From a virus, in the IMG/VR virus record IMGVR_UViG_3300025828_000129, positions 1-29,232 of that record: a DNA stretch of 29,232 bases. One strand, 5' to 3'. Shown in pieces: positions 1 through 29,232 of this stretch. The translations under genes were made by a program, and so were the position numbers. Below the pieces are notes generated by a model. That model had not been told where the DNA came from. It did not search any database and was given only the letters and a program-made list of their open reading frames with translations. Numbering within the stretch: position 1 is the first letter of the stretch; every line of letters begins with the position of its first letter.

Positions 1-164
1 ATTTACTATTAACAGGTGATCCAGCTATTATAGGTGTAGCTTGTTCCATAGTATCTGAATTAACTAATGGTAGATACAATTTATTAAAATGGGATAGACA
101 AGAAAAAACTTACTATCCAATTGAAATCAACTTATACGAGAAAGGAAATATAGATGATAGCTAA
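1..164 (+). CDS. C-terminal fragment of a conserved phage hypothetical protein
   Basis: An open frame enters at base 3 and stops with TAA at 162-164, giving 53 residues of a C-terminus whose start lies outside the window. The visible part begins LLLTGDPAIIGVA and later reads YNLLKWDRQEKTYYPIEINL. I do not recognise a named family. The stop overlaps the next gene by 11 bases, as in other tight phage operons here. The opposite frames are broken by stops, which supports this reading. Confidence 0.6.
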   Translation, partial: LLLTGDPAIIGVACSIVSELTNGRYNLLKWDRQEKTYYPIEINLYEKGNIDDS

Positions 165-474
165 TGATAATTGGCAAAAACAAAATAACTTAATACAACT
201 AAAAGAAAGAAAAAAGAAAATAGAAAGAGTTACAGTGTTAACAGAAAAATATCTTAAGGAACTTATTAAAGATTTAAATAGTTTTCTTTGGATGAGAAAA
301 GAAAATGAGAGTTTATTAGAATGTATATTATCTCATTCTCTTATGTTACTTTTATCTCTTGACAAAGTAGTTGGCCTTTACTATATAAAGTTTCGGATTC
401 TTATGAATTTGAAAAAACAAAAGAAAGAAATAAACAAAATAAATAAGGAGATACAGAAATATGAATCAAATTAA
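154..474 (+). CDS. Hypothetical lysine-rich protein, coiled-coil-like
   Basis: A 106-residue protein with start ATG overlapping the previous gene by 11 bases; an AGAAAGGAA purine tract about 8 bases upstream is a reasonable ribosome site. It is rich in Lys, Glu, Asn and Leu. Residues about 8-50 and 82-104 look helical and could form coiled coils, and residues about 57-85 are more hydrophobic (MLLLSLDKVVGLYYIKF). No catalytic motif or known family is visible. It ends 14 bases inside the following gene. The function is unknown. Confidence 0.5.
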   Translation: MIANDNWQKQNNLIQLKERKKKIERVTVLTEKYLKELIKDLNSFLWMRKENESLLECILSHSLMLLLSLDKVVGLYYIKFRILMNLKKQKKEINKINKEIQKYESN

Positions 475-1012
475 TTTTGCAGAAGATAAAGCAGAATCAA
501 TCACTCAAACTAATGATGCAGGATCATTAGCTGATCAAGTTGTTAAATTAAGAGACTTGGAAGATATGATTGAAAAAAAAGAATTGGAATTAAAAAAGTT
601 AAAAGCAGATGCTGAAATTATTTCAGGAGAAGTAATTCCAACTATGATGCAAGAAATGAATATTAAAACTATGAAATTAGCAGACGGATCGGCTGTAGAA
701 GTCAAACCCGTCTACGGTGCTTCTATTTCAGCAAGTATGAAAGAAGAAGCATTTAACTGGCTTCGTAATAACGGCCTGGGTGATCTTATTAAAAATGAGG
801 TCACTGTTTCCTTTGGTCGAAACGAAGATAACAAGGCAATCGCTTATGCGAACCTTGCACAAGGTCAAGGGTTCGAACCTGTCCAGAAGTTAAAGGTCGA
901 ACCTATGACACTTAAGGCTTTGGTCAGAGAGCGTCTAGAAGCTGGACTCGAGATGCCCTCTGATCTATTTAACGTGTTCGCAGGAAACAGAACCAAAATA
1001 ACTCGAACATAA
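461..1012 (+). CDS. Conserved phage protein (DUF7173-like), coiled coil plus globular domain
   Basis: A 183-residue protein with a clear AAGGAG ribosome site about 7 bases before the ATG. Residues about 24-55 form a charged coiled coil (LEDMIEKKELELKKLKADAE). A globular part follows with the pattern MNIKTMKLADGSAVEV and then KNEVTVSFGRNED. From memory this resembles small phage proteins found next to replication genes (DUF7173-type), but that match was not tested. Sitting just upstream of the possible ssDNA-binding protein, primase and helicase, it probably serves replication or recombination. The second half (770-1010) is richer in GC than its surroundings. Confidence 0.65.
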   Translation: MNQINFAEDKAESITQTNDAGSLADQVVKLRDLEDMIEKKELELKKLKADAEIISGEVIPTMMQEMNIKTMKLADGSAVEVKPVYGASISASMKEEAFNWLRNNGLGDLIKNEVTVSFGRNEDNKAIAYANLAQGQGFEPVQKLKVEPMTLKALVRERLEAGLEMPSDLFNVFAGNRTKITRT

Positions 1013-1023
1013 GAGGTTAAAAT

Positions 1024-1848
1024 ATGAGTAATATAAATCAAGAACCAAGAACCAAGGGCCAAGAAAATAATAAGGCATCAGATGAACTTATTAAAAAGGC
1101 AAATGGTGCTTTATCTACTATCTCCTTTGCGGATGATGCAGATCAAGGATTAGGAAATTTAAGTCAAGAGGACTTAGCTTTACCTTTTCTTAAAATATTA
1201 GGACAGTTGTCTCCAGAAGTTAATAAGAGAGACGGTAAATATGTGGAAGGTGCAGAACCTGGCATGATTTACAATTCTGTTACTAATGAATTATTTGATG
1301 GTGAAAAAGGAATTGAAGTAATTCCTTGTCATTACAAATTAGAATATATCGAGTGGAAAGATAGAGGTGAAGGAATAGGTGCTCCTGTTGCTATTCATCC
1401 ATCTTCTAGCGATATCATGACACAAACAACTAGAGGAGCTGATTATAAAGATAGATTATCTAATGGTAATTATATTGATAAAACAGCTAGTCATTTTGTT
1501 ATTGTCAATGGCTCAACTCCATCTTCAGCTTTAATTGCTATGAAATCAACTCAATTAAAGATTTCTAGAAAATGGAATAGTATGATGGCTTCTATAAGCA
1601 TGAAAGATCCTAAATCAGGTAAATTATTTACACCTGCAGCATTTAGTCATGTTTATAAACTTAGAACAACTCAACAAAAAAATGACAAAGGTACATGGTT
1701 TGGTTGGGAAGTAAGTAAGATTGGTCCAGTACAAGATGCTGGATTATATCAGCAAGCTAGATCATTTGCTATGAGCGTTTCTAAAGGTGATGTGAAAGTC
1801 AAACACGGATCTGATGAAACTGCAAATAGCCAGTCTACACCATTTTAA
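1024..1848 (+). CDS. Conserved phage protein, possible ssDNA-binding protein
   Basis: A 274-residue protein with AGAGG upstream of the ATG. Its core includes LPFLKILGQLSPEVNK (about residues 54-69), GIEVIPCHYKLEYIEW and a lysine/aromatic-rich later part (about 190-235). The C-terminal 30 residues are polar and finish in TPF, loosely like the exposed phenylalanine tail of SSB proteins, though it lacks their acidic run. I infer an ssDNA-binding or annealing role from this tail and from the position directly before primase, helicase and polymerase. Codons 7-14 contain four tandem CAAGNNN heptamers of the type repeated elsewhere in the window. The annotation could equally be simply 'conserved phage protein'. 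Confidence 0.65.
   Translation: MSNINQEPRTKGQENNKASDELIKKANGALSTISFADDADQGLGNLSQEDLALPFLKILGQLSPEVNKRDGKYVEGAEPGMIYNSVTNELFDGEKGIEVIPCHYKLEYIEWKDRGEGIGAPVAIHPSSSDIMTQTTRGADYKDRLSNGNYIDKTASHFVIVNGSTPSSALIAMKSTQLKISRKWNSMMASISMKDPKSGKLFTPAAFSHVYKLRTTQQKNDKGTWFGWEVSKIGPVQDAGLYQQARSFAMSVSKGDVKVKHGSDETANSQSTPF
1039..1066 (+). repeat. Four tandem CAAGNNN heptamers inside a coding start
   Basis: CAAGAAC, CAAGAAC, CAAGGGC and CAAGAAA follow each other without gaps, inside the first codons of the gene at 1024. They belong to the same degenerate heptamer class (GCTTGNN on the other strand) as the arrays at 14.6-15.9 kb and 17.7 kb. Confidence 0.6.
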
Positions 1849-1863
1849 GTAAACATAAAAATA

Positions 1864-1886
1864 ATGGGTGGCGTAATGCCACCCAT
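1864..1886. other. Perfect 9-bp hairpin just before the primase start
   Basis: ATGGGTGGC and GCCACCCAT pair perfectly around a 5-base loop (GTAAT). The hairpin lies between the stop at 1848 and the primase ATG at 1895, and no T tract follows, so it is not a classical terminator. It may stabilise the 3' end of the upstream message or limit translation of the primase, whose start has no clear Shine-Dalgarno sequence. Confidence 0.6.
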
Positions 1887-1894
1887 GAAAGCAT

Positions 1895-3523
1895 ATGCAG
1901 GATAGTATAAAAAAGTTTATAGAATTTTATAGTGGATTAAAAAAATCTTATGGTTATGCAACCATGGATAAGGCTGTTTTATCTGATGAAGGAAAATTAA
2001 AACCTGTTTATGGATGGACGGGATATCCAATAACGGACAATGATTATGTACAACATTTAGAAGGTAAAAGAGCTATTGGTATTCAACCATGTGATGAAGA
2101 AGGTAAGGCAAGATTCGGAGCAATTGATATTGATGATAAACAACATAGTTATAAAAATTTTCCTTTTCAAAAATATATAGATTTAATTATTAAATATAAT
2201 TTACCAGTCATACCTGTAAAATCTAAAAGCGGTGGACTTCATCTCTGTGTATTTTTTAAAGAAAAAGTATCTGCATTATTTATAAGAAATTTTTTTGACA
2301 AGATATTGATTACCCTTGGTCTTCCATCTAATATTGAAATATATCCAAAAGAAACAGAATTATCAACGAAATCAGACGGTACTCCAGATTATGGACATTT
2401 TATTAATTTACCGTACTTCAATAAAACAGAGAGAGTAGCATTAAATCCAAATGGAGGAACTTTTACCTTTGAACAATTTATTCAGGTAATAGAAGTAAAT
2501 TTACAAACAGAAGAATCTATTGAAGAGTTCAACAAAAAACATATCAAAACATTATTAACAGGAGGAAATGATGAATTTTCAGAAGGTCCTCCTTGTCTCC
2601 AAATCATGACTAAAAACAAATTAGTCGATGGTAGAGATAGATTTTTATATAACTACATGGTGTTTGCTAAGAAAGCATATCCGGACAATTGGGAAGAAAA
2701 GGTAAAAGAAGCTGCTAGAAATTATTTTGAATATGACAAAAATTGGGATGATAAAAAAGTAGAAGTTAAAATAAGATCATGGAGAAAAGAAACTAAAGGA
2801 CATACTTGCAATGAAGATCCAATAAAAGATTTTTGCATTAAATCAGAATGTATCAAAAGACAGTTTGGTATCTTATCGGATAAGAAAAAAAGATATCCTA
2901 AAGTATCTGGGCTACAGAAATATGATTATCCGGAACCAGAGTATACTTTTAATATCGAAAAGCCAGATGGATCTGGTGTGATTAGTTGTAGAGCTAAAAA
3001 CATAAGACAGATAACTAACCAATTAGAGATGAGAAATTTAATAGGTAATGCTGCAGGATTTGTACCTCCTATGGTTAAACAATGGGAATACCAAGAATCG
3101 GTAATTGATGTTTTATTTTCTACTAAAAATCCTGAAATAATTAAACCTCCTAAGAGCGCAACATTAGAAGGTATTTTAGAGCAAGAATTAATAGATTGGG
3201 TAAATGGACCAGAAGCTAAGAATGATGTTTCTTTTAAAAGCGGTGCAGTATTGTTTGAAAAAGAAGAAGTGTATTTTAAATTTACCCCTTTCTTTGACCA
3301 TATTAAGAATAGAGAATGGAAAGAGAATAGATTAAAGACAACCGAATTAATGACTAGATTGTTTGAAGCTAAACATGATGTATCAAAAAGATTTCCTAAA
3401 AAGGCGACTGATAAAAAATCTAATCCACCTATTGATGTAGTGGTTATGCCTAAAAAATATTTTATTAGAGAAGAATCAAATAAACAAGTAGTACCTATGC
3501 CAAGTAAAGAGGATATAATGTAA
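1895..3523 (+). CDS. Archaeo-eukaryotic primase (AEP) superfamily protein
   Basis: A 542-residue protein with the three AEP catalytic signatures in order: the acidic DID motif in GAIDIDD (residues 78-81), the S-x-H motif in SKSGGLHL (H116), and EIYPK (148-152) followed by HFINLPYF (168-175). A cysteine set downstream (C234 in GPPCLQ, then C305, C314 and C319) is placed like the Zn or Fe-S clusters of primase C-terminal domains. About 220 residues of unassigned sequence follow, with no Walker motifs, so this is a primase without a fused helicase. The family makes RNA or DNA primers, and some members also polymerise DNA. It is followed by an SF1 helicase through a TAATG overlap. The ATG at 1895 has a poor ribosome site and a hairpin 8 bases upstream. 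Confidence 0.85.
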   Translation: MQDSIKKFIEFYSGLKKSYGYATMDKAVLSDEGKLKPVYGWTGYPITDNDYVQHLEGKRAIGIQPCDEEGKARFGAIDIDDKQHSYKNFPFQKYIDLIIKYNLPVIPVKSKSGGLHLCVFFKEKVSALFIRNFFDKILITLGLPSNIEIYPKETELSTKSDGTPDYGHFINLPYFNKTERVALNPNGGTFTFEQFIQVIEVNLQTEESIEEFNKKHIKTLLTGGNDEFSEGPPCLQIMTKNKLVDGRDRFLYNYMVFAKKAYPDNWEEKVKEAARNYFEYDKNWDDKKVEVKIRSWRKETKGHTCNEDPIKDFCIKSECIKRQFGILSDKKKRYPKVSGLQKYDYPEPEYTFNIEKPDGSGVISCRAKNIRQITNQLEMRNLIGNAAGFVPPMVKQWEYQESVIDVLFSTKNPEIIKPPKSATLEGILEQELIDWVNGPEAKNDVSFKSGAVLFEKEEVYFKFTPFFDHIKNREWKENRLKTTELMTRLFEAKHDVSKRFPKKATDKKSNPPIDVVVMPKKYFIREESNKQVVPMPSKEDIM

Positions 3524-5046
3524 TGATTAAGAAAGTATTAGGACCTCCAGGAACAGGAAAAACAACTACTTTATTAAATTATGTGGGAGAATATTTGCAA
3601 AAAGGAATTAGCCCAACAAAAATAGGTTATTTTGCTTTCACTAAAAAAGCTGCAAATGAAGCTAAAGATAGAATGATAGAGAATTATCATGGTATGAAAA
3701 AATCTGATTTAAGATATTTTCAAACGCTACATTCTTTTGCATTTAATACATTAGGATTATCGGAAGACAGAGTTATGCAACCAGTTCATTATGAACAAAT
3801 TGGAGAACAACTAAGTATTCGAGTAGCATTTGATTCTAATAAAGAAGGAAATTTTTATTTAAATTGTGACAATGAGTATTTCAAATTAATAACAAAAGCA
3901 CAAGTAAAAAATATATCTGTGTTAGAAGAATTTAATTCAAATCAATGGAGTAGAAAAATCAATAAGGATATTCTTTTACAGATAAGTATGCAACTAGATT
4001 ATTTTAAAAAACAGAATGACTTAGTTGATTATACTGATATGATTAAAGATTTTCTACATAAAGAGAATCATGAAAAATCTCCATCTTTTGAAGCCATTTT
4101 TATAGATGAAGCACAGGATTTATCTCCTATTCAATGGCAGATGTTTGATATATTAAAGACAAAAGCAAAAGATATTTATTTAGCAGGAGATGATGACCAG
4201 GCCATCTTTGCCTGGGCTGGTGCAGATGTAAATAGATTTATTTATGAAGAAGCAGAAGAAACTGTACTAGATCAATCTTCAAGAGTCCCTAGAGCTATAC
4301 AAGAAATATCAGAAGTTATCATAGATAGGATTAGAGGACCTAGAAAGATAAAAAAATATTTTCCTAAAAAAGATAAAGTAACTAATAAAATAATAGAAGG
4401 ATCTGTACAAAAAATTCATAATATAGATCAAGTTAATTTATTTAAAAATAAATGGCTTATATTAACAAGGACTACTTATAGAGCATTAGAAATTGCTACC
4501 TTATTGAAAGAAAGAAATGTTTATTTTAATTATAATAGAACACCTTTTTACGGAAAAAGTTATGATAAAAAATTATATAAATCCATATTAAATTGGACTC
4601 TTCTATGTAAAGGAGAGAAGATTAATGTATCTGATTGTAAAGATATATATGATTATCTAAGTGTTGATTATGATGAAAGTAGATTCAAAAATAAAACAGA
4701 AATAGTAATGGAAGATCTTGGATTTAAAAGAACGTTGACATGGTTTGAAGCATTTACCAATGCTAATCAATCTGAATGTTTATATATTAGAAACATGTTA
4801 GCTAATGGTGAAAAATTAAGTGAAGAACCTAATATAGAAATATCTACCATACATGCAGCCAAAGGTGGAGAATGTGAAAATGTTATTTTAGTATTAGACA
4901 ATGCAAGACAAATTAGAAATGCACTGACCTTAAATACAGACAAACTGGACGAGGAACATAGAGTATGGTATGTAGGTGTTACTAGATGTTCAGATAATTT
5001 ATTTTTATTATCAGCAAAAAAAGAAAGGTATGGATATCAATTATGA
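3523..5046 (+). CDS. UvrD/Rep-like superfamily 1 DNA helicase
   Basis: A 507-residue protein with a full SF1A motif set: Walker A GPPGTGKTT (7-15), Walker B IDEAQD (194-199), motif III GDDDQAIFAWAGAD (222-235), motif V STIHAAKGGE (441-450) and motif VI VWYVGVTR (481-488). The protein is shorter than bacterial UvrD or Rep (about 670-720 residues), so accessory subdomains 1B/2B are reduced. It is an ATP-driven 3'-5' translocase by family knowledge. No DnaB-like replicative helicase is visible in the window, so this may be the fork helicase acting with the neighbouring primase and PolA, or it may serve recombination. It starts in a TAATG overlap with the primase and ends in an ATGA overlap with the next gene. 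Confidence 0.93.
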   Translation: MIKKVLGPPGTGKTTTLLNYVGEYLQKGISPTKIGYFAFTKKAANEAKDRMIENYHGMKKSDLRYFQTLHSFAFNTLGLSEDRVMQPVHYEQIGEQLSIRVAFDSNKEGNFYLNCDNEYFKLITKAQVKNISVLEEFNSNQWSRKINKDILLQISMQLDYFKKQNDLVDYTDMIKDFLHKENHEKSPSFEAIFIDEAQDLSPIQWQMFDILKTKAKDIYLAGDDDQAIFAWAGADVNRFIYEEAEETVLDQSSRVPRAIQEISEVIIDRIRGPRKIKKYFPKKDKVTNKIIEGSVQKIHNIDQVNLFKNKWLILTRTTYRALEIATLLKERNVYFNYNRTPFYGKSYDKKLYKSILNWTLLCKGEKINVSDCKDIYDYLSVDYDESRFKNKTEIVMEDLGFKRTLTWFEAFTNANQSECLYIRNMLANGEKLSEEPNIEISTIHAAKGGECENVILVLDNARQIRNALTLNTDKLDEEHRVWYVGVTRCSDNLFLLSAKKERYGYQL

Positions 5047-5276
5047 CAACAAAAGCAGACTTAGATAGAATATTTCCTTCCGAGAGACAAGAAGGAGGAG
5101 ATCATTATTCTAAACATAAAATACAACCTTATACATTTATAACAGAAAACAACCTTTCCTTTTTTCAAGGAAATGTTATTAAATATGTAGTTAGATATAA
5201 AGATAAAAATGGTATTGAAGATCTTAAAAAAATTATTCATTACTGTGAACTAGAAATAGAAAGGCTAAGAAAATGA
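5043..5276 (+). CDS. DUF3310 family small protein
   Basis: A 77-residue protein with the DUF3310 pattern: GGDHY near the start (18-22), IQPYTFITENNLSFFQGNVIKYVVRY in the middle (key residues Q28-P29, G43-N44-K47-Y48 and R51), and a C-terminal DLKKIIHYCELEIERL helix. The family is common in phages of many hosts and is sometimes labelled a nucleotide kinase without good evidence; its biochemical role is not established. It overlaps its neighbours by ATGA on both sides, between helicase and polymerase, which suggests co-translation and a nucleotide or replication task. Confidence 0.85.
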   Translation: MTTKADLDRIFPSERQEGGDHYSKHKIQPYTFITENNLSFFQGNVIKYVVRYKDKNGIEDLKKIIHYCELEIERLRK

Positions 5277-7129
5277 AAGTACCTTTATTTGAAGCACAGA
5301 CAGAATGGATTGAACCGGAAGAACTTCCTGATTTAAGAAGTTATGATGAAATTGCAGTTGACTTAGAAACAAGAGATCCTGATTTAAAATCAAAAGGATC
5401 GGGATCGGTTATTGGTAATGGTGAAGTAGTAGGTATTGCTGTTGCTGTTCCTGGAAGAAAATTTTATTTTCCCATTGCTCACGGATCAGGGCCCAACATG
5501 GATAAGAGAAGAGTATTGGAATGGTTTAAAGATACTATGGCAACCGATGCCATTAAAATATTTCATAATGCAATGTATGACGTATGTTGGATACGTAATT
5601 TAGGTATAAAAATCAATGGTTTAATTGTAGATACCATGATTGCAGCAAGTCTAATTGATGAAAATAGATTTGCTTATACTTTAAATTCATTGGGTTGGGA
5701 TTATCTTGGATATGGTAAATCAGAAGCATTATTAGTAGAGGCAGCTAAGTCAAGAGGACTAGATCCTAAAGCAGATATGTGGCAACTTCCTGCCATGGAA
5801 GTAGGTTCTTATGCTGAAAAAGATGCGGAGATGACATTAGAACTTTGGCAGATATTTAAAAAAGAAATTATTCATCAAGACATAGAATCTATTTTTAATT
5901 TAGAAACAGATTTATTTCCTTGTCTAGTAGATATGAGATTTAAAGGCGTTCGCGTTGATGTAGAAAGAGCTCACCTATTGAAACAACAATTATTAAAACA
6001 AGAGCAGCAGTTATTACTAGAAGTGAAAAAAGAAACAGGACTAGATACTGAAATATGGGCAGCAAGATCGATTGCCAAAGTGTTTGACAAACTTTCTTTA
6101 TCTTATGATAGAACGGAAAAGTCACAAGCACCATCCTTTACTAAAAATTTTTTGCAAGAACATAGTCATCCTTTAGTACAGAAGATAGCAAAAGCTAGAG
6201 AAATAAACAAGGCTCATACTACTTTTATTGATCAAATTATTAAATTTGAACATAAAGGAAGAATTCATGCTGAAATAAATCAGATTCGATCTGATGCTGG
6301 AGGAACCGTGACTGGTAGATTTAGTTATAATAATCCTAATTTGCAGCAACTTCCAGCAAGGAACAAGGATCTTGGACCACAAATTAGATCTTTATTTTTA
6401 CCAGAAGAAGGTTGTACTTGGGGATGTTTTGACTATTCACAGCAAGAACCAAGACTCGTAGTTCATTATGCTGCATTACATAATTTCCCATCTGTTTATG
6501 ATGTAGTGGAACAATATAAAAATGATATTGGAACGGACTTTCATCAAACCGTTGCTGACATGGCTAAAATACCTAGATCACAAGCTAAGACTATTAATTT
6601 AGGATTATTTTATGGAATGGGTAAAGCTAAACTACAAGCAGAACTTGGAGTGTCTAAAGATAAAGCAGCAGAATTATTTGATCAATATCATGCTAAAGTT
6701 CCTTTTGTAAAACAACTGATGAACTCTGCATCCAATAGAGCACAAGAATCTGGTAGAATAAGAACGCTTCTTGGTAGATTATGTAGGTTTCATTTATGGG
6801 AACCAAATATGTTTGGTATGCACAAAGCAATGAGTCATGAAGATGCACTCAGGGAACATGGACCAGGGATTAAAAGAGCTTATACTTACAAAGCATTAAA
6901 TAAATTAATACAAGGATCTGCTGCAGATATGACTAAAAAATCTATGTTAGAGTTATATAAAGAAGGAATTGTAGCACATATTCAAATTCATGATGAATTA
7001 GATTTATCTGTAGAATCTCCTGAACATGCAAAAAAAATTGTTGAGATCATGGAAAATGCTGTTACACTAGCCGTCCCCAACAAAGTTGATTATGAATCTG
7101 GTAAAACCTGGGGGGATATTTATGGGTAA
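5273..7129 (+). CDS. polA: Family A DNA polymerase with 3'-5' exonuclease
   Basis: A 618-residue replicative polymerase. Exonuclease motifs are present: Exo I D30-x-E32, Exo II FHNAMYD (97-103) and Exo III Y180-x3-D184. Polymerase motif A is DYSQQE (387-392), motif B is R435-x3-K439 through YG (447-448), and motif C is HDE (573-575). There is no 5'-3' nuclease domain, as in T7-type polymerases. In motif B the residue matching E. coli Pol I Phe762 is Leu443 (RSQAKTINLGLFYG against the Pol I pattern). By published work on marine viral PolA, Leu at this site is linked to slower, more accurate synthesis and proposed to mark temperate-like lifestyles; that link is correlational. The ATGA overlap with the DUF3310 gene supports co-translation. 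Confidence 0.97.
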   Translation: MKVPLFEAQTEWIEPEELPDLRSYDEIAVDLETRDPDLKSKGSGSVIGNGEVVGIAVAVPGRKFYFPIAHGSGPNMDKRRVLEWFKDTMATDAIKIFHNAMYDVCWIRNLGIKINGLIVDTMIAASLIDENRFAYTLNSLGWDYLGYGKSEALLVEAAKSRGLDPKADMWQLPAMEVGSYAEKDAEMTLELWQIFKKEIIHQDIESIFNLETDLFPCLVDMRFKGVRVDVERAHLLKQQLLKQEQQLLLEVKKETGLDTEIWAARSIAKVFDKLSLSYDRTEKSQAPSFTKNFLQEHSHPLVQKIAKAREINKAHTTFIDQIIKFEHKGRIHAEINQIRSDAGGTVTGRFSYNNPNLQQLPARNKDLGPQIRSLFLPEEGCTWGCFDYSQQEPRLVVHYAALHNFPSVYDVVEQYKNDIGTDFHQTVADMAKIPRSQAKTINLGLFYGMGKAKLQAELGVSKDKAAELFDQYHAKVPFVKQLMNSASNRAQESGRIRTLLGRLCRFHLWEPNMFGMHKAMSHEDALREHGPGIKRAYTYKALNKLIQGSAADMTKKSMLELYKEGIVAHIQIHDELDLSVESPEHAKKIVEIMENAVTLAVPNKVDYESGKTWGDIYG

Positions 7130-7134
7130 TATAT

Positions 7135-7320
7135 ATGAACATAGACATAAAATGGGTAGTAGGAGCATTTGCAGGAATATTATTAGGTTTAAGTACTTGG
7201 GTACTAATTTCTGTAGTTGATTTAAAAGAAAAAACTGCTGCAATACAATCTGAACTTTACATGATCAACGAACAGTTTGGCAGAGTATATAATCACATGA
7301 ACGAAATGATGAAAAAATGA
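7135..7320 (+). CDS. Small single-pass membrane protein with C-terminal coiled coil
   Basis: A 61-residue protein. Residues about 7-28 (VVGAFAGILLGLSTWVLISVVD) form one transmembrane helix, followed by a charged, probably helical segment (30-61). This N-in membrane anchor with a short extracytoplasmic helix resembles small i-spanin or holin-like phage proteins, but it is too short to assign. It sits 5 bases after polA and overlaps the next gene by ATGA. The M15 peptidase lies about 360 bases downstream, which makes a link to lysis possible but unproved. Confidence 0.6.
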   Translation: MNIDIKWVVGAFAGILLGLSTWVLISVVDLKEKTAAIQSELYMINEQFGRVYNHMNEMMKK

Positions 7321-7607
7321 AAAAATATTGTAAAACATGTGGACATCGTTGTCATTGTTTAGGTAAAGGGTATTATGTTAGTGAAACCTTTTGCGAAAGC
7401 TGTTCTTGTAATGAATGTCAATGTGAATTAAAACCACTAGTACTGGGAAGAGAAAATATAAAAAGATCTAAAAAATTTGAATACTATACTATTCTTATTT
7501 TATTAATATTAATCTTTATAGTGACTTTATCAGGATGTGTTAAAGAAGAACAATATCCTAATAAAATGGGCACCATTGCAAAAAAACTATCTGAACTTAA
7601 GCTGTGA
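7317..7607 (+). CDS. Cys-rich N-terminus with membrane helix and lipobox-like LSGC
   Basis: A 96-residue protein with two unlike halves. Residues 4-37 hold nine cysteines in pairs (CKTCGHRCHC, CESCSCNECQC), suggesting metal binding. Residues about 54-73 are hydrophobic (YYTILILLILIFIVTLSGC) and end in LSGC, which reads like a lipoprotein signal peptidase II site, followed by a short polar tail. If translation began internally the tail would be a small lipoprotein of o-spanin type; as written, a 50-residue metal-binding domain precedes the membrane segment. It overlaps its neighbours by ATGA and GTGA. The function is unknown. Confidence 0.55.
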   Translation: MKKYCKTCGHRCHCLGKGYYVSETFCESCSCNECQCELKPLVLGRENIKRSKKFEYYTILILLILIFIVTLSGCVKEEQYPNKMGTIAKKLSELKL

Positions 7608-7759
7608 GAAACTGTATTTATTGGTTTTGCATGGGGTTCTGTGCCTTGTTAAAAGATTGTAAATGTAATAAAGTCCAAGCCAATGAAACTATCAGCAAAC
7701 TTTCAACTGAGCGAGTTAGTCAAGTCTCAGACAGCGGAGAGAAAAGGAATACCGAATAA
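7604..7759 (+). CDS. Possible 51-residue Cys-containing protein (GTG start)
   Basis: A short frame begins with GTG in a GTGA overlap with the previous stop and ends at TAA 7757-7759. It starts RNCIYWFCMGFCALLKDCKC, with five cysteines in the first 21 residues, then becomes polar. The last 77 bases overlap the start of the M15 peptidase gene in another frame, so only the first half is free coding space. The stop-start overlap fits the style of the operon, but a non-coding spacer cannot be excluded. Confidence 0.35.
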   Translation: MRNCIYWFCMGFCALLKDCKCNKVQANETISKLSTERVSQVSDSGEKRNTE

Positions 7760-8138
7760 TCCATCACCTACGCACATTGATAATCTCAAGGCGTTGTGTG
7801 TGAATGTATTGCAACCTATCAGATCTCACTTTGAATCTCCTGTAGTAGTATCTTCTGGATATAGATCCGGTGAATTATGTATTGCGATTGGATCGAAACC
7901 TACATCGCAGCATGCTGAAGGCAAAGCAGCGGATATAGAAGTAGTAGGCGTTGATAATAAACAATTAGCGCAATGGATTAAAGATAATTTAGAATATGAT
8001 CAATTGATTCTCGAATTTTATCGAGATGGTGAGCCCGATAGCGGCTGGGTCCATGTATCATGGAATTCAGGCGAAAACCGAAACATGTCACTTCGAGCTA
8101 TTAAAGAAGATGATAAAACTAAATATAAACCATGGTAA
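7683..8138 (+). CDS. M15-family peptidase, probable phage endolysin
   Basis: A 151-residue protein of the D-Ala-D-Ala carboxypeptidase-like (peptidase M15) fold. The zinc-site signature SQHAEGKAADIE places ligands at H77 and D84, and the third ligand is H124 in GWVHVSW. The SSGYRS motif (57-62) is also typical. The enzyme should cut peptide cross-links of peptidoglycan. It has no signal peptide, so it would need a holin to reach the wall; a holin candidate lies far away at 23918. The length matches single-domain phage endolysins of this class. The start at 7683 lacks a strong ribosome site, and the gene overlaps the next by 7 bases. Confidence 0.88.
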   Translation: MKLSANFQLSELVKSQTAERKGIPNNPSPTHIDNLKALCVNVLQPIRSHFESPVVVSSGYRSGELCIAIGSKPTSQHAEGKAADIEVVGVDNKQLAQWIKDNLEYDQLILEFYRDGEPDSGWVHVSWNSGENRNMSLRAIKEDDKTKYKPW

Positions 8139-8362
8139 AACCAAAAGATTTTAATGTAAGACATTTATTAAGTGAGATTCATACTGTTCATGGAACCTGT
8201 CCAGAATGTGAAGAACCAACTATTTTAGTGGCTATTGTAACGGATTACTATCGCTGTACTAATTGTGGATATGATGTTAAGCAATATGTAAATGGTTCTA
8301 TTAAATATTTAAAATTAAAAGAAGATGAAATTTCATGGCTAAAAAATCAAAAGTCGGAGTAA
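8132..8362 (+). CDS. Small zinc-ribbon protein
   Basis: A 76-residue protein with two knuckles, CPEC (residues 23-26) and CTNC (42-45), spaced as in zinc ribbons. The remainder is mixed, with a lysine-rich C-terminus. Such proteins often bind nucleic acid or RNA polymerase, but nothing here shows the partner. It overlaps the M15 peptidase gene by 7 bases and the following small basic gene by 28 bases. Confidence 0.6.
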   Translation: MVKPKDFNVRHLLSEIHTVHGTCPECEEPTILVAIVTDYYRCTNCGYDVKQYVNGSIKYLKLKEDEISWLKNQKSE

Positions 8363-8460
8363 CCGAACTTTTAAAAAGAAATAGAATTAAAAGGCCTGGA
8401 AGACATTCCAAACAACATAAAGGTAAAAAGAAATCGGAACGAGGACAAGGACATCCTTAA
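8335..8460 (+). CDS. Small, very basic protein (41 residues)
   Basis: ATG at 8335 opens a 41-residue frame ending at TAA 8458-8460. The protein has about 18 Lys/Arg/His-rich positions with the pattern KRPGRHSKQHKGKKK, a type I recall in many marine phages without known function. It begins inside the end of the zinc-ribbon gene and its stop overlaps the convergent minus-strand gene by 4 bases. Nucleic-acid binding is likely from charge alone. Confidence 0.5.
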   Translation: MAKKSKVGVTELLKRNRIKRPGRHSKQHKGKKKSERGQGHP

Positions 8461-8687
8461 ATTTTTGGTTTAGTTTTCTCTTCAATACAATTTGCATATA
8501 GCTTAGTAATGATTATATTATTATAAATAGCTATGGTCGCCATCTCATCCATTTTTTGTTCTGTGGCTTTTATACACTCTTGTTTAGAATTATAATAAAT
8601 TTGAGGCTCTGGTGTCATAGGAATACAACCCTCTTGACCTGATAGGTTAAAATGACACAGTGTAACAATCATAATAAAAGTTTCCAT
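8457..8687 (-). CDS. Small Cys-containing phage protein, possibly secreted
   Basis: A 76-residue protein on the minus strand. It starts METFIMIVTLCHFNLSGQEG, a short hydrophobic segment that could be a weak signal or anchor, then has a conserved-looking pattern with two cysteines and YNSKQECIKA. Short marine-phage proteins with a Y-x-S/W-x-E-C-x-x-A pattern are familiar, and their function is unknown. It is convergent with the operon before it and divergent from the RHH operon. Its upstream region shares the 25-bp palindrome at 8720-8744, so both directions could be controlled together; a weak promoter (TTAGTT-N17-TATTAT on the minus strand) can be drawn across that palindrome. Confidence 0.6.
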   Translation of the reverse strand: METFIMIVTLCHFNLSGQEGCIPMTPEPQIYYNSKQECIKATEQKMDEMATIAIYNNIIITKLYANCIEEKTKPKI

Positions 8688-8697
8688 AATTACGTTC

Positions 8698-8725
8698 TTG
8701 ACAAATTCAAATAATATCCTATATT
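8698..8725 (+). promoter_or_regulatory. Strong sigma70-like promoter for the RHH operon
   Basis: A perfect -35 box TTGACA (8698-8703) and a near-consensus -10 box TATATT (8720-8725) are separated by 16 bases. It points towards the gene at 8763 with a leader of about 30 bases that contains an AGAGGA ribosome site. It is the clearest promoter in the window. Confidence 0.75.
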
Positions 8726-8744
8726 TAGTGTATAACTAAATATA
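8720..8744. promoter_or_regulatory. 25-bp palindromic operator candidate
   Basis: TATATTTAGT and ACTAAATATA form a perfect 10-bp inverted repeat around 5 bases (GTATA). It begins on the -10 box and covers the expected transcription start, where a bound repressor would block polymerase. The first downstream gene encodes a ribbon-helix-helix-like protein, the usual kind of dimer that binds such sites. Confidence 0.65.
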
Positions 8745-8762
8745 TGAAAGAGGATATATAAT

Positions 8763-8942
8763 ATGACAGACTTAAACAAGTATAAAAATGTCTCCTTATC
8801 TTTTGACACGTACAGTAAAATTGATAAGATCAGACGAGTTATAGTTCCTGATACGGTAGTGTCAAGAGCTCAAACTATTAACATACTAGTCAACGAGAAA
8901 GCGAGAGTATTAAATGGCAAACTTGATAAAAAGCGAAGTTAA
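8763..8942 (+). CDS. Ribbon-helix-helix-like DNA-binding protein, candidate autorepressor
   Basis: A 59-residue protein, ATG at 8763 to TAA 8940-8942, preceded by AGAGGA. Residues about 8-53 read as a strand (NVSLSFDTYSKID), a first helix (KIDKIRRVIV), a short turn (PDTVVSRAQ) and a second helix (TINILVNEKARVL). This is the size and order of MetJ/Arc-type ribbon-helix-helix repressors. It is first in its operon, directly behind a strong promoter overlapped by a 25-bp palindrome, so negative self-control is the simplest model. The function is inferred from fold pattern and context, not from a database match. The next gene starts 29 bases before its stop. Confidence 0.6.
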   Translation: MTDLNKYKNVSLSFDTYSKIDKIRRVIVPDTVVSRAQTINILVNEKARVLNGKLDKKRS

Positions 8943-9183
8943 GGAAGATAAAACTATTCCAGAGTTAAAACTTTGGAGAGCTGTATTAGCTCAATTGTTG
9001 GATGATGCTTTTAGTAGTACTTATGCTACTAAAAATAAAAATGATAAAGACGAAGCAAGACAGTACTTACAACATATGCATAGAGACTATGCAAAATTGT
9101 GTAACAACGCAGGTTTCGATCCAAAATTTGTACATACCAAAGTTAAAACATATTTTAAATTAGAAAAAATGAGGAGGATATAA
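8914..9183 (+). CDS. Conserved phage hypothetical protein (89 residues)
   Basis: An 89-residue, mostly helical protein (PELKLWRAVLAQLLDDAFSS; EARQYLQHMHRDYAKLCNNAGFDP). The WRAVLAQLLDDA and later C-x-x-A-G-F-D-P stretches look conserved, and similar small proteins occur in phages as unnamed families; one possible role is as a regulator or structural adaptor. It overlaps the RHH gene by 29 bases and the next gene by a TAATG, which ties it to the same transcript. No catalytic motif is seen. Confidence 0.6.
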   Translation: MANLIKSEVKEDKTIPELKLWRAVLAQLLDDAFSSTYATKNKNDKDEARQYLQHMHRDYAKLCNNAGFDPKFVHTKVKTYFKLEKMRRI

Positions 9184-9350
9184 TGGATGGATGTATGATA
9201 TGCCCTAAATGCAAGGGTAATGGTTATTTAGGAGATAGTAAACAAGAGTGTAAACAAACCGATTGTGATGAATGTAAAAATCAAGGTGAAATTTTAATCA
9301 CCGAAGAAAAGATTTGGAATGAATTACAATTTAACAGGAGAAAACAATGA
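9183..9350 (+). CDS. Small DnaJ-type zinc-finger protein
   Basis: A 55-residue protein starting in a TAATG overlap. It has C-x2-C-x-G-x-G-Y (CPKCKGNGY, residues 7-15) followed by C23, C28 and C31 (CDEC), which is the CxxCxGxG type of zinc finger known from the DnaJ central domain. A stand-alone copy probably binds zinc and a protein or nucleic acid. It overlaps the following membrane protein by ATGA. It is too short for long-ORF filters but fits the operon exactly. Confidence 0.6.
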   Translation: MDGCMICPKCKGNGYLGDSKQECKQTDCDECKNQGEILITEEKIWNELQFNRRKQ

Positions 9351-9463
9351 TTATATTTGGACAACCCATTAACAAAGAAAACGCAAGAAAAATTTGGGAT
9401 ACTTATAAACGAGAGATTATCGCTTTGAGTATTGCCTTTATTTTAGGCGCAGTTATTTTCTAA
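9347..9463 (+). CDS. Tiny membrane protein (38 residues)
   Basis: ATG at 9347 (ATGA overlap) to TAA 9461-9463. The N-terminal 22 residues are polar (MIIFGQPINKENARKIWDTY) and the last 15 (IIALSIAFILGAVIF) make one C-terminal transmembrane helix. It has tail-anchor-like topology. The function is unknown. Confidence 0.45.
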   Translation: MIIFGQPINKENARKIWDTYKREIIALSIAFILGAVIF

Positions 9464-9588
9464 TGAAAAAGAAAAAAAATAAAACCTGGATTATCAGCGG
9501 ATATTATTATGATGGCAAAACTGCCTGGACATTATTAATAGCTGCTGATGGTTCTGGTAAAACAAAAAGGATAAAAGGTATAGCATGA
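9463..9588 (+). CDS. Small hypothetical protein (41 residues)
   Basis: This gene starts in a TAATG overlap and ends in an ATGA overlap with the methyltransferase gene. The sequence is basic at both ends with a central WIISGYYYDGKTAWTLLIAA stretch, compatible with two beta strands. The G-S-G-K-T-K near the end is a chance resemblance to a Walker A loop, since the protein is far too small for a P-loop fold. Its function is unknown. Confidence 0.45.
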   Translation: MKKKKNKTWIISGYYYDGKTAWTLLIAADGSGKTKRIKGIA

Positions 9589-10130
9589 TACAAGGAGATA
9601 GCGTAGAATATGAGCTTCTATCTAAATGGGCTTTAGAATGTAATAACAGAAATCTTAGCTGTGAGATAGGAGTTCGAGAAGGAATGGGTTCTAAAGTTAT
9701 TTTAGAAAGTTTACGGCCCAATAAACACATTGGAATTGATCCTTATGGTAATTTAAACTACCAACATTATGATCATACCGGTGCTTATCAATGTGACTAC
9801 ACAGAAAGTATGCGAGTCCAATTACTACAAGATATGTCTATGTATGAAAATTTTACTTTGTTTCATATGAAAGATACCGATTATATGAATTGTTTTGCTA
9901 CCATGCCTTATGTGTATGACTTTGTTCATTTTGATGGACCTCACATGACCAGGGATGTGTTGAGAGAAGCTGTTTGGTTTGCAGACAGATCTTGTGCGGG
10001 AACACGTTTTGTATTTGATGATTATACTAAATATAACATGGATACGATTGCAGAAGTATTAAGCTTTTGGAAATTTACTATACTAGAGAAAGGAGATAAT
10101 AAAATATGCCTAGAGAGAAAGACAGTTTAA
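9585..10130 (+). CDS. Class I SAM-dependent methyltransferase-like protein
   Basis: A 181-residue protein with a Rossmann methyltransferase layout: motif I CEIGVREGMGS (26-36), an acidic end of the second strand in HIGIDPYG (D52), and a later YDFVHFDGPHM segment (about 110-120) typical of Methyltransf_24 proteins, which act on sugars and related small molecules. FVFDDYTKY follows as a motif that closes the core. The target could be a cell-surface or nucleotide-sugar molecule; DNA methylation is unlikely because no NPPY/DPPY motif is present. It overlaps the preceding small gene by ATGA and the following one by 25 bases. Confidence 0.7.
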   Translation: MIQGDSVEYELLSKWALECNNRNLSCEIGVREGMGSKVILESLRPNKHIGIDPYGNLNYQHYDHTGAYQCDYTESMRVQLLQDMSMYENFTLFHMKDTDYMNCFATMPYVYDFVHFDGPHMTRDVLREAVWFADRSCAGTRFVFDDYTKYNMDTIAEVLSFWKFTILEKGDNKICLERKTV

Positions 10131-10282
10131 TAACTTTACCTACTTATCAAAAGTTCTGGATCCATACGAGACATTATGGCCATGACATAGTGATATGGTC
10201 GGATACAGGAAAAATGACTATCCAATGTATTTGGCCAGATAAACGTAGAGATGATTCTGGAAGAGTAGCCACAAAGAAATAA
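10106..10282 (+). CDS. Small hypothetical protein (58 residues)
   Basis: ATG at 10106, with AAAGGAGA about 10 bases upstream, opens a 58-residue frame that ends in a TAATG overlap with the next gene. It contains FWIHTRHYGHDIVIWSDTG, an aromatic and histidine-rich beta-like core, and a basic C-terminus. No family is recognised. The good ribosome site within the methyltransferase 3' end supports it. Confidence 0.5.
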   Translation: MPREKDSLITLPTYQKFWIHTRHYGHDIVIWSDTGKMTIQCIWPDKRRDDSGRVATKK

Positions 10283-11157
10283 TGATTATCAATACAGAAA
10301 AATTAATAGATATTACTAAAGTCACCGTCGATATAACCGATGGTAGACCTTATATTTATTTTTTATTTCATATTGATGAACATACCCCTCGTTATTCTTT
10401 GATTAACCATAACTATGTACCGGATCCAACAGGAACTTTTGTTATTGATGAAGGTATGGATTTATTTAATAAAAATAAAAGAGTATTAAAATACATAGGA
10501 CAAACGCAAGGTAGATCTATTTTTAGAATCCTAGATCATTATTATGCAGATGAGAAAAGATTGAAATTAAAAGGAGCAGTAGGTCCTGTGTTTACTCATA
10601 TGCGAATCATGAAAATACCGCGTTTTATTTATGACAATGTACGAGTACATCACGAAACTGTTTTGGTAAGAAAATATTTACCTGAAATAAATAAAAATTC
10701 TTCTAGTGTATTTGGTGATATACAAAAAATGATTCTTCTTAATTCTAAAGGTAAGGTTTCTCTTCAAGAGTTGGTGTATCCTTATTTACTTCATGCACGA
10801 GATATTTGGAAAGCAGCAGAAGCCTATAAACGAGAAGATTGGGAATGGGTCAAAGCTAATTGTGCTGTGCCTAATCAATACCGACATTTAACTATCGAAC
10901 AATTAAAAAGTGGTAAGTATAGTTTTGGTGAAAATTTTTGGATGGGTAAAGTACATGGAAAATATTTTGGACAAAAACCAGGGCAGAAAAAACAATTTGG
11001 TAGATGGTTTAGATCGGCTATTGTATTTAAACACAATAAACAATTTCATGCGAAAAAAGAATTTAACCAGAAAATGAATAAATTAAGAAAATTATATGGA
11101 GATGATAACATTAATCAGTTAGTATTGTTTGATGAAGAAAAGGAATTACATAACTAA
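10282..11157 (+). CDS. GIY-YIG-like nuclease
   Basis: A 291-residue protein with the order of GIY-YIG motifs: an IYFLF strand (25-29) in place of GIY, KYIGQTQ (70-76) for YIG, an arginine in SIFRILDHY (R82), a glutamate (E125) and P134-x2-N137 in the LPEIN motif. The second half (about 150-291) is rich in Lys, Trp and aromatic residues and could bind DNA. GIY-YIG enzymes cut DNA in homing, repair or restriction; in phages several are free-standing homing endonucleases. The first motif is degenerate, so activity is uncertain. It forms part of the operon through a TAATG overlap. Confidence 0.6.
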   Translation: MIINTEKLIDITKVTVDITDGRPYIYFLFHIDEHTPRYSLINHNYVPDPTGTFVIDEGMDLFNKNKRVLKYIGQTQGRSIFRILDHYYADEKRLKLKGAVGPVFTHMRIMKIPRFIYDNVRVHHETVLVRKYLPEINKNSSSVFGDIQKMILLNSKGKVSLQELVYPYLLHARDIWKAAEAYKREDWEWVKANCAVPNQYRHLTIEQLKSGKYSFGENFWMGKVHGKYFGQKPGQKKQFGRWFRSAIVFKHNKQFHAKKEFNQKMNKLRKLYGDDNINQLVLFDEEKELHN

Positions 11158-11161
11158 ACAT

Positions 11162-11284
11162 ATGAATAGGTTTCATAAACCTAAACGTATAGAAGATAAG
11201 CGATATAAAGAACAATTAAAACAAATGGATAAAGATATTCAACAAGTAAGAACTATACAAAAGGAGATATATGAAACTAAATAA
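11162..11284 (+). CDS. Possible small charged protein (40 residues)
   Basis: This frame runs from ATG 11162 to TAA 11282-11284 between two good genes and overlaps the exonuclease start by 14 bases. It is almost entirely charged (HKPKRIEDKRYKEQLKQMDK) and would be one helix. There is no strong ribosome site. It fills an otherwise unexplained 113-base gap in a tight operon, which is the main argument for it. Confidence 0.35.
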   Translation: MNRFHKPKRIEDKRYKEQLKQMDKDIQQVRTIQKEIYETK

Positions 11285-11996
11285 ATTATATGAGTATCCC
11301 ACATCCAGCAGAGCCTTGTACGATGGAGAAAGATTATATGATATTGGACAAGAAAAATTACCGAGTGTAACTACTATTTTGAGTGCTACTCAACCTCCTG
11401 AAAAACAAGCTGCATTAGCCGCGTGGAAGGCTAGAGTAGGCGAGGAGCAAGCAACACGGATCAAGGACCAAGCAGCAGCACGTGGGACCACTATGCACCA
11501 TATTATTGAAAGTTATTTATTAGGACAGAATCATTTAGATTTAACTGACATGGGTCAAAATGCTCATACCATGGCAGATCAAATTATTAAAAATGGTTTA
11601 CAAGATAGGTTAAAAGAATTTTGGGGATTAGAGGTGACCTTATATTATCCTGGTCTATATGCCGGTGCTACCGATGTGGTTGGTATTTATGATGGAGAAC
11701 AAAGTATTGTGGATTTTAAACAGAGTAATAAACCAAAAAGACGTGAATGGATTGGAGATTATAAGCTTCAACTTGCCGCATATGCATTAGCGCATAACGA
11801 AGTATATAATACTAATATAACCAAAGGAGTTAATTTAATTTGCACTAAAGATAACTTGTATCAAGAATTTATTTTTGATGGAGAGGACTTTAGAAAAGCT
11901 AAATACGAATGGTTACGAAGAGTAGATCAATACTATAATGAAAGGAATAAAAATGAATCTATTTCACTTACACAAGGACCCAAAAATAATAGCTGA
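11271..11996 (+). CDS. PD-(D/E)XK exonuclease (RecB/Cas4-like phage Exo)
   Basis: A 241-residue nuclease preceded by AAGGAG. Motifs of the RecB-like group are present: LPSVTTIL (30-37), RGTTMHHIIE (71-80), the acidic GATDVV (D135), DFK (148-150) and QLAAYA (Q167 to Y171). These residues make up the D-(x)n-(D/E)-x-K metal site and the downstream Q-x3-Y of YqaJ/Cas4-type exonucleases. It probably resects dsDNA ends for phage recombination or degrades host DNA for nucleotides. The region around 11450-11480 has a few CAAG-type heptamers that do not disturb the frame. The 3' end overlaps the next gene in another frame. Confidence 0.82.
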   Translation: MKLNKLYEYPTSSRALYDGERLYDIGQEKLPSVTTILSATQPPEKQAALAAWKARVGEEQATRIKDQAAARGTTMHHIIESYLLGQNHLDLTDMGQNAHTMADQIIKNGLQDRLKEFWGLEVTLYYPGLYAGATDVVGIYDGEQSIVDFKQSNKPKRREWIGDYKLQLAAYALAHNEVYNTNITKGVNLICTKDNLYQEFIFDGEDFRKAKYEWLRRVDQYYNERNKNESISLTQGPKNNS

Positions 11997-12426
11997 ATAC
12001 CATTGTGATAAACATGTGGTAAAAATGTGTCTAGAAACTGCACAAATGTTATGCAGCGCATATAAAAAACATTATTCTGACGATGGTGATTTATATAAAA
12101 TAGCACATCCAAAACACCCAATGACTTTATGGGTAGGATATGCCCATATGAATTTTAAATTTGCATTAGATGTATTAAAGGCTTTAGGAGATGAGTATAC
12201 CTACAGATACAATAAAATACATGCCTCTATGCGTATTTATGACCTATTAACTACTAAATATACTAGGTGGCATTCCTGGGATGGTTGTTTCACAACACCA
12301 CCTCAATGTATGCCAGATGAATATAAACATGAAGATTATATTATAGCATACAGGAATTACTACAAAGGTGCTAAAAAGGATTTTGCTGTATACACCAATA
12401 GAGAAATACCGGATTTTATGTCATGA
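11953..12426 (+). CDS. Conserved phage protein with DKHVVKM motif
   Basis: A 157-residue protein. The ATG at 11953 is chosen over an in-frame ATG at 11938 because GAAAGGA lies at a normal distance upstream of it. The sequence begins MNLFHLHKDPKIIAEYHCDKH and continues VVKMCLETAQMLCSAY, then has HPKHPMTLWV and MPDEYK near the end. This pattern (two histidine- and cysteine-bearing motifs followed by MPDEYK) recurs in cyanophages and pelagiphages, to my memory as an unnamed family. The conserved His and Cys could bind metal. It overlaps the exonuclease gene by 44 bases and the next by ATGA. Confidence 0.7.
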   Translation: MNLFHLHKDPKIIAEYHCDKHVVKMCLETAQMLCSAYKKHYSDDGDLYKIAHPKHPMTLWVGYAHMNFKFALDVLKALGDEYTYRYNKIHASMRIYDLLTTKYTRWHSWDGCFTTPPQCMPDEYKHEDYIIAYRNYYKGAKKDFAVYTNREIPDFMS

Positions 12427-12605
12427 ATAGTGGTTATATAGATAAAAAAATGAAGGAATTAGATAGCATCAAAAAAATGATTGATGTTACATCTGGAGAA
12501 GTACGTAAAAGTTGGAAAGATAAATGGTACTCTTTGGCAAAGAATATAGGTAAGAGCATTGAGATGATGGATACTATAAAAAAGAGAGGTCATAAAAATC
12601 AATGA
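12423..12605 (+). CDS. Small charged helical protein (60 residues)
   Basis: This gene starts in an ATGA overlap with the previous one and is the last of the long operon before the non-coding region at 12606. The sequence is lysine-rich and helical (KKMKELDSIKKMIDVT, WKDKWYSLAKNIGKSIEMMD). No family is recognised. Confidence 0.5.
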   Translation: MNSGYIDKKMKELDSIKKMIDVTSGEVRKSWKDKWYSLAKNIGKSIEMMDTIKKRGHKNQ

Positions 12606-12613
12606 CTTATTCC

Positions 12614-12807
12614 ATTGTAGTCTATATAGTACTTTTTAAAAGGGTAAAAATATTTTTTGAAAAAATTTTTTTGTCAAAAAAGTCTCTACAATCCCTACAA
12701 TCACAAAAAATTGTTATATACCAATGGTTTTAGAGCAAAAAATTGTAGGGAAGCATTTACTACAATCCCGACAATCGTTACAGGCTACCATTCTAGACTC
12801 TACAATC
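12614..12807. repeat. CTACAAT iterons, candidate replication origin or control region
   Basis: Seven copies of CTACAAT(C) or its complement lie in 194 bases: ATTGTAG at 12614 and 12742, CTACAATC at 12686, 12695, 12760 and 12800, and CGACAATC at 12769. Two pairs sit at an exact 9-base period (12686/12695 and 12760/12769). The surrounding DNA is very AT-rich with long A and T tracts. The whole non-coding stretch 12606-12969 otherwise has only a weak frame at 12724-12963, which I reject. Iterons in AT-rich DNA are typical of initiator-bound origins, but TACAAT also resembles a -10 box, so a promoter array is an alternative. Confidence 0.55.
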
Positions 12808-12953
12808 GAAAATAGTAATCATAAATTTACTAATTTTATATCAAATGCTCTAGAATTGTTATTTTATGCTAAAATAGGAAAAATTTCCTCTGCGCTAGCA
12901 AAACCATTTTTATGTTTTATAAAAACCATTTATGGTTTTAAAAAGTACTATAT
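12624..12953. repeat. 18-bp perfect inverted repeat enclosing the iteron region
   Basis: The 18 bases at 12624-12641 are the exact reverse complement of 12936-12953, with 294 bases between (outer arm starts ATATAGTAC, inner part TTTTTAAAA). The pair brackets the iterons. A small 8-bp hairpin (AAAACCAT-TT-ATGGTTTT, 12922-12939) abuts the right arm. No transposase, and no obvious target duplication, is present, so a mobile-element reading is weak; a long-range stem or origin boundary is preferred. Confidence 0.6.
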
Positions 12954-12969
12954 GGATATATAGGTAGGT

Positions 12970-13254
12970 ATGCCAAAAAAGAAATCTAAATATAAATCAC
13001 TGGTTATAAATAAAAAGCGATATTATTTTTATAAAATAGTTTGGTTAGATATAGTTGGAGATTCCGGCCACGCTGACGTTAATGAGTTTATGAAGTTAAA
13101 TCCAGTTGAAATGGTAAGTTACGGATATATTTTTAGTAAGGATAATCAATGTGTTAGGACATTTGCGTCTTATGATACCACTTCAGAGTCATTTTCTGAT
13201 AGAAATTGTTTCCCAAATGGGTGTATAAAGCAGCTTCAAAAAATAAACATCTAA
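12970..13254 (+). CDS. Conserved small phage protein (94 residues)
   Basis: A 94-residue protein that begins with a lysine-rich stretch (PKKKSKYKSLVINKKR), then YKIVWLDIVGDSGHADVNEF and a beta-rich C-terminal part. The WLDIV-x-x-SG pattern followed by a turn and a hydrophobic strand ending in FPNGCIKQL recurs in small phage proteins that I recall without function. It is the first gene after the iteron region, with a weak GGTAGG ribosome site. The next gene follows after 13 bases. Confidence 0.6.
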   Translation: MPKKKSKYKSLVINKKRYYFYKIVWLDIVGDSGHADVNEFMKLNPVEMVSYGYIFSKDNQCVRTFASYDTTSESFSDRNCFPNGCIKQLQKINI

Positions 13255-13267
13255 CCAAGGAGACAAC

Positions 13268-13426
13268 ATGCCTAAGAAAAAGAAAACAGAAACTGTAGAA
13301 GATATCTTAGATAGGATTATGGAAGATATAGATCTTATCAGAGAAAAGTGTGTGTGTAATGGTGATGAGGATTATTCATCGGAGGATGATGATGATGATT
13401 CTTTTGATGACGAAGACCAAGAGTAG
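13268..13426 (+). CDS. Small protein with very acidic C-terminus
   Basis: A 52-residue protein with AAGGAG upstream of the ATG at 13268. It starts PKKKKTETVEDIL, has CVC at residues 28-30 and ends in an almost uninterrupted run of Asp, Glu and Ser. The acidic tail is encoded by GAT/GAG repeats. The last 55 bases lie opposite the serine-rich tail of the minus-strand terminase small subunit, so one simple-sequence tract codes in both directions. The tail could be a DNA mimic or a protein-binding tail; this is inference. Confidence 0.55.
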   Translation: MPKKKKTETVEDILDRIMEDIDLIREKCVCNGDEDYSSEDDDDDSFDDEDQE

Positions 13427-14031
13427 GTATCAGACTCTATTAAGGTTGAATCGATTACAGTTGGCTCTACTGTTTTTGGCAGTGTCCTGTTTGTCTTTGG
13501 TTTTGCTTTTTTAATTTCAGATTTAAATTCTTCAACTTCAACACCTTCAAGGATGGGCGAATACTGATCTAAAACTTCAGCTATTCGCTTATCCAATTCT
13601 TCTTCGGATAAATCATCTAATTTACCAGTTCTAATTATTTTCTGTTCTATGTATAATCCTGCGGCCTTTCCTCTTGCTACTTCAGCATTGATAGCAGCAC
13701 TCCATGCACCTTTTAATCTAGCCTCATCTCTAAGTTTAGCTAATTCAACAATATGTTTTCCAAAATCAACATCATATTTTTTCTGATACTCAGATCTTAA
13801 TTCTCCAATATATTGAGCTACCAAAGGATACATTTTTGGATTTTTAAGCTCACTTGCTGTGATACGTGCTCTATCTTCTGCATATCCTGCTTCAACAGCG
13901 CATTCATATGCAGTCTTTCTACCTTCATTGGTAACAAGTAATTGAGCAAATTTTCTTTGCATTTCTGTAAGTCTTTTAGGTAATCCCATAACTTGACAAA
14001 TAACGTAACAATGAGTATATGTCAATTGCAT
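13372..14031 (-). CDS. Terminase small subunit (TerS)-like protein
   Basis: A 219-residue protein on the minus strand. Residues 19-60 match the Terminase_2 helix-turn-helix pattern: RLTEMQRKFAQLLVTNEGRK, then AYECAVEAGYAEDRARITASEL. A helical middle (about 75-170) should form the oligomerisation core, and the C-terminus is low in complexity and serine-rich. TerS recognises the packaging site and activates TerL. The ATG at 14031 is supported by AGGAG 8 bases upstream; an ATG at codon 15 lacks one. It is unusual in being antisense to, and about 5 kb from, terL. Its 3' end overlaps an acidic-protein gene by 55 bases. Confidence 0.82.
   Translation of the reverse strand: MQLTYTHCYVICQVMGLPKRLTEMQRKFAQLLVTNEGRKTAYECAVEAGYAEDRARITASELKNPKMYPLVAQYIGELRSEYQKKYDVDFGKHIVELAKLRDEARLKGAWSAAINAEVARGKAAGLYIEQKIIRTGKLDDLSEEELDKRIAEVLDQYSPILEGVEVEEFKSEIKKAKPKTNRTLPKTVEPTVIDSTLIESDTYSWSSSSKESSSSSSDE
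13993..14021 (+). promoter_or_regulatory. Sigma70-like promoter inside the terS start region
   Basis: TTGACA (13993-13998), a 17-base spacer and TATATG (14016-14021) form a good plus-strand promoter that would serve the gene at 14110. The complement also reads TTGACA at about 14021-14026, so the two -35 boxes face each other (TTGAC...GTCAA); the minus-strand -10 (TTATTT) is weaker. Confidence 0.45.
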
Positions 14032-14041
14032 AAGATACTCT

Positions 14042-14099
14042 CCTGGGGTTGGCTTACGAAGTATAACCTTGTTAAGTAGTACGGATACTGGGCCCCAGG
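14042..14099. other. 7-bp GC-rich inverted repeat in a divergent intergenic gap
   Basis: CCTGGGG (14042-14048) pairs with CCCCAGG (14093-14099), with an inner AGTA-CGGA-TACT hairpin. The repeat fills the gap between divergent terS and the gene at 14110 and overlaps the terS ribosome site. It may be a regulatory structure or a TerS binding site; it is too short and lacks a T arm for a tRNA. Confidence 0.4.
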
Positions 14100-14109
14100 T
14101 TTAAAAACT

Positions 14110-14331
14110 ATGAAATCAAAAGAATTACAGCAAGTATTATCTAAATTTTTAAAATCAGAGGCAGCAGGTAATGCCAGAGTACAAGTAGTACTTCCTAATG
14201 GAGATTACTATGACATCAAAGGAATGCAGTTATTAGAAAATAAACTAATTGGAGTACGTGAAACACATAGACTTGCTATTACTATAATGCCAGAAACTTG
14301 GCGTATGGGTAAGGTTATCAACAAACTGTAA
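14110..14331 (+). CDS. Conserved small phage protein (73 residues)
   Basis: A 73-residue protein with an N-terminal helix (KELQQVLSKFLKSEAAGN) followed by beta strands (ARVQVVLPNGDYYDIKGMQLL) and HRLAITIMPE. The strand pattern suggests a small barrel. I recall similar short phage proteins without function. It stands after a plausible promoter at 13993 and the GC-rich inverted repeat; the ribosome site is weak. Confidence 0.6.
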   Translation: MKSKELQQVLSKFLKSEAAGNARVQVVLPNGDYYDIKGMQLLENKLIGVRETHRLAITIMPETWRMGKVINKL

Positions 14332-14344
14332 TTACGTTAAAAAC

Positions 14345-14710
14345 TTGGCAAAACCTGAGACAGTTTTTTGGAAAGAAGTTAAGAAAAAAATAACAGGAAT
14401 TGTCTTTACAAGGCTTGAATCTTGGGCCTCTCAAGGCGTTCCAGATCTATTATGTTATAATGAAAAAGGTACCTTTTTTACTGTTGAGCTGAAAGTAACT
14501 AAGGGAGAACAATTGCGCTTCTCTCCACACCAAATTTCATTCCATTTAACCCATCCCAAGAATAGTTTCATACTTGCAAAAGGCCTCGGTCCTTGTTGCG
14601 TGAAACTTTATGAGGGATCAAGGATCTTGGAACTTAAAGAACAAGGCCTGAAGCTTGACGCTTGTTGCTTGGGGCTTGATGCTTGTAGCTTATATTTCAA
14701 AAATCTTTAA
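14345..14710 (+). CDS. VRR-NUC-like PD-(D/E)XK nuclease
   Basis: A 121-residue protein. No ATG or GTG lies in the open stretch before the conserved part, so TTG at 14345 is the likely start. The nuclease core is clear: GVPD (31-34, D34), FFTVELK (E48 and K50) and Q63 in SPHQISFH, as in VRR-NUC and Holliday-resolvase-like phage enzymes. It probably acts on branched or damaged DNA. The C-terminal 20 residues are unlike the family: residues 104-116 are translated from five perfect tandem GCTTGNN heptamers (14653-14687), so the array seems to have invaded or extended the 3' end. The C-terminus meets a minus-strand frame by a 14-base overlap. Confidence 0.72.
   Translation: MAKPETVFWKEVKKKITGIVFTRLESWASQGVPDLLCYNEKGTFFTVELKVTKGEQLRFSPHQISFHLTHPKNSFILAKGLGPCCVKLYEGSRILELKEQGLKLDACCLGLDACSLYFKNL
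14653..14691. repeat. GCTTGNN heptamer array in the 3' end of the VRR-NUC-like gene
   Basis: GCTTGAC, GCTTGTT, GCTTGGG, GCTTGAT and GCTTGTA follow without gaps and end in GCTT. Positions 1-5 are constant and the last two bases vary. Because 7 and 3 are coprime the array repeats every 21 bases in protein, giving a seven-residue pattern. Confidence 0.75.
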
Positions 14711-14966
14711 GCCTGGTGCTTGGAACTTTTATTTTAAAAAAAGAAAAACTACCTCTGGTAGGTCTCACCGAATCGGATTTATGAGAAGGTCTATCCACCA
14801 GAGGAATCAAAAGGTCTCTCATTGAGACTGACGCTAGTGCGCCATTACTTTTATTTGAATACATAATAGCATTAGGTCCAGGCAACGCAATGCGCGAAAC
14901 GTCGCAGCCTGGCGCTTGAAGCCTGGAGCTTGGTGCTTGAAGCTTGTTGCTTGTTACTTGAGTCAT
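14697..14966 (-). CDS. Possible protein with heptamer-derived N-terminus
   Basis: An 89-residue frame. ATG at 14966 has AAGG 5 bases upstream; a TTG five codons earlier is an alternative. The first 20 residues (NKLQAPSSRLQAPGC) are the translation of the heptamer array. The middle part (ALPGPNAIMYSNKSNGALAS, then RDLLIPLVDRPSHKSDSV) is not repetitive and has ordinary composition, which argues for real coding. The end again follows a repeat unit. The palindrome TGCGACAATTTGTCGCA lies 8 bases upstream of the start. If not coding, the region 14711-15135 is a repeat-rich spacer. I recognise no family with confidence. Confidence 0.4.
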   Translation of the reverse strand: MTQVTSNKLQAPSSRLQAPGCDVSRIALPGPNAIMYSNKSNGALASVSMRDLLIPLVDRPSHKSDSVRPTRGSFSFFKIKVPSTRLKDF

Positions 14967-15033
14967 TTTGCCTTGCGACAATTTGTCGCATGCTTGGAGC
15001 TTGTTGCTTGCTGCTTGGATCCTGAAGCTTGTA
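14907..15033. repeat. Two GCTTGNN heptamer arrays flanking a palindrome
   Basis: The first array (14907-14962) has eight units such as GCTTGAA, GCCTGGA, GCTTGGT and GCTTGTT; the second (14992-15033) has six such as GCTTGGA, GCTTGTT and GCTTGTA. The palindrome TGCGACAATTTGTCGCA separates them. Units are degenerate mostly at positions 6-7 and at position 3 (T or C). Spacing is exactly 7 bases throughout. Confidence 0.75.
14974..14990. promoter_or_regulatory. 17-bp perfect palindrome TGCGACAATTTGTCGCA
   Basis: TGCGACAA-T-TTGTCGCA is a perfect 8-1-8 palindrome just upstream of a minus-strand frame. Related sites lie at 15932, 16273, 18064 and 18491, each near a gene start. This suggests a common dimeric regulator. 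Confidence 0.6.
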
Positions 15034-15135
15034 GCTCATCAAAAAATTTTTGAGTCTTCTGGACATAGGACCGGGGAAGGGTGCTGTGATCTCTTAGGAA
15101 CCAGTGGCTTAAATCATTATGATTGATTTTTTTCA

Positions 15136-15735
15136 TTAGTGTTTACCATAAGCTATATTTTTAATGGATTTGTCCCAACATGCTCGGCAGCTGCCGCATT
15201 TATTGTCTTGCTTAGGTGCTGGGCAAGTTGCGCCTTCATTTACCACAGTTGATGTCCAAGGCCAAAAAGTTGGCGCTTCACCATCGACTTTGGTCCCTGA
15301 CATTCTTATAATAAGATTATCAGGGACCATGCTAGGAGGCACAAGTTTTAAAATCTGAGCTTCACGCGTCGGCATCCAATGCTGAACGCTTGGCGTTAAC
15401 CTACAGACCTTAAAAATTTTTAATAGATGTTTTACGCTCTGAATGTCTCCGGAGTCATGCCATCTAAAAAACTTTGATTTTTTTGAATTGATTTGAGCTG
15501 CCATGGCCTGAACCCAAAGCGGGTGACGTATAGCTTCAAGGCGCTTGTATTGTGCTGCTTGCACTACTTTAAACACATAACAGCCTTTAAGAGCGTAGCA
15601 GCCATGGCACACTGTGCCTGGGACCTTGGCCAATTTAGAACCAGTTTTGCATTCTTTAGCGGGTAAACCATAGGTGAAGCCCGGCATTTTGGAAGGCTTA
15701 GAAAGGCTTCCTGTTATTTCTTTATATGCTTTCAT
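15136..15735 (-). CDS. GP88-family (gene product 88) phage protein
   Basis: A 199-residue protein. It begins ITGSLSKPSKMPGFTYGLPA (residues 7-26), followed by a cysteine set C29, C43, C46 and C52 (GTVCHGCYALKGC), the motif RWHDSGDI (91-98), WMPTRE (120-125) and a C-terminal cluster C171, C180, C183 and C186. This order fits the phage GP88 family, named from mycobacteriophage, whose biochemical function is unknown; the cysteines and the barrel-like motif order suggest an Fe-S or zinc protein. It is translated after a small minus-strand gene with 10 bases between. GC content is slightly above neighbouring genes, and a few heptamer-like words occur in the coding sequence. Confidence 0.75.
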   Translation of the reverse strand: MKAYKEITGSLSKPSKMPGFTYGLPAKECKTGSKLAKVPGTVCHGCYALKGCYVFKVVQAAQYKRLEAIRHPLWVQAMAAQINSKKSKFFRWHDSGDIQSVKHLLKIFKVCRLTPSVQHWMPTREAQILKLVPPSMVPDNLIIRMSGTKVDGEAPTFWPWTSTVVNEGATCPAPKQDNKCGSCRACWDKSIKNIAYGKH

Positions 15736-15745
15736 AGTATCCTAT

Positions 15746-15928
15746 TTAATCATTTATAATGGATTTGTCAAGCCAGTCATGATCAAATTCTGGCTTGCCG
15801 CTTGTAGTAATTCCAAGATCCTTGGAGCTTGAAGCTCTCAGCTTGTTGCTTGTAGCTTGAAGCTTTTTATTTTTATTAGTTTGCTTTTTAAGCAAAATTT
15901 TTAAATCTTTAAAACTATAAACTTTCAT
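15746..15928 (-). CDS. Small protein with an in-frame heptamer insertion
   Basis: A 60-residue frame reading MKVYSFKDLKILLKK at the start and PEFDHDWLDKSIIND at the end. Between them, KKLQATSNKLRASSSKDL is the translation of the heptamer array 15820-15865. The ends look like an ordinary small protein and the middle like inserted repeat, so the gene may tolerate repeat growth as a linker. A half-site GCGACAAA lies just before the ATG. It is probably the first or second gene of the minus-strand GP88 unit. Confidence 0.5.
   Translation of the reverse strand: MKVYSFKDLKILLKKQTNKNKKLQATSNKLRASSSKDLGITTSGKPEFDHDWLDKSIIND
15820..15865. repeat. GCTTGNN heptamer array inside a small gene
   Basis: About six 7-base units in register: CCTTGGA-like, GCTTGAA, GCTCTCA, GCTTGTT, GCTTGTA and GCTTGAA, then GCTT. 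The array reads through the small minus-strand gene in frame. A shorter run (GCTTGAA, GCTTGTG) occurs at 15938-15951. Confidence 0.7.
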
Positions 15929-16124
15929 ATGTTTGTCGCTTGAAGCTTGTGGCCTTTACCCCTGAAGCTAGATAAAGACCACAGCCCATGTTTCTTTTCT
16001 CAATATTCGCTGACCAAACGAATATAATGGATCCGAAGTCACGTATGTGTATTTCAGATCTAACTTGGATCCAGCGGTTAAGCGGAACATATCTCATGCC
16101 AAACAGGCGGGCTATGCCCAGCAC
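15915..16124 (-). CDS. Possible 69-residue protein over a structured region
   Basis: A frame with GTG at 16124 (or ATG at 16097) reading RYVPLNRWIQVRSEIHIRDF and then GSIIFVWSANIEKRNMGCG, ending in heptamer-derived residues. Its composition is protein-like and it overlaps the next minus-strand gene by 14 bases, but the DNA also has several strong inverted repeats, so a non-coding RNA or control element is an equal option. No ribosome site is obvious. Confidence 0.35.
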   Translation of the reverse strand: MLGIARLFGMRYVPLNRWIQVRSEIHIRDFGSIIFVWSANIEKRNMGCGLYLASGVKATSFKRQTYESL

Positions 16125-16229
16125 TTAACCACTATATCCAAGTGCTTGGCTGAGATTTACGTTAGTGAACCCTCTCAGCCAAGCTAATTAAGTTAAGGGC
16201 CAAACAGCGATGTGAGAACGCTTAACTTA
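16003..16229. other. Highly structured non-coding stretch with stacked inverted repeats
   Basis: Four inverted repeats follow one another: ATATTCG/CGAATAT (16003-16025), GGTTAAG/CTTAACC (16076-16130), a perfect 12-bp GCTTGGCTGAGA/TCTCAGCCAAGC with a 17-base loop (16144-16184), and 9-bp TAAGTTAAG/CTTAACTTA (16189-16229). GC content is higher than in the surrounding genes. No T tract follows, so these are not simple terminators. A structured RNA, an origin-type element or a regulatory leader are the candidates. The gap up to the gene at 16356 otherwise holds only the palindrome at 16273 and a promoter-like TTGATT-N18-TATTAT (16300-16329). Confidence 0.55.
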
Positions 16230-16272
16230 AATAACAATGTATAAACTTTTATTTAAAAAGCTAGTTGACACA

Positions 16273-16290
16273 TTGTCGCAGGGTGCGACA
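16273..16290. promoter_or_regulatory. Everted TTGTCGCA-GGG-TGCGACA site upstream of gene 16356
   Basis: The two half-sites of the 14974 palindrome occur here in swapped order around GGG, next to a TTGACA (16265-16270) and followed by TTTT. It could be an operator or a small terminator hairpin (7-bp stem). A promoter-like TTGATT/TATTAT lies just downstream, so an operator for the gene at 16356 is preferred. Confidence 0.5.
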
Positions 16291-16355
16291 TTTTGCCGAT
16301 TGATTGCAGTAGTGCAAGTAATTTATTATGGGTGCAAACTTAACAAGGAGTATAT

Positions 16356-17321
16356 ATGACACAAGATATAAGACTTAATGCTGAAAAAAGAAAAACTTTA
16401 GTTCAGCATTATGAAAATCATTTACGAAGTGATGTAAGTAATAAATTTCGTAAGTCAATGATTGAGGCGAAAAAAACTTATGATGAGATGAAACCAAAAG
16501 TATTTGAGTTGGCACATCAAGTTGTAAGAGGACATCAACCACAGGAAGATGTGGACACAGTCAAAGCCATGAGAGCAAAGTATGGAGATGACGGCGGAAG
16601 AATACATATCGACCATTGTTTTAATTTCATCAATCCTACTATGGAAGAAAACCATTATGGCGAGAGGGAACAAAAACTAAATACAGTTCATATTGATTTT
16701 GGTTTGAAAGGCACAGATAGGTATGCTGACCATAGTTTTGCTCACGCATATTTTTATGATGAATTAAAATCAAAAGGATATGACGCTGACTATGCTCTTA
16801 AATGGGGGAATGAAAAGAAAAACCCAAGATACTACGAAGAAGAAAGTAAGATTGATGAGTATCTAGGTTTTAATCGGTCTAATGAAAACAATAACAGTAC
16901 CATTAATTACAAAGAACAATGGAACAATGATTATTCTTTTGAGGTTATTGGCACAAGTTATTGTGGCGAGAGGCAATTCAAAGTTGATGATATCACTCAT
17001 TCAATATTCAAACAGTTTAAAATTGTTGCTGAAAATGTTTCTAAAACACATGAGCAATTTTTTGAATACTTGAATAAAAAAGTTAAAACTTTTGAACAAG
17101 GTATCAAAACTTATACCAAGTACAGTCAAGCAAAAGAGTTATTTGATAAACTTGGAATTGCTTTAAATGAGAGCATTGTCAATGAACAATCATCAATGGC
17201 ATTATCAGTATTCAGTCCAAGTAATCTCGCTGATATGCTAACTGATAAAGATGATGAGTTTGCAAGTAGGGAAGAAAAGATTGCCTACTACAAAGCATTA
17301 CAAGCACAAAACTTAAACTAA
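16356..17321 (+). CDS. Hypothetical phage protein (321 residues)
   Basis: A 321-residue, hydrophilic protein with AAGGAG ahead of the ATG. The N-terminal 80 residues are helical (IRLNAEKRKTLVQHYENHLR). The centre is rich in Tyr, His, Asp and Asn with pieces such as HIDFGLKGTDRYADHSFAHA, and YSFEVIGTSYCGERQFKVDD (about 191-210) looks beta-rich. The C-terminal 100 residues are helical again. No catalytic motif is recognised; I recall similar proteins in uncultured marine phages. It is followed by a hairpin and the small Cys protein, then a strong terminator, forming a two-gene unit. Confidence 0.65.
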   Translation: MTQDIRLNAEKRKTLVQHYENHLRSDVSNKFRKSMIEAKKTYDEMKPKVFELAHQVVRGHQPQEDVDTVKAMRAKYGDDGGRIHIDHCFNFINPTMEENHYGEREQKLNTVHIDFGLKGTDRYADHSFAHAYFYDELKSKGYDADYALKWGNEKKNPRYYEEESKIDEYLGFNRSNENNNSTINYKEQWNNDYSFEVIGTSYCGERQFKVDDITHSIFKQFKIVAENVSKTHEQFFEYLNKKVKTFEQGIKTYTKYSQAKELFDKLGIALNESIVNEQSSMALSVFSPSNLADMLTDKDDEFASREEKIAYYKALQAQNLN

Positions 17322-17330
17322 ATATAATTA

Positions 17331-17354
17331 GTGAGAGGGGTAAAACCCTCTCAC
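17331..17354. other. 9-bp hairpin between two genes
   Basis: GTGAGAGGG and CCCTCTCAC pair around GTAAAA. No T tract follows, and the ribosome site GAAAGGA of the next gene comes directly after. Like the hairpin at 1864 it may protect the upstream message or tune expression of the next gene. Confidence 0.6.
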
Positions 17355-17367
17355 ACGAAAGGAATAT

Positions 17368-17691
17368 ATGAGTGAATATAATTGGTGTCATGGGCCCGAG
17401 TGTCATACTTATTCTACACAAGATAGAATAAGAGGTGTAAAAGGAAACAAAGTTTTAAAGACTAGGAAAGTAAAAAGAAGTCAATATGTTAGTCCTCAAT
17501 CATCTTGGAATTGGTTTTGTAGTCACAGTTGCCAACAAGATTTTTGGAATAAGTATGGCGCACAGATAAGGGCTATTGCACCGAGGAACGAGGCACTTGA
17601 AACAAAGGTCAATGTGACGACTGAAACTTATCAGAATTGGAGAGGCGAGGACTATCAGGCCAAAACCATTACAAAGGTAGAGCAACAATAG
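17368..17691 (+). CDS. Zinc-finger-like protein (107 residues)
   Basis: A 107-residue protein with four cysteines in two pairs: CHGPEC (residues 7-12) and CSHSC (51-55). The second pair sits in FCSHSCQQDFW, as in zinc fingers that carry a C-x-x-C or C-x3-C knuckle with a following aromatic helix. The basic linker KGNKVLKTRKVKRSQ may contact nucleic acid. The gene has a strong GAAAGGA site. Immediately at its stop codon four perfect tandem heptamers begin, then a strong terminator at 17737. Confidence 0.6.
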   Translation: MSEYNWCHGPECHTYSTQDRIRGVKGNKVLKTRKVKRSQYVSPQSSWNWFCSHSCQQDFWNKYGAQIRAIAPRNEALETKVNVTTETYQNWRGEDYQAKTITKVEQQ

Positions 17692-17718
17692 CTTGGTGCT
17701 TGGTGCTTGGTGCTTGTA
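17691..17718. repeat. Four tandem GCTTGNN heptamers starting at a stop codon
   Basis: GCTTGGT, GCTTGGT, GCTTGGT and GCTTGTA run without gaps, the first base being the last base of the TAG stop of the gene at 17368. This is the cleanest heptamer array in the window. Confidence 0.8.
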
Positions 17719-17736
17719 TATTGTATCAAGGAACAT

Positions 17737-17767
17737 GGGGTGCAACCGAAAGTTGCACCCCTTTTTT
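17737..17767 (+). terminator. Strong rho-independent terminator
   Basis: A perfect 10-bp stem GGGGTGCAAC/GTTGCACCCC with loop CGAAA is followed by six Ts. It ends the plus-strand unit 16356-17691 just before the convergent minus-strand gene stops at 17770. Confidence 0.85.
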
Positions 17768-17769
17768 AT

Positions 17770-18015
17770 TTATTTTACTACTCCCTTTGGAGTGGCAATT
17801 AATTGTTTAGTTTCCAAGTCATAGATAGCCCAATCGCCATTCGCTCTTCTATACTTGCCACCTTGGTCAAGGTCTAAATAGATAATGTGGTCTTCTTCGA
17901 GTACGCACTTATCTTTGAATGTACCTAATCTAAAAATAGTCTTTTCATGTTTCTTTGCAAAAAAAGAAATTAAAAAAGTTCTATTTTTAATTAGGTTTAT
18001 TATTTTATCTTTCAT
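17770..18015 (-). CDS. Hypothetical protein (81 residues)
   Basis: An 81-residue minus-strand protein: a basic N-terminal helix (KDKIINLIKNRTFLISFFAK) followed by a beta-rich part ending in GDWAIYDLETKQLIATPKGV. The strand spacing of YLDLDQGGKYRRANGDWAIYDLETK suggests a small beta barrel. There is no known family. The stop is next to the plus-strand terminator. A possible promoter (TTGACC-N16-TAATAG) precedes it at about 18045-18020 on the minus strand; the ribosome site is weak. Confidence 0.5.
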   Translation of the reverse strand: MKDKIINLIKNRTFLISFFAKKHEKTIFRLGTFKDKCVLEEDHIIYLDLDQGGKYRRANGDWAIYDLETKQLIATPKGVVK

Positions 18016-18063
18016 ATCTTACTATTAACATATAATCCTATATGGTCAATAATAAAAAACACC

Positions 18064-18080
18064 TGCGACAATTTGTCAAA
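18064..18080. promoter_or_regulatory. Imperfect copy of the TGCGACAATTTGTCGCA palindrome
   Basis: TGCGACAATTTGTCAAA matches 15 of 17 positions of the perfect site at 14974. It lies in the divergent gap between genes 18015 (minus) and 18141 (plus), about 60 bases before the latter's start. Confidence 0.5.
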
Positions 18081-18140
18081 TTTCTTTTTATTTTATTTTA
18101 ATTATAGTGATTTTATAACTTAACAACGAAAGGAATAAAT

Positions 18141-18308
18141 ATGTGGTACTTAATTAGAACAGTTTTTTTTATGTGGTTATTAGTATCATCAATAATATTA
18201 ACTACTTATGATTACTTTCCTAATGAATTAGGTATAATCTTATCAGTAGGTTTTTTCTTAATGACTGCTGTGTCATTCGCTGATATAATGATTAATGATA
18301 GGAGTTAA
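18141..18308 (+). CDS. Small membrane protein with two transmembrane helices
   Basis: A 55-residue protein with CGAAAGGA before the ATG. Two hydrophobic helices (about 8-24 and 31-48) flank a short polar loop with the pattern TYDYFPNELG. The topology and size resemble small class II holin-like or membrane-stress phage proteins, but it is far from the endolysin and cannot be assigned. The next gene's ribosome site (GGAG) lies over its stop. Confidence 0.5.
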   Translation: MWYLIRTVFFMWLLVSSIILTTYDYFPNELGIILSVGFFLMTAVSFADIMINDRS

Positions 18309-18309
18309 T

Positions 18310-18489
18310 ATGAAAGCAAAATATAAAATAGGCGACAGGGTACAAGTAAAGGACTATGGTAGTGGATATATCTATGACATATGGGAAGAGGGAAAGTATG
18401 TCATTGATGTTCAAGATGATTGTGCCGAAGAGGGATATTCGACAAAAGAAATAGAAGAAAAGAATATCCTTGGTTTAGCTAAGATATAA
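18310..18489 (+). CDS. SH3/KOW-like small protein
   Basis: A 59-residue protein. ATG at 18310 is preferred to an upstream in-frame ATG at 18295 because GGAG lies 5 bases before it. The sequence YKIGDRVQVKDYGSGYIYDI and then EGKYVIDVQDD has the strand-turn order of a small beta barrel of the KOW/SH3 type, ending in a short acidic helix. Such domains often bind RNA or protein. It is followed by a palindrome-like site and a terminator-like hairpin. Confidence 0.5.
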   Translation: MKAKYKIGDRVQVKDYGSGYIYDIWEEGKYVIDVQDDCAEEGYSTKEIEEKNILGLAKI

Positions 18490-18490
18490 C

Positions 18491-18507
18491 TGCGACAATC
18501 TGCACAG
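18491..18507. promoter_or_regulatory. Degenerate TGCGACA site next to a hairpin
   Basis: TGCGACAATCTGCACAG shares the left half of the 14974 palindrome. It sits between genes 18489 and 18562, immediately before the hairpin at 18510. Confidence 0.35.
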
Positions 18508-18509
18508 GG

Positions 18510-18543
18510 ACAAACTACCATTTAATATGGTAGTTTGTTTCTA
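18510..18543 (+). terminator. Terminator-like 12-bp hairpin
   Basis: ACAAACTACCAT and ATGGTAGTTTGT pair perfectly around TTAAT, followed by TTCT. The T tract is short but part of the stem is already AT-rich. It separates genes 18310 and 18562 and may reduce read-through. Confidence 0.6.
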
Positions 18544-18561
18544 TTAATGAAAGGATAACAT

Positions 18562-18801
18562 ATGAAAATAACATTACCATTTACTATATCTCTTAATATG
18601 GAAGAACTACAAACACAGCATTCGCCAATGACTGTGACCAATCCTTATAGTGAAGAGAGTTGCACTTTACCGAGATATGCTGTGAAAGTATATGAGAAGA
18701 TTAAAGATGCGGAACTAAAGGAAGATTATAAAACAGTTCGTAAGGGAATAGATTGGTTTCAAAAGAATTTTATTGAACAGTATTACACATTATTAGATTA
18801 A
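18562..18801 (+). CDS. Hypothetical protein (79 residues)
   Basis: A 79-residue protein with GAAAGGA before the ATG. It starts with a beta-like KITLPFTISLNME, has CTLPRYAVKVYEK in the middle and ends in a helix (KTVRKGIDWFQKNFIEQY). No family is recognised. It is the last gene before the large non-coding stretch in front of terL. Confidence 0.55.
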   Translation: MKITLPFTISLNMEELQTQHSPMTVTNPYSEESCTLPRYAVKVYEKIKDAELKEDYKTVRKGIDWFQKNFIEQYYTLLD

Positions 18802-18826
18802 CAAGTCAGCATTTACAATCTTCCTT

Positions 18827-18850
18827 GCCCACACGCACACGCGTGTGGGC
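18827..18850. other. GC-rich 10-bp hairpin with C-tract, candidate packaging element
   Basis: GCCCACACGC and GCGTGTGGGC pair perfectly around ACAC. It is followed by CTCCCCCACCCCCACC, so the minus strand has several G runs. This is the most GC-rich patch in an otherwise AT-rich window. It belongs to the 335-base gene-free region 18802-19136, which also holds the GGGTCCCAT repeats and A/T tracts, and no coding frame. Confidence 0.65.
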
Positions 18851-18995
18851 TCCCCCACCCCCACCGATAGAGGTACCAAGTCGATTCCAAATCTAAATTA
18901 ATGCTTAATCCTTTTTTCTACTAATAACTAAGTAATCTTTAGATTACAGCTTAATATTGCTGGATGTAGATATTTAATGACGGAAAATAGTTTAT

Positions 18996-19075
18996 GGGTC
19001 CCATAAGGGTCCCATTTCCTAAAAAATTTTATAAAAAATTTTTACAAAAAATTTAGGGTCCCATACGGGTCCCAT
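18996..19075. repeat. Two phased pairs of GGGTCCCAT upstream of terL
   Basis: Copies start at 18996, 19007, 19056 and 19067. Members of a pair are 11 bases apart (one DNA turn) and the pairs are 60 bases apart, separated by A/T-rich DNA. A fifth copy lies inside terL at 19293 and a variant GGTACCAT at about 19120. Position and phasing suggest protein binding: TerS packaging site, or operator of the late genes. Confidence 0.7.
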
Positions 19076-19136
19076 TTTCAATAGATTTCTATATAAAAAT
19101 ATGTTATAAAAATTTTAGGTACCATAATTAAACATT

Positions 19137-20615
19137 ATGCTTGATATAAATAAAATAAATCAAATTGCAGATTCGAAAGTACGAAGACAATTAAAATTAG
19201 ATATTTTAAAGAGTGTACGTAAAAAACAAGAGACTCAGATTAGAACTGATTTCTTAACTTTTGTTAAACATATGTGGCCAGAATTTGTTGAAGGGTCCCA
19301 TCACAAAGACATGGCGGATGCATTTAATAAAATTAGAAATGGAACTTTAAAAAGACTTATTGTTAATATGCCACCCAGGCATACTAAATCAGAATTTGCT
19401 TCTTACTTTTTACCAGCATGGATGATTGGTAATAATCCTCAATTAAAAATTATTCAAGCAACCCACACAGCGGAACTTGCAGTTAGGTTTGGTAGGAAAG
19501 CAAAAACACTAATGGATTCAGATGAGTATAAAGAAGTTTTTAAAACAAGATTAAGAGAAGACTCACAAGCTGCAGGACGTTGGGAAACGGAACAAGGTGG
19601 TGAATACTTTGCGGTTGGTGTTGAAGGAGCTGTTACAGGTCGAGGTGCGGACTTATTGATTATTGACGATCCACACTCGGAACAAGATGCATATTCTACT
19701 ACTGCATATGAAAAAGCATATGAGTGGTACACATCAGGACCACGTCAACGTTTACAACCAGGCGCTGCCATTGTTTTGGTTATGACAAGATGGAATACAA
19801 AAGATCTAACAGCAAAATTAATTAATGCAGCAGCAAAAGAAGCAAAAGCAGATCAATGGGAAGTAATTGAGTTTCCTGCAATCTTACCTTCCGGAAAACC
19901 TATGTGGCCAGAATATTGGAAGTTAGAAGATTTACTTGCTGTGAAAGCTTCCGCAGGAATTGGAAAATGGAATGCACAGTATATGCAAAACCCAACTGCA
20001 GAAGAAGGTGCAATCATCAAAAGAGAATGGTGGCGTGATTGGACTAAAGATTATATACCTGCATTGGAACATGTCATTCAGAGTTACGATACTGCGTTCT
20101 TAAAAAAAGAAACTGCTGACTATTCAGCGATAACAACTTGGGGCGTGTTCCGTGAGTCTGAAGACTCGGCTGAACAACTCATACTACTCGATGCTATTAA
20201 ACAGCGAGTGGAGTTTCCTGAATTAAGAAGATTGGCCAAAGAACAATATGACTATTGGCAACCGGAAACCGTACTCGTAGAATCTAAAGCATCCGGACTT
20301 CCTCTTACCTATGAACTAAGAGCCATGGGAATTCCTGTAGTTAATTTCTCTCCTAATAGAGGTAATGATAAACATTCCAGAGTTAACTCGGTTGCACCTT
20401 TATTTGAATCAGGAATGATTTGGGCCCCTAAAGATAAGGAGTTTGCTCAAGAAGTTATTGAGGAATGTGCAGCTTTTCCTCATGGAGATCATGATGACTT
20501 AGTTGACTCCATGACTCAAGCTATTATGAGATTTAGACAAGGTGGATTGATTTCCCATCCAGAAGACTATATAGATGAACCTATAATTAAAAACCCTAAG
20601 AAATACTATTGGTAA
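19137..20615 (+). CDS. terL: Terminase large subunit (packaging ATPase-nuclease)
   Basis: A 492-residue TerL. The ATPase half has the variant Walker A MPPRHTKS (78-85), Walker B LLIIDDP (173-179) and the coupling region after it. The nuclease half shows D318 in SYDTAF, E382 in VLVESKASG and the DHDDLVDS acidic group (451-458). It translocates DNA into the procapsid and cuts it. The length is typical. The first codons have no strong ribosome site (ACATTATG), and the upstream region holds phased repeats that could be the packaging site. The next gene starts in a TAATG overlap. Confidence 0.95.
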   Translation: MLDINKINQIADSKVRRQLKLDILKSVRKKQETQIRTDFLTFVKHMWPEFVEGSHHKDMADAFNKIRNGTLKRLIVNMPPRHTKSEFASYFLPAWMIGNNPQLKIIQATHTAELAVRFGRKAKTLMDSDEYKEVFKTRLREDSQAAGRWETEQGGEYFAVGVEGAVTGRGADLLIIDDPHSEQDAYSTTAYEKAYEWYTSGPRQRLQPGAAIVLVMTRWNTKDLTAKLINAAAKEAKADQWEVIEFPAILPSGKPMWPEYWKLEDLLAVKASAGIGKWNAQYMQNPTAEEGAIIKREWWRDWTKDYIPALEHVIQSYDTAFLKKETADYSAITTWGVFRESEDSAEQLILLDAIKQRVEFPELRRLAKEQYDYWQPETVLVESKASGLPLTYELRAMGIPVVNFSPNRGNDKHSRVNSVAPLFESGMIWAPKDKEFAQEVIEECAAFPHGDHDDLVDSMTQAIMRFRQGGLISHPEDYIDEPIIKNPKKYYW

Positions 20616-20746
20616 TGACACAAAGACTCACTAGAACCATACCCCCGAAACGCGGACCTAATCCACAAGGGTTGAATGTTCCATTAAAACAAGTTAAACT
20701 AATAAATTCAGGAAAAAAATATGGGAACAAAATCAAAAAAATCTGA
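20615..20746 (+). CDS. Small basic protein after terL (43 residues)
   Basis: This gene starts in a TAATG overlap with terL and ends 26 bases inside the next gene. It reads MTQRLTRTIPPKRGPNPQGL and is basic to the end. The PPKRGPNPQG stretch is familiar from short proteins next to terminase or portal genes in marine phages. Its position suggests a head or connector minor protein. Confidence 0.5.
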   Translation: MTQRLTRTIPPKRGPNPQGLNVPLKQVKLINSGKKYGNKIKKI

Positions 20747-21128
20747 AATGACACTATCTATTAATCCTATGCAGGATGATTTAGAAAAAATAGGAGTGGG
20801 AGCGGCAGCCTTAGGACGTATGGGTGCACCAGTCAAAGCTGTTAAAGAAGCACTTAAAAAAGGTGTTCAAGTGGTTAAAAAAGGTAAGAAAAAAATAGGT
20901 GAGAAAATTTATAAAGCTGTTGGGGAAGAATCTAAATTTAATAAAGCATTAATGGATAAACCTAAAAGAACTACGGCAGTAATGGTTGCTGGAGTAGGAG
21001 CAGCGAAAAAAAAGAAATGGGATGAAGGTGGATATGATAAAGACATGTCTTCTACGGAAGGATCTTTTTCTAAAGGTGGACTCGTCAGATCAGGCAAACC
21101 TAAATTAGCCAAAAAAGGTTGGAGATAA
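20721..21128 (+). CDS. Lys/Gly-rich head-module protein (135 residues)
   Basis: A 135-residue protein with strong lysine enrichment. Residues 25-70 contain helices with Ala/Lys patterns (VKAVKEALKKGVQVVKKGKK). The C-terminal 40 residues are Gly, Ser and Lys rich (KGGLVRSGKPKLAKKGWR). Between terL and portal, it is probably a minor structural or DNA-contacting virion protein. No domain is recognised. A GGAAAAAAA purine tract precedes the ATG. Confidence 0.55.
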   Translation: MGTKSKKSEMTLSINPMQDDLEKIGVGAAALGRMGAPVKAVKEALKKGVQVVKKGKKKIGEKIYKAVGEESKFNKALMDKPKRTTAVMVAGVGAAKKKKWDEGGYDKDMSSTEGSFSKGGLVRSGKPKLAKKGWR

Positions 21129-21131
21129 TAC

Positions 21132-23606
21132 ATGGCAGAAATAGATAAGTCACTTCCTAATGAAGTTACGAAAACAGTAGAGATTGCTTCTCCAGAAGAA
21201 TCATTACAAGAAGTTATTGATACACAAGAATCGCTTCCTGATCCAGGGAACACGGAAATTACTGAAACCGGAGATGGTGGAGTAGAAATTAATTTTGAAC
21301 CAGGAGCCTTTAACCAGGCAGAATCGGAAGGACATTTTGATAACCTTGCGGAACTGTTGCCAGAGGAAATATTAATGCCTCTTGGTTCAGAGTTATATGA
21401 AAATTATTCTGATTATAAATCATCACGTCAAGATTGGGAAAAATCATACATCACGGGTTTAGATTTATTAGGATTTAAATATGACAATAGAACCGAACCT
21501 TTCCAAGGTGCGTCAGGTGCAACTCACCCCGTATTAGCGGAAGCAGTGACTCAGTTCCAAGCTTTGGCGTACAAAGAATTATTACCAGCGAATGGACCCG
21601 TACGAACACAAATTATGGGTGTTCCTACCATGGAAAAAGAACAACAAGCTTTGCGAGTAAAAGAATTTATGAATTATCAAATCATGACTCAGATGAAAGA
21701 GTATGAGCCTGAGTTTGATCAAATGTTATTTTACTTACCACTATCAGGATCTTCTTTTAAAAAAGTATACTATGATGATTTATTAGGAAGAGCTGTTTCT
21801 AAATTTGTACCCGCAGAAGATTTAATTGTTCCTTATTCAGCAACTTCCTTAGAAGACGCTGAAGCTATTATTCATAGAATTAAAATATCAGAAAATGAAT
21901 TACGCAAACAACAAGTGGCAGGATTTTATCGAGATATTTCTCTAACTCCAGGTTATGATAATGAAACCGATCTAGAGAAAAAAGAACATGAATTAGAAGG
22001 TAGAAAAAAAACAGGAAGAAATGAAGATGTATTCACCTTATTAGAATGTCATGTCAATTTAGATTTAGAAGGATTTGAAGATAGAAATGCAGAGGGTGAT
22101 TTTACAGGAATCAAACTTCCTTACATTGTAACTATTGAAGAAAATTCTAGAGAAGTATTATCCATCCGAAGAAACTATGAAGCAGGAGATATTAAAAAAA
22201 GTAAAATCTCTTACTTTGTTCATTTTAAATTTTTACCAGGCCTAGGTTTCTATGGCTTTGGTTTGATACATATGATTGGTGGATTATCCAGAACAGCAAC
22301 CGCTGCACTTAGAACATTACTTGATGCAGGAACTTTATCTAATTTACCTGCTGGATTCAAAATGAGAGGAATACGAATTAGAGATGATGCTCAGTCTATA
22401 CAACCTGGAGAGTTTAGAGATGTGGATGCTCCTGGTGGAAATTTACGAGATGCGTTTATGCCTCTTCCTTTTAAAGAACCGAGCCAAACTCTCTTACAGC
22501 TTATGGGGGTCGTAGTTCAAGCAGGTCAGCGCTTCGCTTCAATAGCAGATCTGCAAGTAGGAGATGGGAACCAACAAGCGGCAGTGGGTACGACCGTAGC
22601 GCTGTTAGAAAGAGGAAGTAGAACTATGTCAGCTATTCATAAAAGAATATACATGGCATTAAAAGAAGAGTTCAAATTACTTGCTCGAGTATTTAAATTA
22701 TATCTACCAGAAGAATATCCTTACGATGTAGTAGGTGGACAAAAAACTATTAAGCAAACAGACTTTGATGATAGAGTAGATATTATTCCAGTAGCAGATC
22801 CTAATATCTTTTCTCAAACGCAAAGAATTAGTTTAGCTCAAACAGAATTACAATTAGCAACTTCTAATCCTCAAATGCATAATATGTATGAAGCATACCG
22901 ACATATGTATGAAGCATTGGGTGTTAAGGATATTGATAAAGTATTAAATAGACCTGCTCAACCACAACCACTAGATCCTTCCATAGAACATATTCAAGCA
23001 TTAAATGGACAACCATTCCAAGCTTTCCCAGGACAAGATCATAGAGCTCACATGACTGCTCATTTAAATTTTATGGGAACGAATCTTGCTAAAAATAATC
23101 CTGTGATTATGGGTGGATTACAAAAAAATATTTTAGAACATATTTCTTTAATGGCACAAGAACAGGTTCAATTAGAATTTAAAAATGAAATGATGGAAAT
23201 GCAACAGATGCAACAAGATCCTGCTATGATGCAAGACCCACAAGCTCAACAACAGATGCAACAAATGGTTCAAGATATTGAAGCAAGAAAAGCTTTATTG
23301 ATTGCAGATATGACAGAAGAATTTATGATGGAAGAACAAAAAATAACTTCTCAATTAAGTAATGATCCATTAGTTCAATTAAAAGCAAGAGAATTAGACT
23401 TGAGAGCTCAAGAAAATGAACGTAAGAGAAAGTCAGATCAAGATAGAATCAATCTAGATAAGATGAAAGCTATGATGAATCAGACTACTCAACAAGAAAA
23501 ACTAGATCAAAATGAAGAATTAGCTAATTTAAGAGCTGATACTTCTATTGAAAAAACAATACTAAGTAAAACCATCCCAAGTGTGGATAGAAGAGGAGGA
23601 ATGTAA
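21132..23606 (+). CDS. Portal (head-tail connector) protein
   Basis: An 824-residue protein. The first 80 residues are acidic and disordered. The core has GATHPVLAEAVTQFQALAYK and a long mixed region with NGPVRTQ and KKVYYDDLLGRA, then a stem-like helix region with GSRTMSAIHKRIYMALKEEF. The C-terminal 180 residues are Gln/Met-rich coiled coil (QQMQQDPAMM). Large portals of this order are known in P22-like and marine phages. It forms the dodecameric ring through which TerL packages DNA. It is the largest gene here and directly follows the lysine-rich protein by 3 bases; GGAGATAATAC precedes the ATG. Confidence 0.85.
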   Translation: MAEIDKSLPNEVTKTVEIASPEESLQEVIDTQESLPDPGNTEITETGDGGVEINFEPGAFNQAESEGHFDNLAELLPEEILMPLGSELYENYSDYKSSRQDWEKSYITGLDLLGFKYDNRTEPFQGASGATHPVLAEAVTQFQALAYKELLPANGPVRTQIMGVPTMEKEQQALRVKEFMNYQIMTQMKEYEPEFDQMLFYLPLSGSSFKKVYYDDLLGRAVSKFVPAEDLIVPYSATSLEDAEAIIHRIKISENELRKQQVAGFYRDISLTPGYDNETDLEKKEHELEGRKKTGRNEDVFTLLECHVNLDLEGFEDRNAEGDFTGIKLPYIVTIEENSREVLSIRRNYEAGDIKKSKISYFVHFKFLPGLGFYGFGLIHMIGGLSRTATAALRTLLDAGTLSNLPAGFKMRGIRIRDDAQSIQPGEFRDVDAPGGNLRDAFMPLPFKEPSQTLLQLMGVVVQAGQRFASIADLQVGDGNQQAAVGTTVALLERGSRTMSAIHKRIYMALKEEFKLLARVFKLYLPEEYPYDVVGGQKTIKQTDFDDRVDIIPVADPNIFSQTQRISLAQTELQLATSNPQMHNMYEAYRHMYEALGVKDIDKVLNRPAQPQPLDPSIEHIQALNGQPFQAFPGQDHRAHMTAHLNFMGTNLAKNNPVIMGGLQKNILEHISLMAQEQVQLEFKNEMMEMQQMQQDPAMMQDPQAQQQMQQMVQDIEARKALLIADMTEEFMMEEQKITSQLSNDPLVQLKARELDLRAQENERKRKSDQDRINLDKMKAMMNQTTQQEKLDQNEELANLRADTSIEKTILSKTIPSVDRRGGM

Positions 23607-23761
23607 TGAAAAAAGGTCAAAAAAAAGTAGCAAAAGTAATGCGGGAGTTTAAAAAAGGTAAACTTCACAGTGGAAAATCTGGAAAAATTGTGAAAAACCC
23701 AAAACAAGCTATTGCAATTGCTTTATCTGAAGCTAAAATGTCCAAGAAGAGGAAAAAATAA
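23606..23761 (+). CDS. DUF6496-like basic small protein
   Basis: A 51-residue, very basic protein in a TAATG overlap with portal. It has VMREFKKGKLHSGKSGK and NPKQAIAIALSEA, the signature of the DUF6496 family as I recall it. The QAIAIALSEA helix is well conserved. The role is unknown; small size, charge and head-module location suggest a DNA- or capsid-associated protein. Confidence 0.7.
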   Translation: MKKGQKKVAKVMREFKKGKLHSGKSGKIVKNPKQAIAIALSEAKMSKKRKK

Positions 23762-23914
23762 ATGAAAAAAAACACAAAAATGCCTAAATGTGGTTATGAA
23801 GTGGGAGCACCTGAGGGTGGCAAAAAAATTGCTACACCTAAAGCTGGTGAAAATCCAAAAGTAACTGTTAAAGGTACTAAAACTTTAAAAAAACAAACTG
23901 CAACTTGGTACTAA
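23762..23914 (+). CDS. Small Lys/Gly-rich protein (50 residues)
   Basis: ATG at 23762 to TAA 23912-23914. It reads KMPKCGYEVGAPEGGKKIAT and then beta-like short repeats of Lys, Thr and Gly, ending TATWY. The stop of the previous gene lies directly before its ATG. The function is unknown. Confidence 0.5.
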   Translation: MKKNTKMPKCGYEVGAPEGGKKIATPKAGENPKVTVKGTKTLKKQTATWY

Positions 23915-23917
23915 GTT

Positions 23918-24307
23918 ATGTTTCCATGGAGTTTAATAGGCTCTGGAGTCAAGGCCGCAGTAGAAATTTATTCTAACAAGAAAAAATCTGAAATCGCTAT
24001 GTCAGAAGCAGCATTATTACATGCTGAAAAAATGAAACGTGGTGAGATTGAATATACAGGTAAAATCTTTGAATCACAAAAAGGGGATTGGAAGGACGAA
24101 TTCATACTCATTGTTCTATCATCACCATTATTTTTATTAGCATATTCTGTATTTGCAGAAGATGAAAAAATTTCTCAGAAGCTAGACTTGTATTTTGAGA
24201 AATTACAAGGTATGCCTTGGTGGGTGACTGGACTTTGGATTTCCGTAGTGGCTGCCGTGTATGGAATCAAAGCAACAGATATCATTAATACAAAAAAAGG
24301 AAAATAA
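23918..24307 (+). CDS. Probable holin (GTA 3TM-like)
   Basis: A 129-residue protein with an amphipathic N-terminal segment (LIGSGVKAAVEIYSNKKK), a charged helix (23-60) and two clear transmembrane helices at about 62-79 (FILIVLSSPLFLLAYSVF) and 101-117 (WWVTGLWISVVAAVYGI). The layout and the KGDWKDEF stretch before the first helix match the 3TM holin group found in gene transfer agents and marine phages. A holin would release the M15 endolysin encoded 16 kb upstream. The separation of the two is unusual but known in phages. Confidence 0.65.
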   Translation: MFPWSLIGSGVKAAVEIYSNKKKSEIAMSEAALLHAEKMKRGEIEYTGKIFESQKGDWKDEFILIVLSSPLFLLAYSVFAEDEKISQKLDLYFEKLQGMPWWVTGLWISVVAAVYGIKATDIINTKKGK

Positions 24308-24309
24308 AT

Positions 24310-24417
24310 ATGTTAAAAAAAATAAAAAATAAACTTTGTAAATTAGTTTGTAAAATATTCGGAATTACACCATGTATATGTAGTCATGAATGCAACTGTA
24401 AAAAGGAGAACAAATAA
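24310..24417 (+). CDS. Small Cys-rich protein (35 residues)
   Basis: A 35-residue frame with six cysteines (KLCKLVCKIF, CICSHECNC) and a basic N-terminus. It starts 2 bases after the holin stop and ends in a TAATG overlap with the next gene, which supports it despite its size. Metal binding or a disulfide-rich peptide are possible. Confidence 0.4.
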   Translation: MLKKIKNKLCKLVCKIFGITPCICSHECNCKKENK

Positions 24418-24566
24418 TGAAAAAGAAAATGATCAAAGAATATGGTGGCAAAGAAAAATATAAATCTAAAGCCGCTATGAAAAAACATGAGAAAAAAGAA
24501 TCTAAAAAAATGGAAGCCCGTGAAAAATATAAAATGGGTGGAAAAGCCAAAGGGAGAAAGTGCTAA
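24417..24566 (+). CDS. Small Lys/Glu-rich protein (49 residues)
   Basis: This gene starts and ends in TAATG overlaps. It reads MKKKMIKEYGGKEKYKSKAA, then alternating Lys and Glu (MKKHEKKESKKMEAREKYKM) and a Gly/Lys/Arg tail. It is one of several very basic small proteins in this block. Confidence 0.5.
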   Translation: MKKKMIKEYGGKEKYKSKAAMKKHEKKESKKMEAREKYKMGGKAKGRKC

Positions 24567-24709
24567 TGGCTACAAAAAAGAAACCTGGTCTTTGGGCCAA
24601 TATCAATAGAAGAAAAAAACTTGGTATTTCAAGACCTAAATCTAAATCAACCATTTCAGCTAAAGCATACGCTAACATGAAGAAAGGTTTTCCTAAAAAG
24701 AAAAAATGA
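24566..24709 (+). CDS. Small basic protein with KPGLWANI motif (47 residues)
   Basis: A 47-residue protein in a TAATG overlap that reads ATKKKPGLWANINRRKKLGI and ends in KKGFPKKKK. The KPGLWANI start is a conserved feature of small proteins in marine phage head modules, by memory. It ends in an ATGA overlap with the DUF6321-like gene. Confidence 0.55.
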   Translation: MATKKKPGLWANINRRKKLGISRPKSKSTISAKAYANMKKGFPKKKK

Positions 24710-25113
24710 TAGCTAAAAAAGGATATGGTAGAGCATTTTTATCTAGAGGATCAAAAGCTATTTTTGATGAATTAGAATCAAAAGTTCCTTTTCCCAAAGG
24801 ACAAAAAGTTCCTACCAAATTAGCTAAAGGAGGAAAGGCAACTCCTGCGTGGCAAAGAAAAGAAGGTAAATCAGAATCCGGTGGATTAAATAAAAAAGGT
24901 ATTGCATCTTATAGAAGAGCAAATCCTGGTTCTAAATTATCTATGGCTGTTACTACCAAGCCATCTAAATTAAAAAAAGGTTCTAAAGCAGCAAATAGAC
25001 GTAAGTCTTTTTGTGCTAGAATGAGTGGTATGAAAAAAAGATTAACTTCTGCTAAAACGGCAAGGGATCCTAATAGCAGAATAAACAAATCCCTAAGAAA
25101 GTGGAATTGTTAA
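24706..25113 (+). CDS. DUF6321-like basic phage protein
   Basis: A 135-residue basic protein with the pattern AWQRKEGKSESGGLNKKGIASYRRANPGS (key residues W49, K52-E53-G54, G59-G60-L61-N62 and G65), RRKSFCARM and SLRKWNC near the end. I recall this order (W-R-K-E-G-K, then G-G-L-N, then S-F-x-A-R-M) from the DUF6321 family of cyanophages and other marine phages, which are thought to be virion-associated. No enzymatic motif is seen. It overlaps the preceding gene by ATGA, and the next ATG follows its stop directly. Confidence 0.65.
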   Translation: MIAKKGYGRAFLSRGSKAIFDELESKVPFPKGQKVPTKLAKGGKATPAWQRKEGKSESGGLNKKGIASYRRANPGSKLSMAVTTKPSKLKKGSKAANRRKSFCARMSGMKKRLTSAKTARDPNSRINKSLRKWNC

Positions 25114-25362
25114 ATGGATGTAACCGAGTTTCTTTCGAAACTAAGAAAGATATTAAGAGATAACTACCAACAAATAGGAGAGAACTTTCTCGCTGGTGGT
25201 GTTGACAATATGGAAAAATACAAGTATTTGTTAGGACAGGCACATGCCTACCAATACGTAGATCAGGAAATCTCTAACCTGCTAAAACCAAAGGAGCAAA
25301 AAAATGACGGAGCAAAAGCAGACGACAATGTCGTCAAGTTCGACGGAAGTACCAAAGATTAA
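25114..25362 (+). CDS. Conserved head-module small protein (82 residues)
   Basis: An 82-residue protein with an N-terminal helix (VTEFLSKLRKILRDNYQQIG), DNMEKYKYLLGQAHAYQYVD and a polar C-terminus. Short proteins of this shape with YLLGQ-x-x-A lie between small basic genes and the co-chaperonin in related phages by memory. The last 59 bases overlap the co-chaperonin gene in another frame. Confidence 0.6.
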   Translation: MDVTEFLSKLRKILRDNYQQIGENFLAGGVDNMEKYKYLLGQAHAYQYVDQEISNLLKPKEQKNDGAKADDNVVKFDGSTKD

Positions 25363-25771
25363 ATTAGCACTTCAAGAAAAATACGAACAACAAAAAGAAG
25401 AAGAAATAAATAAGCATAACGCTATTAAAGAAAAAGAATCTTCTAAACTTCCACAACCAACTGGTTGGAGAATGTTAGTTTTACCTTTTAAAGCAAAACC
25501 AAAAACAAAAGGTGGAATTTATTTATCAGACGAATCCATAGAAAGATCTCAAGTTGCATCTACTTGTGGTCTTGTTCTTGCTATGGGACCTCATTGTTAT
25601 GACAAGGAAAAATTTCCTGAAGGTCCTTGGTGCAAGAAGGGGGATTGGGTTATCTTTGCAAGATATGCAGGAAGCCGAATTCTTATAGATGGCGGGGAGG
25701 TTAGACTTCTGAATGATGATGAAGTCTTAGCAACGGTGAAAGACCCCGAAGATATCTTTCATCAATTTTAA
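25304..25771 (+). CDS. GroES-like co-chaperonin (Cpn10 family)
   Basis: A 155-residue protein with the Cpn10 fold pattern: GWRMLVLP (about 54-61), KTKGGIYLSDESIERS for the mobile-loop region (70-85), GLVLAMGP (89-96), KKGDWVIFARYAGSRI (111-126) and LLNDDEVLATVKD at the end. The first 45 residues are an unusual polar extension. Phage GroES relatives, such as T4 gp31, redirect host GroEL to fold the large capsid protein. The ATG at 25304 has AAAGGAG 8 bases upstream and begins 59 bases inside the preceding gene, an uncommonly long out-of-frame overlap. Confidence 0.85.
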   Translation: MTEQKQTTMSSSSTEVPKIKLALQEKYEQQKEEEINKHNAIKEKESSKLPQPTGWRMLVLPFKAKPKTKGGIYLSDESIERSQVASTCGLVLAMGPHCYDKEKFPEGPWCKKGDWVIFARYAGSRILIDGGEVRLLNDDEVLATVKDPEDIFHQF

Positions 25772-25791
25772 CCATAACATAGGAGATAACT

Positions 25792-26778
25792 ATGCAAGAA
25801 GAAAAAACAGTAGACATAGATACTTCAGGTCCAGGAGCCGAGATTGAATTAGAAACTCCCAAATCAGAACTAGAGGTATCCCATGAAACTACAGACAGTA
25901 AGGAGTCCGTTGACGCATCTGAGAAATTGGATGAGCAGTCAAATGTTCAAGCTAGCGAAGCAGGAACCACGGACCAGGAACAGAAAGAATCTTCAGAAGA
26001 AGATAATGAAAAAAAGAAAGAATTAGATGACTACTCAGAAGGAGTAAAAAAGAGAATTGCTAAGTTAACTAAAAAAATGCGTGAAGCAGAAAGAAGAGAA
26101 CAAGCTGCTATAGATTACGCAAAATCAGTATTGACAGAGCAAGAGACTTTAAAAGGACGTTTAACTAAATTAGATACAGGATATGTGTCTGAAATGGAAA
26201 ACAGAATTAAGTCTTCCAAAGAAGCAGCGATTGCTAAATTAGCCAAAGCAAGAGAAGATGGTAATTTAGAATTAGAAGTTGCTGCACAAACAGAGATTTC
26301 AAGATTAGGTTATGAAGAAGCAAGGCTTTCTGAAATAAAATCTAGACAAGAAACTCAAATTGAGACTCCGGTACAAACCAGACAATCTCAATTACAACAA
26401 GAACCAGTGGATACAGTAGATCCTAAAGCACAATCTTGGGCTCAAAAAAATCCTTGGTTTAACACGGATAAAGTAATGAAAAGCGCTGCTATTGCAATAC
26501 ATGAGCAGTTAACTGAAGAGGAAGGATATGATCCTAGATCTGATGAATATTACACAGAAATAGACAAAAGAATTAGACTTGAATTTCCTCATAAATTTGG
26601 TAATAATGAGACACAAAATTCGACAAGGGAGAAACCTACTCAAGTAGTTGCTTCTGCATCTAGAAGTAGTAAACCAGGTCGCAAAACTGTGAGACTCACG
26701 CCATCACAAGTAGCAATTGCTAAAAAATTAGGTGTGCCACTTGAACTTTATGCGAAACAATTAACCACGAAGGAGTAA
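25792..26778 (+). CDS. Probable scaffolding (head assembly) protein
   Basis: A 328-residue protein: a very acidic, disordered N-terminus (1-75), a long coiled coil (about 80-180, SEGVKKRIAKLTKKMREAER) and a basic C-terminus (290-328) with TPSQVAIAKKLGVPLELYAK. This profile and its position before the capsid genes match phage scaffolding proteins, which guide capsid assembly and are then lost. GGAGATAACT precedes the ATG. Confidence 0.7.
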   Translation: MQEEKTVDIDTSGPGAEIELETPKSELEVSHETTDSKESVDASEKLDEQSNVQASEAGTTDQEQKESSEEDNEKKKELDDYSEGVKKRIAKLTKKMREAERREQAAIDYAKSVLTEQETLKGRLTKLDTGYVSEMENRIKSSKEAAIAKLAKAREDGNLELEVAAQTEISRLGYEEARLSEIKSRQETQIETPVQTRQSQLQQEPVDTVDPKAQSWAQKNPWFNTDKVMKSAAIAIHEQLTEEEGYDPRSDEYYTEIDKRIRLEFPHKFGNNETQNSTREKPTQVVASASRSSKPGRKTVRLTPSQVAIAKKLGVPLELYAKQLTTKE

Positions 26779-26784
26779 ATGCAT

Positions 26785-27249
26785 ATGGAAAATAAAAATA
26801 TAAAAGAAGCTTCTCGTGCGAGTCAAACTAGAGATAAAACATCTCGACCTAAAGTTTGGACTCCACCGTCATCTTTAGACGCACCACCTGCGCCAAATGG
26901 TTTTAGGCATAGATGGATAAGAGCAGAATCAATGGGCTTTCAGGATTCTAAAAATATCGCTGGAAGATTAAGATCAGGTTACGAATTAGTTCGTGCTGAT
27001 GAATATCCAGATTCAAATTATCCAGTTGTCGAAGACGGAAAATACGCTGGTGTAATCGGAGTTGGCGGCCTAGTGCTGGCTAGGGTACCGGAAGAGGTTG
27101 CAAAATCAAGAGCTGAATACTATGCAAAACAAGGTATTGAGCAAGATCAAGCAGTAGACAACGATCTCATGAAGGAACAGCACCCAAGTATGCCTATCAA
27201 TGTTGATAGACAAACTCGTGTAACTTTTGGTGGCTCTAAGAAAAGTTAA
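26785..27249 (+). CDS. Conserved head-module protein (154 residues)
   Basis: This gene starts at ATG 26785; an in-frame ATG at 26779 is too close to AAGGAG to be used well. The sequence SRPKVWTPPSSLDAPPAPNG, then FRHRWIRAESMGFQDSKNIA and GYELVRADEYPD followed by GGLVLARVPEEVA is a pattern I recall from marine phages just before the capsid genes. It may be a head minor protein, a connector or a protease-related factor; no catalytic motif is seen. Confidence 0.65.
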   Translation: MENKNIKEASRASQTRDKTSRPKVWTPPSSLDAPPAPNGFRHRWIRAESMGFQDSKNIAGRLRSGYELVRADEYPDSNYPVVEDGKYAGVIGVGGLVLARVPEEVAKSRAEYYAKQGIEQDQAVDNDLMKEQHPSMPINVDRQTRVTFGGSKKS

Positions 27250-27302
27250 TTTTTTAACAATTCAGAACCCCAATTAAACTTAAAACTTAGGAGTAAAAAA
27301 CT

Positions 27303-27872
27303 ATGGCAAATAAAGACGCTGCTTTCGGTTTAAAACCGATTGGCAAAGTTGGTCAGAATAGAGACGCTCAAGGTTTAAGTGAATATAGTATTGCAGCTAA
27401 CGATAGCTCTACTATCTATTTCCAGGATCCAGTTAAAGCAACTGCGGCAGGAACAATAGATGTAGCAGCGGTAGGTAGCGTACTATTAGGTTCACTAAAC
27501 GGTGTATTTTATACTGATCCTACTACAAAAAAACCTACGTGGGCAAACCACTATTCGCAAGTAAACGCTTCGGATATTGTTGCTTTCGTATCTGATGACC
27601 CTTATGAAAGATTCGAGATTCAATCGGATAACTCAGCTGCTTCGGCACAAACTGATGTATTCATGAATTACGACATCTTGTACACAGCAGGAAACTCAGC
27701 TAACTTTGTTTCAAAAGTAGAGTTAGATGATTCAACTACTAGTACTGCAAGTGGTCAATTAAAAGTAATTGGTGTTTCTAAAGATCCAGACAATAATGAT
27801 TTAAGTTCTGCGAACGTAAATTTTGTTGTTGAAATCAACGAACACTTCTTAAAATCAACAGCAGGCGTATAA
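27303..27872 (+). CDS. Head decoration-like structural protein
   Basis: A 189-residue, Ser/Thr/Asp-rich, beta-strand-rich protein. It begins ANKDAAFGLKPIGKVGQNRD and has DPVKATAAGTIDVAAVGSVLLGSLN, a pattern seen in virion surface or head-decoration proteins of phages. No cysteine is present and the codons differ from the small basic genes. It directly precedes the major capsid gene with TAGGAGT before its ATG, so high expression is expected. Confidence 0.7.
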   Translation: MANKDAAFGLKPIGKVGQNRDAQGLSEYSIAANDSSTIYFQDPVKATAAGTIDVAAVGSVLLGSLNGVFYTDPTTKKPTWANHYSQVNASDIVAFVSDDPYERFEIQSDNSAASAQTDVFMNYDILYTAGNSANFVSKVELDDSTTSTASGQLKVIGVSKDPDNNDLSSANVNFVVEINEHFLKSTAGV

Positions 27873-27886
27873 TAGGAGAATAAAAT

Positions 27887-28798
27887 ATGGCTATATCACG
27901 TTCACAACTAGTTAAAGAACTAGAGCCAGGATTGAATGCACTATTCGGCCTGGAATACAAACAATACGAAAACCAACACGAAGCTATTTACACTAAAGAA
28001 ACTTCGGACAGAGCTTTTGAAGAAGAAGTAATGTTATCAGGTTTTGCTTCAGCGCAAGTTAAATCTGAGGGTTCTGGCGTAGCTTTTGACAATGCTCAAG
28101 AGACTTACACAGCTAGATACACTCACGAGACTATCGCTTTAGCATTCGCAATCACTGAAGAAGCGATTGAGGATAACCTGTATGACAGATTAGCTTCTAG
28201 ATATACAAAAGCGTTGGCTCGTTCAATGGCGCAAACTAAACAAGTTAAAGCTGTTAATCCTTTAATTCAAGGATTACCAACTACTGATAACTTTGATTCA
28301 GGTGATGGTGTTTCTTTATTTAACACTTCTCACCCAACAATCGCTGGTACAGTAGCTAACACTTTAGCAACTCAAGCGGACCTTAACGAAACTTCATTAG
28401 AGCAGTGTTTAATCGACATCGCTGCAATGACAGATGAGAGAGGTCTTAAGATCGCTGCAAAAGGAATGAAAATGATTATTCCTTCTGAACTTCAGTTCAC
28501 TGCAGAGAGATTAATGAAGTCTGCTAACAGAGTTGGAACAGCTGACAATGATATCAATGCTATCAGATCTATGGGAATGTTACCGCAAGGTTATGTGGTT
28601 AACAATTTCTTAACAGACACTGATGCGTTTTACATCATTACAGATGTGCCAAACGGAATGAAGTACTTTGAGAGAGCACCTATCTCCACTAAAATGGAAG
28701 GTGACTTTGATACTGGAAACGTTAGATACAAAGCAAGAGAGAGATACTCTTTTGGTGTTTCTGACTTTAGAGGTATCTTTGCTTCTGAAGGTGCTTAA
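27887..28798 (+). CDS. Major capsid protein (HK97-fold-like, Mu gpT-like)
   Basis: A 303-residue capsid protein. The N-terminal helix (SRSQLVKELEPGLNALFGLEYK) is followed by a domain with GSGVAFDNAQETYTARYTHE, AFAITEEAIEDNLYDR, and a C-terminal region with MKMIIPSELQFTAERLM and GMLPQGYVVNNFLT. These match capsid proteins of the Mu gpT group and other short HK97-like capsids. There is no clear N-terminal delta domain, so a separate scaffold is required, agreeing with the gene at 25792. GGAGAATAAAAT precedes the ATG, and a strong terminator follows the stop. Confidence 0.85.
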   Translation: MAISRSQLVKELEPGLNALFGLEYKQYENQHEAIYTKETSDRAFEEEVMLSGFASAQVKSEGSGVAFDNAQETYTARYTHETIALAFAITEEAIEDNLYDRLASRYTKALARSMAQTKQVKAVNPLIQGLPTTDNFDSGDGVSLFNTSHPTIAGTVANTLATQADLNETSLEQCLIDIAAMTDERGLKIAAKGMKMIIPSELQFTAERLMKSANRVGTADNDINAIRSMGMLPQGYVVNNFLTDTDAFYIITDVPNGMKYFERAPISTKMEGDFDTGNVRYKARERYSFGVSDFRGIFASEGA

Positions 28799-28818
28799 TT
28801 TTTAAGCATTATTTATTT

Positions 28819-28848
28819 AAAGGGAGGCCTTTCGGCCTCCCTTTTTTT
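28819..28848 (+). terminator. Strong rho-independent terminator after the capsid gene
   Basis: AAAGGGAGGCC and GGCCTCCCTTT form an 11-bp stem with loop TTTC, followed by further Ts. It ends the head-gene transcript just after the major capsid gene. Confidence 0.9.
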
Positions 28849-28867
28849 ATGATAGAAAGATAAAACC

Positions 28868-29104
28868 ATGATGAAAAACTTCTTAGTAAAAATCAATGCA
28901 TACGGATATAGAGCCAATTTTAATATTGAAGCCTTAGATACACCTAAAGGTATTGAATCCGCTATCCTTGACAAAATAGGAAAAAAAGATATAAAGTTTA
29001 CTCCTAATGGTACCTCATCTAGAGTATGCCATTTAACCTACGAGGAGATTGTAAATGGAGAACAATCACATCAAGGATCTTTACAAGACAAAAAGATCGC
29101 TTGA
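28868..29104 (+). CDS. Hypothetical protein (78 residues)
   Basis: A 78-residue protein starting MMKNFLVKINAYGYRANFNI, with a beta-rich N-terminal half and a short charged C-terminus. It lacks a strong ribosome site. It lies downstream of the capsid terminator, so it needs read-through or its own promoter. Its 3' part overlaps the next gene by about 50 bases. No family is recognised. Confidence 0.5.
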   Translation: MMKNFLVKINAYGYRANFNIEALDTPKGIESAILDKIGKKDIKFTPNGTSSRVCHLTYEEIVNGEQSHQGSLQDKKIA

Positions 29105-29232
29105 GTTAGAGTGGGAGCAGGATCATATTAATCATGGTAAATATACCATTAATATGGTTAGGATTGATGAAGAGATTAAAAAAGTTATCAGTCATATCAA
29201 AGTGGCTGAAGCTAAAGAAGCTTTTCACCAAG
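29055..29232 (+). CDS. Hypothetical protein, cut by the window edge
   Basis: ATG at 29055 follows GGAGATTGTAA and opens a frame of at least 59 codons with no stop before the edge. The visible part is charged and helical: KRSLELEWEQDHINHGKYTI, then IDEEIKKVISHIKVAEAKEA. It probably continues as a tail or head-completion region gene, but no function can be assigned. Confidence 0.55.
   Translation, partial: MENNHIKDLYKTKRSLELEWEQDHINHGKYTINMVRIDEEIKKVISHIKVAEAKEAFHQ

Follow-up and report, generated by a model that had tools for sequence, protein, structure and literature searches.

The stretch of viral DNA analysed here, referred to as the window, is a 29-kb fragment (29,232 nucleotides) held in IMG/VR as a "linear" record. 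It comes from an abundant ocean phage affiliated with the HTVC027P/HTVC023P-type pelagiphages, the DNA polymerase and a 94-aa protein being nearest to those of 023Pt_psg01, HTVC027P, HTVC023P and others; members of this group are lytic SAR11 podoviruses with genomes of roughly 60 kb. Genes for a primase, a helicase, PolA and an exonuclease are followed, at the end of the replication operon, by a gap at positions 12606-12969, which is flanked by a 60-aa open reading frame (12423-12605) and the conserved 94-aa gene (phrog_25889; plus strand, 12970-13254). Convergent with the latter lies the gene for the terminase small subunit (TerS; minus strand, 13372-14031), and these two opposite-strand neighbours were found together in 151 loci. 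A 79-aa frame within the gap (12724-12963) did not turn up as a common gene among the gaps listed for relatives, many of which hold no frame of at least 45 aa, and no known RNA family was found in the window.

The window's primase (1895-3520) gave a match to PF22548, the AEP domain found in TOTE conflict systems. Relatives fall into two groups by their primase and helicase, with about 40-57% or about 25-31% identity to the window's primase, and in one contig (G008, which carries locus L243) a single internal TAG splits the primase frame at positions 24052-25576, reflecting either a broken gene or an assembly error.

Repeats and a conserved element in the intergenic gap

An earlier note on this DNA had described seven CTACAAT-type iterons, including two pairs with a 9-bp period, and an 18-bp perfect inverted repeat in the 364-bp gap, and both features hold up. 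Six of the iterons are exact CTACAAT copies and one is a variant. Exact CTACAATC occurs in the 29-kb window only at 12686-12693, 12695-12702, 12760-12767 and 12800-12807, all on the plus strand; the variant CGACAATC, with one mismatch, lies at 12769-12776 (plus strand), and exact CTACAAT copies on the minus strand occupy 12614-12620 and 12742-12748. The copies at 12686 and 12695, and those at 12760 and 12769, are spaced at exactly 9 bp. In 2000 Markov shuffles of this stretch no 7-mer reached six copies (maximum five), and by the same measure of 7-mer copies the gap is the most repetitive such stretch of the window. Several short direct repeats with helical spacing thus lie together at one locus, as is characteristic of iteron-type replication origins.

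Running through the middle of the array is an element, AAATTGTTATATACCAATGGTT in the window (plus strand, 12708-12729), whose family form TWAGTCAnTAATACCAACGnTT was recovered in 68 of 86 loci, compared with 3.8 in shuffles, and is enclosed by the outermost iterons in 49 of the 55 loci where this could be tested. In several relatives part of this element is similar to the IHF consensus WATCAANNNNTTR, which variants such as AATCAATGACTTA fit. A second motif at the locus, TGGCAnnAATGTGGCA, is not universal.

The arms of the inverted repeat, at 12624-12641 (left, plus strand, ATATAGTACTTTTTAAAA) and 12936-12953 (right, minus strand), match at 18 of 18 positions across 294 bp, a length reached in none of 1000 shuffles (maximum 15). 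No copy of the exact left-arm sequence was found in the other viral contigs searched. Outer repeats of other sequence recur nonetheless: when the right edge was compared with the left part within and between loci (at least 15 nt, one mismatch allowed), complementarity was found in 14.3% of loci versus 1.5% of swapped pairs, some of the within-locus pairs being iteron-based. The right arm contains TACTAT (12946-12951), which could serve the 94-aa gene as a -10 box, and outward-facing ACTATA/TATAGT elements occur at the edges of the locus in about a dozen relatives as well as in the window. These elements, which are possibly promoters, are enriched on both sides (right edge, 10 loci versus 1.4 expected; left edge, 15 versus 5.4).

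With respect to base composition, the description of the region as AT-rich is correct for the window, where its GC content is 26.6% against 34.0% overall, but this richness is not exceptional for such genomes: across relatives the AT content of the region ranks on average at the 72nd percentile within its own genome. A tract of A/T runs (12634-12682; 86% AT over 49 bp) precedes the first iteron pair and is DUE-like by position only, being statistically unexceptional in relatives.

Replacement of the iteron word among relatives

The sequences compared were viral metagenome contigs together with a few isolates. Upstream of the 94-aa gene and beside TerS, a strong repeat array was present in 64 of 86 non-redundant loci, with 36 distinct 7-mers serving as the repeat word; words were called automatically, weaker calls are uncertain, and the other 22 loci fell below the score used. 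The word of the window, CTACAAT, is shared with L247, L250 and L252. Other lineages carry GTTACA (L286, L298 and L309-L311), TTCTACA (L136, L274, L278), GCGACCC (L099, L117, L119), TGTGCCA (L107, L112, L161 and psg01), AGGTGACC (L126, L275), CACCACAA (L263), GCCGACCC (L131) or CCGACAC (L134), and L141 has TGACCAC at places corresponding to those of TGTGCCA in L107. Nearly all copies in one phage share one word, which means that the copies are rewritten together.

Within this diversity the layout is constant. An 8-bp word is present 6-10 times per array, in either orientation and with helical spacing, and its copies flank the central element, and the distances between same-strand iterons peak at 8-11 bp, with a second peak at 20 bp. 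In each genome with a strong array the repeat word is restricted to the iteron locus, the top 7-mer having 4-8 copies in the 450 bp against a background prediction of at most 0.16; G002/G023, HTVC027P and HTVC023P gave weak or no clear calls in this test.

The search of relatives therefore has a divided outcome for the repeats as the earlier note described them: the sequence of the word is not conserved, but dozens of lineages retain the architecture of the array and its position. This conservation provides good support for a cis-acting iteron site that is read by a protein and present once per genome. As the same layout carries a word rewritten between lineages, the locus is probably read by a fast-evolving protein. 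A fixed layout with a fully exchangeable word also amounts to a series of natural experiments on protein-DNA coevolution, and makes the locus a concrete target for finding the reader protein.

Candidate readers of the iterons

In a search for this reader, similarity of iterons was compared with similarity of proteins using Mantel tests, which model the tree incompletely. Among three flanking genes in 42 loci, the exonuclease alone showed a significant partial association (partial Mantel 0.254 with the other two genes controlled for; 0 of 499 permutations); the 94-aa gene scored -0.035 and TerS 0.071 (112 of 499 permutations). The exonuclease also ranked first of 24 gene families across 19 genomes; DNA polymerase came second, which implies that part of the exonuclease signal is general relatedness. 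The association is located in residues 1-56, encoded by the part of the gene most distant from the iterons, and individual residue columns, which are confounded by phylogeny, were not relied on. In exonuclease pairs at least 80% identical the word was common to about 13 of 16, the top exceptions listed involving L141, whose exonuclease is 91-92% identical to those of L107 and L112 and whose iterons differ from theirs. The exonucleases of psg01 and L112, which share TGTGCCA, are 72% identical. L304 and L311 carry different words, with exonucleases 45% and TerS proteins 89% identical.

Other candidates were rejected. TerS showed no significant covariation, and its helix-turn-helix region is nearly constant while the iterons change; the 94-aa gene likewise did not covary and came last of the 24 families. 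A small gene of 69-80 aa between the exonuclease and the iterons tracks the word partly in the L099 group and is absent elsewhere, and the primase, helicase and polymerase gave weaker associations than the exonuclease in the 24-family comparison of 19 genomes. The genes that separate the exonuclease from the iterons do not follow the word; this finding, together with the N-terminal position of the signal, disfavours linkage as the cause of that signal in the main clade.

The exonuclease (plus strand, 11271-11996; phrog_298) scores above the cutoff for PF12705 and has a profile match to human MGME1 (E about 1e-20). It carries the PD-(D/E)XK motifs, the His of motif Ia and the QhXXY motif IV that mark MGME1/RecB-type nucleases, with H76, D135, D148, K150, Q167 and Y171 invariant, and its AlphaFold model (mean pLDDT 93.5) aligns in Foldseek with PDB 5zyv (MGME1) at a TM-score of 0.70 on the query. 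Fold and motifs are thus those of MGME1 and RecB-type nucleases; the phage protein differs from MGME1 in about 30 N-terminal residues outside the aligned core, which hold part of the covariation. MGME1 is not known to be sequence-specific, nor is any other member of the nuclease family. It is a RecB-type nuclease that strongly prefers single-stranded DNA; flaps are cleaved as well, and the enzyme is involved in replicating mitochondrial DNA (PMC6237815). Enzymes of this kind are widespread in phages (938 phage records, among them T4-like cyanophages, Vi01-like phages and jumbo phages), a distribution that is interesting with regard to where the mitochondrial enzyme came from.

HTVC023P and its relatives offer a comparison in which the genes are unlinked, with the iteron locus directly upstream of TerS and the exonuclease about 13 kb away. 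The words in this arrangement are ACTAGGAAA with minor variants, or CTAGGAGT, and in another clade GGTGTCCC or GGTGTATC. Here the exonuclease does not covary with the word. The exonuclease of G058 is about 64% identical to those of the GGTGTCCC clade and 47-52% to those of other ACTAGGAAA phages, yet its iterons are of the CTAGGAAA/ACTAGGAAA type; its iteron region is identical to that of L450 at 364 of 407 positions, and the TerS proteins of these two are identical. The exonuclease is thus not a general reader, and the unlinked clade favours the view that its signal arose simply from linkage. Two possibilities follow: part of the main-clade signal is due to linkage, or the two clades have different readers.

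In the window's clade the adjacent MGME1-like exonuclease is still the best candidate for a partner that would read or process the iterons, through its N-terminal 56 residues, a weak step in the argument given the failure in the HTVC023P clade. That a member of the MGME1 family doubles as a sequence-specific site binder, with nuclease and iterons diversifying as matched pairs, strikes us as doubtful; if true, such pairs would give each lineage a private specificity of replication (or packaging).

Function of the locus

We consider a replication origin to be the best reading of the iteron locus, with the chances for and against it about evenly balanced on sequence evidence. It is favoured because the site is single-copy and iteron-based, ends the replication operon and, in the window, adjoins A/T-run DNA. 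The origin proposed in the earlier note is partly supported. A cis-acting iteron site is upheld; the composition around it is a weaker point, AT content being unexceptional across relatives, as described above. The anticipated switch in GC skew is missing at the locus, the skew simply dipping where genes are on the minus strand and being uninformative about the start of replication. At such an origin a phage protein would bind the iterons as a multimer and bend or melt the A/T-run tract around the central element, perhaps with the help of a host IHF/HU-type protein, after which the phage's primase, helicase and PolA could be loaded.

Similar arrangements are found in known systems. Iteron plasmid origins are built of direct repeats with helical spacing and species-specific words, features repeated at the phage locus; unlike them, this locus belongs to a lytic phage in which no Rep-type initiator was found. 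In lambdoid phages the initiator binds as a multimer, and origin types differ between phages together with O. The lambdoid origin (O protein, 4-6 iterons, AT-rich tract) likewise has short clustered iterons beside A/T-rich DNA, whereas here the word is about 8 bp long, occurs in both orientations outside any gene and shows far more turnover. The lambda iterons are about 19 bp long and form one cluster inside the O gene, and those of lambda and the Stx phages are almost identical (PMC4488673, PMC7466680). Full-text searches of an open-access library found no paper naming iterons in pelagiphages.

The concerted replacement of words implies a coevolving binder under diversifying selection, and this exchange points to such selection being strong at a checkpoint of replication or packaging. 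Ectopic copies of the cognate origin block infection by lambda (PMC4488673), which suggests that the driver may be decoys of the origin, satellites or related phages infecting the same cell, with a change of word allowing escape from them.

The main rival is a packaging initiation site, pac- or cosB-like, at which repeats around a bending IHF-like element recruit the terminase; we regard this as a tentative alternative, clearly less probable than an origin. P1 pac and lambda cosB have short repeats on either side of an IHF-type element near terminase genes, a layout which is also that of the iteron locus with its partly IHF-like element flanked by iterons. Moreover, TerS accompanies the locus whichever of the two gene orders is present: terS is never more than about 1.2 kb away, and in the HTVC023P arrangement the locus immediately precedes it. 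Environmental genomes of the group have been closed via terminal overlaps (PMC9599517), which fits circular permutation or terminal repeats. Repeats bound by TerS should nevertheless covary with it, and the hypervariable repeats at this locus, in distinction to P1 pac and lambda cosB, do not; the near-constancy of the TerS helix-turn-helix region is also at odds with this role. Different iterons accompany TerS proteins that are 85-93% identical (L126/L136, L089/L311), while psg01 and L112, which have a word in common, have TerS proteins only 35% identical.

It is unlikely that the locus is a regulatory region in which the iterons are operators bound by a transcription factor of the phage, with outward promoters at the arms of the inverted repeat under its control. 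The enrichment of ACTATA/TATAGT elements at both edges would agree with this, and HTVC027P, which is obligately lytic, without lysogeny genes, and has no RNA polymerase of its own, uses that of the host (PMC12753301), so regulators are to be expected. One such locus per genome would, however, control a single 94-aa gene in the main clade, 6-10 spread sites with a conserved element are unusual for an operator, and the iterons of relatives are not -10 boxes. More improbable again is a site, distinct from both origin and pac, for self-recognition or processing by the MGME1-like exonuclease, for instance a signal that stops the enzyme or protects the DNA: the best covariation in the main clade, its N-terminal location and the action of MGME1 on single-stranded and flap DNA during mitochondrial replication (PMC6237815) speak for it, but it fails where the gene is unlinked, and it would call for a sequence specificity that is not known in this nuclease family.

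The promoter array named in the earlier note as the main alternative to an origin, TACAAT resembling the sigma-70 -10 box TATAAT and supplying one weak promoter match, is refuted by orthologous arrays reading GCGACCC, TGTGCCA, GGTGTCCC and others, far from a -10 consensus, and promoter-like matches number 10 compared with 12.5 in shuffles; we give it practically no weight. An attP with integrase arm sites, which the core-and-arm-like layout might recall, is just as implausible given the lytic lifestyle of HTVC027P and the lack of a recognised integrase among the window genes scanned.

Repeats of other kinds were noted in these genomes. The window has many copies of a 14/21-bp CTTGAAGCTTG-type repeat at 14896-15953, which give rise to spurious KLQASS-like frames on the minus strand, and HTVC027P has a similar stretch at 17670-18219. 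Two direct 59-nt copies starting GGGTCCCATANGGGTCCCAT, 60 bp apart (18996-19114), sit about 20-140 bp upstream of the gene for the terminase large subunit. In HTVC023P, a near-perfect tandem repeat of about 39 bp (GCAAATCTTGAGAATACATACCGAAAATTTTTT) is present three times upstream of the 94-aa-like gene (L324, positions 12372-12566), separate from the iteron locus of that phage.
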